Shown: in pieces, positions 1 to 64,000 of the stretch | Numbering within the stretch: position 1 is the stretch's first letter | How the letters are laid out: every line of letters begins with the position of its first letter | Assembly: GCA_017303795.1 (NCBI GenBank) | Contig: JAFLBR010000001.1 | Coordinates: forward strand, 62,001-126,000 | Direction of reading: 5' to 3' | Length of the DNA stretch: 64,000 nt | DNA from: Cytophagales bacterium | GTDB taxonomy: Bacteria; Bacteroidota; Bacteroidia; Cytophagales; Cyclobacteriaceae | Translations under genes and position numbers: made by a program | Notes under the pieces: model-generated | The model's database searches: none | What the model saw: the letters and a program-made list of their open reading frames with translations, nothing else | Told to the model about the DNA's origin: nothing

Positions 1-313
1 ACAACGCGGCCGACATGGCCACACCCTGCGCACGGCCTAACTTTAGCATTGATTGTACATTTTTTCCAAAGAAGGGTGCTTCAAGGGCAACTTCATCGGG
101 TTTAAATTCATCTACCAATCCCAATACGCGATCAAAAATCTTTTTCAGTTTGATGGCATGCGCCCCGGTTTTGCCCATTTGTATTACGCCAAACTGCAAA
201 AGTGTAACAGAGCCTGTGCGAATTAAAATCACGCCATAGCCCATCACGTTCGTGCCGGGGTCTAATCCCAGAATAATCTTTTCGGTAATCGCTTTTTTGT
301 CAACTTTGCTCAC
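1..313 (-). CDS. ruvC: Crossover junction endodeoxyribonuclease RuvC (partial, C-terminus outside window)
   Basis: RuvC resolves Holliday junctions as a dimer together with RuvAB. The visible 104 N-terminal residues read [22 protein letters not shown], with the first catalytic Asp in GLDPGT near residue 17, and later [10 protein letters not shown], which holds the second acidic residue of the RNase H-like fold and the Phe of the substrate loop. Full-length RuvC is about 160-190 residues, so roughly 40% lies beyond base 1. The start must be the GTG at 313-311: an in-frame TGA lies two codons upstream and no ATG precedes the conserved GLDPG. It is divergent from the glycosyltransferase at 340, with only 26 bp between. 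Confidence 0.93.
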
Positions 314-339
314 GGTTCAAACTTACTGATAAACAGGTA

Positions 340-1443
340 ATGGTTATCGCGCTAAGCATCTTTGTGCTCTATTTTATTTTTCTGCTGCTGTTAATCAGTG
401 GGCTTCTGCGTTGGCGCAAAAAGAAATCTTTATCACAAATAACACCTTTCGTTTCAGTTGTGGTGGCTATGCGTAACGAAGCACTTAACCTACAAACATT
501 AATTGCCTCGTTAACCAAACAAAACTATACAGGCCTGTGGGAATTAATTTTGGTAGATGACCACTCGCAGGATAACACAATGCAGGTGAGTCAGATTTTG
601 AAACATCAATATGCAAATCTCAACCTGACAGTTCTTACTTCATCCGGGCACGGAAAAAAGAAAGCGCTTACAACCGGAGTTGAACATGCCACCGGTGAAA
701 TCATTCTCACTACCGATGCCGATTGCGAACTGCCACCAGATTGGATTGCTGACATGGTGAGTTCGTTTGATGCTAACATCCAACTGGTGGTAGGGGCGGT
801 AAGTTTAAAAACTAATGCAACGCTGTTAAGTAAATTGCAGGCAGTTGAGTTTGCCAGTGTAATGGCAACGGGGCTGGGCATGTTGGGGTGGGGCAAACCA
901 CTTATGTGTAATGGTGCAAGTCTGGCCTATAGAAAGTCGGCCTTTATGCAGGTCGGTGGTTACGTAGGTAATGAACATATTCCTTCTGGCGATGATGAAT
1001 TTTTGATGCGGAAGATTGCCGATGAGTTTCCCAGTTCAATTCGCGTTGTGAAATTTGGCAACAACATTTGCTTTACAAAACCAGCCGCAGCGGTAAGCGA
1101 ATTTTTTGATCAGCGCATCCGGTGGGCCGGAAAATGGCGGGCTAATACCTGGCTGGCAAAGTTGATAGCAGTATTTGTTTTTGTATTTCAGGTTATCTGG
1201 TTGCCTGTAATGGCCATTGCATTTTTTACACAAAGCCCATTGTTACTAACTGGAGTTCTGTTTAAAATTCTGCTGGAGTTTATCTTGTTAATGCTCGCTT
1301 CAAAATCAATTCAACAGCAGTTTAGTTTACTGGCATTTCTGTTACTGCAGATTTTTTATCCGCCTTATGTAGTTGTAGTGGCTCTTGCCTCGCAGTTGAT
1401 TGGCTACCGTTGGAAGGGCCGCGAGGTGCTGGCTTCACGTTAA
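340..1443 (+). CDS. Membrane GT2 family glycosyltransferase
   Basis: A 367-residue processive-type family 2 glycosyltransferase. Residues 3-23 form an N-terminal membrane helix. The GT-A domain follows, with VDDHSQDNT (about 72-80) for nucleotide binding, DADC (126-129) as the DXD metal motif, SGDDEFL near 218 as the acceptor/catalytic acid region and DQRIRW near 255 as the Q/RXXRW motif. Two or three hydrophobic helices end the protein (about 275-350). This is the layout of membrane glycosyltransferases that act on the inner face of the membrane. The acceptor and sugar cannot be deduced. It starts only 26 bp from divergent ruvC, so the promoter must be compact or lie inside ruvC. Confidence 0.85.
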   Translation: MVIALSIFVLYFIFLLLLISGLLRWRKKKSLSQITPFVSVVVAMRNEALNLQTLIASLTKQNYTGLWELILVDDHSQDNTMQVSQILKHQYANLNLTVLTSSGHGKKKALTTGVEHATGEIILTTDADCELPPDWIADMVSSFDANIQLVVGAVSLKTNATLLSKLQAVEFASVMATGLGMLGWGKPLMCNGASLAYRKSAFMQVGGYVGNEHIPSGDDEFLMRKIADEFPSSIRVVKFGNNICFTKPAAAVSEFFDQRIRWAGKWRANTWLAKLIAVFVFVFQVIWLPVMAIAFFTQSPLLLTGVLFKILLEFILLMLASKSIQQQFSLLAFLLLQIFYPPYVVVVALASQLIGYRWKGREVLASR

Positions 1444-1465
1444 TTTTAGTTTACGACCCCAAACA

Positions 1466-1501
1466 TTCCAGGTCTATCATTCTGGCTTAATAGACCTGGA
1501 A
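1466..1501. repeat. Inverted repeat / hairpin downstream of glycosyltransferase
   Basis: Perfect 12-bp arms TTCCAGGTCTAT (1466-1477) and ATAGACCTGGAA (1490-1501) around a 12-nt loop. There is no T-tract after it, so it is not a classical intrinsic terminator. It could cap the mRNA 3' end or be a dispersed palindromic repeat. The rest of 1444-1606 holds only a possible weak -7 box (TATTTTTA) before the next gene. Confidence 0.7.
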
Positions 1502-1606
1502 GGTTTCCCAGAGTTCTAACTCATCAAAATTTTTGTTAATCTCCTTCGCTTGCGCTGATCGGATAGTCATTTGAAGCGGCTTTTAGTATTTTTACCGTAT
1601 TGACTT

Positions 1607-2821
1607 ATGAGCGAACTGGAGTTAAAAACATTACTGGAGAGGAAAGAACTGGAACTCAATGCGTTGCTGGAGATTACGCAATCCATCAACAACAATGTTC
1701 CAGAAGATTCGCTCTATAAAATTTTCAACTTTACCCTGCGCTCAAATCTCAACATCAAGAAGTTAGCGTTGTTTGTGTTGGATGAAATCTGGAATTGCAA
1801 AGCACACTTTGGTACACAGGTAAATTTCCAAAAGCATAAGCTTGACGATCGCTTTAAGCTGATCAAGAACATTCATCGCATGGACGAATTTGATGAGGAG
1901 TGTTTGTTCCATGAGTTTGATCTGGTTATTCCGGTTGCGCATAAAACAGATACGCTTGCGCTGGTGTTTGTAGGTGGGCTGCATCCTAATAAGTACGATC
2001 GTGAAGAGAGCATTAAGTTTATTCAGGCGCTTAGCAATATTATTATTGTGGCCATCGAAAATAAAAAACTGGCGCGTAAACAATTAGAACAGGAAGCGTT
2101 CCGCAAAGAATTAGAAATTGCCAGCGATGTGCAGCAGTTTTTGTTTCCTGAAAGATTACCTTATACAGACCGTTTAAAAATAGAGGCCAGTTATTTGCCG
2201 CACGATATAATAGGTGGCGATTATTATGATTATGTTCCCATTAATAAAAATCAATTTCTGATTTGCGTGGCCGATGTAAGTGGCAAAGGAATTCCAGCTG
2301 CGTTAATGATGTCAAACTTTCAGGCTTCGTTAAGAACATTGCTGCGGCAAACTCCCAACCTAAAAGAAATTGTGGAGGCGTTGAATTTTCAGGTAATGGA
2401 AAACACCAAAGGCGAAAAGTTCATCACTTTTTTTGGCGCCATTTACGACATCAGCCTTAAAACAATGGTATATGTTAATGCAGGTCATAATCCGCCAATC
2501 TTATTGGATAAATCGGGGTTACGCTTATTAGAAGAAGGTAGCACGGTGCTTGGCGCGATGAATCCACTGCCTTTTCTTAACGAAGGTTTTATTACCGATC
2601 TGGACGAGTTTACGCTTTTTGCTTACACCGATGGACTTACAGAAACTGTAAATGAAGCTGGTGCCGAATACGGTGTGCAGGCGTTGGTCGATTACCTGCA
2701 GGCAAATCGCAATAAAGAAATCCGCACTATGCATCAGGATATTATCGTAAACCTGGATGGTTTTAAAGGCCGCAATGGGTATCGCGATGATATTACTATA
2801 CTTTCTTGTCGGGTAGGATAA
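1607..2821 (+). CDS. GAF domain - SpoIIE-type PP2C serine phosphatase
   Basis: A 404-residue soluble signalling phosphatase. Residues about 15-155 resemble a GAF-type sensor, followed by a short helical linker (about 155-180) with repeated Glu/Lys, then the SpoIIE/RsbU PP2C domain. Its markers are DVQQFLFPE, the metal-binding GGDYYDY near 209, VADVSGKGIPAALMM near 224-238, NAGHNPP near 290 and the terminal DDITIL. Proteins of this kind dephosphorylate anti-sigma-factor antagonists (STAS domain proteins) in partner-switching pathways. No STAS or anti-sigma kinase gene lies nearby, so the partner is unknown. Confidence 0.87.
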   Translation: MSELELKTLLERKELELNALLEITQSINNNVPEDSLYKIFNFTLRSNLNIKKLALFVLDEIWNCKAHFGTQVNFQKHKLDDRFKLIKNIHRMDEFDEECLFHEFDLVIPVAHKTDTLALVFVGGLHPNKYDREESIKFIQALSNIIIVAIENKKLARKQLEQEAFRKELEIASDVQQFLFPERLPYTDRLKIEASYLPHDIIGGDYYDYVPINKNQFLICVADVSGKGIPAALMMSNFQASLRTLLRQTPNLKEIVEALNFQVMENTKGEKFITFFGAIYDISLKTMVYVNAGHNPPILLDKSGLRLLEEGSTVLGAMNPLPFLNEGFITDLDEFTLFAYTDGLTETVNEAGAEYGVQALVDYLQANRNKEIRTMHQDIIVNLDGFKGRNGYRDDITILSCRVG

Positions 2822-2877
2822 TTTCGAATTAGATATTTCAAAATTTCGAAACCTGATTTGATCTTAAATCTTAAATT

Positions 2878-3561
2878 TTGAATTTGTTCCAAACCCCTTT
2901 TTTTCTCCCGTGGCTTTACCCGCAGTTAGTGTGGCGTATGCCTGTGCACGAAAAAAAAGTTTACCTCACGTTTGACGATGGCCCTGCGCCCGGCCCAACT
3001 GAGTTTGTGTTGGAAACATTAAAACAATACAATGCCATCGCTACTTTTTTTTGCATTGGCGATAATGTTCAAAAACATCCCGAAGTATTCACTAAAATTT
3101 TAGCAGCTGGCCACGCAATAGGCAACCACACCTTTAATCATCTAAAGGGTTGGAGTACTCCTTTGCATACTTACGTAGATAACACTAACAAATGCGAAGC
3201 TGTATTTCAATCCTATCTTTCCAACCGATTACCACTTACTGATCACCACTTACCAACCACCGATTACCGACCACCAATCACCAATCACCAACTCTTCCGC
3301 CCGCCTTACGGCAGAATAACCCGCAGCCAGATTAAAGCGTTGAAAGAAAAATATAAAATCATTATGTGGGATGTGCTTACGCAGGATTACCGTCAAATCA
3401 TAACTCCGGACAAATGTATTCGGGGAACCATTGAAGCGACACGCGCAGGTTCGGTAGTTGTGTTTCATGATAGTTATAAAGCCGAACCTAATCTCATGTT
3501 TGCACTGCCCCGCTACCTGGAGTACCTGACTGCTGAAGGCTACACTTTTGGAAAGCTTTAG
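2878..3561 (+). CDS. Polysaccharide deacetylase (NodB/CE4 family)
   Basis: A 227-residue CE4 carbohydrate esterase, which removes acetyl groups from N-acetyl sugars in peptidoglycan or other polysaccharide. Motif 1 TFDDGP (about 30-35), motif 2 GNHTFNH (metal His pair, about 82-88), motif 3 RPPYGR and the motif 4/5 region MWDVLTQDY..VFHDS are all present. I take the TTG at 2878 as start because the N-terminal block with LFQTPFFLPWLYPQLVW is a familiar extension of Bacteroidota homologues; the next ATG is at 2938. Between motifs 2 and 3 sits an odd run rich in T, D, H, P and N, encoded by a pyrimidine-rich near-repeat (see findings). Confidence 0.9.
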   Translation: MNLFQTPFFLPWLYPQLVWRMPVHEKKVYLTFDDGPAPGPTEFVLETLKQYNAIATFFCIGDNVQKHPEVFTKILAAGHAIGNHTFNHLKGWSTPLHTYVDNTNKCEAVFQSYLSNRLPLTDHHLPTTDYRPPITNHQLFRPPYGRITRSQIKALKEKYKIIMWDVLTQDYRQIITPDKCIRGTIEATRAGSVVVFHDSYKAEPNLMFALPRYLEYLTAEGYTFGKL

Positions 3562-3576
3562 CTAAACCTATATTTG
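3547..3576 (+). promoter_or_regulatory. Putative Bacteroidota-type promoter, near-leaderless
   Basis: TTTG at 3547-3550, an 18-bp spacer and TATATTTG at 3569-3576 match the -33/-7 consensus TTTG and TAnnTTTG. The -7 box ends 3 nt before the ATG at 3580, so transcription would start on or beside the start codon. It overlaps the end of the deacetylase gene. Confidence 0.5.
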
Positions 3577-3579
3577 CGC

Positions 3580-4632
3580 ATGCATGTTTTTGTGGCAGTA
3601 TTAAATTGGGGGCTTGGGCACGCCACGCGCAGTATTCCTGTTATTAACCAGTTGCTGCAACGTCAGGTGGAAGTTACCATTGGCAGCGATGGAGCAGCCT
3701 TGCATTTATTAAAACAAGAATTCCCTAATCTGCGATTTGTTGAATTGCCCGCGCATGAAGTGATTTATCCCGCACATGGTTCGCTCATGTTGAATTTGAT
3801 GGTACAATTACCCCAACTCCAAAAAACAATCCGGCAGGAGTACCAACAAGTTCAAGAGTTAATCCGGCAACTTAATATCACCCATATTATCTCCGATAAT
3901 CGCTATGGATGTTACAGCGAAACAATTCCTTCCGTTATTATCACACATCAACTTCGGTTGTTGTTTTCCGGAATCTGGAATGTTGCGGCTGTTGTAATAA
4001 ACTCAACCTTACGAAACGCGCTTAAAAAATTTAACACCATCTGGGTTCCGGATTTTCGCGAGTCGGGCATTACAGAACCTTTTACAAAAAATGTAAAATT
4101 GCCACACAGGTTTGTCGGGATGCTCAGCAGGTTTTCAAAACCGACTACAAAGCCTAACGATAATTTAATTCTTGGATTAGTTTCAGGGCCCGAAAATCAA
4201 CGCACCTTGTTCGAGCAAAATTTGCTCGCGCAACTTATGCGACTTAACCAACCAGCCGTTATTGTACGAGGCCTTACGCAAGCTGCCGATGAACGGATTC
4301 AGAATGGCGTAGAGTTAATCAATCACCTGCCGGCATCGGAGTTACAAACGCTAATTACCAACGCTTCGGTTATAATCGCGCGAAGCGGATACAGTACTAT
4401 AATGGATTTGTATTGTTTGGGTAAACGAAACGCAATTCTAATTCCAACCCCCGGCCAAACCGAGCAGGAATATTTAGGCCAGTATCTGAAGGAAAAGAAA
4501 ATCGCCATAGTTCAAAATCAGGAACAAATGGATATTGCCAAGGCATTGGAGTTAGTACACGGTTGTTCAGGATTTGAAACCAGCACAAATAATAATCTCT
4601 TAAAAGAGGCTTTAGACGAACTCTTAATTTAG
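3580..4632 (+). CDS. MurG-like (GT-B, family 28) glycosyltransferase
   Basis: About 350 residues, beginning MHVFVAVLNWGLGHATRSIPVI. The Gly-rich LNWGLGHATR loop is the N-terminal signature of MurG/GT28-type GT-B enzymes; the C-terminal half has INHLPASELQTLITNASVIIARSGYSTIMDL and PTPGQTEQEYLG, the nucleotide-sugar binding region of that fold. It probably transfers a sugar to a lipid or other acceptor at the membrane, but donor and acceptor are not readable. An in-frame TTG lies two codons upstream at 3574; the ATG at 3580 is preferred. It follows the deacetylase by 18 bp and tatD starts 4 bp later, so the four genes 2878-6465 are likely co-transcribed. Confidence 0.8.
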   Translation: MHVFVAVLNWGLGHATRSIPVINQLLQRQVEVTIGSDGAALHLLKQEFPNLRFVELPAHEVIYPAHGSLMLNLMVQLPQLQKTIRQEYQQVQELIRQLNITHIISDNRYGCYSETIPSVIITHQLRLLFSGIWNVAAVVINSTLRNALKKFNTIWVPDFRESGITEPFTKNVKLPHRFVGMLSRFSKPTTKPNDNLILGLVSGPENQRTLFEQNLLAQLMRLNQPAVIVRGLTQAADERIQNGVELINHLPASELQTLITNASVIIARSGYSTIMDLYCLGKRNAILIPTPGQTEQEYLGQYLKEKKIAIVQNQEQMDIAKALELVHGCSGFETSTNNNLLKEALDELLI

Positions 4633-4636
4633 CGGA

Positions 4637-5407
4637 ATGAGTTTTTGGATTGATACACACGCACACATTTATACAAAAGACTTTGATGCCGACCGCCAGG
4701 ATGTGCTGGCTCACTGCGCAGAGCTTGGCGTAAATACTATTTACATGCCCAATGTAGATCACGCTTCTATCGATAACATGTTGGAAGTGGAGGCAAAATA
4801 TCCCAACCAATGTGTGGCCATGATGGGCTTGCATCCATGCTCGGTAAAAAAAGATTTTGAAAAAGAACTTTATTTAGTGGAGAGCTGGCTTCACAAAAAA
4901 AGATTTGCAGCCATTGGCGAGATAGGTACCGATTTATATTGGGATAAAACTTTTTGGGAACAGCAACAGGAGGCTTTTAAAATTCAAGTTCGTTGGGCAA
5001 AGCAATATAAACTCCCTGTTGTAATTCATTGCCGCGAATCAATAGACGAAACCATTGCTTTGGTAGAACCTTTTGTGGGCTATGGGTTAACGGGAGTGTT
5101 CCATTGTTTTTCGGGTTCGGTAGAACAAGCAAAAAAGATCTGTGATCTTGGTTTTTATCTTGGCTTGGGTGGTGTGGCAACATTTAAGAATGGTGGATTG
5201 GATACTGTTATACCAGAACTTGATATAAATCGTTTGGTTCTGGAAACAGATAGTCCGTACCTCGCGCCAGTGCCTCATCGCGGCAAGCGCAATACTCCCG
5301 AATATATTCCTTTAATTGCAAACCGGGTGGCTGCATTAAGAGACATACCTGTAGATGAATTGATGCAGCATACTTATACTAATTCAAATAAGTTGTTTGA
5401 GCGATGA
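4637..5407 (+). CDS. tatD: TatD family metal-dependent deoxyribonuclease
   Basis: 256 residues, standard length for TatD-type TIM-barrel hydrolases. Metal ligands are visible in order: DTHAHIY (His 8 and 10), GEIGTDLYW (Glu), VIHCRES (His), VFHCFSG (His) and LETDSPYLAP (Asp). The family includes 3'-5' exonucleases linked to DNA repair. The ATG follows the glycosyltransferase stop by 4 bp, and the stop overlaps the next start by 4 bp (ATGA), which argues for translational coupling with the asparaginase. Confidence 0.93.
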   Translation: MSFWIDTHAHIYTKDFDADRQDVLAHCAELGVNTIYMPNVDHASIDNMLEVEAKYPNQCVAMMGLHPCSVKKDFEKELYLVESWLHKKRFAAIGEIGTDLYWDKTFWEQQQEAFKIQVRWAKQYKLPVVIHCRESIDETIALVEPFVGYGLTGVFHCFSGSVEQAKKICDLGFYLGLGGVATFKNGGLDTVIPELDINRLVLETDSPYLAPVPHRGKRNTPEYIPLIANRVAALRDIPVDELMQHTYTNSNKLFER

Positions 5408-6465
5408 AATACACACGCATCAGTATTAACACCGCCACACCAGCAGAAGCGCGCTCGCGGGTAATGATTATTTATACCGGTGGCACGTTTGGTATGACCT
5501 ACGATGAGTCGGGCGTGTTGATACCGTTCGACTTCTCCTTAATAAAAGAGCAATTACCAGCTTTGCGCAATCTCTTTTTGGAGATCACAGTCATTTCGTT
5601 TGCACAACCTGTAGATTCATCCAACATTTCACCTGAGCACTGGAAAGCGATAGCCGAAATTATTTTTGAAAATTATCAGGATCAGGATGGTTTTGTGGTT
5701 TTACACGGTACTGATACCATGGCGTTTTCTGCTTCGGCTTTAAGTTTTATGTTACCGGGTTTGGGCAAACCGGTAATTTTTACCGGGGCCCAGTTGCCCA
5801 TAAGCCAGTCTCGATCGGATGCGCGCGAAAATCTGATTACCTCTTTAGAGATAGCTTCTGCAAAAATTAGCGGTAAGCCTGTGTTACCCGAGGTTTGTAT
5901 CTATTTCGATTACCAGTTGCTGCGCGGTAACCGCGCCAAAAAAGTAGAGAGTATGCACTTTGATGCATTTGAATCGGGTAACTACCCTGTGCTGGCAAAA
6001 GCAGGTGTAAAAATTGACTATAATCTAGCTGCCATCGCGCAAGCGGGAGAAGAGCCATTAAAATTATTATCCAAATTCGATTCATCAGTGGCCATTCTGA
6101 AATTATTTCCGGGTATCAGCAAACCCATGGTGGAGGCTGTATTAAATACCACCGGAGTTAAAGCTGTTATCATCGAAACCTTTGGTTCCGGCAACGCACC
6201 TTCAGCCGAATGGTTCGTGTCGTGCTTAAAATCGGCTATCAAAAAAGGTATTATCATATTAAATGTTTCGCAATGTCCGGGTGGCATGGTGGAACAAGGG
6301 CGATATGAAACCAGCAAAGCCTTGGCCGAAATAGGAGTGATCAGCGGCAGCGACATCACATTAGAAGCTGCTGTTACCAAACTAATGATACTGCTTGGCG
6401 AATATGGCGTTGATTATACCCGCGCTGCTATAGGCAAACCACTTACCGGGGAAATGGCTTACTAA
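5404..6465 (+). CDS. ansA: Type I (cytoplasmic) L-asparaginase
   Basis: 353 residues. The enzyme hydrolyses L-asparagine to aspartate and ammonia. The first catalytic motif IYTGGTFGMT lies at about 23-32 and the second, LHGTDTMAFSASAL, near 99-112; ITGAQ-type FTGAQLP and RSDARENL follow. There is no signal peptide, as expected for the cytoplasmic AnsA type. The start overlaps the tatD stop (ATGA). Confidence 0.92.
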   Translation: MKYTRISINTATPAEARSRVMIIYTGGTFGMTYDESGVLIPFDFSLIKEQLPALRNLFLEITVISFAQPVDSSNISPEHWKAIAEIIFENYQDQDGFVVLHGTDTMAFSASALSFMLPGLGKPVIFTGAQLPISQSRSDARENLITSLEIASAKISGKPVLPEVCIYFDYQLLRGNRAKKVESMHFDAFESGNYPVLAKAGVKIDYNLAAIAQAGEEPLKLLSKFDSSVAILKLFPGISKPMVEAVLNTTGVKAVIIETFGSGNAPSAEWFVSCLKSAIKKGIIILNVSQCPGGMVEQGRYETSKALAEIGVISGSDITLEAAVTKLMILLGEYGVDYTRAAIGKPLTGEMAY

Positions 6466-6473
6466 TCCCAGGC

Positions 6474-6600
6474 TCACTTTTGTTAAATCCTCGTGAGTTT
6501 TAAGGTTCATTAAAAGATTGGCCATCCAAACGAAGCTATAGCGTAAGCATGCGCGGGGGCAAGCGCAGTTTGGCGGCTGACTACGCTAAAGCTTCGTCAG
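6474..6600. repeat. Intergenic repeat, copy 1 (GIY-YIG-flanking family)
   Basis: This copy shares about 100 bp of nearly identical sequence with 6951-7056, including the core CCAAACGAAGCTATAGCG, the GCATGCGCG stretch and GCAAGCGCAGTTTGGCGG. Arms 6530-6545 and 6582-6597 are complementary with one mismatch, so the copy can form a long hairpin. It lies downstream of ansA and downstream of the minus-strand GIY-YIG gene. Confidence 0.8.
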
Positions 6601-6679
6601 CTTAAGGTTGTTTAAAGAATTTTGGGCAAGCCAAATAGAGCTATAGATTGGGAACGTGCGTGGCTAGCGTAGTTTGGTT
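6601..6679. repeat. Intergenic repeat, degenerate middle copy
   Basis: A diverged version of the same unit, with AAGGTTGTTTAAAGAATTTT, GAGCTATAG and GCGTAGTTTGG in the same order as the flanking copies. It runs into the stop codon of the GIY-YIG gene. Confidence 0.55.
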
Positions 6680-6917
6680 ATAGGATTCTTTTCTTAAGAA
6701 TTGCTTTACCTGAACCGGTTTTAAAATATTGCTCAAGTTCTCGCGCCTTGGTTTCGGTTTTTACAGCCACATAAGCCTGAATTTCAAACGGTGCATAGTG
6801 CTTTGTGGATTGAGACTTTAGATCATTATGTTCCTGAAGTCTTCGATTTAGATCATTGGTGGAGCCAATGTAAACGAAATCTGAATTTAGGCTCTTAAGA
6901 AAGTAAACAAACCACAT
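6678..6917 (-). CDS. Solo GIY-YIG domain endonuclease
   Basis: 79 residues, nearly just the catalytic domain (UvrC-N/YhbQ-like). FVYFLKS (3-8) and YIGST (16-20) are the GIY-YIG strands, Arg25/26 in LNRRLQEH is the catalytic Arg, and Glu60 or Glu62 in ARELEQ is the metal-binding acid. Such solo proteins are common in Bacteroidota, with no settled function. Here the gene sits between copies of an intergenic repeat and beside a tRNA gene, which hints at mobility or spread with the repeat. The start ATG at 6917 gives the usual MWFVYFLKS N-terminus. Confidence 0.88.
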   Translation of the reverse strand: MWFVYFLKSLNSDFVYIGSTNDLNRRLQEHNDLKSQSTKHYAPFEIQAYVAVKTETKARELEQYFKTGSGKAILKKRIL

Positions 6918-6950
6918 TCTTGAATTGGTATTTGGTTAACCAGACGAAGG

Positions 6951-7056
6951 CCACTTTTGTTAAAACTTCGTGAGCTTTATAGTTTATTTAAGAATTTGGC
7001 CATCCAAACGAAGCTATAGCGTAAGCATGCGCGCGGGCAAGCGCAGTTTGGCGGAG
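6951..7056. repeat. Intergenic repeat, copy 2, abutting tRNA-Ser
   Basis: Near-identical to 6474-6575. Its end GTTTGGCGG contains the encoded GCCA tail of the neighbouring tRNA gene, so the repeat runs up to and slightly into the tRNA 3' end. Confidence 0.8.
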
Positions 7057-7138
7057 AGGGCGGGATTCGAACCCGCGATACCCTTTCAGGTATACACACT
7101 TTCCAGGCGTGCTCCTTCAACCACTCGGACACCTCTCC
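7049..7138 (-). tRNA. tRNA-Ser (anticodon GGA)
   Basis: On the minus strand the acceptor arms GGAGAGG and CCTCTCC pair over 7 bp, followed by discriminator G and an encoded CCA (7049-7051). The anticodon stem CACGC/GTGTG closes the loop CTGGAAA, giving anticodon GGA (reads UCC/UCU). A long variable arm and the T arm with GGTTCGAATCC complete a class II serine tRNA. Confidence 0.96.
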
Positions 7139-7332
7139 AAAAAAAGTCCCGCAAAGAAATAGATTAATCCATCCCTTTCAAAGACTGCCCGACTGCGATT
7201 TTCCGGTATTACGCCAACATGAAAAAAATTAAACAAAATGAAATTTTGCGTGACTAACGGACGTATTTTGAATTCTATGGCAGAAAGCAGAAAAGCACCG
7301 AATAGAATTGCAGTTTTTTTTTTAAATTCTTG

Positions 7333-7361
7333 TTTGGGATAAACCAAAACCTTTAAATTTG
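7333..7361 (+). promoter_or_regulatory. Promoter of the ExbB/ExbD operon
   Basis: TTTG at 7333-7336, a 17-bp spacer and TAAATTTG at 7354-7361 match the Bacteroidota -33/-7 consensus. The predicted start near 7368 gives a leader of about 25 nt before the ATG at 7393. Confidence 0.65.
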
Positions 7362-7392
7362 GCCACTTCAAGTATTATCTAAACCTTAAACC

Positions 7393-8127
7393 ATGAAAAA
7401 ATTAGTTTCGATTTTTGCATTCATTGCGGTGCTAGCTTTCAGCACCACACAGGCTTACTCTCAGGATGCTCAAGACGCACCCACCGAGGAGGCATCTTTC
7501 CAGCAACAGATAAAAGATAAATTCATTGAGGGTGGTCCTCCATTTATGTGGCCTATCCTGATCTGTTTGATTTTAGGTTTAGCAATTTCTATTGAAAGAA
7601 TTATTACCCTTAACCTGGCTACTACCAATACCAAGAAGTTATTGGCTCAGATAGAAGATGCCCTGGCCAAAGGTGGTATTGAAGCCGCAAAGGATGTAAC
7701 CAAAAATACACGTGGCCCGGTTGCCTCTATCTTCACACAAGGTCTCATGCGTTCATCCGAAGGCATTGAAATGGTAGAAAAATCAATCGTTTCTTATGGT
7801 GGTGTTGAAATGGCACGCCTTGAGCGCGGTCTCATCTGGGTATCATTGTTTATTTCACTCGGTCCAATGCTTGGTTTCTTCGGTACTGTAATCGGGATGG
7901 TGAATGCATTCGATGCGATTGAAGCAGCCGGTGATATTTCTCCTACAGTTGTTGCAAATGGTATGAAGACTGCTTTGATCACTACCGTTGGTGGTCTTAT
8001 TGTGGGTATGATCCTTCAGACACTTTACAATTATCTGGTATCAAAAATTGATAGCTTGGTTAACTCTATGGAAGATGCCTCTATCACGCTTGTTGATATT
8101 TTAGTTAAGCACAAACTATCTAAATAA
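7393..8127 (+). CDS. exbB: MotA/TolQ/ExbB proton channel family protein
   Basis: 244 residues. A signal-like N-terminus (1-23, ending TTQAYSQD) is followed by three membrane segments at about 53-73, 145-168 and 190-212. The last two carry the conserved channel pattern LGPMLGFFGTVIGMVNAF and TVVANGMKTALITTVGGLIVGM. The protein forms the pentameric proton channel that powers TonB- or Tol-type machines. It heads an operon with a small membrane protein and two ExbD proteins and has its own strong promoter. No TonB gene is visible in the window. Confidence 0.9.
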   Translation: MKKLVSIFAFIAVLAFSTTQAYSQDAQDAPTEEASFQQQIKDKFIEGGPPFMWPILICLILGLAISIERIITLNLATTNTKKLLAQIEDALAKGGIEAAKDVTKNTRGPVASIFTQGLMRSSEGIEMVEKSIVSYGGVEMARLERGLIWVSLFISLGPMLGFFGTVIGMVNAFDAIEAAGDISPTVVANGMKTALITTVGGLIVGMILQTLYNYLVSKIDSLVNSMEDASITLVDILVKHKLSK

Positions 8128-8134
8128 TTAGTAT

Positions 8135-8458
8135 ATGGATGGTATAGATATTGGATTGTACATAATGTACATCTTCTTTTTTGTTGCCGTTGGAGCAGCT
8201 ATAGTACTACCTTTAATCAACGCCATTAAATCTCCGGCTGGTTTAGGTAAATCTTTGGCTGGAGTTGCCGTGCTTGTGGTGATATTTTTGATCTCCTATG
8301 CGCTGGCCGATGGTAGTGTTACTGCCCGATATACCTTAATGGGAGTAGACGAGTCTTCATCGAAACTGATCGGTGCCGGACTAATTCTATTTTACATCGT
8401 ATTTGTAGCAGCAATTATCGGAGTAATCTTTTCTGAAATAAATAAAGCTTTAAAATAA
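8135..8458 (+). CDS. Small membrane protein of the ExbB/ExbD operon
   Basis: 107 residues with three hydrophobic segments (about 7-28, 43-60 and 78-100). I do not recognise a named domain. The gene is 7 bp after exbB, and its stop overlaps the first ExbD start (8458), so it belongs to the same unit. Proteins of similar size occupy this position in other Bacteroidota ExbB-ExbD-ExbD operons, which suggests an accessory part of the energising complex; that role is an inference. Confidence 0.75.
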
Positions 8459-9015
8459 TGCCAAGAGCAACGCCAGAAATTCCAAATGCTTCGATGGCTG
8501 ATATAGCCTTCCTGTTGCTAGTATTCTTTCTGGTAACCACTACTATTCCGAACAATAAAGGCTTAAGTATTGCGCTGCCCCCGCCACCGGAAGCTAACCC
8601 TCCAGAGGATGTTAAAATTCAGGAGCGCAACATGTTTAAGATACAGATTAACTCATCTGATGCTCTTTTGATTGAAGGAGAGCCAAGAGAGGATATTCGC
8701 ACACTTAAAGATGAGATAAAGGCCTTTGTGCTTAATAATGGCAAGGATCCGGCAAGTTCCGATAACCCTGAAAAAGCCATTGTTTCTTTTAAAACGGACA
8801 GAGGTACCAGTCATAAGAGATTTGTTGAACTGCTTGATATTGTACAAGCTGCCTATTACGATTTGTATGCGGAGCAAGCGGGTGTTACAAATGCTGAATT
8901 CCGAGATGCCGCATCAGATTTGTCTATTCCAAAGAATAGGGCAATTTATGAAAAAGGCAGGGCTGGAATCCCGCTTAACATTTCAATCGCTGACCCTACT
9001 AAAGTCGGTAACTAA
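8458..9015 (+). CDS. exbD: ExbD/TolR family biopolymer transport protein (first copy)
   Basis: 185 residues. A short cytoplasmic start ([13 protein letters not shown]) precedes one membrane helix with the conserved Asp in [18 protein letters not shown] (about 13-30), which enters the ExbB pore. A periplasmic domain of about 140 residues follows and is longer than in E. coli ExbD. The ATG overlaps the stop of the preceding gene. It pairs with the second ExbD 15 bp downstream, so the complex may hold an ExbD heterodimer. Confidence 0.9.
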
Positions 9016-9030
9016 TTAAACCTAAAGTGT

Positions 9031-9501
9031 ATGGCAAAATTTAAGAAAAAGACAAACGTTAAGCAGGACATTCCTACTTCTTCGATGCCAGATGTGGTTT
9101 TCATGCTGTTGTTTTTCTTCATGGTTACAACAGAAATGAGAAAGAGCACACTTGAGGTTAAGCAACAAATACCGAAGGCTACACAGTTACGCAAACTCAT
9201 GCGTAAGTCGTTGGTTGCAAACCTTTATGTAGGTGAGCCAACCAAAACTCAGGTTTATGGCAAAGAGCCCAAAATTCAAGCGGATGATACTTTTATCGAT
9301 ACAAAAGATATTATTCGCTGGGTAAATGAGCAAAAGGCCAAACTTGATGAGGTGGAACGTGATCAGATAACAGTTTCGTTGAAAGTTGATAAAGACGCCA
9401 AACGCGGGCTTATTGCAGACATTGAAACTGAATTACGAAAAGCGAATGCAAGAAAACTCTTGTATTCCACGCTTGAAGACAATGACAGAGATAGTAATTA
9501 G
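9031..9501 (+). CDS. exbD: ExbD/TolR family biopolymer transport protein (second copy)
   Basis: 156 residues. A Lys-rich start (MAKFKKKTNV) is followed by the helix SMPDVVFMLLFFFMVTTEM (about 18-36) with the proton-path Asp, then a periplasmic domain. It differs clearly in sequence from the first copy, so it is a paralogue and not a recent duplicate. It is the last gene of the operon; an intrinsic terminator lies 26 bp after the stop. Confidence 0.9.
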   Translation: MAKFKKKTNVKQDIPTSSMPDVVFMLLFFFMVTTEMRKSTLEVKQQIPKATQLRKLMRKSLVANLYVGEPTKTQVYGKEPKIQADDTFIDTKDIIRWVNEQKAKLDEVERDQITVSLKVDKDAKRGLIADIETELRKANARKLLYSTLEDNDRDSN

Positions 9502-9526
9502 AGTTAATTGAGTTATTAAATAAGAG

Positions 9527-9560
9527 TAGCCTTCTGTAATTTTCAGAAGGCTATTTTTTT
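9527..9560 (+). terminator. Intrinsic terminator directly upstream of an ATG
   Basis: Stem TAGCCTTCTG / CAGAAGGCTA around TAATTTT, followed by seven T residues ending at 9560. It ends the ExbB/ExbD operon. The next gene's ATG is the very next base (9561). Confidence 0.85.
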
Positions 9561-10880
9561 ATGGCAGAGGCTACAACATATCGTAACACAAAAGTTATTA
9601 ATGCCTGGTGCATGTACGACTGGGCTAACTCGGTTTACAACCTGGTAATAACCACCACTTTCTTTCCTATTTACTTTGCAGGAATTACTAAGTCGGCCTA
9701 TGGCGAAAATACGGTGCCCTTGCTGGGGCGCACGTTTAAGAATACATCTTTGTATGATTATTCACTTGCTGCTGCCTATTTTATAATTGCACTTGCATTG
9801 CCCATTCTTTCTTCTGTTGCCGACTCGCGGGGTAACAAGAAAAAGTTTATGCAGTTTTTTACCTGGCTTGGTAGTGCAGCCTGTATTGGACTTTTCTGGT
9901 TTAAAGGCCCTGAACCGAATGTAGGCTGGGGGGTAATGTGTTTTATTTTAGCAGCCATGGGCTACATCGGTAGTTTGGTGTTTTATAATTCCTACCTGCC
10001 CGAAATTGCACCTCCAGAAGATCGGGACTGGATAAGTGCCCGCGGGTATTCAATGGGTTATGCCGGTAGTGTGTTGTTGCAGTTAGTGGGGTTTGGATTG
10101 GTGCTGTACTTTAGTTCAATGGGCGATGAAACTTCAGGCCCGCGTTACACTTTCTTATTGGTGGGTTTGTGGTGGATTGGTTTTGCGCAGTTCACGTTTG
10201 CCCACCTGCCTGATAGCAAACCGGCAAAAGACAAACCATTACGCGAGGTCCTGCGTGCCGGCTTTATAGAATTGCAAAAAGTCTGGAATCAGGTAAAAGA
10301 GTTGAAGTTATTGAAATGGTTTTTGGTTGCTTTTTTCTTTTACAGCATGGGCGTGCAAACCGTAATGTTGGCGGCTACTTTGTTTGGCAGCCAGGTGCTG
10401 GGCTTACCAGCCGATAAACTTATTATTACGGTGGTGATTATTCAATTGGTAGCCATACCGGGTGCCATGTTAATGTCTTATCTATCGGGTAAATCAGGTA
10501 ACCTGCCGGTATTAATGGGCGTGGTATTGTTCTGGATTTTAGTTTGTGTGGCCGCTTACGAAGTAGCCAATCTGAAAGAAGCCAACATCAATGTTGAATT
10601 TCATTTTTATGGACTTGCTGTAGCGGTGGGGTTAGTAATGGGCGGCATTCAATCGCTAAGTCGCAGCACGTACAGTAAACTTATGCCCGAAACAAAAGAC
10701 ACGGCTTCATTCTTTAGCTTTTATGATGTAACCGAAAAGATTGCCATCGTTATCGGCATCTTTAGTTTTGGTTATATCGATGAAGTTTTCGGAATGAAAA
10801 ACTCCGTGCTGGCCCTTATTGTGTTTTTTGTATTAGGATTTCTTGCCTTGCTGATTGCCCGAAAACATGCCCACGCTTAA
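9561..10880 (+). CDS. UMF1-family MFS transporter (Atg22-like)
   Basis: 439 residues with about 12 hydrophobic segments. The N-terminal signature INAWCMYDWANSVYNLVI and the later VMGGIQSLSRSTYSKLMPE are typical of the UMF1 (Unknown Major Facilitator 1, Atg22-like) branch of the MFS. The substrate is unknown for the bacterial members. The start at 9561 is the only sensible one, because the next Met lies inside the conserved WCMYDWAN block, yet it directly abuts a terminator T-tract and has no room for a ribosome binding site. Its stop shares the four bases TTAA with the convergent AMP nucleosidase stop. Confidence 0.88.
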   Translation: MAEATTYRNTKVINAWCMYDWANSVYNLVITTTFFPIYFAGITKSAYGENTVPLLGRTFKNTSLYDYSLAAAYFIIALALPILSSVADSRGNKKKFMQFFTWLGSAACIGLFWFKGPEPNVGWGVMCFILAAMGYIGSLVFYNSYLPEIAPPEDRDWISARGYSMGYAGSVLLQLVGFGLVLYFSSMGDETSGPRYTFLLVGLWWIGFAQFTFAHLPDSKPAKDKPLREVLRAGFIELQKVWNQVKELKLLKWFLVAFFFYSMGVQTVMLAATLFGSQVLGLPADKLIITVVIIQLVAIPGAMLMSYLSGKSGNLPVLMGVVLFWILVCVAAYEVANLKEANINVEFHFYGLAVAVGLVMGGIQSLSRSTYSKLMPETKDTASFFSFYDVTEKIAIVIGIFSFGYIDEVFGMKNSVLALIVFFVLGFLALLIARKHAHA

Positions 10881-11647
10881 TAGCGCAGGTGTTTTACCGT
10901 CATACCATTGTTGATCAGTTGTTTCAAAGATTCAATTCCTATTTTTAAGTGCAGATCGACATAACTGGTGGTAACAACTTTATCGCTTGCTTCAGTTTTA
11001 ATTCCTTCTACCACCATAGGCTGATCTGAAACCAACAGTAATGCTCCTGTAGGTATTTCGTTATAAAACGCGGTTGAAAAAATAGTAGCCGTTTCCATGT
11101 CAATGGCCATCGCCCGAATTTTAATCAGGTAATCTTTAAATTGTTCATCCCATTCCCACACCCTGCGGTTGGTGGTGTAAACTGTACCAGTCCAATAATC
11201 CTGATTATTATCGCGAATGGTAGTAGAAATTGCTTTCTGTAAAGCAAAGGCCGGTAGTGCCGGTACTTCAGCCGGGAAGTAGTCATTAGAAGTACCCTCG
11301 CCACGTATGGCTGCTATAGGCAGAATAAAATCACCCAGATCGTTTTTCTTTTTCAAGCCTCCACATTTACCCAAAAACAAACAAGCCTCGGGCATGATGG
11401 CCGTAAGGCAATCCATAATGGTTGCAGCATTGGGGCTACCCATGCCAAAGTTAATGATGGTAATTCCGCCTGCTGTTGCACTGCGCATGGCGCGATCCAT
11501 TCCTTGAATCTCCACATCGTTCCACTCAGCAAACTTCTTTACGTAATTATCGAAGTTGGTGAGTATAATATATCGGCCAAAGTCTTCCAGTTTTACACCG
11601 GTATAGCGAGGTAGCCAGTTTTCTACGATTTCCTGTTTTGATTTCAT
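10877..11647 (-). CDS. amn: AMP nucleosidase
   Basis: 256 residues, matching the short Bacteroidota AMP nucleosidase, which lacks the long N-terminal domain of E. coli Amn. It hydrolyses AMP to adenine and ribose 5-phosphate. Nucleoside phosphorylase-fold motifs are visible: INFGMGSPNAATIMDCL, FLGKCGGL, and AMAIDMETATIFSTAF with the ribose-binding Met-Glu pair, then LLVSDQPM. The gene is convergent with the transporter, with a 4-bp overlap of stop codons. Confidence 0.88.
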   Translation of the reverse strand: MKSKQEIVENWLPRYTGVKLEDFGRYIILTNFDNYVKKFAEWNDVEIQGMDRAMRSATAGGITIINFGMGSPNAATIMDCLTAIMPEACLFLGKCGGLKKKNDLGDFILPIAAIRGEGTSNDYFPAEVPALPAFALQKAISTTIRDNNQDYWTGTVYTTNRRVWEWDEQFKDYLIKIRAMAIDMETATIFSTAFYNEIPTGALLLVSDQPMVVEGIKTEASDKVVTTSYVDLHLKIGIESLKQLINNGMTVKHLRY

Positions 11648-11705
11648 TTGTGGAAGAGCGTTTTGAAGTGTGTTACAATGTGAAGTTCAAAGGTTAAATT
11701 AGCGC

Positions 11706-12152
11706 ATGTACAAATTAAACCTTCCCGAATTTAACATTGCGTTGCGCAAAGAACAGGGAAAAGTTTGGATTTTTGACATCATCCGCAAAAAGTATGTGGT
11801 GCTAACCCCTGAAGAATGGGTACGGCAGCACTTTATCCATTATTTGATTAACGAACACAGCTACCCGAAATCACTTTTTAAAGTAGAGCGTGGTCTGGTT
11901 TACAATAAAGTTCATAAACGATCGGATATTATTATTCACGATCGCACCGGAAAACCCTGGATGTTGGTGGAGTGTAAGGCCCCTGAAATTAAACTCACGC
12001 AAAAGGCATTTAACCAGGTGGCTGTTTATAACATGACTGTTGGTGCCCGTTACATAGCCGTTACCAACGGCATGGCTCAGTTTTGTTTTGAAGCCTTAAC
12101 CCAAGCAGGCTCCGAGGTTAAATTCCTCGAAGCCTTCCCTGAGTTCGTATGA
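11706..12152 (+). CDS. Solo type I restriction HsdR N-terminal-like nuclease domain
   Basis: 148 residues resembling the HSDR_N (PF13588-type) domain. A PD-(D/E)XK core is readable: Asp74 in KRSDIII and Glu89-x-Lys91 in MLVECKAP. There is no helicase, methylase or specificity gene nearby, so this is not a type I system. Such stand-alone proteins recur in Bacteroidota with unknown role. The stop lies 2 bp from the convergent alanine dehydrogenase stop. The start at 11706 is preceded by TTAAATTAGCGC, a weak promoter-like run very close to the ATG. Confidence 0.8.
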   Translation: MYKLNLPEFNIALRKEQGKVWIFDIIRKKYVVLTPEEWVRQHFIHYLINEHSYPKSLFKVERGLVYNKVHKRSDIIIHDRTGKPWMLVECKAPEIKLTQKAFNQVAVYNMTVGARYIAVTNGMAQFCFEALTQAGSEVKFLEAFPEFV

Positions 12153-12154
12153 GT

Positions 12155-13267
12155 TTAGAGTACTTCCTCCACGCTTGTGTAAGGAAGATTGAATGCATCG
12201 GCAACAGCCTTGTACACTACTTTACCTTGTACAACATTCAAACCTTTAAGCAAATCTTCATTTTCTTTACAAGCTTTTTTCCAACCGTTGTTGGCAAGTT
12301 TCAACGCATACGGAAGGGTTGCATTTGTTAAAGCAAGTGTGGAAGTATAAGGTACTGCACCCGGCATGTTGGCTACGCAATAGTGAACAATATCATCAAT
12401 AATATAAGTAGGATCTTCGTGTGTAGTTGGCTTACAGGTTTCTATACAACCGCCCTGATCTACGGCTACGTCAACTAACACAGTACCGGGGCGCATGGTC
12501 TTCAACATATCGCGGGTAATAAGTTTAGGAGCTTTGGCTCCAGGTATCAATACACCACCTACAATCAAATCAGAAGTTTTTACAAGATCTCGCAACACAT
12601 AATCGTTAGAAGCCATGGTATGCACGTTCTTAGGCATCACATCATCAAGGTAACGCAGGCGGTTCAGATTAACATCGGTAATAATTACATCAGCGCCCAT
12701 ACCGGCCGCAATTTTAGCAGCATTGGTTCCTACTACACCGCCACCCAGAATCAAAACTTTTGCAGGCATTACACCAGGCACACCACCCAGCAATATTCCA
12801 CGACCCTTCAACGGTTTCTCCAAATACTTGGCACCTTCTTGTATAGCCATGCGGCCCGCTACTTCCGACATGGGAACAAGCAGTGGCAAACTACGGTCGC
12901 TACGTTCTACTGTTTCATAAGCCAGACAAACCGCACCGGTTTTAATCATAGCATGTGCAAGTGGTTCGTATGATGCAAAGTGAAAATAGGTAAACACCAA
13001 TTGATCTTTGCGGATAAGGCTATATTCCTGTTCAATTGGTTCTTTTACTTTAATGATCATTTCGGCTATGTCGAATACCTCTTTAGCAGTATTCAAAATT
13101 TTTGCACCCGCACCTTTGTATTCTTCATCAGAAAATCCACTGCCATCGCCAGCTTTGGTTTGTACATACACCGTATGTCCTTTTCTGATAAACTCTTGAG
13201 TGCCGGCAGGAGTTACCGCTACACGGTTTTCGTTGTTTTTAATTTCTTTAGGTACGCCAATGATCAT
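12155..13267 (-). CDS. ald: Alanine dehydrogenase
   Basis: 370 residues, the usual length. It interconverts L-alanine and pyruvate plus ammonia with NAD. The N-terminus MIIGVPKEIKNNENRVAVTPAG is diagnostic; the substrate-binding Lys in IIKVKEPI and catalytic His in YFHFAS are present, and LILGGGVVGTNAAKIA is the Rossmann loop. A good promoter lies about 60 bp upstream. Confidence 0.95.
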   Translation of the reverse strand: MIIGVPKEIKNNENRVAVTPAGTQEFIRKGHTVYVQTKAGDGSGFSDEEYKGAGAKILNTAKEVFDIAEMIIKVKEPIEQEYSLIRKDQLVFTYFHFASYEPLAHAMIKTGAVCLAYETVERSDRSLPLLVPMSEVAGRMAIQEGAKYLEKPLKGRGILLGGVPGVMPAKVLILGGGVVGTNAAKIAAGMGADVIITDVNLNRLRYLDDVMPKNVHTMASNDYVLRDLVKTSDLIVGGVLIPGAKAPKLITRDMLKTMRPGTVLVDVAVDQGGCIETCKPTTHEDPTYIIDDIVHYCVANMPGAVPYTSTLALTNATLPYALKLANNGWKKACKENEDLLKGLNVVQGKVVYKAVADAFNLPYTSVEEVL

Positions 13268-13325
13268 ATCGGATAGTTTTTAATAGTTCGGAACAATGTT
13301 TTATAAGTTGTAATTTTTTGTTCCA

Positions 13326-13354
13326 CAAAGATAGCATTCGTACACGATTGCAAA
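13326..13354 (-). promoter_or_regulatory. Promoter of alanine dehydrogenase
   Basis: On the minus strand, TTTG (13354-13351), a 17-bp spacer and TATCTTTG (13333-13326) match the Bacteroidota consensus. The predicted start is near 13319, about 50 nt before the ATG. The plus-strand side of this gap has a weaker match for the next gene: TTTG at 13479-13482 and TATTTTTA at 13503-13510. Confidence 0.6.
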
Positions 13355-13535
13355 ATGCTATAAGCAAGAATTCCAATTTGAATGGCAGCAAATTATCCTA
13401 CAGTATAATGTTGATATAGGATTACATTCTTTGGTGAAGCAAGAAATTAGCGTGATTTTCTATGGTAAAAATTTTCACTTTGTCACCTCCTTTGTTTTTA
13501 CCTATTTTTACCCATAACCAAACTGATATTCTGAG

Positions 13536-15938
13536 GTGGCGCAAACAAAAACTTTGGTTAACGGATTATCCGAAAAGAAGATAACGGCAATTATTGCTGA
13601 TTATCGTCTTGCCTGTGAAAGTCGCGAAGCGAGTCTGCTTGGTCGCAAAGAAGTGTTTATGGGCAAGGCTAAGTTTGGCATCTTTGGCGATGGCAAAGAG
13701 ATGGCTCAGATTGCAATGGCGAAAATTTTTCGCGCAGGCGATCATCGTGCTGGCTACTATCGCGATCAAACCTTTATGCTTGCCATTGGTGAGCTTACCT
13801 TGCAACAATATTTTGCACAGTTATATGCACACACCAGCGTGGAGGCCGATCCTGCTTCTGCTGGTCGTTTAATGAATGGTCATTTTGCCACACGCATGAT
13901 TGATGAAAACGGTGCATTCAAAAATCTGGCGAAGTCAAAAAATAGTAGTTCCGATATTTCACCAACTGCAGGCCAGATGCCGCGATTGCTTGGACTTGCC
14001 TACGCATCAAAATTGTTTCGTAATAATCCCGAACTATCCACTTACTCCGAATTAAGTAATGCTGGTAACGAAATAGCATTTGGAACAATTGGTAATGCTT
14101 CAACTTCCGAAGGCCATTTCTTTGAAGCGATTAATGCCGCAGGTGTATTGCAGGTGCCCATGTTGGTTTCCGTGTGGGATGATGAATATGGTATTTCGGT
14201 TCCGGCTGAATATCAAACCACCAAAGGCAGTATCTCAAAAATTCTAGCAGGCTTTCAAAGAAATAAAACCGAGAAAGGTTATGAAATCTTTACGGTAAAG
14301 GGTTGGGATTACCTTTCGTTAATTAGCACTTACGAGAAGGCAGAAAAAATTTGTCGTGAAGAGCATGTGCCGGTTTTGGTGCATGTAACCGAAATGACAC
14401 AACCCCAAGGCCATTCTACTTCAGGTTCGCATGAACGTTACAAGACTAAAGAACGACTCACCTGGGAAACGGAGTTTGATTGTATTCGGAAACTTCGCCA
14501 ATGGTTAATTGAGAACGGAGCGGCTTCAGCCGATGAGTTGGATGAGATTGAGAAGGGTGCAAAGGTTACTGCACGTGCTGCGAAAGAAGCGGCCTGGAAA
14601 GATTTTAATAAAGACATTCAGAAATCGCAAAAGCAGTTAGAGCAAATTTTGAACGAAGCCATTGCCGAGCAGCCGGCTATAGAAGACTTAATACTTGAAC
14701 TTCGCAAAACAATTAATCCATTGCTGATGGATTCTGTTAAAGCAGCCCGAAAAGCAGCGCGGTTGCTGAGAAGCAGTACTTCAGAAACAAGAACCCGGTT
14801 GGTTGAATGGATTAAATCATCAGAAGAAAAAAACTTTGATCGCTTTAGTTCTTACCTGCATAGCCAATCGCAATGGTCAGCACTAAAAGTAAATCGCATA
14901 GCTGCAAATTATACAGATAACTCACCTTTGGTAGATGGTCGCGAAATTTTACAAGCCTGCTTCCGCGAAGCATTGCAGCGCGATCCTAAAGTGCTTGCCT
15001 TTGGTGAAGATGTAGGAAAAATTGGTGATGTGAACCAGGGCTTTGCCGGGCTTCAACAGAAGTTTGGTGAGTTGCGAGTAACCGATACAGGAATCAGGGA
15101 GTGCACCATAATAGGGCAGGGTATAGGTGCGGCCTTGCGCGGACTAAGACCTATTGCCGAAGTTCAATACCTGGATTACCTGCTCTATGCATTGCAAACT
15201 TTATCGGATGATCTTGCCTGTTTGCAATACAGAACCAAAGGTGGACAGAAAGCTCCGCTGATTGTAAGAACGCGTGGCCATAGGTTGGAAGGCGTTTGGC
15301 ATGCGGGTTCACCTATGGGTATGATATTGCATTCACTTCGTGGTATGTATGTATTAGTGCCTCGTAATATGACTCAGGCCGCAGGGTTTTATAATACATT
15401 ACTTCAATCGGACGACCCCGCTTTGATTATTGAGTGTCTGAATGGCTATCGCTTAAAAGAAAAATTACCAACTAATATTGGTGAGTTTACTGTGCCTTTA
15501 GGCGAACCTGAAATACTGAAAGAAGGTACGGATGTTACGGTAGTAACCTATGGTTCGATGTGCCGCATTGTTATGGAAGCTGCGGCCGATCTTGAGGCTA
15601 TCGGAATTTCGTGCGAAGTGATTGATGTACAGACTTTGCTGCCATTTGATTTAACTAATACCATCGTTCAATCCATCAAAAAAACGAACCGGGTATTATT
15701 TGCCGATGAAGATGTGCCCGGTGGCGCAACTGCTTTTATGTTACAACAGGTAGTAGAGGGGCAAGGTGCTTATCAGTTTTTGGATTCTGTTCCGCGAACA
15801 CTATCAGCCAAAGAACATCGCCCGGCTTATGGTTCGGATGGCGATTATTTTTCTAAACCCGGTGCCGAAGATGTGTTTGATTCAGTTTATGAAATGATGC
15901 GCGAAGCTGACCCAGAGAGATTCCCGGCAATCTATTAA
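13536..15938 (+). CDS. Fused alpha/beta E1 of a 2-oxoacid dehydrogenase complex (branched-chain type)
   Basis: 800 residues joining both E1 subunits of a thiamine-diphosphate 2-oxoacid decarboxylase. Residues about 1-390 are alpha-like: AGYYRDQT, SAGRLMNGHF and IGNASTSEGHFFEAINAAG, where the usual GDG of the cofactor motif reads GNA. Residues about 470-800 are beta-like: ALQRDPKVLAFGEDVGKIGDV, YLDYLLYALQ, and a transketolase C-domain with DVTVVTYGSM. The likely substrates are branched-chain 2-oxoacids, important for iso-fatty acids in this group, but the substrate is inferred. The start is the GTG at 13536; the next Met is at residue 42. E2 and E3 genes are not in the window. Confidence 0.87.
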   Translation: MAQTKTLVNGLSEKKITAIIADYRLACESREASLLGRKEVFMGKAKFGIFGDGKEMAQIAMAKIFRAGDHRAGYYRDQTFMLAIGELTLQQYFAQLYAHTSVEADPASAGRLMNGHFATRMIDENGAFKNLAKSKNSSSDISPTAGQMPRLLGLAYASKLFRNNPELSTYSELSNAGNEIAFGTIGNASTSEGHFFEAINAAGVLQVPMLVSVWDDEYGISVPAEYQTTKGSISKILAGFQRNKTEKGYEIFTVKGWDYLSLISTYEKAEKICREEHVPVLVHVTEMTQPQGHSTSGSHERYKTKERLTWETEFDCIRKLRQWLIENGAASADELDEIEKGAKVTARAAKEAAWKDFNKDIQKSQKQLEQILNEAIAEQPAIEDLILELRKTINPLLMDSVKAARKAARLLRSSTSETRTRLVEWIKSSEEKNFDRFSSYLHSQSQWSALKVNRIAANYTDNSPLVDGREILQACFREALQRDPKVLAFGEDVGKIGDVNQGFAGLQQKFGELRVTDTGIRECTIIGQGIGAALRGLRPIAEVQYLDYLLYALQTLSDDLACLQYRTKGGQKAPLIVRTRGHRLEGVWHAGSPMGMILHSLRGMYVLVPRNMTQAAGFYNTLLQSDDPALIIECLNGYRLKEKLPTNIGEFTVPLGEPEILKEGTDVTVVTYGSMCRIVMEAAADLEAIGISCEVIDVQTLLPFDLTNTIVQSIKKTNRVLFADEDVPGGATAFMLQQVVEGQGAYQFLDSVPRTLSAKEHRPAYGSDGDYFSKPGAEDVFDSVYEMMREADPERFPAIY

Positions 15939-15950
15939 TGGTTTGTCGAT

Positions 15951-16805
15951 TTAGTTGAGTGAAAACTCATTAGAATAAACAGGAAGACTTTTATTGAGAG
16001 CTCGGTCTCGCACCCACACCTTGAATTTCAAGACCTTTAATCCCAAAATAAATCGTAAAGCGGGCGAGCCAATTCTATAATTAATTTCACCTTCTAAAGG
16101 CGAACCGGGTCTGTCTGAATAAAGAATCTGAAACCTGCCTCCTGGTATAGGAGGACTTAAGCAGGATGGTAGCTCTCTGTTAAAATCGAAGGGTGTGAAA
16201 GTATTATCAGGATTTTTAACCAAAAGTTCGTACTCAAAGTTAATATGGTTCTCATTAAGATTGAAAAATAAAGTATCTGCAACGTTATTACGAGTGGTAA
16301 TTTCCCAATTAGTGCAATTGAAGGGTTTATCAATAGAGGGTAAGCTGGCAAACTCAGGATTTGTTCTCCTATCCTTATAGGTGATAAAAGAGTAAGTATT
16401 GAGTGCTATTTCTTTTGTGGGGAAGAATTTACTATTGTAGCATAAGCTATTGAAGTTGCAGGATTGATTTTTATCAATGAGTATATGTCTCTTGTTGGAA
16501 TCGAGAATAAGTGCATACAGTTTGTTATTCAAACAAATTTGATCTTCAAACTCATTTGTTGAACCAATCCGCTCTCGTTTTATAATCTGACACGTATTAT
16601 CCTGGTCATCTTCTGCAAGCCCTAAGTCTCCATCGCCATCTGTAAATGAAATTCGGAGTATTAGAGAATCTACATTGTTTACTCGCTTATACGTTAAGCT
16701 TTCAAACTCAATTACAGGAATGTTTGAAAATTCAGGCTGCTCAAAACAACTGCCGCCAGCCAGCGCAATTAAAGTAGCTAGAATAATATTTCTGAAACCC
16801 CTCAT
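15951..16805 (-). CDS. Hypothetical lipoprotein
   Basis: 284 residues. A signal peptide ending in the lipobox LAGGSC (Cys20) predicts attachment to a membrane, probably the outer one. After it come acidic patches such as SFTDGDGDLGLAEDDQDN, which resemble a calcium-binding turn, and a C-terminal part that looks like a beta-sandwich. The TDGDGDLG motif recurs in Cytophagales lipoproteins of unknown role. It is divergent from the LuxE-like gene and convergent with the E1 gene, 12 bp from its stop. Confidence 0.75.
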   Translation of the reverse strand: MRGFRNIILATLIALAGGSCFEQPEFSNIPVIEFESLTYKRVNNVDSLILRISFTDGDGDLGLAEDDQDNTCQIIKRERIGSTNEFEDQICLNNKLYALILDSNKRHILIDKNQSCNFNSLCYNSKFFPTKEIALNTYSFITYKDRRTNPEFASLPSIDKPFNCTNWEITTRNNVADTLFFNLNENHINFEYELLVKNPDNTFTPFDFNRELPSCLSPPIPGGRFQILYSDRPGSPLEGEINYRIGSPALRFILGLKVLKFKVWVRDRALNKSLPVYSNEFSLN

Positions 16806-16869
16806 TTTTTACCTTTATCGTCTGTAAAGTAAACAACGCCTGAACACATTCAAAAGTTTTGAAGCCAGT

Positions 16870-17826
16870 TTGTATGCTGTTAACGACAGCAACTTTGAAG
16901 ATATTGCAATCCGGCTATTTCGCTTTCAGGCAGAAAATTCACCAGTTTACAATCGCTATTTGCAAAATTTGAAGGTAAACCCTTTTAAAATCGAAAAGAT
17001 TGAGCAGATACCCTTTTTGCCTATTAGCTTTTTCAAGACTCAAAGCATACAAACCGGCAGTTGGACACCCGAAGTTGAGTTTAGCAGCAGTGGAACAACC
17101 GGTTCATTAACCAGCAGGCACGCAGTAGCTGATCTAAATTTTTATCTCAGGCATGCAGAAAAGACTTTTGAGCAGTTCTATGGAAAGTTGCAGCAATATC
17201 ATATTCTCGCCTTGTTGCCAGCCTATCTGGAGCGCAAGGGCTCATCGCTTATTGCGATGATGGATCACTTTATAAAAAAATCAGGCTCTGAACATTCGGG
17301 GTTTTACCTCTACAATCATGACGAACTGGTTCAGAAAATGGAGGTATTGAAATCCAGTTCGCGCAAAATACTAGTGTGGGGTGTATCGTTTGCTTTGTTA
17401 GACCTGGCTGAACATTTTGAGGTTGATCTAAGCAATGCAATTGTGATGGAGACCGGAGGCATGAAGGGTAGAAGGCAGGAGTTAACCCGACAGGAACTAC
17501 ACACTTTTCTGAACCAAAGGTTTAACACGGCTGTTATTCACTCCGAATATGGTATGACGGAATTAATGTCGCAGGCCTATTCCACAGGTAATGGTTACTA
17601 CCAAATACCTCCTTGGATGAAGGTTGTTATTCGGGAAATTAATGACCCTTTTTGCTATGTAAGGAATAAATCGGGGGGTGTTAATGTGGTAGACCTTGCA
17701 AATTTTCACTCCTGCGCATTTATCGAAACCCAGGATTTAGGGAAAATAACTGAAGCGGGAGAACTGGAAATTCTGGGTCGTATCGATAATAGTGATATTC
17801 GGGGTTGTAATTTGTTAGTTGAGTAG
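16870..17826 (+). CDS. LuxE-like acyl-protein synthetase
   Basis: About 318 residues of the LuxE/acyl-protein synthetase family, distant relatives of AMP-forming ligases. Visible marks are IPFLPISFFKTQ, FSSSGTTGSLTSRH (the Ser/Thr/Gly-rich ATP loop, about 74-86), MMDHFI, VMETGGMKGRR and HSEYGMTELMSQAY, which holds the adenylate-forming YGMTE signature. It probably activates a fatty acid; in this phylum it is not tied to luminescence. Homology appears to extend upstream, since the bases before the TTG at 16870 still read FKSFEAS in frame, but there is no ATG before the TAA at 16825. The true start is TTG 16870 or a CTG at 16840. Confidence 0.82.
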   Translation: MYAVNDSNFEDIAIRLFRFQAENSPVYNRYLQNLKVNPFKIEKIEQIPFLPISFFKTQSIQTGSWTPEVEFSSSGTTGSLTSRHAVADLNFYLRHAEKTFEQFYGKLQQYHILALLPAYLERKGSSLIAMMDHFIKKSGSEHSGFYLYNHDELVQKMEVLKSSSRKILVWGVSFALLDLAEHFEVDLSNAIVMETGGMKGRRQELTRQELHTFLNQRFNTAVIHSEYGMTELMSQAYSTGNGYYQIPPWMKVVIREINDPFCYVRNKSGGVNVVDLANFHSCAFIETQDLGKITEAGELEILGRIDNSDIRGCNLLVE

Positions 17827-17864
17827 TCGATTTTGTCGTTAAACAGCATTTTTAGTACATCCTG

Positions 17865-17895
17865 TTTGGATGATTTTAAAAGATTGATATTTTTG
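17865..17895 (+). promoter_or_regulatory. Promoter of the 38-aa lipoprotein
   Basis: TTTG at 17865-17868, 19-bp spacer, TATTTTTG at 17888-17895: one of the best matches to the Bacteroidota consensus in the window. The predicted start is near 17902, 14 nt before the ATG at 17916. Confidence 0.7.
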
Positions 17896-17915
17896 TTCCT
17901 TTAAAACCACTGGTT

Positions 17916-18032
17916 ATGAAGAAAATTCTCGCTTTTGCAGCCCTTCTTGCTTTCCTTACCTCGTGCAGCCAATATACCTGCCCTACGTACAGCAAGAAAG
18001 AAGTGAAAAAACCTACTGAAAGCCGCATTTAA
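17916..18032 (+). CDS. 38-residue lipoprotein
   Basis: A small gene: MKKILAFAALLAFLTSC is a lipoprotein signal peptide with lipobox FLTSC (Cys17), followed by a 21-residue mature peptide with YTCPTYSKKEVKKPTE. The second Cys, the CPTY motif and the basic tail look like a conserved tiny lipoprotein seen in this phylum, but its function is unknown. A near-consensus promoter sits directly upstream, and the stop lies 3 bp before the convergent regulator gene stop. It is real judging by the promoter, the signal peptide and the intact frame. Confidence 0.8.
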   Translation: MKKILAFAALLAFLTSCSQYTCPTYSKKEVKKPTESRI

Positions 18033-18035
18033 GCG

Positions 18036-19199
18036 CTATAGGTACTTTTTTACCTCTACCGGTCCGATAACCGGTCCATCACTCATTATTACCAACCGCT
18101 CCACTACATTCCTTAATTCGCGAATGTTGCCAGTCCATGTGTGCGCTTGTAAAAGCGTTAGAGCCTCCTTTCCAATCTCCTTTTTCTTGTTCCCATAGTC
18201 TGAAGCTATATCGGCCAGAAATTTTTCTGTCAGAGCCGGAATATCATCTGTCCGGTCGTTTAGTGAAGGCACTTTAATCACAATCACCGAAAGGCGGTGG
18301 TATAAATCCTCGCGAAAGCGATTTTCAGCAATTTCTTTTTTCAGGTCTTTATTCGTAGCGGCTACTATGCGCACGTTCACTGAAATATCTTTTTCGCCAC
18401 CTACACGAGTAATCTTGTTTTCCTGCAGCGCGCGTAAAACTTTTGCCTGCGCAGCAGCACCCATATCTCCAATCTCATCCAGAAACAATGTGCCGCCCTC
18501 GGCTTGTTCAAATTTTCCAAGCTTCTGTTTTATGGCTGAGGTAAACGATCCTTTTTCATGACCGAACAATTCACTCTCAATTAATTCAGAAGGAATAGCC
18601 GCACAGTTTACTTCAACAAATGGCCCCAGGCTGCGCGGGCTTTGTTCGTGAAGTTGCCGCGCCACCAGTTCCTTACCGGCTCCGTTAGGCCCGATAATTA
18701 AAACCCGGGCTTCGGTTGGAGCCACTTTTTCAATCATCTGTTTTACTTCAGTAAGGCCGACCGAGGTTCCAATGATTTCATACTTACCCGATACTTTTTT
18801 CTTCAGGATTTTTGTTTCGCGCACCAGACTATTTTTGTCGAGGGCGTTTCGTAGCGTAATTAAGAGTCGATTGAGATCGGGCGGCTTTTGAAGAAAATCG
18901 TAAGCACCAAGTTTGGTAGCATCCACAGCAAGTTCGGTAGAACCGTGCGCAGAAATCATAATAAAAGTTGCCGGGTTGCCTTTTGCTTTTGCTTGTTGTA
19001 AAACTTCCATGCCATCTACCTTGGGCATCTTTACATCGCAGAACACCACATCATAAGCGGTGTTTTCTAATTTGGTTAATCCTTCCTGGCCATCTTTGGC
19101 TTCATCTACTTCCAGTTTAAGTTCTTTCTGGTCTTTGAGAATGTCTTTTAAAACTGCACGAATGCTGGCTTCATCTTCAATCAACAAAACTTTGGGCAC
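18036..19199 (-). CDS. NtrC-like response regulator (receiver + AAA+ domain, no DNA-binding domain)
   Basis: 387 residues. The receiver domain (1-120) has IEDE and the phospho-acceptor Asp55 in FCDVKMP. The AAA+ domain (about 140-375) has a Walker A region GPNGAGKE (170-177), Walker B LFLDEIGD (238-245) and the FREDLYHRL arginine-finger region (295-303). Two features differ from sigma-54 activators: the sigma-contact loop reads GSFTSA (217-222) instead of GAFTGA, and the protein ends right after the AAA+ helical lid, with no Fis-type helix-turn-helix. It may activate from solution or may not act on sigma-54. No partner kinase is adjacent. Confidence 0.85.
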   Translation of the reverse strand: MPKVLLIEDEASIRAVLKDILKDQKELKLEVDEAKDGQEGLTKLENTAYDVVFCDVKMPKVDGMEVLQQAKAKGNPATFIMISAHGSTELAVDATKLGAYDFLQKPPDLNRLLITLRNALDKNSLVRETKILKKKVSGKYEIIGTSVGLTEVKQMIEKVAPTEARVLIIGPNGAGKELVARQLHEQSPRSLGPFVEVNCAAIPSELIESELFGHEKGSFTSAIKQKLGKFEQAEGGTLFLDEIGDMGAAAQAKVLRALQENKITRVGGEKDISVNVRIVAATNKDLKKEIAENRFREDLYHRLSVIVIKVPSLNDRTDDIPALTEKFLADIASDYGNKKKEIGKEALTLLQAHTWTGNIRELRNVVERLVIMSDGPVIGPVEVKKYL

Positions 19200-19247
19200 G
19201 AGTAACTTGGTTTAGTATTAGTAATAAAAATGTTGTTTCAAAAAAAA

Positions 19248-19660
19248 TGCAAGCCTGTAAGCCGGGTTCTGTTCTGCTGCCGATTACTCGGAAGAAGTGC
19301 TTATCATTTATCTAGACCTTGCGTCACCGTAAGGTTCAAGCAGCCTACCCAATCACACCAGCTTGCGCTATTAGCGAGCAGCTAATCACTTTCGTGAGTG
19401 CGACCTATTTGGCCTTTCAACTCGTAAGGTTTACCATGCCCCTGATGTCACCATCAAGGCGGTGGGCTCTTACTCCACCTTTTCACCTTTTCCTTGTCCG
19501 ATGCACGATCGGTTAAGGTAGTTTGTTTTCTGTGGCACTGTCTGTTATCACGCCCTTAAGCGTGACACCTTCCTGTTAGGAAGTACGATGCTCTGTGTTG
19601 CCCGGACTTTCCTTCCCGATCCCGATAAATATCGGGATCGGGACGATAAGCCGGCTTGCA
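19248..19660 (-). ncRNA. rnpB: RNase P RNA (catalytic subunit)
   Basis: On the minus strand the RNA opens with P1 arm TGCAAGCC, contains the universal block GAAGGAAAGTCCGGGC and ends with ACAGAACCCGGCTTACAG and the closing P1 arm GGCTTGCA. At about 413 nt it has typical bacterial class A size. The helix after P1/P2 (P3 position, 19616-19643) is a long perfect hairpin with arms CCCGATCCCGAT and ATCGGGATCGGG, longer than usual and similar to a palindrome used elsewhere in this genome. The RNA processes tRNA 5' ends with RnpA, which is not in the window. Confidence 0.95.
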
Positions 19661-19698
19661 GCGCAAAGTTACGGATTGAACCGGAATCGGTTCGATTT

Positions 19699-20097
19699 TT
19701 AATGAATGTCGGAATCGGTGAGTTTTAGCTCATATTGATCGGCCAGATTTGCAACTTCCTGCAGCATTTCTGTTAAGGTGCTTTCATGGGTTGTGTCCAT
19801 AGCTGCAACGGCTTCAATTTGCAGGTGATTTTCATTCACCACAAACCGGCAATAGTTAAAGTATGCAGCTTGTTCCAACAACGGTTTGTAATCAAGCGAT
19901 GATTTGATTGTACAAACTTTGGAGTTTAGTGTTATCAGATTGCGATTGTATAGTTCATTTTTTCTAACGGTGCCAATAACCGTTTGGAAGCGATTTCCAG
20001 ATACGGGCATGATAATAATTGAGTGGCTGGGATCGTATTGTGTAAACTGACCACCAATCTGGTCGGCATACTTTTTCATAAAGGCCGTTAAGTCCAT
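19699..20097 (-). CDS. Hypothetical protein, YbjN/secretion-chaperone-like size and pattern
   Basis: 132 residues with no signal peptide or membrane segment. It alternates predicted strands and helices (FTQYDPSHSIIIMPV, FQTVIGTVRKN, YCRFVVNENHLQIEAVAAM) and ends in a long acidic helix. The pattern recalls YbjN or type III chaperone-like folds, but there is no motif I can name. It lies between rnpB and the DUF2279 gene and is likely transcribed from its own start, since 45 bp separate it from the latter. Confidence 0.6.
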   Translation of the reverse strand: MDLTAFMKKYADQIGGQFTQYDPSHSIIIMPVSGNRFQTVIGTVRKNELYNRNLITLNSKVCTIKSSLDYKPLLEQAAYFNYCRFVVNENHLQIEAVAAMDTTHESTLTEMLQEVANLADQYELKLTDSDIH

Positions 20098-20142
20098 GAG
20101 GTTTGGGATTAGGTATTCCCAAGGTACTAAAACTCAGCTTAA

Positions 20143-21018
20143 TCAGAAATAAAACAAATGAGCTTTGGTTCTCCCATTCGAAAATTCGAGCGCTGGTGCC
20201 GGTATTCGCACCATATTGGCTACAAAAATCAATGTATTAAGGGCTTTGCTTCGCGATTTGAACGCGGTTAAATCGAAATCGACACCTATAAAAAGTTTGC
20301 GATAAGGATTGTAACCAGCGGCAATGTTACTTTCATCATTGGCATAAATCATTCCCTCGGCACCAATACCTATTGAAAGATTAAGCCATTTCGGAAAGCG
20401 AATAAACTTGTCCATATCTACCGAAAGCCATTGTGTGTGGCCATTGTAATCTTTTAGAAGTTCTTCGGCTAAACCATTGCCTAACAATGCTGGGCGCACA
20501 GCGGCATAAGGCGTTCGGTGAAAAGAGTATTTTGGATAAATACGGGTTTCATTCCAAAGTGCTTGCTGGCCCCAATATAAACCGGTGCCGGCTGCATTGG
20601 CTACTACATCGGACACGGAAGCACCATAACCTGCCGAAAATCCATCCAGTACTTCGATGGAAGACATAATTCCAAAACTTATTAACGACCCGATGCGATC
20701 GGATTTTTGTTTGGAAACTCCACTCCATTGCCAGGTAGCAGAGCTGATAGCCGATACCTGAAATGCAGAGAATGTATGGCCCAGTTTATCCATTTGTTTC
20801 CACTCATGCGCATCGTTAAAAAATCTAAATGATTGCCGATCGGATTGACTATACCATGCTGCAGTAAGCACAACCATACTTGCTGAGTAGGCAACAGACG
20901 ACCCAATGATTACTGTTCTTTGTCGCTTTTTGTAAAGTTGTTGTAACGAATCGGGTTGCGCAAAAGCTATTTCACCACACAACAACAGCAACATAAAAAC
21001 TTTACAAGGTTTGATCAT
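20143..21018 (-). CDS. DUF2279 family membrane/exported protein
   Basis: About 291 residues from the preferred ATG at 21018 (MIKPCKVFMLLLLCGEIAFAQ), which gives a clean signal peptide; an ATG nine codons further upstream also exists. Conserved blocks include FNDAHEWKQMDKLGHTFSAF, SFGIMSSIEVLDGFSAGYGAS and SDVVANAAGTGLYW, matching the DUF2279 family. The repeated D-x-x-A/S-N-x-x-G pattern resembles membrane-associated VanZ-like families. Function unknown. The start lies inside the 3' end of the TamB-like gene (17-bp overlap in another frame), so the two are probably translated together. Confidence 0.8.
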   Translation of the reverse strand: MIKPCKVFMLLLLCGEIAFAQPDSLQQLYKKRQRTVIIGSSVAYSASMVVLTAAWYSQSDRQSFRFFNDAHEWKQMDKLGHTFSAFQVSAISSATWQWSGVSKQKSDRIGSLISFGIMSSIEVLDGFSAGYGASVSDVVANAAGTGLYWGQQALWNETRIYPKYSFHRTPYAAVRPALLGNGLAEELLKDYNGHTQWLSVDMDKFIRFPKWLNLSIGIGAEGMIYANDESNIAAGYNPYRKLFIGVDFDLTAFKSRSKALNTLIFVANMVRIPAPALEFSNGRTKAHLFYF

Positions 21019-24000
21019 CCTGCTCGTTTTCGGGTGGTAGCTCAAGTTGTTTGCGTCTACGTTCGCGCGTGGTGCGCAACAAATCTTTTATGCTGTTAAA
21101 GCTTTGCGTGTGTAATAAACTTACTCCGGTAGTTACGGCAGCCTGCGTGCCCAGCGTGTTGGTTAATTGATTAAAGTTTGAGCGGCTATACATTTTTACT
21201 TTAAACTTTCCATCGGGGGTTAACATGTAATCAATGGTCCAATCGCCAATCATGTTAGCTGCGCTTGATTGACTGGTTTGATTGCCAAAAGTACCATCGC
21301 GCGTAACGCGTAAACGTCCGTTCAAAAACGAGTAGGAGAGTCGTAATTGAAATGTATTGAATGCTTCCTGATCCATCGCTCCAATATCAAGATCGATTTC
21401 AAGATTTTGATCTACCTGAGTAAGCCAGTAACTTAACTGATTGGAAAGCAACTCGCTCACACTATTGGAGATTGAACCACTGGTACTGAACGCATCAAGC
21501 GGTGAAAATCTTCTTAGAATGATAATACTAAATACCTGGCGTTGAAGTTCCTGCTCATCCAGCTTAGCTTTAAATGCCTTAAAGGCAAAGTTAAGCTGCA
21601 CATTTGAGCCGTTGTCTGCAGTAACATTGTCGGGAAGATTTTTTGCGTCAATATCAAACGCAATTTGTGGCGACAGCATAGGGCCATCCAGTTTCAATAA
21701 AACTTCAACCGGATATTTTCTGCGTACTTGTGCCGAGGCTTGAGTTGCTTCACTCTGGTCTGGAAGAATCGGCCCGATAGAAGCCATTTGCTTATAACTG
21801 GCTTTCAAGTCCAACACGCCCGAGTATGGATCGCCAAACCAACTTAACCGACTGCCCTTGGTGATGGCAAACTCTTTATTGATAATATCAAAAAGCGTGA
21901 AGTTGTAATAACCTTGCTCAAACTCATACAACCCAAACATGTTAAACTCACCCTTAGTATCAATTTGTAATTTAATATCGCCTCTTCCATAGCCTCTTAT
22001 AATATCCCCGGCTTTAATATCGAAAATGATTTCGGTGTACGCATCGGGTGTAATATCAAGATTCAAATCAAGTATGATGCCGCTGGGTTCACTACTTGTA
22101 TTGTTGACTTGTTTCTTTTCGGCTATCTGTACCGTATCCCTAAAGTGAACAAAGTTTATAAACTCACTCTTTTCTACTGACTCAGATCCGCTTATTGGAA
22201 TGAACACCCGCGTATTTTTAGAAGTGCGGGCCGTAGCCGAAATTTTCATGTTGTTGAGTGGCCCCAGCATGTTCAGATTTCCACTGCCATACGCCTGGCC
22301 ATAAAACAAACTGTTGTCTTTACTGGTAGTATTCAACAATTGAAAAGTATTGAATGAAGCATCGAGATTTATTCTGAAACGTGAGTAGTTGCGATGGGTG
22401 AGGTATCCATCCAACACACCTTTGTTTTTTAAACCATCGTAAAGTGTAAAATCGTTAAAGATAATTTTAGTGGGTGTCATGGCCAGGGTGCCATCAAACG
22501 TGTACAATGTTTTCAGGTAATCGATCATGATCTGACCGCGTGCAATTTTTCCTTCACCTTCAATTAATGGCTGTGCAAATGTTCCGGTTATCTCATACCT
22601 GCCAGTAAGGCTTCCATCTATCTTCGAAAAAATTCCTTTTAGGAATGGTTCAATAATTTTAAGATTGGTTTCAGCGAGTGTGGCATTTACAAATAAGGGA
22701 CTTTTTTTATCTGACGGATTGTAGGTTCCGGTTAAGTTCAAGGTACGGGTGTTCAATCGATCAATGTAAAAATCAATCAGGAATTGTTTGATTTCCCGAT
22801 CCCATAACGTGGTGCCGGTAACATCGCCCACCAGAAACTTATCTACTTCAAGATTTTTTATAGTTACATTGTTTTGCAGTGCGAACTCACCGTACAAACC
22901 TTTTACTTCCACAAAGCCATCAATAATACCACCTAATTTAGACGGACTGATTGAATTAAGAATTTGTAAATCGAAATTAGAAAGGGTTAACACCAATGGT
23001 TCGGTAGCATCTTTAGAAATGGTGCCATTTAAAAGCGCTGACTCGCTATTATGAAAGAGTTTCAGGTTGTGAACCTGCCATTCGCTTCCCTTCACAAGCA
23101 TATAGTTCTCGGCACTTATCTGCCACGATTTATCAAGTACGTTCAGGCGCGAGGGAAGAATTTTAATTTTTGTGCTATCCTCTAAAAAATCTATTTCTGA
23201 TTGAAGCCGAACATAGTTAGTGGTTCCTTCCTGATCGAAGTCCAGCCCCAGATCAATGTGATCTTCGTCCCAAACTGCTTCAGCAAATAATTCTTTCGTA
23301 GCAAAGTTTTTGGCAAGCTGCTGCCGATGCGATTCTAATGAAAGCACGGCCAATACACGGCTGCTATCGCGGATTTTAGAGCCCGAGAATTCAATCTCAT
23401 TATCAATAAAATATTTTCCGTTATACGATATCGTATCAATTCGTGAGAAGGCTTGCAGGCGCGAGGTGTAGCCATTGGTAAACGAACCTTCTACACGACT
23501 TTCGGCTGAGAGCGTAAGCGGAAGTTTTACAAGACTTAAAAGAGGATTAATATCTTTCAGGTCCAGGGAAAAATTTACCTGATACTCTTGACTTGTTTTC
23601 GGTTTCTTTAAATAGTATTCCGCAAGTTCTTCTTTGTTATTGCGTAAGTTGAGGTTAAACTCAGTACTTAATTTTTGCAGATCGTTAAATAAGGAAGAGA
23701 AATAGAACGCGCCATCCAACTTGGCATCTGCAAATGAACTATTCAAACTTAAGTTTCGTAAACCATTATTAATAGACGAACTCACCGACACCATGTCTAT
23801 GTCCATAGCCTGATCGTTAAATTCAATATGACTACGCGAAAGTTGCGCGCGTCCGAAAAGGCTGTCTAGTTTAAGTCCCTTAATGTCAATATCGAGATTA
23901 GATTTAAGAAAAATATGATCGCGACTTAAACCAATGGGTTTAGTGAGCAGCGTATCTAATTGTGCTTTTACTTTTATTACCTGTTGCCCCTGCCGGATGT

Positions 24001-25558
24001 TAATACCACCGATGGCCCGCAATTGAAGATTAGGGTCATCAATAGAAACAATTCCGTTAAAGAGTTCGCGCGCAAAGCGGGCATCGGTAACAATGTTGGT
24101 ATAATTATAACTTCTTATTCCGATTGATTTAATTTTGCCAGCCAGATTAAAGTCGGCCGTTTCTTGTGTAAGCCCTTTACCTTTTATGCGGCCCGCCATT
24201 GTTACTTTTTGAAACGTGGTGGTGTCTCTAAACACTAATCCAAGATCAAACTGATTAAGATTGAGATTACCACTATAAGTAGATTGATCAATTCGGACCT
24301 GATCAATTTTTAAATTGATATCAGAAATAATTTGCCCAAACGCGCCTCGAAAATTTCCATTGGCCACAAAGTCATCAATAAAGCCGGTAAACTTTCCAAT
24401 AAATTTAAACCGGCCAAGTGGCTGCAAAATGTTATTGATATTGTTGGGGAAAAGAAACGCCAGATCATTAATTAGAATCTCGCCCGACTTAAGATCAAGA
24501 TTGATAAATGTTTCGGTTATTACAGGCAATCCATCCATTTGTAATTTACCGGCTACTTGTGTTTCGCCAAGTTGTAGTTCCATATTATTTACCGTTAACC
24601 GATTGATGCGACCACTAGCATTTCCGGAAACAGAAATAGGTTTTGGTAAAGGTTTTACACCCGGAGTAAACTGAGCAAGATCGGCCGGATAAATAATAGT
24701 ATTGCGCAGGTTTGCCTTCAGATTTACTTTGTTGGTAAAGTCGTTCAGATCGGCCAGCGATTTGTATTTAAACTGAATAGTGTCGCCCAGTTTACTCTCA
24801 CCAATGCGGGCACTCAGGTTTAAAAAGTCCATTCCCGTTTGTGACAACCGAAAGAACGTAGAGAAGTTATGTACGGGGAGGGAACAATTTTTCTCTTCAC
24901 CCACAAGGGTATTAAGCTTTAACTCAATTGTATCGCCAATCACTTTAAAGTTATTGGCCTGGGCTTCATCAATAAAAAAATTAATATGATTGTAATCAAA
25001 GGCATTTCGAATGGAATCTTTCCGATCGTCATGCAAGTTAAAATTGGTGCGGTTAATCAGAATCTCACCAATATTAAGGTGTTTGGCGCCACCTTCGGTG
25101 CCTCCGCCAGCAAACTGTTTATTTATTTCAGCAATAAATAGATTGATATTAAAGTCGCGGGTAGAATCTGTCTCATTGATTTTGTAGAATTTCAGATTAG
25201 CATCTTCCAGCAGCACCGCATCCAGATTAATGTCGTTATTGCTAAGCAGAGTAGATAAACTAAAATTAACCAAAAGTTTATCGGTGCCAATCATGGTGTT
25301 TCCGGCTGGGTCGGTAACAGCAAGACCACTAAGTTCTAACCGATCGTACCACACCAGGTGTACCCGTGAGTAGCTGATGGTGAATCCGGAGACCTTAGAA
25401 AAATTTTTGGTGAGCCGCTCTGCAATACTTTTTTGAACCGCTGGAATTTGCAGCAAAATAAAACTGCCGATTGTAAAAATCACAATAAAGTATATGGAGT
25501 AAAGCAGCGAGCGCTTTAACCAGATAAACAGCCGATTTTTAATAACTTGCAGTTTCAT
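21002..25558 (-). CDS. TamB-like translocation/assembly module protein (DUF490)
   Basis: 1518 residues, a giant AsmA/TamB-type protein. One N-terminal membrane anchor (about 15-35, LLYSIYFIVIFTIGSFILLQIP) is followed by long repetitive beta-strand sequence typical of bridge-like lipid transfer proteins, and a C-terminal TamB domain (about 1150-1480) with ITPDAYTEIIFDIKAGDIIRGYGRGDI and LSNQLSYWLTQVDQNLEIDLDIG. TamB family proteins span the periplasm and move phospholipid or help outer-membrane protein assembly. It is divergent from tsaD, with only 11 bp between starts, an order seen in other Bacteroidota. No TamA/BamA-like partner is adjacent. Confidence 0.9.
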   Translation of the reverse strand: MKLQVIKNRLFIWLKRSLLYSIYFIVIFTIGSFILLQIPAVQKSIAERLTKNFSKVSGFTISYSRVHLVWYDRLELSGLAVTDPAGNTMIGTDKLLVNFSLSTLLSNNDINLDAVLLEDANLKFYKINETDSTRDFNINLFIAEINKQFAGGGTEGGAKHLNIGEILINRTNFNLHDDRKDSIRNAFDYNHINFFIDEAQANNFKVIGDTIELKLNTLVGEEKNCSLPVHNFSTFFRLSQTGMDFLNLSARIGESKLGDTIQFKYKSLADLNDFTNKVNLKANLRNTIIYPADLAQFTPGVKPLPKPISVSGNASGRINRLTVNNMELQLGETQVAGKLQMDGLPVITETFINLDLKSGEILINDLAFLFPNNINNILQPLGRFKFIGKFTGFIDDFVANGNFRGAFGQIISDINLKIDQVRIDQSTYSGNLNLNQFDLGLVFRDTTTFQKVTMAGRIKGKGLTQETADFNLAGKIKSIGIRSYNYTNIVTDARFARELFNGIVSIDDPNLQLRAIGGINIRQGQQVIKVKAQLDTLLTKPIGLSRDHIFLKSNLDIDIKGLKLDSLFGRAQLSRSHIEFNDQAMDIDMVSVSSSINNGLRNLSLNSSFADAKLDGAFYFSSLFNDLQKLSTEFNLNLRNNKEELAEYYLKKPKTSQEYQVNFSLDLKDINPLLSLVKLPLTLSAESRVEGSFTNGYTSRLQAFSRIDTISYNGKYFIDNEIEFSGSKIRDSSRVLAVLSLESHRQQLAKNFATKELFAEAVWDEDHIDLGLDFDQEGTTNYVRLQSEIDFLEDSTKIKILPSRLNVLDKSWQISAENYMLVKGSEWQVHNLKLFHNSESALLNGTISKDATEPLVLTLSNFDLQILNSISPSKLGGIIDGFVEVKGLYGEFALQNNVTIKNLEVDKFLVGDVTGTTLWDREIKQFLIDFYIDRLNTRTLNLTGTYNPSDKKSPLFVNATLAETNLKIIEPFLKGIFSKIDGSLTGRYEITGTFAQPLIEGEGKIARGQIMIDYLKTLYTFDGTLAMTPTKIIFNDFTLYDGLKNKGVLDGYLTHRNYSRFRINLDASFNTFQLLNTTSKDNSLFYGQAYGSGNLNMLGPLNNMKISATARTSKNTRVFIPISGSESVEKSEFINFVHFRDTVQIAEKKQVNNTSSEPSGIILDLNLDITPDAYTEIIFDIKAGDIIRGYGRGDIKLQIDTKGEFNMFGLYEFEQGYYNFTLFDIINKEFAITKGSRLSWFGDPYSGVLDLKASYKQMASIGPILPDQSEATQASAQVRRKYPVEVLLKLDGPMLSPQIAFDIDAKNLPDNVTADNGSNVQLNFAFKAFKAKLDEQELQRQVFSIIILRRFSPLDAFSTSGSISNSVSELLSNQLSYWLTQVDQNLEIDLDIGAMDQEAFNTFQLRLSYSFLNGRLRVTRDGTFGNQTSQSSAANMIGDWTIDYMLTPDGKFKVKMYSRSNFNQLTNTLGTQAAVTTGVSLLHTQSFNSIKDLLRTTRERRRKQLELPPENEQDDQTL

Positions 25559-25569
25559 TTAACCTAAAA

Positions 25570-26580
25570 ATGCACCCTTTAATTCTTGCCATTGAGTCTT
25601 CGTGCGATGAAACTTCTGCATCGATTATACAAGCTGGCAAGGTACTTAATAATGTAATTGCCTCACAAACAGTACACCAGAAATATGGGGGTGTGGTGCC
25701 AGAACTTGCTTCGCGTGCGCATCAGCAACAGATCCATCACGTTGTTAACGAAGCACTGACTTCGGCTGATATCAGGCCACAACAATTAAATGCAATTGCG
25801 TTTACGCGCGGGCCAGGCTTGCTTGGCTCCTTGCTGGTGGGGGTTTCCTTTGCTAAAGGTATGGCACTTGGGCTGCAGCTTCCGCTGATAGAAGTGAACC
25901 ATATGGAGGCCCATGTGCTGGCTCACTTTATTGATGAACCCAAACCCTCATTTCCATTTCTTTGCCTTACCGTAAGTGGTGGCCACACGCAACTTGTGTT
26001 AGTGCACGATTACCTGAACATGGAAGTGATTGGCGAAACCCGCGATGATGCCATTGGCGAAGCATTTGATAAAGCGGCTAAGATGATGGACTTTCCATAT
26101 CCGGGTGGACCGCTGATTGACAAATACGCCCAACTTGGAAATCCGAAGGCATTTAAGTTTCCACATACTTCTATTCCGGGATTAGATTTTTCATTCAGCG
26201 GAATTAAAACTGCATTTCTTTATTTTCTCCGCGACAATAAAAAAAATGAACCTCGTTTTGCCGAACTGTTTCGTCACGACATTTGTGCGAGTTTACAAGC
26301 TCATTTGGTGAGTATGGTTATGAATAAGCTAAAGGAGGCTGTATTGCAAACAGGAATAAACCGGGTTGCCATAGCCGGTGGAGTTGCCGCGAACTCGGGC
26401 CTGCGAAAAAGTTTGCAGGAACAGGCTGCACATTCAGGCTGGGGTGTATTTATTCCCGATTTTGAATATTGTACCGATAATGCGGCTATGATCGCGATAG
26501 CGGCACATTATAAGTATCTTGCCAAATGTTTTGCATCTTTGGATGTAGCACCGTTAGCCAATCTTGCCATTGGTGATTAA
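25570..26580 (+). CDS. tsaD: tRNA N6-adenosine threonylcarbamoyltransferase TsaD
   Basis: 336 residues. It transfers the threonylcarbamoyl group to A37 of ANN-reading tRNAs with TsaB and TsaE. Marks: LAIESSCDETSASI (ATP site), PELASRAHQQQI, the metal-binding NHMEAHVLAH (His pair near 111/115), LTVSGGHTQLV and AIAGGVAANSGLR. Start ATG at 25570, 11 bp from the divergent TamB-like start, so the two promoters must overlap the opposite coding regions. Confidence 0.97.
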   Translation: MHPLILAIESSCDETSASIIQAGKVLNNVIASQTVHQKYGGVVPELASRAHQQQIHHVVNEALTSADIRPQQLNAIAFTRGPGLLGSLLVGVSFAKGMALGLQLPLIEVNHMEAHVLAHFIDEPKPSFPFLCLTVSGGHTQLVLVHDYLNMEVIGETRDDAIGEAFDKAAKMMDFPYPGGPLIDKYAQLGNPKAFKFPHTSIPGLDFSFSGIKTAFLYFLRDNKKNEPRFAELFRHDICASLQAHLVSMVMNKLKEAVLQTGINRVAIAGGVAANSGLRKSLQEQAAHSGWGVFIPDFEYCTDNAAMIAIAAHYKYLAKCFASLDVAPLANLAIGD

Positions 26581-26591
26581 AAAAGGATCAG

Positions 26592-26981
26592 GTGAAGAAC
26601 ATTTTTAAAACCGGAGATCAAAAGCATTTTACCGTGCGCGTAGCCGAAAGCGATTGTGCAGCCTTTCATGGTGAACTTCTGCATCCGGTGTATGCAACCT
26701 TTGCGTTGGCCCGAGATTTTGAGTGGTCGTCCCGACTTTTTTTTCTGGAGATGAAAGAGGCGGATGAAGAAGGTGTGGGCACCATGCTTTCTATTGAGCA
26801 TAAAAGTATGGCTCGCGTAGGCGATGAGGTGGTGATTACAGCAACAGTGGAAAGTAGTGTCGGAAATGAATTGATTTGTACAATTGAAGCAACATGCAAT
26901 AATCAACTGGTGGCTGTGGGCAAAACGGGACAAAAAATGTTGAAGAAAGAGAAGTTACATCGGTTAATGAATAGGCGGTAG
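26592..26981 (+). CDS. Hotdog-fold acyl-CoA thioesterase (4HBT type)
   Basis: 129 residues beginning at GTG 26592. The sequence AESDCAAFHGELLHPVYATFALARDFEWSSRLF (interrupted here only by its length) is the substrate-binding region of 4-hydroxybenzoyl-CoA-type thioesterases; the strands MLSIEHKSMARVGDEVVI and CTIEATCNNQLVAVGKT complete a hotdog fold. The usual catalytic Asp/Glu after the first strand is represented by AESD or HGEL. It lies 11 bp after tsaD and 1 bp before smpB, in one operon. The acyl substrate is unknown. Confidence 0.75.
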   Translation: MKNIFKTGDQKHFTVRVAESDCAAFHGELLHPVYATFALARDFEWSSRLFFLEMKEADEEGVGTMLSIEHKSMARVGDEVVITATVESSVGNELICTIEATCNNQLVAVGKTGQKMLKKEKLHRLMNRR

Positions 26982-26982
26982 T

Positions 26983-27447
26983 ATGGCAGAGAAACGGTTT
27001 TCGAATACGGTAAATGTGCGCAATAAGCAGGCAACGTTTAATTACGAGTTGATTGATAAATTTATTGCCGGCATTGTATTGCGGGGCACAGAAATAAAAT
27101 CTATCCGCGAAGGAAAAGTTAATTTGACTGACGGATATTGTTACTTTAGCAGAGGCGAAATCTTTGTGAAAGGAATAAGTATTACTCCGTATGCGCAAGG
27201 CACGCATTACAATCACGAAGCTGGCCGCGAACGAAAATTATTGATGAAGCGGGCTGAACTTAATAAGTTAGAAGCTAAAGTGGAGGAGAAAGGGCTTGCG
27301 CTGATTCCCGTAAGGTTGTTTATAAACGACAGTGGTTTGGCAAAGCTTGAAATTGGTTTGGGTCGTGGTAAAAAAACGCACGATAAACGCGAAAGCATAA
27401 AAGAGCGCGATGTAAAACGCGAATTGAACCGAATTAAAATCCGATAG
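26983..27447 (+). CDS. smpB: SsrA-binding protein SmpB
   Basis: 154 residues, normal length. It binds tmRNA and is needed for trans-translation. Marks: NRKA-type start NVRNKQATFNYELIDKFIAGIVLRGTEI (read in parts), KSIREGKVNL, the GLALIPVRLFI strand and the basic C-terminal tail GRGKKTHDKRESIKERD. It starts 1 bp after the thioesterase stop, and the next gene begins 2 bp after its own. Confidence 0.97.
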   Translation: MAEKRFSNTVNVRNKQATFNYELIDKFIAGIVLRGTEIKSIREGKVNLTDGYCYFSRGEIFVKGISITPYAQGTHYNHEAGRERKLLMKRAELNKLEAKVEEKGLALIPVRLFINDSGLAKLEIGLGRGKKTHDKRESIKERDVKRELNRIKIR

Positions 27448-27449
27448 TA

Positions 27450-28241
27450 ATGGACGTACTGGGTTATGGAGTTTGCAGATTAGCACTGGTGCCGGTACGC
27501 CTTGGCCCCGAGGAGCATGCCCCACAAGTAACGCAGTTGCTATTTGGCGACCATTACGAAATGCTTCGGGTAGATGATAAGCGTAATCGGATTTACATAC
27601 GCGTGCACATGGATGGCACTGAAGGTTGGATTGATGCGGGCCAACATCATGGTATTACACAAGATTATTTTGAACAGATTAACCTCGCCAATTTTAAGAT
27701 CACTACCGATCTTACTTGCGGAATACTTTATAAGAAAAGTCCGCTTACTATTTTGTTAGGAAGCATTGTACCTATTTCCAATTCCGAATTGTTTAAGATG
27801 GAAGAACAATTTGCCTTTAATGGTGAATCAAAAAGTCTTGGACAAAAGCGCGAATTTGAATTTGTAAAGTCCATTGCTCAAAAATATCTTAATGCACCCG
27901 AAGTGCCGGGTGGCAAAAGTCCATTTGGTATTGATGCCTCGGGCTTTGTTCAGATGGTAATGAAAATTGCAGGCTATCCGTTAGGCCGGTTAACACAGCA
28001 ACAGATTAATGAAGGCCATAAGCTCACTACTTTGGGTGAGTGCAAACCGGGCGACATCGCGTTTTTTAAAACCTCTAAGGCGGGGTTACATACCGGCATA
28101 ATGCTTGACGAACAACGCATCATTCACGTTGATGGAAAAGTACGCATCGACCATCTCAATGACGAAGGTATTCTGCGTTTGGATACCAAGGTTTACACAC
28201 ATCAACTCACCGGAATTCGTAGGTTTATAAACCCGGCCTGA
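27450..28241 (+). CDS. SH3 - NlpC/P60-like protein with catalytic Cys replaced by Ala
   Basis: 263 residues with two SH3-like regions (about 10-65 and 75-115) and an NlpC/P60 domain (about 135-260). The nucleophile motif normally reads D-C-S-G; here it is GIDASGFVQ, with Ala163 encoded by GCC at 27936-27938. The other triad positions remain: His214 in LHTGI and His226 in IIHVDG. The family cleaves peptidoglycan stem peptides, but this member should be inactive as a Cys hydrolase and may only bind wall fragments. There is no signal peptide. It is 2 bp downstream of smpB, in the same operon. Confidence 0.85.
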   Translation: MDVLGYGVCRLALVPVRLGPEEHAPQVTQLLFGDHYEMLRVDDKRNRIYIRVHMDGTEGWIDAGQHHGITQDYFEQINLANFKITTDLTCGILYKKSPLTILLGSIVPISNSELFKMEEQFAFNGESKSLGQKREFEFVKSIAQKYLNAPEVPGGKSPFGIDASGFVQMVMKIAGYPLGRLTQQQINEGHKLTTLGECKPGDIAFFKTSKAGLHTGIMLDEQRIIHVDGKVRIDHLNDEGILRLDTKVYTHQLTGIRRFINPA

Positions 28242-28270
28242 GAGCATTTGCCTGTACTTACCCCTTGATA

Positions 28271-28287
28271 AACCCAAACTTTGGGTT
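28271..28287. repeat. Palindrome in the leader of the HNH nuclease gene
   Basis: AACCCAAA-C-TTTGGGTT, perfect 8-bp arms, 14 bp before the HNH gene ATG at 28301. It could be an operator or an mRNA hairpin. TATATTTC just after it resembles a -7 box. Confidence 0.55.
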
Positions 28288-28300
28288 TATATTTCACTCC

Positions 28301-28792
28301 ATGAACAATCGGGTATTGGTATTAAATCAAGACGATAGCCCACTGATGGTTTGTTCTGTTCAGCGGGCATTTGTTCTGGTTTACATGAATAAAAGTGAAT
28401 TGGTGCGTCCGGCAAACGGACATCGCATTCATTCTATTGCCCAATCATATCCCATGCCTTCTGTTATCCGGTTAAACCGATATGTACACGCACCCTATAA
28501 AGGCGTAAGTCTTACACGCCAAAATGTTTTTAAGCGCGATAACTTCGAATGTCAGTATTGTGGTACACATAAAGACCTTACGCTCGATCACGTAATGCCA
28601 AGTTCGCGTGGTGGCGCACATGCGTGGACAAATCTGGCTACGGCTTGTAAACGTTGCAATGCACGTAAAGGAGATTTTACGCCAGAAGAAGCCGGTATGA
28701 CGCTTAAGCGCAAACCGTACAAACCATCTTACTCTTTGTTTCTACGCGATGGAAATACCGTTCGTACCGATTGGGACGAATATCTGGGTTAA
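28301..28792 (+). CDS. HNH endonuclease
   Basis: 163 residues from the ATG at 28301 (MNNRVLVLNQDDSPL); an in-frame TTG 12 codons upstream is less likely. The C-terminal half holds the zinc-bound HNH fold: CQYCG, LTLDHVMPSSRGG (His-Asn region), WTNLATACKRCNARKGD. The N-terminal NQDDSPLMVCSVQRAFVLVYMNKSELV block is common to a widespread bacterial HNH family adjacent to core genes. Its role is unknown; no restriction partner is present. Confidence 0.88.
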   Translation: MNNRVLVLNQDDSPLMVCSVQRAFVLVYMNKSELVRPANGHRIHSIAQSYPMPSVIRLNRYVHAPYKGVSLTRQNVFKRDNFECQYCGTHKDLTLDHVMPSSRGGAHAWTNLATACKRCNARKGDFTPEEAGMTLKRKPYKPSYSLFLRDGNTVRTDWDEYLG

Positions 28793-28912
28793 ATAAAATC
28801 TGACTTAATATTTGTTGGGAAGAGTAAGGTGAATTCTTTACATTCTATGTACCAATGAAAATGATAACACCTTTCTTAAAAGTAAGAAAATAGATATCAA
28901 GCCATTTTACCC

Positions 28913-30703
28913 TCAACTCTTACCCGTTTGAAATCCAATACTTGGTCGTTTTGATTTACCCGGCTTAATCTTAAATTCTTTCACATCATCAAAAATAATC
29001 GTCTCCATTAATTCAGGTGTGCGCTCATCTTTTGTCATAGAAGCTAAGCGTAAATGCTGGTTGCGCACCGATTCCCCAACTACCTGTCGCACCGAACGTG
29101 CATTACCAAAATGCTGATCGCGTTCTGAGTGTAAGAATGTAAAGTAATCTTCGAGGTGTTTACGTGCAGACTCATCAACCTTCACGCCTTCTTTTTTAAA
29201 CAAGGCATTGGCAATGGCATTCATTTCTTCGGGTTCATAATCCGGAAACTCGAAGTACATATCAAACCTTGATTTAAGGCCAGGGTTTGATTCAATAAAC
29301 TGATGCATATTTTCGGTATAGCCGGCTACAATTACACCAAATTTGCCGCGGTTATCCTCCATGCGTTTCAGAATAATCTGAATAGCTTCACCACCAAAAT
29401 CATATTGCGAACCTTTGCCATGCGCCAAGGAGTAAGCTTCATCAATAAACAGTACGCCACCCATAGCTTCATTTATTTTTTCGCCCGTCTTCAAAGCTGT
29501 CTGACCTACATAGCCAGCTACTAATCCTTCGCGATCAACTTCAACCAAATGCCCTTTCTCTAAAACACCAAGCCCCTTATAAATTTTTGCCAGAATACGG
29601 GCCACCGTTGTTTTACCCGTACCGGGGTTTCCGGTAAACACGGTATGCAACGAAAATTTATTGAGAATATCTTTTCCGGTTTCCTGATAAAACTTAACCA
29701 GCTTTACCATTTCGTTTACTTCTTGTTTTATTTTGGTAAGACCGGTTAATGAATTCAACTCGGCAAGACTTTCAAACAACAAGTCTTCAGAGTTTTTGGC
29801 GGCTGGGGCCGAACCTGTGCTAGCTTGGCCAGTTGATGTTTGCGTAAGCTGAACGCCATTGGTTAACACTTGTGCATCCCCTTCTTCGGCTGCATCGCCC
29901 ACGTTAAAAGGTACTGTGGCAATCAGATTATCGAGGAAGATTACTTCCATGGTGTAAGTATCGCTACTCCAGCGGCCAGGAGTTTCGCCACCCCAGCCCG
30001 GATACAACGTGTAGATTTGGCCGAGAGTATTGACAGCTACATACGTTATGTACGAGCTACTTCCTTTTAGCAAACCAGCTTTATCATAAAAGTTAAAGAA
30101 CAACTCGGTGTAATAGTCACTGTGCACTTTATTTTTAAACCGGAAGTCGCTCCACACATAGCGGGTTTCTTTTTGGCTGAATGCTTTCAGGTAGCGTTTG
30201 TTTTCTTGCGTGGATGCTTTGCCATCGCCTTCAAACAACCTTACTGATTCAAGATCAAAGAAGAGATTTTCGCCTTTGCGCGCAGCGCCAACGTCTTCTA
30301 CATAGAAAGTTGTTTCGCCAACTTTCACTTCATCAATGTAGCCTTCCCACACGTAAACTCCTTTTAACCAGAATGTACCAAACGTAGATTGCCCCCACGA
30401 CTCGCGGAAATAAACAATGTTCTCATCTTTGCCAATGTTGCGTTTTTGCTCCAGGTTGCAAAGCTCTCTGCGATGTGTACCGTTTACAAAAAAGCATTTC
30501 AGGCGCACGTTGGCTTCCCATTCGGCTTCATCAAAAAGTTTATTAAAAACCGAGAATTCTACCCTGATGTAGGTAGTTTCATACCGGTCGTAAACCTTGC
30601 GGTATTTTTTAGTTGCATCGGCCATCCATTCGTCAGACGAGTGGACTTTAATGCCGCGAAATTTGTATTTGCCGGGTTGGTTTTTGTTTTCTGGAGAATC
30701 CAT
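28913..30703 (-). CDS. CbxX/SpoVK-like AAA+ ATPase with long beta-rich N-terminal region
   Basis: 596 residues. The C-terminal AAA+ domain (about 315-580) has FTGNPGTGKTTVARIL (Walker A), VLFIDEAYSLAHG (Walker B), IVAGYTENM (sensor 1) and the SRFDMYFEFPDY arginine-finger region, the signature of CbxX/CfxQ/SpoVK proteins such as Rubisco activase CbbX. The N-terminal 290 residues carry no domain I can name; they contain at least two similar beta-rich segments with aromatic-rich strands (YIRVEFSVFNKLFDEAEW.., YYTELFFNFYDKAGLL..). A Gln/Ser/Thr-rich linker (about 280-305) joins the halves. The client is unknown. Confidence 0.85.
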   Translation of the reverse strand: MDSPENKNQPGKYKFRGIKVHSSDEWMADATKKYRKVYDRYETTYIRVEFSVFNKLFDEAEWEANVRLKCFFVNGTHRRELCNLEQKRNIGKDENIVYFRESWGQSTFGTFWLKGVYVWEGYIDEVKVGETTFYVEDVGAARKGENLFFDLESVRLFEGDGKASTQENKRYLKAFSQKETRYVWSDFRFKNKVHSDYYTELFFNFYDKAGLLKGSSSYITYVAVNTLGQIYTLYPGWGGETPGRWSSDTYTMEVIFLDNLIATVPFNVGDAAEEGDAQVLTNGVQLTQTSTGQASTGSAPAAKNSEDLLFESLAELNSLTGLTKIKQEVNEMVKLVKFYQETGKDILNKFSLHTVFTGNPGTGKTTVARILAKIYKGLGVLEKGHLVEVDREGLVAGYVGQTALKTGEKINEAMGGVLFIDEAYSLAHGKGSQYDFGGEAIQIILKRMEDNRGKFGVIVAGYTENMHQFIESNPGLKSRFDMYFEFPDYEPEEMNAIANALFKKEGVKVDESARKHLEDYFTFLHSERDQHFGNARSVRQVVGESVRNQHLRLASMTKDERTPELMETIIFDDVKEFKIKPGKSKRPSIGFQTGKS

Positions 30704-30740
30704 GGTTAATAATTGAGAGGTAAGGTAATGAAAATCAGAA

Positions 30741-31436
30741 ATGAAAATTATCTTTAGGAAGACGTTTTTTCTAATTACGAATAAATTTCATGGAATACCT
30801 GGTTTACAAAAATTTTATGAGCAAGAACAGGCGGAGGATCTGGTTGACTTGTTGCAAAAGAATTCTATTGATTTTCAAATAACTGAAGACAGGGACAGCC
30901 TAGATATTTTATATGGTGACAACCACTTTAAAAGAGTCTATTTTGTAAAGTTAAGAGCTAAGTCTTTTGAGGCGGTAAATGAGTTGTTGCTAGAAGAAAT
31001 TAGCAATGTTGCAAACGAAGACGATCCGGATCATTATTTACATTCATTTACAGATAAGGAATTGTTCGAAATTTTAGCTAAGCCTGACGAGTGGAGCCCT
31101 CTGGACTACCAACTATCGAAGAAAATATTAACTGCACGAGGCTGTGAAATAGGTGAACCAACGATTGAATTACTACGGAAGCAAAGGCTTAATGAATTAT
31201 CCAGACCTGAAGAAAGCCAAGCGGATTGGATTCTTGAAGCATATTTATCGGTCTTACTTGGTGGAATAACCGGAGTATTTGTTGGTTGGCATTTGCAATC
31301 CTATAAAAAAATACTTTCTGATGGGCGTTGGGCTTACGGTTACCAAGTAGCTGACAGGAGACACGGTGTAAGAATTTTAATTCTTGGTGTTGCAATGATG
31401 TTGATTTATTCCAGTATTTGGATTTACATTCTATAA
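30741..31436 (+). CDS. Hypothetical membrane protein with DUF2007-like N-terminus
   Basis: 231 residues. The N-terminal 85 residues (KFYEQEQAEDLVDLLQKNSIDFQITED..) resemble the DUF2007/putative signal transducing fold. The middle is helical and acidic; two membrane segments follow near 168-186 (YLSVLLGGITGVFVGWHL) and 212-230, separated by a stretch with DGRWAYGYQVADRRHG. It is divergent from the AAA+ gene, with a 37-bp gap. Function unknown. Confidence 0.65.
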   Translation: MKIIFRKTFFLITNKFHGIPGLQKFYEQEQAEDLVDLLQKNSIDFQITEDRDSLDILYGDNHFKRVYFVKLRAKSFEAVNELLLEEISNVANEDDPDHYLHSFTDKELFEILAKPDEWSPLDYQLSKKILTARGCEIGEPTIELLRKQRLNELSRPEESQADWILEAYLSVLLGGITGVFVGWHLQSYKKILSDGRWAYGYQVADRRHGVRILILGVAMMLIYSSIWIYIL

Positions 31437-31553
31437 GGAAATTAAAAACAATCGCTACAAAATGTGGAGGAATAAGTTTAAATAAACTTTCTAAAAATTT
31501 ATTTAGATGTGTTAAGTTTCACAATCAACAAGTAGTAGCCATCAAAGTAATTT

Positions 31554-32525
31554 TCACTCCTCCCCACCATCAATCTTGCAAAAGTTATCCATGCCAATGT
31601 GCAGCAAGGCATCGCCTGCATTTACAACAGGATGATTGTTAAGACCGACCACATAACCTGTAGAAGGTGATTTTACAGTTTCTTTAAACTCACCAAAAGG
31701 ATCGGTAATGGTACCTATTATCTGATTCTTATTTACCAGATCGCCACTTTTAATTATGGATTGAAATAAACCTGCATGCTGCGCGCGCGCCCACGAAGAG
31801 TTCCAGATAATCTTATTCGCTTCTTTCGGTTCAGGCGCATCGTCAATCATGTTTAAATGTTTCATCAAACGTAGGGTTCCGCTAATCCCATCTTCAATCG
31901 CTTGCTGATCGAAACGCAAAGATTCACCACCTTCATACACAATAATATTTTTACCCAGCTTGGCGGCTTGCTGACGAATAGAGTGTGGCCTGAAGGGAGA
32001 ATCTATTGTAAACGGTGCATGAAAAGCATTTGCCAGTTCTACATTTTTTTCTTCGGCCATCACGCATCGTATCTGCGGATAATTGGTACGCATGGCCCCA
32101 CCGGTATGAAAATCAATGCCATAATCGATGTACGGTATAATATCGTGTGTGATGTGGTACGCTACGCGCGAGGCGAGCGAACCATTTTTACTTCCCGGAA
32201 AGGAACGATTTACATCTTTGCCATCAGGCACTTCGCGTGAGTAATTCAGAAATCCATAAATGTTGATGATGGGCATGCAGATTACCGTGCCGCGCTTCAC
32301 GCGATTATAACCCAGATCTAAAATTCTGCGCACAATTTCCATCCCGTTAATCTCATCGCCATGCATACCTGCTGTAAGTGCCAGCACCGGACCCGGTTCC
32401 AAGCCACGAAAAGCATAAATGGGTGTATCGATTTGCGTGCGCGAAGGAAGGCGTGCAATATTGATAATGATTTCTTTAAACTCTCCGGGGCGAATGGAAT
32501 GGCCAGCTATGGTTACGTCTTTCAT
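31554..32525 (-). CDS. Succinylglutamate desuccinylase/aspartoacylase family metallohydrolase
   Basis: 323 residues from the ATG at 32525; a second ATG at 32537 adds four residues. Zinc ligands of the M14-like fold are visible: GMHGDEING (His and Glu), DFHTGG (His), and YEGGESLRFD as the C-terminal acid region. The tail has a barrel-sandwich-like IGTITDPFGEF and SPSTGYVVGL. It belongs with RimK and the PF05618 protein upstream; such triplets recur in bacteria and suggest reversible addition and removal of amino acids on a peptide or protein. Substrate unknown. Confidence 0.85.
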   Translation of the reverse strand: MKDVTIAGHSIRPGEFKEIIINIARLPSRTQIDTPIYAFRGLEPGPVLALTAGMHGDEINGMEIVRRILDLGYNRVKRGTVICMPIINIYGFLNYSREVPDGKDVNRSFPGSKNGSLASRVAYHITHDIIPYIDYGIDFHTGGAMRTNYPQIRCVMAEEKNVELANAFHAPFTIDSPFRPHSIRQQAAKLGKNIIVYEGGESLRFDQQAIEDGISGTLRLMKHLNMIDDAPEPKEANKIIWNSSWARAQHAGLFQSIIKSGDLVNKNQIIGTITDPFGEFKETVKSPSTGYVVGLNNHPVVNAGDALLHIGMDNFCKIDGGEE

Positions 32526-32614
32526 ATAATTAGTCATGAGTAATTAGTCTTTGAGTCTTTAGTTTAAAGATGATTTGTTACTAAGGACTAAATACTCAAG
32601 ACTACTTACTTTTT

Positions 32615-33526
32615 TTAAGCATTAATTTTATCCTTCTGTATTTTCTTTTTGCCGGCATGCTTCTCCAGATACAGATAAATCTTTCCGGCAATGTCGACTT
32701 TGGTAGCACCTTCAATACCTTCCAGTCCGGGTGAGGAGTTTACTTCTATAATCAGCGGGCCACGTTTGGAGGGTAACATATCTACACCGGCTACACCTAA
32801 GCCCATTTTTTTTGCAGCTTCAATGGCCGCATGTTTTTCGTGGCGATCTAATTTTACCACAGTGGCAACTCCACCACGGTGGAGGTTTGATCTGAACTCA
32901 CCTTCGCGGGTAGCCTGCCGTTTCATAGCACCAACTACTTCGCCATTCACCACAAACGCACGAATGTCAGAGCCTTTTGCTTCTTTAATAAATTCCTGTA
33001 CAATAATGCGAGTCTTCACTCCGTGAAAAGCTTCGATTACCGATTGTGCTGCTTTTTTGTTTTCAGCTAACACTACGCCAAGGCCTTGTGTGCCTTCCAG
33101 TAATTTGATTACAACCGGTGCGCCACCCACGGCTTCAATCACACCTTCGGTATCGCGACTGTAATCCATGAAAATAGTTTTGGGCAAACCTAAACCGGCA
33201 CGCGAAAGTATTTGTAAACTTCTCAGTTTATCACGTGAGCGTATTAACGCTTGCGATTCAACTGCGGTAAATACTTTCATCATTTCGAATTGCCGAACGA
33301 CAGCGGCACCGTAAAAAGTTACGGAGGCACCGATACGCGGAATGATGGCATCGAAGTAATCCAATCGTTTACCATTGTACCACACCATGGGGTTTTTCTT
33401 TTCAATCAGCAACACACATTTCATGTGGTCGATGATCTCTACCTTATGTCCCCGCTTTTCACCGGCTTCCTTCAGTCGTTTGGTAGAATACAACTTGGGG
33501 TTTCTGGATAATATGGCAATGTTCAT
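32615..33526 (-). CDS. rimK: RimK-type ATP-grasp amino-acid ligase
   Basis: 303 residues. E. coli RimK adds glutamate residues to the C-terminus of ribosomal protein S6. Marks: N-terminal [41 protein letters not shown], the ATP-grasp loop [48 protein letters not shown] and metal ligands in [14 protein letters not shown]. Its start overlaps the upstream protease stop by 4 bp. Confidence 0.93.
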
Positions 33527-33948
33527 GTGCCTTGGGTTTTATGTTGGTAAGATAAATCATTTTTAGTGACGTCAATCAAAAAGCGATCGCGTAATATTTT
33601 GCGACCTAATAATACCGGAAACGTAAGATTGCCGCGATTGCTTAACGAGAACTCAGCCCGGATTAAATGATGATAAATTCTTATGGTTGTCTTAATTACG
33701 TATCGAAGTTCGGCCTCACCAAATGAGTTTTTGATTTCGCGTTGTTTAAATTTTTTAAACACGTATTTTTTTCCGGTAAACTCCGGGTGTTCTTCATCCA
33801 ACAACACAAACTCAAGTTTGCCATCAATTACTTCAACCCGCGAGCAATGCAAGCTGCAGTTGTAGGCACCGGTATCAATTTTGGCATGAATATCGGTTAG
33901 CCCAAGTTTGGGTAAATCTACCCGATCGGAGCGGCCAAGTGTTAACAT
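33523..33948 (-). CDS. RimK-associated PF05618-type retropepsin-like zinc/aspartyl protease
   Basis: 141 residues. [13 protein letters not shown] carries the D-T-G-A active-site triplet of retropepsin-like folds that marks the RimK-linked protein family often called ATP-dependent zinc protease. [18 protein letters not shown] is the second conserved block. It is the first gene of the three-gene rimK unit and overlaps rimK by 4 bp. It probably acts on RimK-added glutamates or regulates RimK, by analogy. Confidence 0.85.
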
Positions 33949-33977
33949 TTAATTAAGCTATACAGAATTTCTGAAAT

Positions 33978-34006
33978 AAAAAAAGCCCCGATAAATCAGG
34001 GCTTTT
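33978..34006 (-). terminator. Intrinsic terminator after the first-listed DUF2911 gene
   Basis: On the minus strand AAAGCCC and GGGGCTTT pair around a 10-nt loop and are followed by a run of T. It ends transcription coming from 34025 and separates it from the rimK cluster. Confidence 0.8.
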
Positions 34007-34024
34007 GGGTGAGGTAATAAAACC

Positions 34025-34579
34025 TTAATATTTCAACGGAACTTTAACCTGAGTGGTTTCCCAGGCAATAACCATAGATGCCGCAGCATCTTTTCCATCA
34101 AACATAATAGTAAATGCTTCTACTTCGGCATCGGGTTTACCAACCGGAACTTTGATGCGCGCTACATCTTTCGATTCTTCGTATTCGTAAGCACCCCAGG
34201 TATCTAATTTGGTGTTGAAGATAATTGTCCACTCTGTTTTATCCGGAATTGCATACATGGTATATGTACCTGCCTTTACAAGCTTATCACCAAATGTTAT
34301 GTCTTTGTAAAGTTTGATTTCGGTAGCTTCGTTTGCGCCAAGACGCCATACTTTTCCAAATGCTTCGGTGCCTCCTAACATGGTGCGACCTTTTTTGGAC
34401 GGACGGCCATACACTACTTTAGCCAAAGGTGCAGCGTTGCGACCGTTCGGGCGGAAGTAGGCAATATCGGCCGGACTTGGATCAAGGCCCGGAAGCTTTT
34501 GAGCAGTTGAATCCAATGTTCCAATCATCAGAAAGAAAACTGTTGCTAACAGTGCGAAATGTGTGTTTTGTTTTTTCAT
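34025..34579 (-). CDS. DUF2911 exported protein (copy A)
   Basis: 184 residues from the preferred ATG at 34579 (MKKQNTHFALLATVFFLMIG); an ATG nine codons upstream is in frame. The signal peptide ends near 26. The domain carries VYGRPSKKGRTMLGG, FGKVWRLGANEATEIKLYKDI, AGTYTMYAIPDKTEWTIIFN and a C-terminal beta-sandwich, which defines DUF2911. Periplasmic or surface location is likely; function unknown. It lies in tandem with a paralogue (34651-35163), each followed by its own terminator. Confidence 0.87.
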   Translation of the reverse strand: MKKQNTHFALLATVFFLMIGTLDSTAQKLPGLDPSPADIAYFRPNGRNAAPLAKVVYGRPSKKGRTMLGGTEAFGKVWRLGANEATEIKLYKDITFGDKLVKAGTYTMYAIPDKTEWTIIFNTKLDTWGAYEYEESKDVARIKVPVGKPDAEVEAFTIMFDGKDAAASMVIAWETTQVKVPLKY

Positions 34580-34611
34580 AGTATTGATATTAAAACTTAA
34601 ATCCAATTTAT

Positions 34612-34639
34612 AAAAAAGCCCAGCGTGTTCTGGGCTTTT
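34612..34639 (-). terminator. Intrinsic terminator after DUF2911 copy B
   Basis: On the minus strand AGCCCAG and CTGGGCT pair around AACACG, then TTTTTTA follows. It lies between the two tandem DUF2911 genes, so they are probably expressed separately. Confidence 0.85.
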
Positions 34640-34650
34640 CGTTTGATATC

Positions 34651-35163
34651 TTATCCTTTCGTGATTTTAAATGCAACCTGAGTATTCTCCCACTTTAATA
34701 TCACTTGATTTTTTCCAGCTTCGATGGTAAATGTTTCAACAAAGGCCGAAGGTTTTGTAGGTTTCACTTTCACGCGAACCACATCTTTCGCATCAGAATA
34801 GTCATACGGACTGCCGTCTGCTTGCTTGTTAATAATGATTACCCATTCGTTTTCGCCAGGAATAGTAAACAACCCGTATTTACCTTTTGCTATAGCCTGA
34901 CCTTCTAGTTTTACGTTTCCACTAAACTCAATGCTTGTGGTAGCATTGGCTCCGGTACGCCATACTTCTCCATAGGGATTTATTCCGCCTAACATCTTGC
35001 GACCTTTAGCCGAGGGCTGATGATAATCAACAGTCACTTTCACTCCGTCAATGGTACCTTCTGCTTTCGCAGGTGGACTGGCTAATTTTTTTTCCTGCGC
35101 CATAACACCTGAGAAAATGCTTAATGCAAGCAATGTGAACACAAGACTGATTTGCTTTTTCAT
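34651..35163 (-). CDS. DUF2911 exported protein (copy B)
   Basis: 170 residues from ATG 35163 (MKKQISLVFTLLALSIFSGVMAQ, a clear signal peptide). It shares with copy A the blocks DYHQPSAKGRKMLGG, YGEVWRTGANATTSIEFS, KGKYGLFTIPGENEWVIIIN, and YDYSDAKDVVRVKVKP. The two copies are well diverged, so the duplication is old. It has its own promoter upstream and a terminator downstream. Confidence 0.87.
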   Translation of the reverse strand: MKKQISLVFTLLALSIFSGVMAQEKKLASPPAKAEGTIDGVKVTVDYHQPSAKGRKMLGGINPYGEVWRTGANATTSIEFSGNVKLEGQAIAKGKYGLFTIPGENEWVIIINKQADGSPYDYSDAKDVVRVKVKPTKPSAFVETFTIEAGKNQVILKWENTQVAFKITKG

Positions 35164-35218
35164 AAACAAGTAATTTTTAAGATTTATTAACAATTTAAAC
35201 TAAGTCTACTTATACAAT

Positions 35219-35226
35219 CAAATATA
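35219..35226 (-). promoter_or_regulatory. -7 box of DUF2911 copy B
   Basis: TATATTTG on the minus strand, a perfect TAnnTTTG, about 55 bp before the ATG at 35163. No TTTG is seen at the expected -33 position. Confidence 0.5.
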
Positions 35227-35315
35227 AGTCAAGACGTACCAATAAACGTGTTAATAAATAAAATTGTTTAAGCGCGGGATTGAATGATTACTGGAAATCC
35301 ACTTTTTTAATAGAG

Positions 35316-35618
35316 TCATGCAAGTTGTTCCAACTCTCGTTTTAAAAATTCTGTGGGCACAACCCCAGACTGACGCCATTTTGCTTCTCCATTTTTAAAA
35401 ATAATCAGTGTGGGAACTCCCTGAACCTGAAAGTGCTGCGCCAGGGAAGGGTTTTTATCTACATCAATTTTTACGATGCGCACTTTATCTCCAACTTTTC
35501 CTTTCAGGTCTTCGAGTATAGGAGCCATCATTTTGCATGGGCCGCACCATTCGGCAGAAAAATCGACCAGTGTGGGTGTTTCGCTGCTAATGATTTCCGA
35601 AAAACTTCCTGTTGCCAT
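35316..35618 (-). CDS. trxA: Thioredoxin
   Basis: 100 residues, slightly short at the N-terminus compared with E. coli Trx1. The redox site WCGPC (24-28) and cis-Pro in [13 protein letters not shown] are intact. It reduces protein disulfides. It is the last gene of a run with OsmC and two rhodaneses, and its ATG directly follows the OsmC stop, so it likely serves the same oxidative or sulfur stress programme. Confidence 0.95.
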
Positions 35619-36092
35619 TTATGCTGTAATAAGTTCGTTCGAATTTACCACGATTTTGGGAGTCATGGTAACTTTTGATTTGATCGAATTCGAAATCAAA
35701 CAAGCGGCTTCTGCTTTCAATAATACACGCTCGGCCCGCTCACGATCTTTTTCGTGTGCGATTGTTACGGTTGGTTCAAGTGCTACTTCGGTCATTAAAA
35801 ATTTACCTTCTACTTGCTCCAGTTTTCCTTTTGCGTTCGATGTAAAGGCTGAGAATTCCAGTTTAGAATTTTCGGCTATAGCCAAAAAGGTAGTCATGAG
35901 GCAACTGTTTACGGCAGCCGTAAACAAATGCTCGGGCGACCAAATACCGGCAATTCCTTTCGGGAACTCAGGTGGTGTAGCCACTTCAATACAACCCAGA
36001 CTTTGTACGGGTGCATCTAACTCGGGTGAACACATTACACCTTTGCGATCTTTATTCCATGCAACTGAAACATTATAGATATGGGCGCTCAT
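35619..36092 (-). CDS. OsmC family protein (peroxiredoxin-like)
   Basis: 157 residues. The two redox Cys are present in AAVNSCLMTTF (about 63) and AEAACLISNS (about 130). Members reduce organic hydroperoxides or bind reactive sulfur species. The start GIAGIWSPEHLFTAAV pattern is typical. It sits 5 bp after the rhodanese gene and 0 bp before thioredoxin. Confidence 0.9.
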   Translation of the reverse strand: MSAHIYNVSVAWNKDRKGVMCSPELDAPVQSLGCIEVATPPEFPKGIAGIWSPEHLFTAAVNSCLMTTFLAIAENSKLEFSAFTSNAKGKLEQVEGKFLMTEVALEPTVTIAHEKDRERAERVLLKAEAACLISNSIKSKVTMTPKIVVNSNELITA

Positions 36093-36097
36093 AAAAT

Positions 36098-36412
36098 CTA
36101 AATTTTAGTTTGAAGACCAATCCAGCTACCACCATTATATACCTGCGTATAACCTTTCGATTTAAGAATGTTTTTAGCCATACCACTGCGCATGCCCGAA
36201 GCACAACAAGTAATAATGGGTTTGTTCTTATCGGTAAACCGGCTGGTGTTGTTACCCAACGAATCGACCGGAATATTTACGGAACCTTTAATGTGGCCAC
36301 CGGAGTATTCGCCTTTGCTGCGTACATCCAGTATAACGGCTCCGCTTTTTACTAACTCAGCATAATTCACCTTTGGGCCAAACCCGAATAAGTTCTTCAG
36401 TAATTCAATCAT
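36098..36412 (-). CDS. Rhodanese-domain sulfurtransferase (copy 1)
   Basis: 104 residues, a single rhodanese domain. The active loop CCASGMRS has the catalytic Cys, here doubled, and LDVRSKGEYSGGHIKGSVNIP is the domain's CH2A-type entry motif. It moves sulfane sulfur between thiols or to acceptors. Its start overlaps the next rhodanese stop by 4 bp. Confidence 0.93.
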   Translation of the reverse strand: MIELLKNLFGFGPKVNYAELVKSGAVILDVRSKGEYSGGHIKGSVNIPVDSLGNNTSRFTDKNKPIITCCASGMRSGMAKNILKSKGYTQVYNGGSWIGLQTKI

Positions 36413-36702
36413 ACAGTTTCAACAGTTTTAGAAAGTAAATAGTTTACTGATAGCCAGCTTCCGCCATCTACACACGTAAAGTCTTGTTCTTTTAAGATGT
36501 GAGTTGCCATTGCACTGCGGCCACCCGATGCACAACAAAGAATGAGTGGCTGCTTTAGTTCTTGTAGTTCATCTATGCGTTGTAATAATTCGTTTACCGG
36601 AATATTTACCGAACCGGCTACATGCCCGCCTTGATATTCGCCTACGGTACGAACATCTACAATAGTGCCCGCGTTGTTTTTAAGAAGTTCCTGAATAGTC
36701 AT
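36409..36702 (-). CDS. Rhodanese-domain sulfurtransferase (copy 2)
   Basis: 97 residues, with VDVRTVGEYQGGHVAGSVNIPVNE and the active loop CCASGGRS. Paralogous to the neighbour at 36098-36412 and translationally coupled to it. Together with the DUF6132 protein upstream, OsmC and thioredoxin it forms a redox/sulfur operon. Confidence 0.93.
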   Translation of the reverse strand: MTIQELLKNNAGTIVDVRTVGEYQGGHVAGSVNIPVNELLQRIDELQELKQPLILCCASGGRSAMATHILKEQDFTCVDGGSWLSVNYLLSKTVETV

Positions 36703-36707
36703 AATAC

Positions 36708-36908
36708 TTATGCGTTTGATTTTTCTTTTTTAAACATGTTCACAACCAATCCACCCATTAGTGCGCCATATAGCGATGAGTTTACCGGACTTGATGTAAT
36801 AGGGCAGGAGCCTGAGATACAACCAATCTGTTGCCAATACAGATAGCCAGCACCTAAGCCCAGTGCAATGCCGGTAACGGTAAGCCAGTATTTTTTGAGA
36901 AGTGTCAT
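36708..36908 (-). CDS. DUF6132 family small membrane protein
   Basis: 66 residues. A first helix (about 8-26) and a second (about 44-58) flank a short loop with the motif GCISGSCPITSSP. The Cys pair and CPITS element resemble thiosulfate/sulfur transport proteins, which suits its place as first gene of a rhodanese operon; that link is an inference. It lies 5 bp before the rhodanese gene and directly under a CRP-type operator and -7 box. Confidence 0.8.
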   Translation of the reverse strand: MTLLKKYWLTVTGIALGLGAGYLYWQQIGCISGSCPITSSPVNSSLYGALMGGLVVNMFKKEKSNA

Positions 36909-36929
36909 AACCTTTGCGTTTTAATGATA

Positions 36930-36937
36930 CAAAGGTA
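36930..36937 (-). promoter_or_regulatory. -7 box of the DUF6132-rhodanese-OsmC-Trx operon
   Basis: TACCTTTG on the minus strand matches TAnnTTTG. The predicted start is near 36923, about 15 nt before the ATG at 36908. No -33 TTTG is present; the operator below occupies the activator position. Confidence 0.6.
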
Positions 36938-36956
36938 AGGTGTGTGTTTTTCGCAG

Positions 36957-36976
36957 TATGTGACTACAGTCACATA
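36957..36976 (-). promoter_or_regulatory. CRP-type operator
   Basis: TATGTGACTACAGTCACATA: 9-bp perfect arms with the exact TGTGA-N6-TCACA of the E. coli CRP consensus. Its centre is about 43 bp upstream of the predicted start, close to a class II activator position. It overlaps the last codons of the Crp/Fnr gene itself. Confidence 0.8.
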
Positions 36977-37563
36977 AGTGAAATTTTGTTTCGGGCGAGT
37001 TTTACAAGGCCTTCGTTTTCCATTTGTTTGATAACGCGTGATACGGCTTCGCGGGCCGTACCCAACTCATCGGCTAATTGTTGGTGGGTGATGGAAATTT
37101 CTTTGCTTTTGTAGAGTTCGGCTTTTTGCTTGAGCAATTGCAACAACCGCGAATCTAATTTTTGAAAGGCAATGGCATTTACAGCCGTAAGCAGTTCTTC
37201 AAAACGTTTATGATACAGTTTAAAAATAAAGTCCGACCACTCCGGAAATTTTTTGATCCACTCGCTGGCTTTTTCTACGGGTATAAAAAGTATTTCGCAA
37301 TCTTCTTCGGCCACAGCCTTTAGCTTGCTGGTTTCGTTGTGGATGCCACCCAGAAAAGACATGATGCAGCTTTCGCCTGGTGTAATGTAGTAGAGTAAAA
37401 TTTCGTGGCCTTGCGGATCGGTACGCATTACTTTCAAACTTCCCTTCAGCACCAGCGGAATGGCTTTGATGTAACTGTCTTCCTGTAAAATTACAGAACC
37501 AATCGGGAATCTCTTCAGTTGCCCGAATTGTGATACTTCTTCTTTTAGAATGCTTTGAAACAT
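36970..37563 (-). CDS. Crp/Fnr family transcriptional regulator
   Basis: 197 residues. N-terminal cyclic-nucleotide-like beta-roll (about 15-115, with LKRFPIGSVILQEDSYIKAIPLVLKG), dimer helix, and C-terminal winged HTH with ISITHQQLADELGTAREAVSRVIKQME. The recognition helix has Arg-Glu and a later Arg in the positions that in E. coli CRP read TGTGA. There are no Fnr-type N-terminal Cys residues. Its likely target is the operator at its own 3' end, controlling the downstream sulfur/redox operon. It starts 3 bp after the PepSY-like gene. Confidence 0.9.
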   Translation of the reverse strand: MFQSILKEEVSQFGQLKRFPIGSVILQEDSYIKAIPLVLKGSLKVMRTDPQGHEILLYYITPGESCIMSFLGGIHNETSKLKAVAEEDCEILFIPVEKASEWIKKFPEWSDFIFKLYHKRFEELLTAVNAIAFQKLDSRLLQLLKQKAELYKSKEISITHQQLADELGTAREAVSRVIKQMENEGLVKLARNKISLM

Positions 37564-37566
37564 GTT

Positions 37567-38112
37567 CTAAGATAACAGAAATAAAAAGATTAATGGGAAG
37601 ATTATGCCGACCAAAGCCAGTTTCCATCCGCGGCCCCAAAAACTATTTTCTCCTTTTTGAATAAACATTCCGGTAAAGGCAATAATTAACATAGCCACAC
37701 CAAATACATCCGAATAATAGATCCACCACTTGCTGGTGTCCACGTGTAGTTTAGTCATTTGGCCAAGTACCGGTGTTGTGCGATAGCTTTCAATTTTTCC
37801 TTTGCCGCTTGTGAGATCAACCTGCACATCGTTGTTGACATACGAAACTTTTAGGGTGTTGCCATCAACTGAAAAGCGTCTCAGTTGATCGTCAATTTTA
37901 TACTCTTGTGTAAAGGCCGCAATAAATTTATCGTTCACCGAATCTTTCACCACAGTTTGCTTTAACTGAATTTCCTGCGCGTTGTAAGTGTACCTGCGCG
38001 GATGCCAGGCCTGACGGTGATTCAGAAAAATCCCTGAAAAGGAAAACGCGATGATTAACCCTAAATAGAAATACGCGATGTCGCGGTGGGTGTTACGGAC
38101 GGTGAGTTTCAT
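37567..38112 (-). CDS. PepSY-associated transmembrane protein
   Basis: 181 residues with three membrane segments (about 13-31, 133-152 and 162-180). The N-terminal motif RDIAYFYLGLIIAFSFSGIFLNHR and the pattern HVDTSKWWIYYSDVFGVAMLIIAFTGMFIQKG match PepSY_TM-like proteins with a periplasmic domain between helices 1 and 2. Related proteins are linked to ferric or heme reduction. It is immediately upstream of the Crp gene and may be co-transcribed. Confidence 0.8.
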   Translation of the reverse strand: MKLTVRNTHRDIAYFYLGLIIAFSFSGIFLNHRQAWHPRRYTYNAQEIQLKQTVVKDSVNDKFIAAFTQEYKIDDQLRRFSVDGNTLKVSYVNNDVQVDLTSGKGKIESYRTTPVLGQMTKLHVDTSKWWIYYSDVFGVAMLIIAFTGMFIQKGENSFWGRGWKLALVGIIFPLIFLFLLS

Positions 38113-38243
38113 GGGGGAGTTAAAATTTAGCTGCTTACTTTTAAACTTAGTGAACCTTTGTGTGCTTTGAGCCTTTGTGGTTCTTAATCATTTTAATCTC
38201 TAAACCACCAAGGCGCTAAGACACTAAGTTTACACGAAGATTT

Positions 38244-39575
38244 CTACCTACCAAACGGATTCAATGCATTCAATGCGCGCTTGCCGCCACCCATCTTGTT
38301 CATGGTTTTCATCATCTTGCGCATATCTTCAAACTGTTTCAGCAATTGGTTTACCTGCTGAATGGTAGTACCACTGCCTTTGGCAATTCTGTTTTTACGA
38401 CTTGAGTTAAGTTTATCCGGATTTTGGCGTTCATCCAAAGTCATGGAGCGGATAATGGCCTCAATAGGTTTGAAGGAATTATCATCAATGTCCACATCTT
38501 TTATAGCCTTGCCCATGCCGGGTATCATGCCCAACAGGTCTTTCATGTTACCCATCTTTTTGATCTGATCCAGTTGCGACAGAAAGTCGTTGAAGTCGAA
38601 CTGGTTCTTGCGCATTTTAGCATTCAGCCTGCGTGCTTCGTCTTCATCAAAAGTTTGTTGTGCTTTTTCAACCAAACTCACCACATCGCCCATGCCCAAA
38701 ATCCGGCTGGCCATGCGGTCAGGGTAGAAGCGATCAATTGCTTCCATCTTCTCGCCCGAGCTGATAAACTTAATGGGCTTTTCAACTACTCTGCGAATAG
38801 ATAATGCGGCACCACCACGGGTATCGCCATCCATTTTGGTAAGTACTACACCATTAAAATTCAGGCGTTCGTTAAATGCTTTGGCGGTGTTCACTGCATC
38901 TTGCCCCGTCATGGCATCAACCACAAACAAGGTTTCAGAAGGCTTAAGCGCTTCTTTTAACCGCGCAATTTCGTTCATCATCTCTTCATCCACAGCCAAA
39001 CGACCGGCTGTATCGACAATAACTACACGATGATTATTTTTCTTAGCGTGTTCAAGTGCGGCTTTCGCAATTTTTACTGCGTCTTTGTTTTCAGGTTCAG
39101 CATATACTTCCACACCTACCTGCTCACCCAAAACTTTTAATTGGTCAATCGCAGCGGGGCGATAAATATCGCAAGCCGTTAATAAAACCTGACGGCCCTG
39201 GCGTTTCAGGTAGTTAGCCAACTTGCCCGAGAACGTAGTTTTACCTGAACCCTGCAAACCGGCAATCAGGATAATGGCGGGGTTGCTCTCAATTTTTATG
39301 TCTTCACTTTCGCCACCCATAAGCAGGGTAAGCTCATCGTTGGTTATTTTGGTAAGCAACTGGCCGGGCGAAATAGAGGTGAGCACGTTCTGCCCCAGCG
39401 CTTTTTCGCGGATTTCGTCCGTTACTTCCTTGGCTACTTTGTAGTTAACGTCCGCATCAATCAGCGCCTTGCGGATTTCTTTTACCGTGGTGGCAATGTT
39501 TATTTCGGTTATTCTTCCCTGGCCTTTCAGGGTTTGAAAGGCTTTATCCAGCTTGAGACTTAAACTATCGAACAT
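38244..39575 (-). CDS. ffh: Signal recognition particle protein Ffh
   Basis: 443 residues, full length. NG GTPase domain: ILIAGLQGSGKTTFSGKLA (G1, about 102-120), DTAGRL (G3), TKMDGDTRGG (G4 region). C-terminal M domain is Met-rich (about 330-443) with GMGKAIKDVDI and RIAKGSGTTIQQVNQLLKQF, the 4.5S RNA binding part. It targets membrane and exported proteins with FtsY. FtsY and 4.5S RNA are not visible in the window. Confidence 0.97.
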   Translation of the reverse strand: MFDSLSLKLDKAFQTLKGQGRITEINIATTVKEIRKALIDADVNYKVAKEVTDEIREKALGQNVLTSISPGQLLTKITNDELTLLMGGESEDIKIESNPAIILIAGLQGSGKTTFSGKLANYLKRQGRQVLLTACDIYRPAAIDQLKVLGEQVGVEVYAEPENKDAVKIAKAALEHAKKNNHRVVIVDTAGRLAVDEEMMNEIARLKEALKPSETLFVVDAMTGQDAVNTAKAFNERLNFNGVVLTKMDGDTRGGAALSIRRVVEKPIKFISSGEKMEAIDRFYPDRMASRILGMGDVVSLVEKAQQTFDEDEARRLNAKMRKNQFDFNDFLSQLDQIKKMGNMKDLLGMIPGMGKAIKDVDIDDNSFKPIEAIIRSMTLDERQNPDKLNSSRKNRIAKGSGTTIQQVNQLLKQFEDMRKMMKTMNKMGGGKRALNALNPFGR

Positions 39576-39672
39576 GATCTTCTGAAATTAAAGGCTGCAA
39601 AGTTAATGGGTTAAACGTATTCCCGAAACAGGTGACCCTTAAGGTTATACTACAGTTTTGATTTTTTGAGGC

Positions 39673-39706
39673 GTGGTCTTTCCCGCAAAAAAGCGAGAAA
39701 GACCAC
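39673..39706. repeat. Hairpin and GC-rich stretch downstream of ffh
   Basis: Perfect arms GTGGTCTTTC (39673-39682) and GAAAGACCAC (39697-39706). It opens a GC-rich run to about 39800 with CCGGGCTATCCGCTGCAAG and CCCCTCGCTGCTGCGGGC, which looks unlike the AT-rich surroundings and has no ORF. The gap 39576-40157 (582 bp) holds this and the palindrome cassettes below, but no gene. Confidence 0.6.
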
Positions 39707-39943
39707 CGGGCTATCCGCTGCAAGTCCTCTCGCTTACACACAAACCCCTCGCTGCTGCGGGCTTTACGCTTCTATCCCTCGCCCGCTTGCGCAACCAGAG
39801 TTAGATGAACTTTTAAAAGTGAGATCAATCTAAGTTGTATTGAAATTGATGAAAAAAGGTAATGACAGATTTATGATTTACGAATGACCAAAAGTTAAGT
39901 TGACTTGAAATTGTAGGTAAGTTCATTATTGTTACTATTTATT

Positions 39944-40025
39944 GCCCTGAAGGGGCATAATACATAAGCGACAGGGTGAAGCCCTGTCGCTTGTTAATAG
40001 AAATTTATATGAGCCCTGAAAGGGC
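39944..40025 (+). repeat. REP-like palindrome cassette (forward)
   Basis: Three palindromes in order: GCCCTGAAGGGGC (39944-39956), AAGCGACAGGG/CCCTGTCGCTT (39966-39992) and GCCCTGAAAGGGC (40013-40025). Confidence 0.85.
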
Positions 40026-40048
40026 GAAATATATAGTGCTGGATCATC

Positions 40049-40128
40049 GCCCTTTCAGGGCTTGCTAACTTCTGCTTGAATCACGCAGGGCTTCACCCTG
40101 CGTTTGTTTGATGCCGCCCTTTCAGGGC
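40049..40128 (-). repeat. REP-like palindrome cassette (inverted copy)
   Basis: The inverted order of the forward cassette: GCCCTTTCAGGGC (40049-40061), ACGCAGGG/CCCTGCGT (40083-40103) and GCCCTTTCAGGGC (40116-40128). Together the two cassettes make a 185-bp inverted pair like a BIME or REPIN. Confidence 0.85.
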
Positions 40129-40157
40129 TAATTTTTAACAATGGATTAGTTCAGTAT

Positions 40158-40976
40158 TCAAAAAGTTGCCTCATTAACCCGCTCTATCGGATTCATCATA
40201 TACGTAACTACCGAGTTATCATTTAATAACTCCACAATTCTATAGCCTTTGTAAGTTGTGCCCCAACTGCCACCAATGTGTGAGTCGTACAGGTGCGGAA
40301 TGTTGCGTAACATTTTTTCACCATCCTGATCGTGATCATGTCCATGAAACACTGCTCTTACGTTTGGATACTTTTGAATTAAATCCGCGTAAGCCGGATT
40401 ATCAATACTGTTAAGTGTCCATTTTTGCTGACCGATATGCAGAAACAGAAAAATATTTTTCTTGCGATGTTGTTTTAACCTTTCCTCCAACCATTTCAGA
40501 TCTGGCGAAAGGTATTCGCCTTTTTCGTTGGAAGTAGTCATCATTAAAAAAATCTGTTTGCCGAATGTTCTTTCATAATTCAGTGGCACATTCCAGATTT
40601 GCAGCCATTGCGTGGCAGGTATGCGATCGTGATTTCCCTGCGTGACACAAAAAGGAACCGCAAGTTTTTCCAGATGCGGTTTAAGTTGCGACATCAATTC
40701 CGGTTTATCGTGAATCAGGTCTCCGTTAATCACGCAAGCATCGAGCGGAAGTTCTTTGTGAAAATTATTGAGGTGCGAAACGAATTCGGTTATGTATTGA
40801 TCGTACGCTGTATCGGGTTGACCATAATGGCTATCGCTGCCTACCGCAAAACGCAACACCACTTTTTTCTGGTTGTCCAGCACCTCAGCAGCCGAAAGCG
40901 ATTGATAACCTCCGGCAAGTAAGTAAGCCGAAGTAAGAGTAAAACCTTTCAGGAATTTTCTGCGCGAGATGCTCAT
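40158..40976 (-). CDS. Tat-exported calcineurin-like metallophosphoesterase
   Basis: 272 residues. A twin-arginine signal (SISRRKFLKGFTLTSAYLLAGG) directs export after folding. The metallophosphoesterase ligands are in order: VGSDSHYG (D-x-H), VINGDLIHDKPE (GD), TQGNHDR (GNHD), LHIGQQKW and FHGHDHDQ (GHxH). The family hydrolyses phosphate mono- or diesters; the substrate is unknown. It stands alone, with a 77-aa gene 11 bp upstream that may be co-transcribed. Confidence 0.9.
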   Translation of the reverse strand: MSISRRKFLKGFTLTSAYLLAGGYQSLSAAEVLDNQKKVVLRFAVGSDSHYGQPDTAYDQYITEFVSHLNNFHKELPLDACVINGDLIHDKPELMSQLKPHLEKLAVPFCVTQGNHDRIPATQWLQIWNVPLNYERTFGKQIFLMMTTSNEKGEYLSPDLKWLEERLKQHRKKNIFLFLHIGQQKWTLNSIDNPAYADLIQKYPNVRAVFHGHDHDQDGEKMLRNIPHLYDSHIGGSWGTTYKGYRIVELLNDNSVVTYMMNPIERVNEATF

Positions 40977-40987
40977 GGTTTCAGATT

Positions 40988-41206
40988 TTAACTTCCGTGT
41001 TTTGTGCCAACCAAAGTTAACTCTACTACAATCAGATTCTTGTTAAAATTAGAATAAAGCAACTTTACCAAATCTTTATTCTGCAAGTTGTTGGCAAACT
41101 CAAAGGCTTTATCAAAATCGGGCCAGTTTAAAAACTCCTGCACATTGCCCATGCCGCCTTTCTTTACCAGATTTTGTAGCACGTGTAGTTCAGTTTCATT
41201 AATCAT
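40988..41206 (-). CDS. Small hypothetical protein
   Basis: 72 residues from the ATG at 41206 (MINETELHVLQNLVKKGGMG); an ATG five codons upstream at 41221 is also in frame. It is soluble, with two predicted helices and a terminal strand LIVVELTLVGTKHG. I recognise no family. It is 11 bp before the phosphoesterase start and divergent from the AraC gene. Confidence 0.55.
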   Translation of the reverse strand: MINETELHVLQNLVKKGGMGNVQEFLNWPDFDKAFEFANNLQNKDLVKLLYSNFNKNLIVVELTLVGTKHGS

Positions 41207-41268
41207 AAATCCAAATCTCAATTCTTGTTTGTTAAAGGTAAATTTATTTTCGTTTATTTTAAGTATTA

Positions 41269-42072
41269 ATGAATTACCAGCGCATTGAACCTAATGTAAA
41301 ACTCAACCCCTGGGTGGATTGTTATTGGTTTGCTGATAGCGATAGTAGTATCCGCGAGAAGAAGAAAATTATTCCGGATGGCTTTCCTGAAATTATTTTT
41401 CATTACCGCGATCCTTACCGAATCAATATTTCAGGTAAGTGGCAACAGCAAAGCAAAGGTCTTTTTGCCGGACAAATCCGAAAATTCTTTTATCTGGAAA
41501 ATACCGGTGCTTCAGGCATGATAGGTATAAAATTTAAACCGGCAACCCCGGCACTTTTTTTTGATGTGAACATGATTGAATACACCGATCAGGTTATTCC
41601 CCTTCGTCAATTTACGAATGTGTTTGATCCGATATTTACGAGTATCAGCGATCCATTAAATTTTGAAGTGGTTGCAAAGTCGCTTGATTACCAATTAGAA
41701 TCATTGATCAGGCCTGAAACTGAGGATCTGATTAAAGTTAACCGTTGCCTCAATCTTATTTTCTCCAGAAAGGGAAATATAGACGTGCGGGAATTACAGG
41801 AACATGCTATCGTAACCGAGCGACAATTACAACGACTGTTTAATAAGTACGTGGGATTACCACCTAAATTTTATTGCCGGATTGTCCGGTTCAGTCATAT
41901 TTTTAATTTGATGGAACAGCGCGATGCTTCGTGGGTAGAAATTGCTTTGGAGTCCGGGTACTACGATCAATCGCATTTCATTCGAAACTTCAAAACATTT
42001 ACAGGCGAAGATCCGTCTGCATATTTATTTGAAGAAGAGACATTGGCTAACTTTTTTATGAAGCGAACCTGA
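41269..42072 (+). CDS. AraC family transcriptional regulator
   Basis: 267 residues. The N-terminal part (about 1-140, PNVKLNPWVDCYWFADSD.., IIPDGFPEIIFHYRDPY) matches the DUF6597-type sensor domain of Bacteroidota AraC proteins. The C-terminal double helix-turn-helix (about 155-255) contains NIDVRELQEHAIVTERQLQRLFNKYVGLPP and SGYYDQSHFIRNFKTFTGEDPS (read in parts). The effector is unknown; the downstream DUF6265 gene, 61 bp away in the same direction, is a possible target. Confidence 0.88.
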   Translation: MNYQRIEPNVKLNPWVDCYWFADSDSSIREKKKIIPDGFPEIIFHYRDPYRINISGKWQQQSKGLFAGQIRKFFYLENTGASGMIGIKFKPATPALFFDVNMIEYTDQVIPLRQFTNVFDPIFTSISDPLNFEVVAKSLDYQLESLIRPETEDLIKVNRCLNLIFSRKGNIDVRELQEHAIVTERQLQRLFNKYVGLPPKFYCRIVRFSHIFNLMEQRDASWVEIALESGYYDQSHFIRNFKTFTGEDPSAYLFEEETLANFFMKRT

Positions 42073-42133
42073 TTGTCGGGTTTGTACAATATCGAGTTGA
42101 GAAAGCCTTTTACCTTTCGGGAAAAATAATTTT

Positions 42134-42574
42134 ATGAAAAAATTCCTTCTTCTATTATTCGTTGTCATCTGCGCTTCCGCGAGTGCGCAATCCGTAAACG
42201 ATCTGTCATGGCTTACCGGTACCTGGAATCGTACCAACGTAAAGGCCGGTCGCGCAGCACATGAACGGTGGGTTAAAACTGCCGAAGGTTTTCAAGGTTG
42301 GGGCGTAAACCTGAACGGAGCTGATACTACGTTTGTAGAAAAGCTGCGCATCGTTACCAAAGACAACAAGTTATACTATGTGGCCGATGTGCCGCAGAAC
42401 AAAGAGTCAACTTACTTTTTAATTTCAGAGGTTTCGGCCAACTCTTTTACCTGCGAAAATCCACAACATGACTTCCCTAAAAAGATTGTCTATCAGTTGG
42501 ATGGTAATAAGCTGAAGGCTACAATTTCCGGTAATGGAAAGTCGATGGAATATTTATTTGAGCGGAAGGAGTAG
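42134..42574 (+). CDS. DUF6265 family exported protein
   Basis: 146 residues. Signal peptide MKKFLLLLFVVICASASAQ, then a lipocalin-like beta-barrel pattern starting LSWLTGTWNRTN and HERWVKTAEGFQGWGV, with ENPQHDFPKKIVYQL near the end. These blocks define DUF6265. Likely periplasmic; function unknown. Confidence 0.85.
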   Translation: MKKFLLLLFVVICASASAQSVNDLSWLTGTWNRTNVKAGRAAHERWVKTAEGFQGWGVNLNGADTTFVEKLRIVTKDNKLYYVADVPQNKESTYFLISEVSANSFTCENPQHDFPKKIVYQLDGNKLKATISGNGKSMEYLFERKE

Positions 42575-42679
42575 ATTCCTGATTTTTAAGTTAAGTTAAT
42601 TTTTGTTTGACGATTCATTAATTAAAGTGTATCAAGAAACCTTATTACGAAACGCATTATCTTGATGGCGAAGTAGGAA

Positions 42680-43306
42680 CGTCCCGTTAGGGACGGTATT
42701 TTTGTAGAGGAATGATAAAAAGAATTCCGTCCCGTTAGGGACGGAATGTTAACCTTTAAGATGAAATGGTTATGCCTAATACCTATACCCAGCTACATAT
42801 TCAATTCGTATTTGCGGTTCAAAATCGCGCGAGTCTTATACAAGCATCGTGGGAAGAAGAACTTTACAAATACATTTCAGGTATTGTAAAAAATTGCAAG
42901 CACAAAGTGCTAGCGATAAATGGCATGCCCGACCATGTTCACCTTTTTGTAGGTCTACACCCCACACAAGCTGTATCAGACTTGATGCAGCGTGTGAAGG
43001 GGGAATCGTCAGAATGGGTTAATAAAAAAGGGTTTTCGCTAGGGAAATTTCAGTGGCAAGAGGGTTACGGAGCATTTTCATATGGTCATAGTCAGGTTAA
43101 GCAAGTTTATGATTATGTGATGAACCAGAAACAGCATCATCAAAGCAAAGTGTTTTTAGATGAGTATCGGGAGTTATTAGATAAATTCGAGGTTTCCTTT
43201 GACGAGAAATATATTTTTAAGGCACTGGGATGAGAATATTCCGTCCCTACGGGACGGGTGTTATGCAAACAACCTATTCCTACAAATATTTCTGTCCCTA
43301 CAGGAC
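42680..43306 (+). mobile_element. RAYT transposase gene with flanking REP palindromes
   Basis: Palindromes flank the Y1 transposase on both sides: CGTCCC-GTTA-GGGACG (42680-42695), ATTCCGTCCC-GTTA-GGGACGGAAT (42724-42747), CCGTCCC-TAC-GGGACGG (43241-43257) and an imperfect GTCC-CTACA-GGAC (43294-43306). Upstream loops read GTTA while downstream ones read TAC or CTACA, as expected for REPs in opposite orientation. Flanking bases also match: TATTTTTGTAG upstream and its reverse-complement-like CTACAAATATT downstream. Confidence 0.87.
42766..43233 (+). CDS. REP-associated tyrosine transposase (Y1/IS200-like)
   Basis: 155 residues. The HUH motif is DHVHLFV (His57, His59). The catalytic Tyr is probably Tyr117 in VYDYVMNQKQHH, followed by the conserved NQ-x-x-HH helix. 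There is no TnpB gene and no IS200 end hairpin; instead REP palindromes lie on both sides, which marks it as a RAYT that copies or moves REPs by single-strand cleavage. An in-frame ATG at 42772 is an alternative start. Confidence 0.9.
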   Translation: MVMPNTYTQLHIQFVFAVQNRASLIQASWEEELYKYISGIVKNCKHKVLAINGMPDHVHLFVGLHPTQAVSDLMQRVKGESSEWVNKKGFSLGKFQWQEGYGAFSYGHSQVKQVYDYVMNQKQHHQSKVFLDEYRELLDKFEVSFDEKYIFKALG

Positions 43307-43398
43307 ACAATAGTTTTAGCCAAGATAATAGTCTTTTTAAATTCCATTAGTTAGATGGTATAGGAATTTTTATCATACAATGTCAACTTGACTGTGAA

Positions 43399-44529
43399 CT
43401 AGCTTGAAAAATACTTCAGATCAACCTGTGCCTTAATCCTCTTTGTGATTAATTCGTGAGTTTTACTCATCGCTATTTCAACAGAAGTATTTTCATCTAC
43501 CAAACTGATTACCTGAGTTATTCCAACTTGTTTCCACTGTGTTTCGGTTAATTCATTTTTACCCACAACAGCAACTACAGGTTTGTGATGGCGAACCGCG
43601 GTAGCGGCAACACCAGCTACTACTTTCCCCGAAAGTGTTTGTGAATCCATTTTGCCCTCTCCGGTAATAACCAAATCGGCATGTTGAATCGCAGTTTCTA
43701 TGTTTAGTGATTGCATTACATAATCAATCCCGCGTTGTTGAGTTGCATTCAGAAATACTTTTGCACCAGCACCAAGACCTCCGGCTGCTCCGGCTCCGGC
43801 AAAGTCGGTGGAAATAATTAATTGCGTGTGAACAATGTTGGCAAAATGCTGCAAGCCTTTATCTAATTGCACAACATCATGTTCGCTTGCGCCTTTTTGT
43901 GGAGCAAATACAAAGGCAGCCCCATTCGTACCATAAAGTGGATTGGATACATCGCACAACACTACAATTTCTGTTTGTTTGAGTTGTGGATTAACAGTTG
44001 AAGTGTCTATACGATGCAGGTTTACTAAGTTTTCACCAATGGGTGTTAACTCCTGATTTTGATTGTTATAAAATGTATAGCCCAACACTGTGGCCATACC
44101 TATACCGGCATCGTTGGTTGCACTGCCGCCAATGGCCAGCACAATTTTTTTTACCCCATGCTTCAAAGCATCTGCAATTAAATCGCCAGTACCAATGGTA
44201 GAAGTGTGAAGTGGATTTCTTTCATCGGGTTTTAAAAGTTGTAAACCGGATGCAATGGCCATTTCAATAAAAGCAGTTTTCCCATCGCCCGAAATTCCAT
44301 AGCCAGCTTCTGTTTTACGAAAGAGCGGATCGCGGACAGCGCAGGTAATCCATTTACCCTGCGTGTGTTCGGTTAAGAGTTGGGCGGTGCCTTCGCCACC
44401 ATCAGCCATAGGTATGGTTTGGATGTGCAGGGTTGCATCAGATTTTAATAACGCTTGCCGGATTACTTCGCATACGTGGTGTGCATCGAGTGAACCTTTA
44501 AACTTATCGGGCGCAATCAGAATTTTCAC
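43399..44529 (-). CDS. Glycerate kinase (GarK/GlxK type)
   Basis: 376 residues, usual length. It phosphorylates D-glycerate. Marks: MKILIAPDKFKGSLDAHHV, PMADGGEGTA, VLAIGGSATNDAGIGMA, AGAAGGLGAGA and DLVITGEGKMDSQTLSGK. Whether it makes 2- or 3-phosphoglycerate is not readable. Its start overlaps the GntP-type permease stop by 4 bp, so permease and kinase form an uptake pair. Confidence 0.93.
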   Translation of the reverse strand: MKILIAPDKFKGSLDAHHVCEVIRQALLKSDATLHIQTIPMADGGEGTAQLLTEHTQGKWITCAVRDPLFRKTEAGYGISGDGKTAFIEMAIASGLQLLKPDERNPLHTSTIGTGDLIADALKHGVKKIVLAIGGSATNDAGIGMATVLGYTFYNNQNQELTPIGENLVNLHRIDTSTVNPQLKQTEIVVLCDVSNPLYGTNGAAFVFAPQKGASEHDVVQLDKGLQHFANIVHTQLIISTDFAGAGAAGGLGAGAKVFLNATQQRGIDYVMQSLNIETAIQHADLVITGEGKMDSQTLSGKVVAGVAATAVRHHKPVVAVVGKNELTETQWKQVGITQVISLVDENTSVEIAMSKTHELITKRIKAQVDLKYFSS

Positions 44530-45839
44530 AGCAGGTAAATTACAATAGAAACCAGCAATGCTGTAACTCCTTGTGCCAGCGTGATAAGCGTATAACTTTT
44601 ATACGCAGCGCGTTCGTTGATACCGCCAAACTGCGACACAACCCAGAAGTAGGAGTCGTTCGCATGTGAAACCGTCATGGCACCACCGCCAATAGCCAGT
44701 ACCAACGTGGCAAGATCAATCGGGTTAGAAAATCCCGCAGCAAGCGTAAGTGGTGCGAGTAACGAACTAGTAATAATAATTGCCGATGTAGATGAGCCTT
44801 GCGCAGTTTTTAAAATCGCGGCCAACACAAACGCTATAAATAGAAAAACAATTCCACCGGCTTGTGATGTAGCCAACATATCTTTCAGCAAGACATCTAT
44901 TCCACTCGATTTAATTACAGCACCAAACGCACCACCCGCACCGGTAATCAATAAAATGATTCCGGCATCTTTCAAAGCTTCTGAGATCCAACCGGGCCAG
45001 ATTTGTTTTTGCTTGTCGCGAATGAGCAGGAAAGAAAAACTTAAACCAATCAGTAAAGCAACAGCCGGATTACCAATTATCTGAAGTATCGACCACGATT
45101 GCAATGCAGGAATTAATGTAGGCAATGATGCTAATGCTATCAGTATAATGGGTATTACCAACGGTATGAAAATAAGTATAGTGGAATGCGTGTGTACTTC
45201 GGTAGCTTCAACAATGGGCGTGGTGGTTGCAATTCGCAAACCCAACTTGCGTGATAGGAAGTAAGCTACTCCGGCAACGGGTATTGAGCCAATCAAACCA
45301 ACCAGCATAACCAAACCAAGATGGGAGGTTGCACCGAGGTTAGCGGCTGCTGCTAACGGCCCCGGTGTAGGTGGTATTAGTGTGTGCGATGTATAAAGCG
45401 AAGTGGAGAGCGCCAGTGAAAGTTGTGCAGGCGTTGCCGCTGAAGAAGCCAGTGCCGGTATTAATCGGGACAAGATTATAAATCCTGAATCGCAGAAAAC
45501 CGGAATACCTACCAGCAAACCAATTACGGACATAGCCAATGTAGTACGCGATGTGCCAAATGCTGTAATAATTTTATTTCCGAGTGCGGCCATGGCTCCG
45601 GTTTTTTCCATTACGGTACCGAGGCACGAACCTATCGCCACCAGAAACCCGATTTGTTGCAACAACAAACCAAAACCACTTTGCATGCTCGTAAAAATTT
45701 CCAGAAAGGGTTTGCCCATGATTAACCCAAACAACACTGCAGCCAACAACAAGGCGAAGAATGCATGCAGCTTAAAGTAGCGCGATGCAGCAATGAGAAC
45801 AGCAATTGAAATCAGTAAGGCAATGCTAACCTGAATCAT
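44526..45839 (-). CDS. GntP family gluconate/glycerate-type permease
   Basis: 437 residues with about 12 hydrophobic segments. GntP family marks are GKPFLEIFTSMQSGFG, IPVFCDSGFIIL, HTLIPPTPGPLAAA and GGAMTVSHANDSYFWVV. Substrates in the family are gluconate and related hydroxy acids; next to glycerate kinase, glycerate is likely. It overlaps moeA upstream and the kinase downstream by 4 bp each. Confidence 0.92.
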   Translation of the reverse strand: MIQVSIALLISIAVLIAASRYFKLHAFFALLLAAVLFGLIMGKPFLEIFTSMQSGFGLLLQQIGFLVAIGSCLGTVMEKTGAMAALGNKIITAFGTSRTTLAMSVIGLLVGIPVFCDSGFIILSRLIPALASSAATPAQLSLALSTSLYTSHTLIPPTPGPLAAAANLGATSHLGLVMLVGLIGSIPVAGVAYFLSRKLGLRIATTTPIVEATEVHTHSTILIFIPLVIPIILIALASLPTLIPALQSWSILQIIGNPAVALLIGLSFSFLLIRDKQKQIWPGWISEALKDAGIILLITGAGGAFGAVIKSSGIDVLLKDMLATSQAGGIVFLFIAFVLAAILKTAQGSSTSAIIITSSLLAPLTLAAGFSNPIDLATLVLAIGGGAMTVSHANDSYFWVVSQFGGINERAAYKSYTLITLAQGVTALLVSIVIYLL

Positions 45840-47029
45840 GAACTGCGAAACGGATAATAACGAAACACTTGTCCGGCCTTGAACTCCGTAACATCGGCTG
45901 GTAGTTCAATAAAACCATCTACATCTTTCAGGTTGGCAAAATCGCCCGAGCCACCACCGGCATCGGGCCAGGCCTTTAGTTGACTCATTTCATTTTTTAC
46001 CTTCACTTGTAAAAAATAAGTAAGCGCAGGTTTAAATGTAAAGTTCTGCGCCAGCACCACTTGTTGTGCCTGTGTTTCTGTGCCCAGACTTTTCATTAAC
46101 CAAGGTTTGATGTAACGATAGAAACACATGTAGGTAGAAACCGGATTCCCCGGAAGGGCAAACACTACATGTTTGGCTGATGTACCAAACCAAAGCGGTT
46201 TGCCGGGGCGCTGACTTACCTGATGAAATCTTTTTTGAATGCCATTACGCTCTAGTGTTTGTGGAATGTAATCGTACTTACCTTTTGAAACGCCACCTGA
46301 AAAAATGACGAGCGAATAATGTTGCAGAATTTTTTTTACTTCAGCTTCTAAAATTTCAGGTTGATCGGGCAAATGAAATTGATCGGCCACACAGCCCAAC
46401 TCGCGCAAAGCGGCTTGTAGCGCGTAGCTGTTCGATCTGCGGATTTGATAGGGTAGTGGAATGAGTTCAACAGGAATCAATTCATCACCTGTAGAAATGA
46501 TAGCTGTTTTAGGAAATGCTGCTACCGTAACTTTCTTTTTACCAACTGCAGCCATTAACGCTACTTCGGCTGGAGAAATTTTTATTCCGGGTGTCAGCAG
46601 TTCGTCCTGATTGCGGGCATCTACACCTTGGCGGTGAATATTTTCACCTTGTTCAATTTTTTCTGTGATGATGCGCGCCTTCCCATCATTTATTTCCAGG
46701 TTTTCATAGGGAATAACGGTATCGGTGCCGAGTGGCAACATGGCTCCAGTCATTACTTCCAGACACGATGTGGAAGTTGTAAATTGTTTCTGTTGTTGCC
46801 CTGCTGCCTGAATGCCTTCGATGGTAAAAGTGCGTTCGCCTTTTTGCCAGGCGTGGAAAGCAATGGCTATACCATCCATTGATACCCGATTGAAAGGTGG
46901 AAAATCGCGATCGGCCCGAACGGTTTCTTTCAGCACACGGCCGCATGCTTCCTGAATGGAAATCTCTTCAACACCTGTTTCAACAGAGTGCGAGAGAATG
47001 ATGGCGGTGGCTTCGGATACGGTGATCAT
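45836..47029 (-). CDS. moeA: Molybdopterin molybdenumtransferase MoeA
   Basis: 397 residues, standard length. It inserts molybdate into adenylylated molybdopterin. Marks: RVLKETVRADRDFPPFNRVSMDG, TGDELIPVE, VIFSGGVSKGKYDYI and VFALPGNPVSTYMCF. Oddly it is translationally coupled (4-bp overlap) to the GntP permease and glycerate kinase genes, which have no obvious molybdenum link. MoaC and MoaE lie downstream on the other side of a toxin-antitoxin pair. Confidence 0.95.
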   Translation of the reverse strand: MITVSEATAIILSHSVETGVEEISIQEACGRVLKETVRADRDFPPFNRVSMDGIAIAFHAWQKGERTFTIEGIQAAGQQQKQFTTSTSCLEVMTGAMLPLGTDTVIPYENLEINDGKARIITEKIEQGENIHRQGVDARNQDELLTPGIKISPAEVALMAAVGKKKVTVAAFPKTAIISTGDELIPVELIPLPYQIRRSNSYALQAALRELGCVADQFHLPDQPEILEAEVKKILQHYSLVIFSGGVSKGKYDYIPQTLERNGIQKRFHQVSQRPGKPLWFGTSAKHVVFALPGNPVSTYMCFYRYIKPWLMKSLGTETQAQQVVLAQNFTFKPALTYFLQVKVKNEMSQLKAWPDAGGGSGDFANLKDVDGFIELPADVTEFKAGQVFRYYPFRSS

Positions 47030-47092
47030 TTAAAACAGTTGAAGTGTCGTATCATGAATAATTACGGAATGTAAGTTAATGACAAAATTGAC

Positions 47093-47100
47093 TATTTTTG
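47093..47100 (+). promoter_or_regulatory. -7 box of the VapBC pair
   Basis: TATTTTTG, a perfect TAnnTTTG, 20 bp before the ATG at 47121. This supports 47121 rather than 47079 as the antitoxin start, because 47079 would lie upstream of the predicted transcript. Confidence 0.55.
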
Positions 47101-47120
47101 ATATTGCGATTACAAATCCG

Positions 47121-47366
47121 ATGAAAGCAGCAGATTTAAAATTTAGTCTTATTGATACTTACCTTGGACTCTTGAACAGTTTAAGCCCCGAACGCAAGCT
47201 TGAACTGATCTCCAGACTTTCGGATTCATTAAAGGGTTCTAAAAAACCTTCCAATAAATCTATTGAAGAACTTTATGGAGCCTTTGTCTCGAAACAATCG
47301 GCTGATGAAATAATAGCTGACCTTAAGAGAAGTAGAAGATTTGACCGAAAGACTGAAGAGCTTTGA
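47121..47366 (+). CDS. VapB-like antitoxin
   Basis: 81 residues from the preferred ATG at 47121 (MKAADLKFSLIDTYLGLL); an ATG at 47079 would add 14 residues. The sequence is helical, with ELISRLSDSLKGSKK and a Lys/Arg-rich tail RSRRFDRKTEEL. No clear DNA-binding motif is seen. Its identity as antitoxin rests on its place directly before a PIN toxin, whose TTG overlaps its stop codon. Confidence 0.75.
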   Translation: MKAADLKFSLIDTYLGLLNSLSPERKLELISRLSDSLKGSKKPSNKSIEELYGAFVSKQSADEIIADLKRSRRFDRKTEEL

Positions 47367-47764
47367 GTAAATTCTTACTGGATACCAACATCTGCATATA
47401 TTTTTTGAAGGGTCAATACAACCTTATTCAAAAACTTGAAAAGATAGGACTTGAAAATTGTTTCATTTCGGAAATAACCATAGCTGAACTGAAGTTTGGT
47501 GCGGAAAATTCTGAAAGCAAGGAAAAGAATAGAAATACCGTTGACGATTTCATCAGCAGATTTACAATTATCCCAATCTTCAACTCACTCGATATTTACG
47601 CAAAGGAAAAGGCTCGTCTTAGAAAGGCCGGAAATCCACTTGATGATTTCGATTTATTGATCGGTGCTACTGCCATCTCAAACGAATTGGTTTTAGTAAC
47701 CAGAAATGTTACCGACTTTGAACGATTGGAAGGAATTAAAATCGAGAATTGGATCGCTGATTAA
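47363..47764 (+). CDS. VapC-like PIN domain toxin
   Basis: 133 residues beginning at TTG 47363, overlapping the antitoxin stop. PIN acidic residues are all present: Asp7 in LLDTNICIYFLKG, Glu42 in TIAELKFG, Asp95/97 in PLDDFDLLIGATA and Asp118 in NVTDF. PIN toxins cleave RNA, often tRNA or rRNA. The pair lies between moeA and moaC. Confidence 0.9.
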   Translation: MSKFLLDTNICIYFLKGQYNLIQKLEKIGLENCFISEITIAELKFGAENSESKEKNRNTVDDFISRFTIIPIFNSLDIYAKEKARLRKAGNPLDDFDLLIGATAISNELVLVTRNVTDFERLEGIKIENWIAD

Positions 47765-47797
47765 GATCACTTCAAGTGAAATGGGTAAACAGAATCA

Positions 47798-48277
47798 ATG
47801 AAAAAACAATTTACACATATTGATGCATCGGGCAACCCTAAAATGGTAGATGTATCGGAAAAGCAGGTAACCAAACGCGTGGCGAAGGCTCAGGCTGTAG
47901 TGATTTTGGGCAAAGAAATCTTAGCGCAAATCAAAAACAACGAGTTGATCACCAAAAAAGGACCTGTATTTCAAACAGCCATCATTGCCGGAGTAATGGC
48001 TGCGAAAAAAACACATGACCTGATTCCGTTCTGTCATCCATTGGCGTTGGAAGACTGCCAGGTGCACATTGAAGTAGACAAAAAGAAAGTGCTGATTACT
48101 ACAACAGCAACTGTTACTGGTAAAACCGGGGTGGAAATGGAGGCACTTACGGCTGCTTCGGTAGCGGCACTTACCGTGTATGATATGTGCAAGGCCCTGT
48201 CGCACAATATTATTATTGAAACTGTAAGGTTGATGGCTAAAAGTGGAGGCAAGCGCGATTTTGTCCGGAAAAAGTAA
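47798..48277 (+). CDS. moaC: Cyclic pyranopterin monophosphate synthase MoaC
   Basis: 159 residues. It converts the MoaA product to cyclic pyranopterin monophosphate. Marks: THIDASGNPKMVDVSEKQVTKRVA, AKKTHDLIPFCHPLAL, TGKTGVEMEALTAASVAALTVYDMCKA (in parts) and the catalytic Lys in the GKTGVEMEA to K region. Starts 33 bp after the VapC stop. MoaA is not in the window. Confidence 0.96.
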   Translation: MKKQFTHIDASGNPKMVDVSEKQVTKRVAKAQAVVILGKEILAQIKNNELITKKGPVFQTAIIAGVMAAKKTHDLIPFCHPLALEDCQVHIEVDKKKVLITTTATVTGKTGVEMEALTAASVAALTVYDMCKALSHNIIIETVRLMAKSGGKRDFVRKK

Positions 48278-48471
48278 CTGCCTTTACAATCTTTTTGCAA
48301 TCTGGTTGAAACACATCTAATCTCCACTTTAAGCTTAAGTTTCAATTTACTAATCACTTACAACCTTTTGGGTTAAGCATTTTGTGAAGTGAGAATTCCT
48401 GCAAACGGGTGAAACATTACTAATCCATAAACATTTTATGTTTGATAAAACTTTTTTGACTCACTACAAGT

Positions 48472-48479
48472 TATCTTTG
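48472..48479 (+). promoter_or_regulatory. -7 box of the 42-aa membrane peptide
   Basis: TATCTTTG, a perfect TAnnTTTG, 23 bp before the ATG at 48503. TTTG runs at 48441-48444 and 48455-48458 are not at the ideal spacing. Confidence 0.5.
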
Positions 48480-48502
48480 TTGTGTCTAAAATAAAGTTGG
48501 CT

Positions 48503-48631
48503 ATGAAATTCATTGACAGAAACTTTCTACTGAATCCTATTAACCGCGACTTGTTGCTGGTAGAAGGTTCAGCGCTTGTAATTGCAGTAGCAATTATCAC
48601 CCTGGCGGTGATGATTGTGAGTCAGCTCTAA
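48503..48631 (+). CDS. 42-residue single-pass membrane peptide
   Basis: A small gene in the 350-bp moaC-moaE gap: a polar N-terminus MKFIDRNFLLNPINRDLLLVEG, written here only in part of the whole, followed by one membrane helix from about Ala24 to Val39 (ALVIAVAIITLAVMIV) and a short tail SQL. A consensus -7 box precedes it. The stop overlaps the convergent moaE stop by 4 bp. I do not recognise a family. The regular helix and promoter argue that it is real. Confidence 0.6.
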   Translation: MKFIDRNFLLNPINRDLLLVEGSALVIAVAIITLAVMIVSQL

Positions 48632-49038
48632 GGATGAGCTGATACCCACTGGTCCCCATCCAGGAAAAATTCTTTTTTCCAGATGGGGACAGTTTTTTTC
48701 AGGGTATCGATAATGAATTGACACGCCTCAAAAGAATCTTTCCGGTGCGGAGTTGAAATAGCAACCACAACTGCCACCTCGCCTGGCACCAGAGTACCCA
48801 CGCGGTGACTGATAGCCCAGCCGGTAACCGGCCACTTTTCGCGCGCAGCATCTATTACCTTTTGCATTTCTGATATGGCCATTGGTTCGTAGGCTTCGTA
48901 TTCTAATTTAACTACTGCTTTACCGGCAGTCTGGTTGCGCACGGTACCAATAAACACATTTACCGCTCCGGCTTGATTTGCCGTTGCAGCCGCAATGATT
49001 TTGGAGGTATCGATTGAGTAGTTGGTTATTTCTATCAT
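48628..49038 (-). CDS. moaE: Molybdopterin synthase catalytic subunit MoaE
   Basis: 136 residues from the ATG at 49038 (MIEITNYSIDTSKII). The reading frame stays open to 49188, but the extra 50 residues include sequence from an intergenic palindrome and do not belong. MoaE transfers sulfur with MoaD. Marks: AGAVNVFIGTVRN, LEYEAYEPMA, ISHRVGTLVPGEVAVVVAIS and the catalytic Lys region TVPIWKKEFF. MoaD is not visible. Confidence 0.94.
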   Translation of the reverse strand: MIEITNYSIDTSKIIAAATANQAGAVNVFIGTVRNQTAGKAVVKLEYEAYEPMAISEMQKVIDAAREKWPVTGWAISHRVGTLVPGEVAVVVAISTPHRKDSFEACQFIIDTLKKTVPIWKKEFFLDGDQWVSAHP

Positions 49039-49100
49039 GTTGTTAGCCCTCGGTTTAGCCTCACCCCATCCGGACTTATCAGTTATCAAAACTTTATTGC

Positions 49101-49123
49101 ACCCCTCTCCACAGGAGAGGGGT
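49101..49123. repeat. CCCCTCTCC palindrome, upstream of moaE (1)
   Basis: ACCCCTCTCC-ACA-GGAGAGGGGT, perfect 10-bp arms. The same unit occurs at 57458-57478 and, varied, at 57847-57866. It is part of a GGGGTGAGG/CTCTCC dispersed repeat. Confidence 0.8.
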
Positions 49124-49208
49124 AAACTGCGCCTGCTAACTGATAAGAAATATAGAGCGGAATCAAATTTAAGATTTTGCTTACACATAGTTTATAGGTA
49201 TCTTAATC

Positions 49209-49229
49209 ACCCCTCTCCTGTGGAGGGGT
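49209..49229. repeat. CCCCTCTCC palindrome, upstream of moaE (2)
   Basis: ACCCCTC-TCCTGTG-GAGGGGT, a second copy 108 bp away. Between the two copies (49124-49208) nothing coding is seen. Confidence 0.7.
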
Positions 49230-49296
49230 AAACCCAAATTGTATAAATTAAAATTGAACTTGATATGGGTGAGGCTTAGGAAAAACCGCATTGGTA

Positions 49297-50103
49297 TTAG
49301 GCTCGTATTTTCCCACCAAACTCCTCCCAATCAAAACCGGTTTCAATTCGTCCATGTCGTAAAGCCGGAATCTGTGTGGTAATGATCAGCGTTGTACCAT
49401 TTATATCGGCCCTATTATGTTGCGGTATCTGAAGCTTAATGCCTTTGCCTTGTGTAAACTTAACATCACTAAAAAAATCCTGTACCGATTTTTTTAGTCC
49501 GTTGATATTCTTCATGCCGTACATCAACACCACTTCGGGTTTATGGATTTTTATTTTGGAAAGAATAGTCTCCATGCGTTGTTTATACACATGTTCTTCA
49601 TAGCGTTGCTGACTTCTAAGAAAATCGCAGCCCTCCAGATTAAGCCAGTTGTAATGCCATGAATGCGTGTGCGATCCCGGCAATGGATAAAACGGAATCA
49701 TCGCCTCTTTTTTTAAATCGGGCGCAGCAAATTTTTCTTGTTGATAGGCAAAGGCATCGGGCAGGGGTTGACCATCATAGCCAGATTCAAAAGCGATGAG
49801 ATTTTTCCATACGGTGCTGGAAATAGCCGTGGCCCCAAACCGGTAATCATAGCGCGTGGTAAACTTATCTGCTTTTGCATCCTCGCGGCCAATTGAAACA
49901 TGTTTATATAAATCGCGGATGTTGCACAGGGTAGCTCCGGCCTCCGGATGCTGCGCATAAAAATAATTGAACTTGTCGGCTACTTCTTCGGGCACATCAC
50001 CACCGGGTTCTTCATAACCAATAAACCAGAACCGTGCCTGCCACGAACCATAGCCATAAAAGTTGTTGAGCCAGTGTTGGAGTTTGGTTTCGGTGATGAG
50101 CAT
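49297..50103 (-). CDS. Hypothetical protein, weak uracil-DNA-glycosylase-like pattern
   Basis: 268 residues, soluble, no signal peptide. The start ARFWFIGYEEPGGD resembles the Gly-Glu-x-Pro-Gly motif 1 of UDG superfamily proteins, VVLMYGMKNINGLKKS resembles the middle strand, and TLIITTQIPALRHGRIET could stand for the HPS-like motif, with His in place. The order and spacing (about 25, 195 and 245) fit a UDG-like fold, but the catalytic residues are uncertain. It could instead be an unrelated Rossmann-like protein. It stands alone between moaE and the giant secreted protein. Confidence 0.5.
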   Translation of the reverse strand: MLITETKLQHWLNNFYGYGSWQARFWFIGYEEPGGDVPEEVADKFNYFYAQHPEAGATLCNIRDLYKHVSIGREDAKADKFTTRYDYRFGATAISSTVWKNLIAFESGYDGQPLPDAFAYQQEKFAAPDLKKEAMIPFYPLPGSHTHSWHYNWLNLEGCDFLRSQQRYEEHVYKQRMETILSKIKIHKPEVVLMYGMKNINGLKKSVQDFFSDVKFTQGKGIKLQIPQHNRADINGTTLIITTQIPALRHGRIETGFDWEEFGGKIRA

Positions 50104-50410
50104 TTTGAAAAATGACAGGATACTATTGAATTAGTTTGAGACCAATATTAAATGACTCTCTAACTATTACCAAAAATAACCCTGGTATTTCATTTTTCAG
50201 TAATGGTTTAATGGCTTCAACCGCAATGTTAGAAATAATATTTACGACTATATCATAAATGATTTTTTGGGCACTTACTTTCCAATCTCTTTTATTTAGT
50301 CTTTAGTTACCGTTGGGAGATGTTTCAATCCTTTTTGAATCTTACTGCTAAGTTCTTCTGTTAATCTGTAATTTCCCCTCAATAAGATGTTGAAATTTAA
50401 TTAAGCGTCA

Positions 50411-50440
50411 CAAAAAAAGCCGGCTAACCGGCTCTTTTTT
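50411..50440 (-). terminator. Intrinsic terminator of the T9SS esterase gene
   Basis: On the minus strand AGCCGG-TTAG-CCGGCT followed by seven T. It lies 58-87 bp after the gene stop and is flanked by A/T runs on both sides, so it could also work in the plus direction. Confidence 0.85.
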
Positions 50441-50452
50441 ATTCCACTTCTC

Positions 50453-50478
50453 GCATCGTCTCTCGCAGCGGACGATGC
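50453..50478. repeat. GCATCGTC hairpin, single copy downstream of the T9SS gene
   Basis: GCATCGTC (50453-50460) and GACGATGC (50471-50478) around TCTCGCAGCG. One base differs from the hairpins at 57674, 58097 and 58244. It sits between the T9SS gene stop and its terminator, so it would be transcribed. Confidence 0.85.
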
Positions 50479-50497
50479 AGTGTAAAAGGTTATGCTA

Positions 50498-53400
50498 TCA
50501 CTTAAACTGCAAGATCACCTTACGTTGAAGCACCGCACTGCCTTGCTGTATCTGCACGATGTATAAACCCGGAGTAGTATCCTGCTCCACATTTAATTTA
50601 TGTACGCCATTGCCTTCAGCACCATTTATCGCTTGTGTAAACACTGTGCGACCGGTAAGATCAACCAACGTAACGGTGGCGTTTTGTTTTGAAGGTGTCT
50701 CCAACTTCACATAAAGTTGATCGAACGTAGCCGGGTTCGGATACACATAGGCATTGAAAGGTTCGTTAAACGGATTCTCCACACCGGTAACCAAATATTC
50801 AAACGGTTCTGAAACTACCGAGCAACCGCCTTTGGCAACCAATGCCGTATAGATGCCTTCTTCTGTAGGTGTAATAACGCGGTCGTAAGCATCCAGCGGT
50901 GAGTTATTAACGTACCACTGTATAAAATTATCAGCCGGAATGTCATTCACGATCTCCAGATTTTTGCCTGTAAACTCTACTAGCGGCATCTCCACTCTGT
51001 TGATCTCTACATACACCGAAGTCTTCGGCCCTTCGCAGCCATTGCTTACTGCGGCTACTTCAAACAACGTTGTTTTCTTTAGCGGATCGGAAATCCAGCT
51101 TGCACTGGTTTGGTTCGCAATCAATACGCCATCCTTATACCAATGTAAACTGTTGGCTGAGTTGGTTTCTGCTTTCAAATTGATTTGCGATTCCGCGCAA
51201 AGCGACAAGAAAGGTTTTTCAACCGCTACCAACGGACTTGGCGTGTAGTTAAACACCAATGGCGTTGTAGTTAACAACTCATCGCTGCAACCTTTAAAGC
51301 CGGTATGAATAACCACACTGTTGGCACCGGCTTGTAAGGCACTTACCGGTATGGTTAACTGCGTGCCCGTTTCATCGGCAACAATTTCTGAGATAGGCGT
51401 GGCCTCATTTACCCGTGTAGCATAATAAAATACACCGGGTTGCGTGTTGGTTAATTGGATAGTAGCCGATGTGCCACCGCATACATTTTCAACCGAAGCG
51501 ATTGCATTTTTCTGAAGCGCAGGGCGATTGAGTGTGAGGCTAAACCTTGCGGTACCAAAGCTGGCAGCCGCAGCGGTTACGGCAAAACTATACGGGGTGC
51601 TATTGGTAATAGCCACAGTAGTGTTGGTGAAATGATCGGTAAGCGCTACCGCACCTACACCCACTAAGTTTTCGATGTTATCAAAGGCAAGGGTGTACTG
51701 GCCCGGTGTTACATCTTCCAATACTATTGCTACTGTTTTTTCGCAGAAGCTATCGGACATTTTATTGAAGACTAAATTTACGTTTTCAGATGAACGTGTA
51801 CTCACGTTTAGCACCTGATTCTTATACTTCAAACCATCCGTTTCAGGTTCATACACATCGCTAAAGTTTTCGCCCAGAATTACATACCCCACATCTTCTG
51901 TAGTTCCATTCGACAAGCGAATGGTTATACTATTAAGCTGCGTATCACCTTCGCGGTAGAAAGTAGAAGTATTGGTTCGCTTAGCTTTTTCATGCACCGT
52001 CATAGTTGCTGCACCGGTGGTTTGTACCCAGAAGGCCTGGCCGGGTGCTATGATACCTCCGGTTAACGTACCAAGTCCGGTTTGTGAATCGTATGTTCTT
52101 TGAACAAGGGTACCGGTTGCATTATCAGGCACCGCAATAGCTGTGGAAACTCCCGTGCGTGTCCAGTCACTAGCCAGGTTATTCCATTGGATAGCCGAAG
52201 CATAAGGGTTACCTACTAAGTTCCAACCAGCGTTAGCTCCACCGGCTGGCGTAAGTGTAAACGGTACGCTGCCCTGATACGGGTTCCCCGTCATAGTAAG
52301 CGTAAGCGGATTATTACCATTATAGTTAAAAATGGAATACCCGCGACCACGCTGGAAGGTTACCGTGTTGTTGCCGCCCGTTGCCGGATAGTTTTTATAA
52401 CCGCCATCATTCTCTACATAATAAAACATAGAAGCAACCGAAGCATTGGTATTGGCTCCGGTAAAGTTACCGGTAATAGGCATGTAGGTTTGCCACATGG
52501 CCACTGTCATGTTCGCTACTGATGAAGACATGTAGCGATACTTACGCACCGCACTCACCCAACGTTCTACCTTAGCATTGCCGGTAATACTGCCGTTGCC
52601 TTCAAGCTCTTGCAGGTAAGCAGTTTTGTTTTCTGTTGAGACCAGCGTAATGTTACCGGCCGAACTTACTTCACCCGCTTTGATCTTTAAACCATCGGTA
52701 ATGTTTACTGGTGATTGCACCATTAGCTTACCCGTGCTACTAAACGTTGAAGTAACCAACCCGGCTGTTTTAAGTGTGGCATCAAAATGTAAGTTTGAGT
52801 TTTGTGCGCTGCTGCTGCTTAAGGTTAAGTTGCTGCCGTTAATGGCCAGCTTACCGGTTTGCCCACCGGCATTTATGTTGGCCGCATTCTTCATAACCAA
52901 ATGGTTGTTACCCAGGTTAAGCGTAGTGCCATTGGCCAACACCAACCCACCACCATTGGGCGAACCCACGTTAAGGGTGATGGGGCTGCTGCTTACTACA
53001 TTTACATTTGTGCCACTGTTAGTTGAAAGTTTATATAAATCCAATGCACCATTAACGGTAAGGGTTTGTGTACCCGCTTTGGCTAATGTTAAGTCTAGCG
53101 CATTATCGGTAGCTACTACACCGGGGGTTCCGGCTAAGGTTATATCGCCATGCACCGTAACCTGCGAAGCATTGCCCGACACACCTTTTAAGGCAATGCC
53201 AGTGGTGGCGTTCAGGTTACCCATAATTACCGTTTCACCTTCAGCAAAATTTTTGTTGCCGGTACCGGTAAGGCTGACATGCCCGTAAGTACCCGCAGGT
53301 ATGTAGGCATAGTTATTAAAGTTAACTGTACTGGTAGGCGACACACTTAAAAACTCGGGCGCGGTGGTAGCGTTGTTTAAGTTAACTACGGCATTGCCCT

Positions 53401-56400
53401 GCACTTCTAACTTAGCTGAAATGGTATTATCTACAGTTAGTGTGGTACCGGTGGGTACTATTAGTTTAGAAATACTGCCTCCAATCGTTAGTGGGTTACC
53501 CCCAAGACCAGTGCTGGCACGGTTAGCTACCATGTAATACTGCCCGTTGTAGGTTAAGTTAGGCACGGTACCCGTTCCATCGGTATTTGTTCCCCAAGTG
53601 GTTGCGAGGTAAAGTGCTCCAGCCGGTTTTGAGTAGTACATGACCCCCGCATTGGTCGTAACTGCTAATGGATCGGAAGCTACCGACTTATTGCCAATAG
53701 CATCAAATGCTTTTACAGTGAAATTGTAAAGTGTGCCCGGCTCCAGGTCGGTTGCTGAGTAACTGGTAACGGTAGATACACCAACAGGATTTCCATTAGC
53801 CAGAACCTCATAACCCGTAACCGCCACATTATCGGTTGAGGCAGACCAACTAAAGGCCACGTTTGAAAATGTTTTACTGATAAAGGTAACATCTGTTGGA
53901 ATGGATGGTGCCAAAGCATCAGATGCGGTGGTAGCACTGGCAACAGTACTAAAAGGCGATGATGCTCCATTAGTAACATTGATAGTTTTTAACTTATAGA
54001 AATAAGTAGTGCTTGGGTTTGCAGTATCATCCGTAAAAGGTGAACCGGTAGCGCGGCCCACAATAGTATACTCACCATCAATTACGGTAGCGCGGTACAC
54101 TTCAAACTCATGAGCAGGTAGCCCATACACCCAGGTTAAATCAATATTGGTCATGCCATTGGCAGTTGCGACTAGAGAGGCAGGAGCAGCAAGTGTTGCT
54201 GGCGGTGTGTAGTTCATAGATCGTAGCCACCCAGGTGGAATGGGTGCCCAATCTGACCAAGTAGTTGGACTATTTGGAAGTGTACGTCTTCTGTATTCAA
54301 CGGAAAGAGATTGGCTCTCTGTGAATTCGTTGTAGAGCACTGTTATACGATAGGGAGCAGCTGGTAATCCAATATTTCCAGTAGTCTTATAAACATAGCC
54401 CTCTGTCCAAGTGTTATGATCCAACAAGTTATTTTGGCCAAAATTATTTGGATTAAACCCTCCAAGGTACAACCTACTTCTATCATCGGAAATTATTCGG
54501 AATTGATAGGTATCGCTACTATGTGTGTTCGGGGTTAATGATGTTCTTGGCGGTATAAGTAAATATCCATCAAACTTAATTTTATAAAAATCCTCTTGCG
54601 TGGCAAAACCAGGGGTACCCCATTCAACATTTACAGGATTCACATTAAAATCAGGCCATCTGCCAGTAAACTCAGCCGTAATCCAATCAATTGGCGGAGT
54701 GTCAAGATTGGTAGCTGAGGTAGCTGGATTTAAAGAAGACCAAGCACCCGTGGAGTGTTCATAATACAAGCCCTCCACCACCGTTGTACCAATCACCATG
54801 TTGCTAGGCGTTGATAAATTACCACCAAAATCCTGAGCTTGGACTGTTATAGGATAAGCTTGGTTAAGAGCAAGCCCTGTAATGGTGAATGTTGTTTCAG
54901 TCGAGAACGTAGAAACAGGTGTGCTACCATAAGTTACTACGTACTGGTTTATACCTCCATTATCTGTACTAGCATCCCACGCAAGGGAAATCGAATTGTT
55001 ATTGATTGTATTATTTACAACGCGTAAATTTTGAGGCGTACTCGGTACGGCCTCATCCAATGGGGTTTCTACTTCCAGGTTTATGTCGGGATCTTCGCTG
55101 GGTACATGAAGTGAGCGGGCGGTGTTGCTTACTGCCCTGAGTTTATATTCGTAAAGAGTACCTGGTGTTAGGTGAGTATCAAGATATGAAATGGCATCTT
55201 CTTCGGTAACCGCAACATAAGTAAAAATGGTTTCGCCAGATATTCTACGCCAGATTTCAAACCCGGTTTCATTGGGGGAGTTATCAGCCCACGTTAAAAA
55301 AATGCTGGTTGGAGATTGAGCTGTACCACTAAAATTACTCGGCAGGGTAATAGTCGTTGGAGTATTATGGGTAATGACTAAAGGTGCCGAAAGTAAACTA
55401 GGGCAAGCACTTACAGTTGCAGTTCGAACCGTATAACTACCCGGATGTTCGAAACTCCGGTAGATCATGGAAAGGGTATCCTGAATAAAAGTGTTTTGAT
55501 TATTATAGGTTCTGGCATTGGTAACTAATGCTCCGTTCTGATACCAATAATACTTCTCATTCTTTTCGCTGGACTTCAACACTAAATCAGGCACAACAGG
55601 ATACACCGCTGGGTTTATCGTTGGCATTACAGGCGAACCTATGGTTTTGATTACTGGAGTGGGTGGGGCACTTTCGGTAATTACCATCGGGTCCGACCAA
55701 CGGTTCCAGTCGCTCTCTGTGGGATTTGCTTTGCGGCTAAACCTAGCCCGATACGTGCCCGGCAAGGTGGCGGAATAACTGTAGGTATTTGCACCCGGAA
55801 TAATTGCTCCATCCTTTTCCCATTGATAAGCCAAAAACCCTTGGCTCAGAAGCAACTCAGCTGCGGTGCCGTTCGTACCGCATACGGTTTGATTTCCAAA
55901 TTTTACATAGATGTTGGATTTATCTTCTTTCCGCATCCAAGTAAAAAAGTCCGGCTCATTGTAAGCGTTGTTCCAAACGCCATGTCCGAGTGAAGGATAG
56001 AGAGTGTACCGTATATCCATTCCGTTGTTTCTGAAATCCTGAATCCGGGTTTGTGTTTGTGATGGTGTCGGGTTTCCATCCGTACCACCCTGAAAAATCC
56101 ATTGCGGAATATTAACCATGTATGGATACAAATTGTAACTCCGGATATCCGCATCATTCACTGCCGACATCGGTAGGATAGCACTAAATAACCAGGGGGC
56201 GGTGCGCATTACTCTGTAGGCACCTGCACCACCATCTGAAAGCCCGTGAAGGTAAATTTTGTTAGGATTGATGTTGTACTTTTTAATGAGCAGCCGGATA
56301 ATGCGCACCACGTTCTCAGCCCCATTGGGTTCTTGCCAGCCGCTTATGTTTTGTGGAAAAAGCACAAAGCCCGGAAAGGCACGGGCTGGCATTGTTGGGT

Positions 56401-57238
56401 CATCCGGTACCTTACTACCTATTCCTGGTAGAAGCACAGCTGTTTGATGTATTGAGCCGCCATGCAAAAGATTATGATCGTTGTTCAATAACTGCAACAT
56501 GGTTGGCCTGAAAACATCGGCCGTTGCAGTGTTTGTATAATTTAAACCACTAACCGTAAATCCATAAGGCGGTACATTTGAGACATCTGTCACGGTTCGA
56601 TTTCCATTATAACCCGGTACTGATGAATTAGAAATGGTCACTTGTAGATTATTGGTAAATCCATGAGCTTCCTGAGTTGTAAACCGCGTTCCGCCAGCTA
56701 CACTGGCAGCTGAAATAATTCTATAAGTACCGGCCTGAGGATTATTATCATTAGGATTCCAGTTGCCGTTGCTCCAATACCCTGCATTTCCGCGTTCACC
56801 AAGGCCGTGGATCATAACAATCAACGGGTATCCTCCAGCTACATTAGGAGCAGTACCATAGTTTTTTGGTTTTATCAATCGGTAATTCATCGAAAACTTA
56901 TCGTGCCACGCTGTATTAGCCCGTAGTTGTCCTTGAGTATAGTTGGTAGAAGTAAAACCAGCCATGCCAAAATAAGTATCGGTTGGTAGTCCATTGGCTT
57001 TGCGGAAACTGAAGGTTTTATTTTCAACCAGATAATAATCACGCCAGGTTCCAATATCGTTGTCGCGCAAACGGATGTCCACGTTAAAAAAAGTACCACC
57101 AGAGCCAAAGCCTGCAGCCCGCGTTCCATTATTTCTATAATGGAAGAGGGTCCAGGTTGTGTCAATCTGGGCGTTTGATTGCGTGTAAAAAGAAGTTAAA
57201 ACGGTAAGAACCAGGGCAAGTTTAGCCGGTAATTTCAT
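50498..57238 (-). CDS. Giant T9SS-exported esterase-like protein with Fn3 and PA14-like domains
   Basis: 2246 residues from ATG 57238 (MKLPAKLALVLTVLTSFYTQSNAQ, a signal peptide); an ATG nine codons upstream is also in frame. The N-terminal alpha/beta hydrolase domain (about 120-450) has PLIVMIHGLGERG (oxyanion region), the nucleophile in YLHGLSDGGAGAYRV, and a late His in YPSLGHGVWNNAY. Inside it sits an FCCH-like insert (about 185-255). Ig-like, Fn3, a PA14-like (GLYYEHSTGAW.., RIISDDRSRLYLGG), two more Fn3 and a beta-helix-like stretch follow. The last 80 residues are a type A T9SS sorting domain (YVYPNPATFDQLYV.., TPGLYIVQIQQG). It probably acts on a polymer ester at the cell surface. Confidence 0.85.
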   Translation of the reverse strand: MKLPAKLALVLTVLTSFYTQSNAQIDTTWTLFHYRNNGTRAAGFGSGGTFFNVDIRLRDNDIGTWRDYYLVENKTFSFRKANGLPTDTYFGMAGFTSTNYTQGQLRANTAWHDKFSMNYRLIKPKNYGTAPNVAGGYPLIVMIHGLGERGNAGYWSNGNWNPNDNNPQAGTYRIISAASVAGGTRFTTQEAHGFTNNLQVTISNSSVPGYNGNRTVTDVSNVPPYGFTVSGLNYTNTATADVFRPTMLQLLNNDHNLLHGGSIHQTAVLLPGIGSKVPDDPTMPARAFPGFVLFPQNISGWQEPNGAENVVRIIRLLIKKYNINPNKIYLHGLSDGGAGAYRVMRTAPWLFSAILPMSAVNDADIRSYNLYPYMVNIPQWIFQGGTDGNPTPSQTQTRIQDFRNNGMDIRYTLYPSLGHGVWNNAYNEPDFFTWMRKEDKSNIYVKFGNQTVCGTNGTAAELLLSQGFLAYQWEKDGAIIPGANTYSYSATLPGTYRARFSRKANPTESDWNRWSDPMVITESAPPTPVIKTIGSPVMPTINPAVYPVVPDLVLKSSEKNEKYYWYQNGALVTNARTYNNQNTFIQDTLSMIYRSFEHPGSYTVRTATVSACPSLLSAPLVITHNTPTTITLPSNFSGTAQSPTSIFLTWADNSPNETGFEIWRRISGETIFTYVAVTEEDAISYLDTHLTPGTLYEYKLRAVSNTARSLHVPSEDPDINLEVETPLDEAVPSTPQNLRVVNNTINNNSISLAWDASTDNGGINQYVVTYGSTPVSTFSTETTFTITGLALNQAYPITVQAQDFGGNLSTPSNMVIGTTVVEGLYYEHSTGAWSSLNPATSATNLDTPPIDWITAEFTGRWPDFNVNPVNVEWGTPGFATQEDFYKIKFDGYLLIPPRTSLTPNTHSSDTYQFRIISDDRSRLYLGGFNPNNFGQNNLLDHNTWTEGYVYKTTGNIGLPAAPYRITVLYNEFTESQSLSVEYRRRTLPNSPTTWSDWAPIPPGWLRSMNYTPPATLAAPASLVATANGMTNIDLTWVYGLPAHEFEVYRATVIDGEYTIVGRATGSPFTDDTANPSTTYFYKLKTINVTNGASSPFSTVASATTASDALAPSIPTDVTFISKTFSNVAFSWSASTDNVAVTGYEVLANGNPVGVSTVTSYSATDLEPGTLYNFTVKAFDAIGNKSVASDPLAVTTNAGVMYYSKPAGALYLATTWGTNTDGTGTVPNLTYNGQYYMVANRASTGLGGNPLTIGGSISKLIVPTGTTLTVDNTISAKLEVQGNAVVNLNNATTAPEFLSVSPTSTVNFNNYAYIPAGTYGHVSLTGTGNKNFAEGETVIMGNLNATTGIALKGVSGNASQVTVHGDITLAGTPGVVATDNALDLTLAKAGTQTLTVNGALDLYKLSTNSGTNVNVVSSSPITLNVGSPNGGGLVLANGTTLNLGNNHLVMKNAANINAGGQTGKLAINGSNLTLSSSSAQNSNLHFDATLKTAGLVTSTFSSTGKLMVQSPVNITDGLKIKAGEVSSAGNITLVSTENKTAYLQELEGNGSITGNAKVERWVSAVRKYRYMSSSVANMTVAMWQTYMPITGNFTGANTNASVASMFYYVENDGGYKNYPATGGNNTVTFQRGRGYSIFNYNGNNPLTLTMTGNPYQGSVPFTLTPAGGANAGWNLVGNPYASAIQWNNLASDWTRTGVSTAIAVPDNATGTLVQRTYDSQTGLGTLTGGIIAPGQAFWVQTTGAATMTVHEKAKRTNTSTFYREGDTQLNSITIRLSNGTTEDVGYVILGENFSDVYEPETDGLKYKNQVLNVSTRSSENVNLVFNKMSDSFCEKTVAIVLEDVTPGQYTLAFDNIENLVGVGAVALTDHFTNTTVAITNSTPYSFAVTAAAASFGTARFSLTLNRPALQKNAIASVENVCGGTSATIQLTNTQPGVFYYATRVNEATPISEIVADETGTQLTIPVSALQAGANSVVIHTGFKGCSDELLTTTPLVFNYTPSPLVAVEKPFLSLCAESQINLKAETNSANSLHWYKDGVLIANQTSASWISDPLKKTTLFEVAAVSNGCEGPKTSVYVEINRVEMPLVEFTGKNLEIVNDIPADNFIQWYVNNSPLDAYDRVITPTEEGIYTALVAKGGCSVVSEPFEYLVTGVENPFNEPFNAYVYPNPATFDQLYVKLETPSKQNATVTLVDLTGRTVFTQAINGAEGNGVHKLNVEQDTTPGLYIVQIQQGSAVLQRKVILQFK

Positions 57239-57457
57239 AGACTGAGAGATGTTGATTAAAGCCACCTTCTAATATCCAACAAAGGTCGCAAAAGTGAGCG
57301 GCCACGGAGTAATATTTAGGATTAAATTTCTACAAAAACCGGTTGCTAAAACCTACAAAACAGTGAGTTTGAGGTAAAGTGAGGAATTTGGGTTGGAAAG
57401 GGGGTATGTACCTTTTACCTCACCGCAGGCGCGGGACAGGCTTGCCTCACCCCCGGC

Positions 57458-57478
57458 CCCCTCTCCACAGGAGAGGGG
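57458..57478. repeat. CCCCTCTCC palindrome copy 3
   Basis: CCCCTCTCC-ACA-GGAGAGGGG, the same as the moaE-side copy at 49101, preceded by CTCACCCCCGG. Confidence 0.8.
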
Positions 57479-57613
57479 TGTGCCTGTCGAGGTGGGCTGT
57501 GCGGATTGAATTGGCCGGTGCTTCCTCGCAACAAGGCTGTCTGCGCTCTTCCTTCAAGGCTGTCATCGCGGTTGGGTGGTTTTCGTTGAATCATTACAGT
57601 CTCAAACTTCAAA

Positions 57614-57758
57614 CCCATACCGCGATCCAAACAAAGTGCTGGTGAGCGGGCCATGAAAAGCATTTCACTTCCCGCATCGTCTCTCGCAGAGGACGATGCA
57701 TTGTGAGATCAGAAACAAATTGTATCGTCCCCGAAACGGGAGACGATACTTGAAATAA
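57614..57758 (+). repeat. Two-hairpin repeat unit, copy A
   Basis: Runs from CCCATACCGCGATCC to CTTGAAATAA. It holds hairpin 1, GCATCGTC..GACGATGC (57674-57699), and hairpin 2, GTATCGTC..GACGATAC (57722-57749), 22 bp apart. About 95% identical to copies B and C. Confidence 0.88.
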
Positions 57759-57846
57759 GTGCGCTTTCCCTACAAAGCAGTCAGAGAATGTCATTTGTGT
57801 TTATACCCTCACCCGGCAAAACTTATCAAATAGCACAATTTACCTA

Positions 57847-57866
57847 CCCTCTCCCAGGGGAGAGGG
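57847..57866. repeat. CCCTCTCCC palindrome variant
   Basis: CCCTCTCCC-AG-GGGAGAGGG, 9-bp arms. Confidence 0.75.
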
Positions 57867-58036
57867 AAACGGTGACTGCGTTGACTGATGAATTTGTTAG
57901 GGTGAGGGAGTGCGTAACATCAGTTACCAATGCGTGCGGGAAAACGCGGGTTTGCAATTCAGTCAGCGCACTTTGTTCAACGCTGTCATCGCGGTTGGGT
58001 TGCTGGGTTTGAATCATTACAGTCTCAAACTTCAAC

Positions 58037-58182
58037 CCCATACCGCGATCCCGACAAAGTGTTGGTGAACGGGCTATGAAAAGCATTTCACTTCCCGCAT
58101 CGTCTCTCGCAGAGGACGATGCATTGTGAGATCAGAAACAAAATTGTGTCGTCCCCGAAACGGGAGACGATACTTGAAATAA
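58037..58182 (+). repeat. Two-hairpin repeat unit, copy B
   Basis: Hairpin 1 at 58097-58122; hairpin 2 at 58146-58173, with one arm change (GTGTCGTC). It is followed 1 bp later by copy C. Confidence 0.88.
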
Positions 58183-58183
58183 C

Positions 58184-58329
58184 CCCATACCGCGATCCCG
58201 ACAAAGTGTTGGTGAGCGTGCTATGAAAAGCATTTCACTTCCCGCATCGTCTCTCGCAGAGGACGATGCATTGTGAGATCAGAAACAAAATTGTATCGTC
58301 CCCGAAACGGGAGACGATACTTGAAATAA
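58184..58329 (+). repeat. Two-hairpin repeat unit, copy C
   Basis: Hairpin 1 at 58244-58269; hairpin 2 at 58293-58320. Direct tandem of copy B with period 147. Confidence 0.88.
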
Positions 58330-58414
58330 GAACGGGATTCCGGAATTCGCCAGCTTTGGCTTGAGATTTTTTTAAAATAATTACAAGATCACTTCTGCCA
58401 ACTATTCCCTTGCT

Positions 58415-58436
58415 CCTCCCGATAGCTATCGGGAGG
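58415..58436. repeat. Perfect 22-bp palindrome CCTCCCGATAG..
   Basis: CCTCCCGATAG and its exact reverse complement CTATCGGGAGG, with no loop. A similar but imperfect CAATAGCTATCGGGAGG occurs at 63746-63762, and the RNase P RNA has CCCGATAAATATCGGG at its extended helix. Confidence 0.8.
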
Positions 58437-58586
58437 AATGACAGTTTCATGAATAAGTGTGTGCGCCCTTTGTTCAACGCTGTCATCGCGGTTGGGTTGG
58501 TATGGTTAAAAAAAATTACCTTGCGGCCTTTTAAGATTTTTCAAATTATGACTGGCGGTGTTGATAGTGCCCGCTAACAAATTCCA

Positions 58587-59558
58587 ATGCCGTTGCAACC
58601 TACGCTTAGTGTTTTTATGTTGGCCTATAATCACGAGCCGTACATCGCTCAGGCTATACAAAGTATTTTAGATCAAAAAACAGATTTAGACTTTGAGTTG
58701 GTGATTGGCGAAGACTTCTCTAAAGACAATACCCGCGCCATCATTTTAGAGTTTAAGCAAAAGTACCCCGAAAAAATTACCGTAATTGAAAACACCACCA
58801 ACGTGGGCATGCACGAAAATTTTCTACGCACACTTTTCAGTTGCCGTGGCAAATACCTATGCATCTGCGAAGGCGATGATTACTGGAACAACCCCGATAA
58901 ATTAAATCTGCAATACCAGTTTCTGGAAAGTAACCCACAGTATGTGTTGGTGTGTGGCAACCATACGCGCTACATTCAAAACACCGGTCAGTTTGAGCGG
59001 GGCAATCCCGCTACCGAACCCGATCACGATATTGCCTTCGAAAAATTAATTAAGTTTAATTGCATTACTACGGCTACCATTATGTTCCGCAACGTATTGA
59101 CGCGAGAAGATTTTGCCCCCGACTTTTTTTCCATCATCAGCTGCGATTGGTATTTGTACATGAAGTTGCTGAGTCATGGTAAAATCAGGTATGTAAATAA
59201 CAACCTGGCCGTGTATAGAATAAACGAAGGCAGCATTAACGGCCGCACCAACCGGCTAACCATTGCTAAAAAGGAAATGGATTTTATGGAGTTGGTAAAG
59301 CGGGGTAGTTTAATTGCGCTGGATGCCAGTAAAACAACTGCGTTGGCTAACGCGATGGTGTTTAAGAACTTTGACATTGCGCAGGCCAATGCGGTAAATG
59401 GGAATAAAAAAGTAGCGTTTAGATTAGGCACGTATGCGCTGCGCCATAGTTTTAGTTTGGTTAGTATAAAGGAGTTTATAAAAACCATGTTGTTGATTGT
59501 TAGTCCGGGTTTGTTTCAGGCGGTGCGAAAGGTGAAGCGGTATTTTAGCAGACAGTAA
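58587..59558 (+). CDS. GT2 family glycosyltransferase (soluble/peripheral)
   Basis: 323 residues, no clear membrane helix. LSVFMLAYNHEPYIAQAIQSIL, VIGEDFSKDNT (nucleotide site) and ICEGDDYWNNPDKL (the EGDDYW metal-binding motif, about 92-98) are typical of GT2 enzymes that build capsule or O-antigen-like chains. The C-terminal part has VSIISCDWYLYMKLLSHG-like blocks. It opens the plus-strand glycan block; a repeat-filled 409-bp gap separates it from the aminotransferase. Confidence 0.87.
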   Translation: MPLQPTLSVFMLAYNHEPYIAQAIQSILDQKTDLDFELVIGEDFSKDNTRAIILEFKQKYPEKITVIENTTNVGMHENFLRTLFSCRGKYLCICEGDDYWNNPDKLNLQYQFLESNPQYVLVCGNHTRYIQNTGQFERGNPATEPDHDIAFEKLIKFNCITTATIMFRNVLTREDFAPDFFSIISCDWYLYMKLLSHGKIRYVNNNLAVYRINEGSINGRTNRLTIAKKEMDFMELVKRGSLIALDASKTTALANAMVFKNFDIAQANAVNGNKKVAFRLGTYALRHSFSLVSIKEFIKTMLLIVSPGLFQAVRKVKRYFSRQ

Positions 59559-59572
59559 GTTTTTTATAAAGG

Positions 59573-59695
59573 CGTGAGCCGGCTTTAAGCTTTAGCAAAC
59601 AGCCGTCATGACGCCTGAACAGGTTTTCAGACTAGGGGCTAAAGCCCACCTGGTTTTTTTTCTGTAATAACCCCGCACTAAAGTGCGGGGTTATT
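59573..59695 (+). repeat. CGTGAG..CCCCGCAC repeat, copy 1
   Basis: Shares the order CGTGAGNCGGCTTT, AGCCGTCATGACGCCTGAAC, GGGGCTAAAGCCC and the palindrome AACCCCGCACT/AGTGCGGGGTT (59666-59695) with copy 2. Starts 14 bp after the GT2 stop, so it may shape its mRNA end. Confidence 0.85.
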
Positions 59696-59741
59696 GTAAA
59701 GTAATATTTGCGTGATTCTCGGTATGCGTGTTACTCAAAGT

Positions 59742-59863
59742 CGTGAGACGGCTTTTAGCTTTAGCAAACAGCCGTCATGACGCCTGAACAAAAGGTTTTT
59801 AGATTAGGGGCTAAAGCCCGCATAGTTTTTTCCGTAGTAACCCCGCACTTAAGTGCGGGGTTA
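59742..59863 (+). repeat. CGTGAG..CCCCGCAC repeat, copy 2
   Basis: Second copy, period 169, with TAACCCCGCACTT/AAGTGCGGGGTTA (59838-59863). An AAAGGGCTTTAGCCC element follows at about 59879-59893. Region 59559-59967 holds no gene. Confidence 0.85.
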
Positions 59864-59967
59864 TTATAAAATAATCTTAAAAGGGCTTTAGCCCAAGCAC
59901 AACAATTTTCAAATACACCTAAAGCCTGTATTTCGCCTAAATCCAATTCTAATATTTAATTTGCAGC

Positions 59968-61047
59968 ATGATTCCTGTAACCAAACCCTTTCTTCCCCCC
60001 AAAGCTGAATACGATAAATACCTGGATGGAATCTGGCAGCGCAACTGGCTAACCAACAACGGCCCGTTAGTAAACGAGTTAGAGTTAAAACTGAAAGACT
60101 ACCTGAAGGTTGATCATCTACTGTTTCTAACCAACGGCACCATCGCTATACAAATTGCCATCAAAGCATTGGGCCTGAAAGGCGAAATTATTACCACGCC
60201 TTTTTCGTACGTGGCCACTACCAGCAGTGTGGTGTGGGAAGAATGCACACCGGTGTTTGCCGATATTGATAAGCGCACGTTAAACATCGATCCCGCCAAG
60301 GTGGAGGCGGCCATCACCCCTAAAACCACTGCTATTCTGGCCACACACGTGTATGGCAACCCGTGCGATATTGATGCGCTGCAAGCCATCGCAGCCAAAC
60401 ATAAGTTGAAAGTTATTTATGATGCAGCCCATGCCTTTGGCACGCTGTATCATGGCAAATCTGTTTTTGAGTTTGGCGATGTAAGTACGGCTAGTTTTCA
60501 CTCCACCAAACTTTTTCATACTATAGAAGGTGGGGCAGTAGTTACTACTTCGCCTGAGATATTAAAACGCATGGCCTACATGCGCAACTTTGGCCACGAT
60601 GGGCCTGAAAAATTTGCGGGCGTGGGTATCAACGGAAAAAATTCTGAGTTTCATGCCGCTATGGGGTTGGTTAACCTTTCGCACATAGAAGCTATTCGCC
60701 ATGCAAGAAAAACGCAAAGCGAGCATTACGATAAAGCGCTTAAAAACCTGAAGTTTCAAAAGCCGCTAATCTTACCAGGCGCTACGTTTAACTATGCTTA
60801 CTATGCGGTAGTGTTACCTACCGAAGAGCTTACGCTGCGCATGATTGAAGAACTGAATCGTAATTTGATTTATCCGCGCAGGTACTTTTATCCATCGTTA
60901 GATGAGTTGCCGTATTTGGAAAAAGTGGATTTGCCTATTGCCCGATCGGTAAGCAGCCGCGTGTTGTGTTTGCCGTTGTATCATACACTCACGTTCGAAG
61001 AGATTGATTTTGTAGCGCGCATTATGTTACGGGTTCAAAACAATTAG
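59968..61047 (+). CDS. DegT/DnrJ/EryC1/StrS family PLP aminotransferase
   Basis: 359 residues. It makes amino sugars from keto-sugar nucleotides. Marks: IPVTKPFLPPKAEYDKYLDGIW, FLTNGTIAIQIAIKAL, TTPFSYVATTSSVVWE, YDAAHAFG (PLP Asp) and STASFHSTKLFHTIEGGAVVT with the PLP-binding Lys. TTAATTTG ends 4 nt before the ATG, a near-leaderless promoter-like signal. It is 3 bp before the acetyltransferase gene, so the two probably make an N-acetylated amino sugar together. Confidence 0.93.
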   Translation: MIPVTKPFLPPKAEYDKYLDGIWQRNWLTNNGPLVNELELKLKDYLKVDHLLFLTNGTIAIQIAIKALGLKGEIITTPFSYVATTSSVVWEECTPVFADIDKRTLNIDPAKVEAAITPKTTAILATHVYGNPCDIDALQAIAAKHKLKVIYDAAHAFGTLYHGKSVFEFGDVSTASFHSTKLFHTIEGGAVVTTSPEILKRMAYMRNFGHDGPEKFAGVGINGKNSEFHAAMGLVNLSHIEAIRHARKTQSEHYDKALKNLKFQKPLILPGATFNYAYYAVVLPTEELTLRMIEELNRNLIYPRRYFYPSLDELPYLEKVDLPIARSVSSRVLCLPLYHTLTFEEIDFVARIMLRVQNN

Positions 61048-61050
61048 AGC

Positions 61051-61680
61051 GTGGTAGTAGCCGGTGCCAGCAGACATGCAAAAGAAATTCTTGATTTGCT
61101 CTATGGGCAGCATCAGGTAGATGATCTGCACTTCTTTGATGATGTTACCGTAAACGGCCCCGATTTTTTTTACGAACGTTTTCCAATTGTGCATAGCGTA
61201 GATGCGTTATCGGAGATTTTCAAAAAAGATAGTCGCTTTGTGTTAGGACTAGGCAACCCAAAAGCAAGATCGGTTGTAGCAAAAAAATTACTACAGGCCG
61301 GTGGTAAGTTGCATACCGTAGTAGCTGCCTCGGCCCGCGTGGGTCAGTTTCAGGTTTCTATTGGGGCCGGAGTTAACATTATGGAGTTTGTGTTGATAAG
61401 CAGCAGTGTGGCAATTGGCGAAGGAAGTCTTATTAATGCTTATGCCGCTATTCACCACGATGTAACGATAGGCGCGTATAGCGAAATTTCTCCGCGGGCT
61501 ACGTTGCTGGGTGGTGCCAGGGTGGGTGATTTTTGTAGCGTGGGGAGTGGAGCTATTATTCTGCCCAATGTAAAAGTTGGTAATAATGTGGTGATTGGAG
61601 CGGGTAGTGTAATCAGACACAATGTTGATGATAACAGTGTAGTGGTGGGCGTGCCGGGTCGGGTAATCAAAAAAAACTGA
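61051..61680 (+). CDS. PglD/NeuD-type sugar acetyltransferase
   Basis: 209 residues beginning at GTG 61051, 3 bp after the aminotransferase stop. The N-terminal Rossmann-like part (VVAGASRHAKEILDLL) binds the sugar nucleotide, and the C-terminal left-handed beta-helix shows hexapeptide repeats (VSIGAGVNIMEFVLISSSVAIGEGS.., VGDFCSVGSGAIILPNV, VGNNVVIGAGSVI). The His in AIHHDVTIG is the likely catalytic base. It acetylates the amino group made by the neighbour. Confidence 0.93.
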   Translation: MVVAGASRHAKEILDLLYGQHQVDDLHFFDDVTVNGPDFFYERFPIVHSVDALSEIFKKDSRFVLGLGNPKARSVVAKKLLQAGGKLHTVVAASARVGQFQVSIGAGVNIMEFVLISSSVAIGEGSLINAYAAIHHDVTIGAYSEISPRATLLGGARVGDFCSVGSGAIILPNVKVGNNVVIGAGSVIRHNVDDNSVVVGVPGRVIKKN

Positions 61681-61757
61681 TCTCTTATTAAGTATTTTCT
61701 GTGTAGCGCACCGTCAGATAAATTTTCAAATTGTTTACGTTGATCCTTATTTAGGTT

Positions 61758-63143
61758 ATGAAAAATTCAAAGAATGTAGTGTTGTTCTTGATTTTGGTTC
61801 TCGTGTTAATGTGGAATCCGTTAACGTCTTATATCTATTACTCGGAGCATGTCGTGTATGATTCAAAAATCCTGAGCCTTATTTTCTGGTTGATTCCGAT
61901 TATAGGAGTTATAGCCATAGTTTATATAAAACGAAAAGATACCGTATCGCCTCGTGTAGAAGGAATAGTTTTTAACAGTGCGTACGTGGGCATACTGCTT
62001 GGCTTTTTGGTTCTGATTAATTTTTTGATTGGGGTATTTACCAAACCCGATACGAGTAATCCCGATCAGGTGCTGAAAAACGAAGGGCTTATCTTTAAGC
62101 CGAACTCAGCAGCGGTTTATACTACGGTAGAGTTTAACTATCGTGCCGATATAAACGGATTAGGCCTGCGCAACAAAGAAATAAAAGTTGAAAAAGAGAA
62201 AGGCACGTACCGCATTTTATGTTTTGGCGATAGCTGGACGTTTGGCTGGGGCGTAGATGTGGAATACAGTTGGCCCATGCAAATGGAGAACTATCTGAAA
62301 GCAAATGGCTATACAAACGTAGAGGTTATTAATTGCGGCCAGGGCGGACAGTTTACTTCAACATATAAGGAATTTATTTCAAGAGCAGTGCCGGTATTAA
62401 AACCAGATTTAGTGTTGGTGGGTGTACTTCAGTTGGATGATCTGGCCCAACTCTTCGAAAACAAATTAGCAGCAGTGAAGGCTAATGTAAACAGTCCTAA
62501 ATTTTTTTTAAAGGCATTTCTGATGGCCTCGTTTGGTAACTACCTGAAGTTGGTAGCTCAAAACAACTCCGCCATCGAGATCAGAACGGTTTGGGAAGGA
62601 AATAATAATGATTTGATTAAGGACTTTAGCGGCATGCGGAAGCTGCGCTTCACCACGCTTACAGATACCATTCAAACTTTATTTAGAACCGGAAATCTGA
62701 ATCCCGGCTTGTTAAATAACTACATCGATTTTCCAGATCGGGTAACTATTTTCAATAACCCGAATCACCCCACAACACAAGAAGCTAAAAAGGAAATGAC
62801 CGAAGACTTTGAAAAAATGAATGCGGTGTGTAAAGCAAACGGAGCTGCGTTGATGTTTCTAAACTTACCTATGAATTATTTTACGGGGCATGTGGTAGAG
62901 CGAATGCCATCGGATGTGTTAAATGGATATTATCAGCAGAACAATAACATAGATTCTATTTATGCTTCCATCGCAAAAGCCAACCAGCTTCCGTACTTTC
63001 AACTTACCCAACATTTTATAGACCTGCCTGAGAAAGAGAAGTACTTTTTTAAGTATGATGGCCACCCTAATAAAATTGGCTACCAGGAAATTGCTACCGA
63101 GATAGGCAAGCATTTAATTGAAGCACAATACGTGGTGAAGTAA
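61758..63143 (+). CDS. Membrane-anchored SGNH hydrolase family protein
   Basis: 461 residues. Three N-terminal hydrophobic segments (about 7-25, 40-57 and 72-92) anchor it. The SGNH domain starts at ILCFGDSWTFGWGV (block I Ser, about 156) and continues with VINCGQGGQFTSTYKEF (block II Gly) and the final KYDGHPNKIGYQEIA (block V Asp/His, near 440). In polysaccharide loci such proteins move or remove O-acetyl groups; that fits here, but an esterase role elsewhere is possible. It lies 77 bp after the acetyltransferase gene. Confidence 0.85.
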   Translation: MKNSKNVVLFLILVLVLMWNPLTSYIYYSEHVVYDSKILSLIFWLIPIIGVIAIVYIKRKDTVSPRVEGIVFNSAYVGILLGFLVLINFLIGVFTKPDTSNPDQVLKNEGLIFKPNSAAVYTTVEFNYRADINGLGLRNKEIKVEKEKGTYRILCFGDSWTFGWGVDVEYSWPMQMENYLKANGYTNVEVINCGQGGQFTSTYKEFISRAVPVLKPDLVLVGVLQLDDLAQLFENKLAAVKANVNSPKFFLKAFLMASFGNYLKLVAQNNSAIEIRTVWEGNNNDLIKDFSGMRKLRFTTLTDTIQTLFRTGNLNPGLLNNYIDFPDRVTIFNNPNHPTTQEAKKEMTEDFEKMNAVCKANGAALMFLNLPMNYFTGHVVERMPSDVLNGYYQQNNNIDSIYASIAKANQLPYFQLTQHFIDLPEKEKYFFKYDGHPNKIGYQEIATEIGKHLIEAQYVVK

Positions 63144-63162
63144 GTTGATTGCACACTCCATC

Positions 63163-63444
63163 TATGAAACTGTCATTCCGGAGGAGCGAGAGAATGTTGG
63201 TTTGAAATTCAATTTCAATAAGCAGGTTGTAAATCATTACAGAAGCCTGCGAATTCCGGAATCCCGACTAAACAAGCACGCGATAACTTTGAAATGCTTT
63301 CATGGCTTGCTCACTGGTAACTTATTCGAGATCGCGGTATGGGATTTACATTACTGGCCTAATTATTTAAGGCAAGATACCAACCGCGATGACCGTGTTT
63401 GTAGATGTGGCGTTGATTGCCTTGTGGGAAACGCACAATCCATG
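63163..63444 (+). repeat. 282-bp tandem unit, copy 1
   Basis: Opens with TATGAAACTGTCATTCCGGA and carries GCACGCGATAAC, GATCGCGGTATGGG and CAACCGCGATGACC. The last two are the reverse complement of the ATCGCGGTTGGG..CCCATACCGCGATC element at 57.56 and 57.99 kb, so both loci hold one repeat family in opposite orientation. Confidence 0.8.
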
Positions 63445-63733
63445 TATGAAACTGTCATTCCGGAGGAGCGAGAGGGAATTGTTGATTGAAGCTCGGTTTC
63501 AATAAGCAAGTTGTAAATTAAAACAGAAGCTTGCGAATTCCGGAAGCTCAGTAATGTAAGCACGCGATAACTATGAAATGCTTTTACTAGCTCGCTCACC
63601 AGTAACTTCAACGAGATCGTGGTATGGGTTTGAAGTTTGGGACTACAACGATTCAACCCAAGCCACCCAACCGCGATGACCACTTTGTAGAAAGTGCGCT
63701 AACTGAATTGTAGGAACGCTCAATCCATTTTCG
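63445..63733 (+). repeat. 282-bp tandem unit, copy 2
   Basis: Same order of blocks as copy 1 with scattered changes, ending in GCTCAATCCATTT, followed by a short third start (GAAATGTCATTCC). Region 63144-63808 holds only these repeats and no gene. Confidence 0.8.
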
Positions 63734-63808
63734 AAATGTCATTCCCAATAGCTATCGGGAGGTGTGGGTAATATTTTGTGAATTTTTGAAAAACTTAACT
63801 TTCAATTT

Positions 63809-64000
63809 TCACAAAAATCCACGCTGCCGCCTGGCTTCAAAAACCGTTACTGCAGCCGCATTCGATACATTCATCGAATCGATTTTGCCCTGCATGGGGA
63901 TGATAATGTTGGCGGTACTGTTTTGCACCCATACATCTGAAAGTCCAGTGGCCTCGGTGCCCATTACAATGGCACACGGTTTTGTAAAGTCGGTTTCGTG
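63809..64000 (-). CDS. SpoU/TrmH family RNA 2'-O-methyltransferase (partial, C-terminal part)
   Basis: The last 63 residues of a SPOUT RNA methyltransferase; the N-terminus lies beyond base 64000. Motif 2 IVMGTEATGLS and motif 3 IPMQGKIDSMNVSNAAAVTVFEA, with the Asn-Val-Ser-x-Ala AdoMet knot, are diagnostic. It methylates a ribose 2'-OH in tRNA or rRNA; which one cannot be told from this part. Stop TGA at 63811-63809. Confidence 0.93.
   Translation of the reverse strand, partial: HETDFTKPCAIVMGTEATGLSDVWVQNSTANIIIPMQGKIDSMNVSNAAAVTVFEARRQRGFL

What the first reader, a model, noticed from the sequence alone, without database searches (positions are those of the whole stretch)
36909..36980. 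CRP-consensus operator at a class II position, overlapping the 3' end of the crp-family gene that probably uses it
The gap between the Crp/Fnr gene and the DUF6132-rhodanese-rhodanese-OsmC-Trx operon holds TATGTGACTACAGTCACATA with perfect 9-bp arms and the exact TGTGA-N6-TCACA of E. coli CRP. A TACCTTTG -7 box lies downstream, and the operator centre is about 43 bp from the predicted start, so it replaces the missing -33 TTTG. The regulator keeps the Arg-Glu...Arg recognition residues. Part of the operator is encoded by the regulator's last codons. This predicts a compact regulator-to-sulfur/redox-operon circuit in a phylum where CRP sites are poorly charted.
Basis: partly seen in the sequence, partly recalled or inferred. 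Interest (0 to 1): 0.7.

Follow-up and report, generated by a model that had tools for sequence, protein, structure and literature searches.

The report
Sulfur-operon switch overlapping its regulator's stop
A short mirror-symmetric DNA site in this gap is very probably the landing pad for the regulator encoded next door; relatives carry the same site at one fixed distance from the promoter of sulfur-handling genes, and often the regulator gene's own stop codon is part of it.

Summary
Confirmed. A 20-nt perfect dyad (36957-36976) overlaps the stop codon of a Crp/Fnr-family gene; its centre lies 29 nt from the -7 box TACCTTTG, i.e. about -41.5, class II geometry. Alone the dyad is no more than chance; the evidence is comparative. 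In 77 non-redundant related loci the grammar TGTRAC-N4-GTNRC + NAnnTTTG occurs 89 times at 29 nt and twice at 24 other distances together. All 13 regulators of the window's clade in the sampled set have a site with an exact TAnnTTTG at 29 nt; in 12 the stop codon forms operator positions 3-5. Bait-free scans show the same spacing peak, and 24 of 31 genes read there besides the window's are sulfur or thiol-redox genes. In the window's genome the composite occurs once. Best reading: a dedicated class II activator of a sulfane-sulfur/persulfide operon. The window's protein lacks CRP's cAMP-binding residues and FNR's cysteines; Cys66, invariant in 81 of 81, is the candidate sensor. Binding, activation and signal are inferred. 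The E. coli CRP label should go: the family consensus is TGTRAC-N4-GTYACA.

The parts
36957..36976 (-). Operator: 20-nt perfect dyad TATGTGACTGTAGTCACATA; family consensus TGTRAC-N4-GTYACA; centre 36966.5 = -41.5
   Evidence: conserved in relatives; the only exact TGTGA-N6-TCACA in the genome
36970..36972 (-). Stop codon (TGA) of the regulator gene, forming positions 3-5 of the 16-mer operator
   Evidence: TGTRAC in the same register in 45 of 78 non-redundant regulators, stop TAA in 36 and TGA in 9
36930..36937 (-). -7 promoter box TACCTTTG (TAnnTTTG), 29 nt from the operator centre
   Evidence: box with <=1 mismatch at 29 nt in 42 of 45 stop-overlapping regulators; -12 to -5 placement from PMC9723704
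36925..36925 (-). Predicted transcription start (+1)
   Evidence: inference: box -12..-5 (PMC9723704) applied to 36937-36930; not mapped here
36970..37563 (-). Crp/Fnr-family regulator, 197 aa (cNMP_binding PF00027 + HTH_Crp_2 PF13545); Cys66 invariant; R171-E172...R176 recognition helix
   Evidence: AlphaFold model pLDDT 91, CRP fold
36708..36908 (-). First gene of the presumably controlled operon: DUF6132 (PF19628) small protein
36409..36702 (-). Rhodanese-domain protein 1
36098..36412 (-). Rhodanese-domain protein 2
35619..36092 (-). OsmC-family protein
35316..35618 (-). Thioredoxin (110.6 bits, TIGR01068 cut-off 96.8)
37567..38112 (-). PepSY_TM-like gene ending 3 bp before the regulator start; perhaps cotranscribed with it
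   Evidence: cotranscription is inference

Best explanation
The dyad is the operator of the adjacent Crp/Fnr-family regulator. When activated, the dimer binds TGTRAC-N4-GTYACA centred at -41.5 and recruits RNA polymerase as a class II activator to a promoter that has the Bacteroidota -7 box but no -33 TTTG (the downstream half-site occupies that place). This switches on the DUF6132-rhodanese-rhodanese-OsmC-thioredoxin operon. In this genome it is a local, one-operon circuit rather than a global CRP regulon. The signal is most likely sulfane sulfur/persulfide (or another thiol oxidant) read by the single invariant cysteine, Cys66, in the sensor domain, not cAMP or an Fe-S cluster. The operator overlaps the regulator's stop codon as part of a compact, inherited layout. 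Shown by sequence: operator, spacing, conservation, target genes, Cys66 invariance. Inferred: that this regulator (not a paralog) is the binder, that it activates, and the signal.
For: (a) Spacing: 89 grammar hits at 29 nt (61 of 77 loci) against 2 at the other 24 distances from 17 to 41, and 0 for three scrambled motifs. In the ungapped stack of 45 stop-overlapping loci the fixed letters of operator and box carry 1-2.3 bits, the spacer columns 0-0.5 bits although the length is fixed. (b) All 13 members of the window's clade in the tree of 78 have an exact TAnnTTTG at 29 nt, 12 of them with the stop codon inside the operator. (c) The 93%-identical sister L071 has TGTAAC..GTTACA where the window has TGTGAC..GTCACA: both half-sites changed together. 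(d) Bait-free: 95 composite hits against 1 reversed control in 73 same-class genomes, but 14 against 9 in 223 genomes of other classes (recounted); spacing peak 52 at 29 nt, 23 at 30 nt, 20 at the other 19 distances (recounted; reversed control 42 in all). (e) Targets: of 114 downstream proteins, Rhodanese 42, TauE 25, Lactamase_B 20 (overlapping with Rhodanese), YgaP-like_TM 13, DUF6132 7, Sulf_transp 6, OsmC 5; of 32 proteins at 30 bait-free loci, 24 are sulfur/thiol-redox genes and one more is the window's DUF6132. (f) Cys66 81 of 81. (g) The composite occurs once in the genome.
Against: No binding, expression or start-site data for this organism. 16 of 77 loci have no strict grammar hit (6 of the 16, L069, L070, L097, L099, L110 and L116, miss it by one letter at the stop codon, the other 10 have nothing there). 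Of eight same-family orthologs (54-70% identity) two, L004 and L005, have no site next to the regulator and L007 has two only in the neighbouring region. The genome holds other Crp/Fnr genes (6 HTH_Crp_2 matches, 5 over cut-off), and a paralog (40% identity) has its own similar dyad GGTGACTGAAGTCACC before a DUF2892-like gene, spacing 30 nt, so cross-binding is possible. Hcp, TolC-like and DUF2492 genes also follow bait-free sites (5 of 32, 2 more unassigned), so the motif is probably shared by several Crp/Fnr regulators. Three same-family orthologs (L006-L008) have Arg78-Ser79, resembling CRP's cAMP-contacting Arg-Ser, so a nucleotide-like ligand is not excluded in the wider family. The residue-172/half-site association (Fisher 3.6e-5) is essentially one split in the tree and not independent support. 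The stop overlap shifts in some lineages (16 of 77 have the site within 150 nt 3' instead), so it is not required.
Confidence: 0.82

Rival explanations
1. The site is a class II Crp/Fnr operator, but it is bound mainly by a different paralog (for instance an NO- or redox-sensing HcpR2/FNR-like protein), the adjacent regulator being a bystander.
For: Six HTH_Crp_2 matches in the genome, five over cut-off; HcpR2 regulators are predicted to use GTAACnnnnGTTAC (PMC1274295, passages); one bait-free site precedes an Hcp (Prismane) gene (L148).
Against: The operator directly follows this regulator in 54 of 77 relatives (38 at the stop, 16 within 150 nt), and the downstream genes are mostly sulfur genes; no Prismane model is among the 25 families shown (49 matched). 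Regulator subfamily and right half-site differ together.
Confidence: 0.1
2. The regulator represses the operon from this site (steric block of the promoter) and is released by sulfane sulfur.
For: The site overlaps where the -33 element would be; Crp/Fnr proteins can repress (recalled).
Against: The fixed -41.5 (or -42.5) placement is class II activator geometry, no -33 TTTG remains (operator columns 15-18 read C-T/C-G-T), and 24 of 28 Val172 stop-overlapping sites have a -7 box starting G/A or C/A instead of TA, as activator-dependent promoters might. A repressor site would not need one exact distance.
Confidence: 0.07
3. The dyad is a transcription terminator or RNA hairpin at the 3' end of the regulator gene.
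For: It is an inverted repeat at a gene end and can fold as a hairpin.
Against: Arms are AT-rich, no T-run follows; right arms are often asymmetric in relatives yet the distance to the -7 box is fixed; sites also occur upstream of regulators and of separate operons.
Confidence: 0.01

Closest known systems
E. coli CRP at class II promoters (recalled)
   Same: Fold, dyad half-site TGTGA in the window, centre at -41.5 with 29 nt between centre and the first base of the -10/-7 element (E. coli geometry recalled)
   Different: The window's protein has no cAMP-binding Glu/Arg equivalents; consensus TGTRAC-N4-GTYACA; promoter is -7 TAnnTTTG; one composite site in the genome, not a global regulon
HcpR2 (Crp/Fnr family; Rodionov et al. 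2005, PMC1274295, passages)
   Same: Crp/Fnr family in Bacteroides and others; motif GTAACnnnnGTTAC has the same core; no FNR-type cysteine motif
   Different: HcpR2 is tied to hcp and has Pro (Ser or Gln in three species) at position 181; here the equivalent residue 172 is mostly Val or Glu, Cys66 is invariant and targets are sulfur genes; promoter spacing is not mentioned in the passages I saw
Persulfide-sensing regulators of PDO/rhodanese/TauE operons (CstR, BigR/SqrR, FisR; recalled)
   Same: Same kind of target genes and probable cysteine-based signal
   Different: Those belong to the CsoR, ArsR or sigma-54-activator families; this one is Crp/Fnr with a single conserved cysteine
PgRsp of Porphyromonas gingivalis (PMC6955866, passages)
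   Same: Crp/Fnr protein of a Bacteroidota species linked to redox stress
   Different: Reported haem-binding, binds hmu and bcp promoters; whether it belongs to this clade was not tested (no sequence at hand)

Membership tests
Crp/Fnr superfamily | N-terminal cNMP-type beta-roll plus C-terminal HTH_Crp | tested here: met
   PF00027 2.1e-12, PF13545 3.2e-12, both over cut-off; AlphaFold model pLDDT 91, pTM 0.67; best Foldseek hit T. thermophilus CAP 4ev0
cAMP-CRP (equivalog) | NCBIfam CRP equivalog cut-off | tested here: not met
   NF008732 scores 59 against a cut-off of 266
cAMP-CRP (equivalog) | cAMP-contacting Glu72 and Arg82 (roles recalled) | tested here: not met
   Alignment to the CRP chain 4bh9 puts them opposite residues 69-70 and 78-80. 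The window has S69 F70 T78 S79 K80. In the 81 regulators there is no Glu at 69-70 and no Arg at 78-80. But three same-family orthologs outside that set (L006-L008) do have Arg78-Ser79
FNR (Fe-S) | N-terminal cysteine cluster | tested here: not met
   only Cys66 and Cys89 in the protein; only Cys66 invariant
HcpR2 | adjacent or regulated hcp gene; Pro/Ser/Gln at CRP position 181 | tested here: not met
   downstream genes are DUF6132/rhodanese/OsmC/Trx; residue is Glu172
Class II Crp/Fnr-dependent promoter | dyad centred at or next to -41.5 | tested here: met
   29 nt to the first base of the -7 box in the window and in 89 of 91 grammar hits in relatives; box position taken from PMC9723704; start not mapped here
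Class II Crp/Fnr-dependent promoter | activator needed for transcription; contacts with RNA polymerase | not testable with these tools
   needs expression and in vitro transcription
Persulfide-responsive regulators (functional class) | cysteine modified by sulfane sulfur changes DNA binding | not testable with these tools
   only the invariant Cys66 and the target genes were seen

The most novel reading that the evidence does not exclude
This is one member of a Bacteroidia-wide family of Crp/Fnr activators that sense sulfane sulfur through a single invariant cysteine and use a rigid class II promoter grammar (TGTRAC-N4-GTYACA, 29 nt, NAnnTTTG), with an ancestral layout in which the regulator's stop codon doubles as a half-site of its own target operator, so stop-codon choice and operator sequence are evolutionarily tied.
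Probability: 0.5. Interest if true: 0.75.

Novelty: new variant of a known kind. Interest (0 to 1): 0.62.

Why it matters
Activation of transcription in Bacteroidota, whose main sigma factor reads -33/-7 rather than -35/-10 promoters, is to my knowledge poorly charted. The fixed 29-nt grammar gives a directly usable genome-scan rule for Crp/Fnr-dependent promoters in the Bacteroidia, and suggests that the class II architecture is kept despite the different promoter. It also points to a sulfide/persulfide regulon that I did not find described, and to its likely sensor residue (Cys66), testable with one mutant. The stop codon inside an operator is an unusually clear case of overlapping coding and regulatory sequence.

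Tried and rejected
Palindrome as evidence by itself: rejected, at or below chance. Terminator or RNA hairpin: rejected (see rivals). Global CRP regulon: rejected; the composite occurs once in the genome, and near-matches with up to 3 mismatches are no commoner than the reversed control (81 against 124). Residue-172/half-site covariation as independent proof: rejected after the tree. Hairpin formed by the -7 box and CAAAGGT before the start codon: the box lies upstream of the predicted start, and the downstream arm is not kept in L071.

Literature: ten searches counted. I believe that those with the phrase 'Crp Fnr' (21, 25, 27, 33, 34) were blind to the usual spelling with a slash, so their silence means little. 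One search (Crp, Fnr, persulfide, Bacteroidetes, rhodanese; at least 4 of 5) found none. Papers seen as passages only: PMC6955866, PMC9723704, PMC1274295; all others as search listings. I do not claim that the regulon is unpublished, only that I did not find it.

No random-gene control was run for the Pfam tallies. Gene assignments at single bait-free loci join the tallies with the sequences read by eye. Counts are mine from their listings, recounted.

Full report
What was checked. The gap between the Crp/Fnr-family gene (36970-37563, minus) and the DUF6132 gene (36708-36908, minus) contains a perfect 20-nt dyad at 36957-36976. The regulator's last codons, ATG TGA, are inside it. A TACCTTTG box (36937-36930) follows on the minus strand. 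In F. psychrophilum the TAnnTTTG box occupies -12 to -5 (PMC9723704, passage seen). Applied here this gives +1 at 36925 and puts the dyad centre at -41.5. Between the centre and the first base of the box there are 29 nt, the same as I recall for E. coli class II CRP promoters.

Is it more than chance? The dyad alone is not: 3 near-matches in the window against 2.0 expected, and 1 exact TGTGA-N6-TCACA in the 4.87-Mb genome against 5.6 predicted from base composition and 7 for the reversed pattern. Operator, spacing and box together occur once in the genome with 0.054 expected.

Relatives. Of the eight same-family orthologs at 54-70% identity (L003-L010), L003, L006, L008, L009 and L010 carry TGTGAC-N4-RTYAC at or just 3' of the regulator stop with a box again at 29 nt (TATCTTTA in L003, TAnnTTTG in the others). 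L004 has none, L005 one about 490 nt further on, and L007 two in the neighbouring region. In the named set plus window, 45 of 78 non-redundant regulators have TGTRAC with the stop codon as operator positions 3-5 (TAA 36, TGA 9); 42 of those 45 have the -7 box with at most one mismatch at 29 nt (13 exact), while at each of the twelve neighbouring distances from 23 to 35 nt at most 1 of 45 does so. The fixed letters of operator and box are conserved, and the spacer is close to random in letters (0-0.5 bits) but fixed in length.

Grammar. Searching 77 loci (615,597 bases, both strands) for TGTRAC-N4-GTNRC followed by NAnnTTTG gave 89 hits at 29 nt in 61 loci and 2 hits at all other distances from 17 to 41 nt; three scrambled motifs gave none. 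Of the 77 loci, 38 have the site at the stop codon, 16 within 150 nt 3', 7 elsewhere, 16 none. Six of those 16 miss the pattern by one letter at the stop codon (L069, L070, L097, L099, L110, L116); the other ten have nothing resembling it there. L069, L070 and L099 belong to the window's own clade and keep an exact box at 29 nt; with them, all 13 members of that clade in the tree (support 99/93) have the element, L068 of them at 15 nt past the stop.

Without a protein bait. In 296 genomes of the phylum the composite pattern has 109 hits in 63 genomes (recounted): 95 in 50 of the 73 genomes of the same class against 1 reversed control, but 14 in 13 of 223 genomes of other classes against 9 controls, i.e. 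background. In 149 genomes of the class, allowing 12 to 32 nt between the half-site and an exact TAnnTTTG, 95 matches fall 52 at 29 nt, 23 at 30 nt, and 20 over the other 19 distances (recounted; reversed control 42 in total, about 2 per distance). So -41.5, and to a lesser degree -42.5, is a general property of this promoter type in the class, probably shared by several Crp/Fnr regulators.

Targets. Pfam on 114 genes downstream of stop-overlapping operators: Rhodanese 42, TauE 25, Lactamase_B 20, YgaP-like_TM 13, DUF6132 7, Sulf_transp 6, OsmC 5 (one protein can match several). Of 32 genes next to 30 bait-free sites, 24 are sulfur or thiol-redox genes: metallo-beta-lactamase-rhodanese 11, rhodanese alone 2, TauE 6, OsmC 3, thioredoxin 1, peroxiredoxin 1; one more is the window's own DUF6132. 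The others are TolC-like 3, Hcp 1, DUF2492 1, unassigned 2. One genome (G383) has nine composite matches, on eight palindromes, within 45 kb, in front of TauE, persulfide-dioxygenase-like and YeeE-like genes among others (named by eye except the Pfam-scanned L153 pair). One of its palindromes has a box at 29 nt on both sides, as for two divergent promoters.

The regulator. It has the cNMP-type and HTH_Crp domains and a confident CRP-fold model. It is far below the CRP equivalog cut-off (59 against 266). At the positions aligned to CRP Glu72 (69-70) and Arg82 (78-80) none of the 81 regulators has Glu or Arg respectively, and the window's protein has no FNR-type cysteine cluster; Cys66 is invariant in 81 of 81. 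Against this, three same-family orthologs outside that set (L006-L008) have Arg78-Ser79 as CRP does, so a cyclic-nucleotide-like ligand cannot be excluded for them. Residue 172, the CRP Glu181 equivalent, is Glu in 14, Val in 59, other in 8. Among the 45 stop-overlapping sites Glu-types have right half-site GTYAC in 9 of 11 against 4 of 34 for the rest, and all 11 have a full TA in the box, while Val-types mostly have GA or CA (24 of 28). This agrees with the rule of Rodionov et al. that residues 180-181 and the half-site change together (PMC1274295), but on the tree it is essentially one split.

Interpretation. The most economical reading is a class II activator acting on the operon next door. 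Class II is inferred from geometry; activation, the identity of the binder and the signal are inferred. The downstream half-site takes the place of the -33 element: operator columns 15-18 (-35 to -32) read C-T/C-G-T instead of TTTG. A persulfide or polysulfide signal at Cys66 is the best guess because the target genes are those of sulfane-sulfur handling and Cys66 is the only invariant cysteine. In the window's genome a paralog (40% identity, C23) has a comparable dyad 35 nt past its stop, before a DUF2892-like gene, with a 30-nt spacing, so two related circuits may coexist.

The stop-codon overlap. It recurs in one register across loci of Sphingobacteriaceae, Chitinophagaceae, Weeksellaceae, Porphyromonadaceae and Cytophagales records (names; sequences). 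The window and its 93%-identical sister L071 differ at both half-sites in step (TGTGAC..GTCACA, TGTAAC..GTTACA), the stop changing between TGA and TAA. Elsewhere the overlap has slipped while the 29-nt spacing has not, so the spacing is the stronger constraint and the overlap is best seen as an old, tolerated economy rather than a proven device.

Known and new. Crp/Fnr class II activation is known (recalled), and so is a GTAACnnnnGTTAC motif for HcpR2/hcp in Bacteroides (PMC1274295). What I did not find described, within searches of limited reach (listed under Tried and rejected), is the fixed -41.5 grammar on -7 TAnnTTTG promoters, the sulfur regulon of this Cys66 family, and the stop codon built into the operator.

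Noticed in passing
G000:C23:96681-97307 (L062): Second regulator of the same superfamily (40% identity, ESCVMS motif kept) with its own dyad GGTGACTGAAGTCACC 35 nt past its stop, box TACTTTAG at 30 nt, then a DUF2892-like gene (by eye).
   Followed up: partly
L177-L179 (G383:C1:2632000-2680000): Sulfur-gene island with nine composite matches on eight palindromes in 45 kb; one palindrome has -7 boxes 29 nt away on both sides, as for two divergent promoters.
   Followed up: partly
L114, L128, L129 (operator 741-749 nt before the regulator stop); L014, L016, L019, L023, L028, L029, L031 (relaxed pattern): Operators with the same or a relaxed grammar (29-30 nt) upstream of regulator genes of the superfamily, suggesting autoregulation in other branches.
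   Followed up: no
L169, L171, L173: Same operator grammar upstream of TolC-like outer-membrane efflux genes (PF02321) in three genomes; regulator unknown.
   Followed up: no
Val172 clade, e.g. L078, L109, L128: The -7 box begins with G or C instead of T in 24 of 28 stop-overlapping sites, as if the promoter were weakened to depend on the activator.
   Followed up: partly
L006, L007, L008 (regulator residue 78): Arg78-Ser79 in three same-family orthologs resembles CRP's cAMP-contacting Arg-Ser, unlike the window's Thr78-Ser79.
   Followed up: partly
window 49102-49122 and 57458-57478; 59670-59691 and 59840-59861: Two copies of CCCCTCTCCACAGGAGAGGGG and two near-identical ACCCCGCACT(W)AAGTGCGGGGT hairpins, possibly terminators or repeats.
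   Followed up: no
window 34025-35193: Two neighbouring minus-strand ORFs (193 and 180 aa) look alike by eye, a possible tandem duplication downstream of the thioredoxin gene.
   Followed up: no
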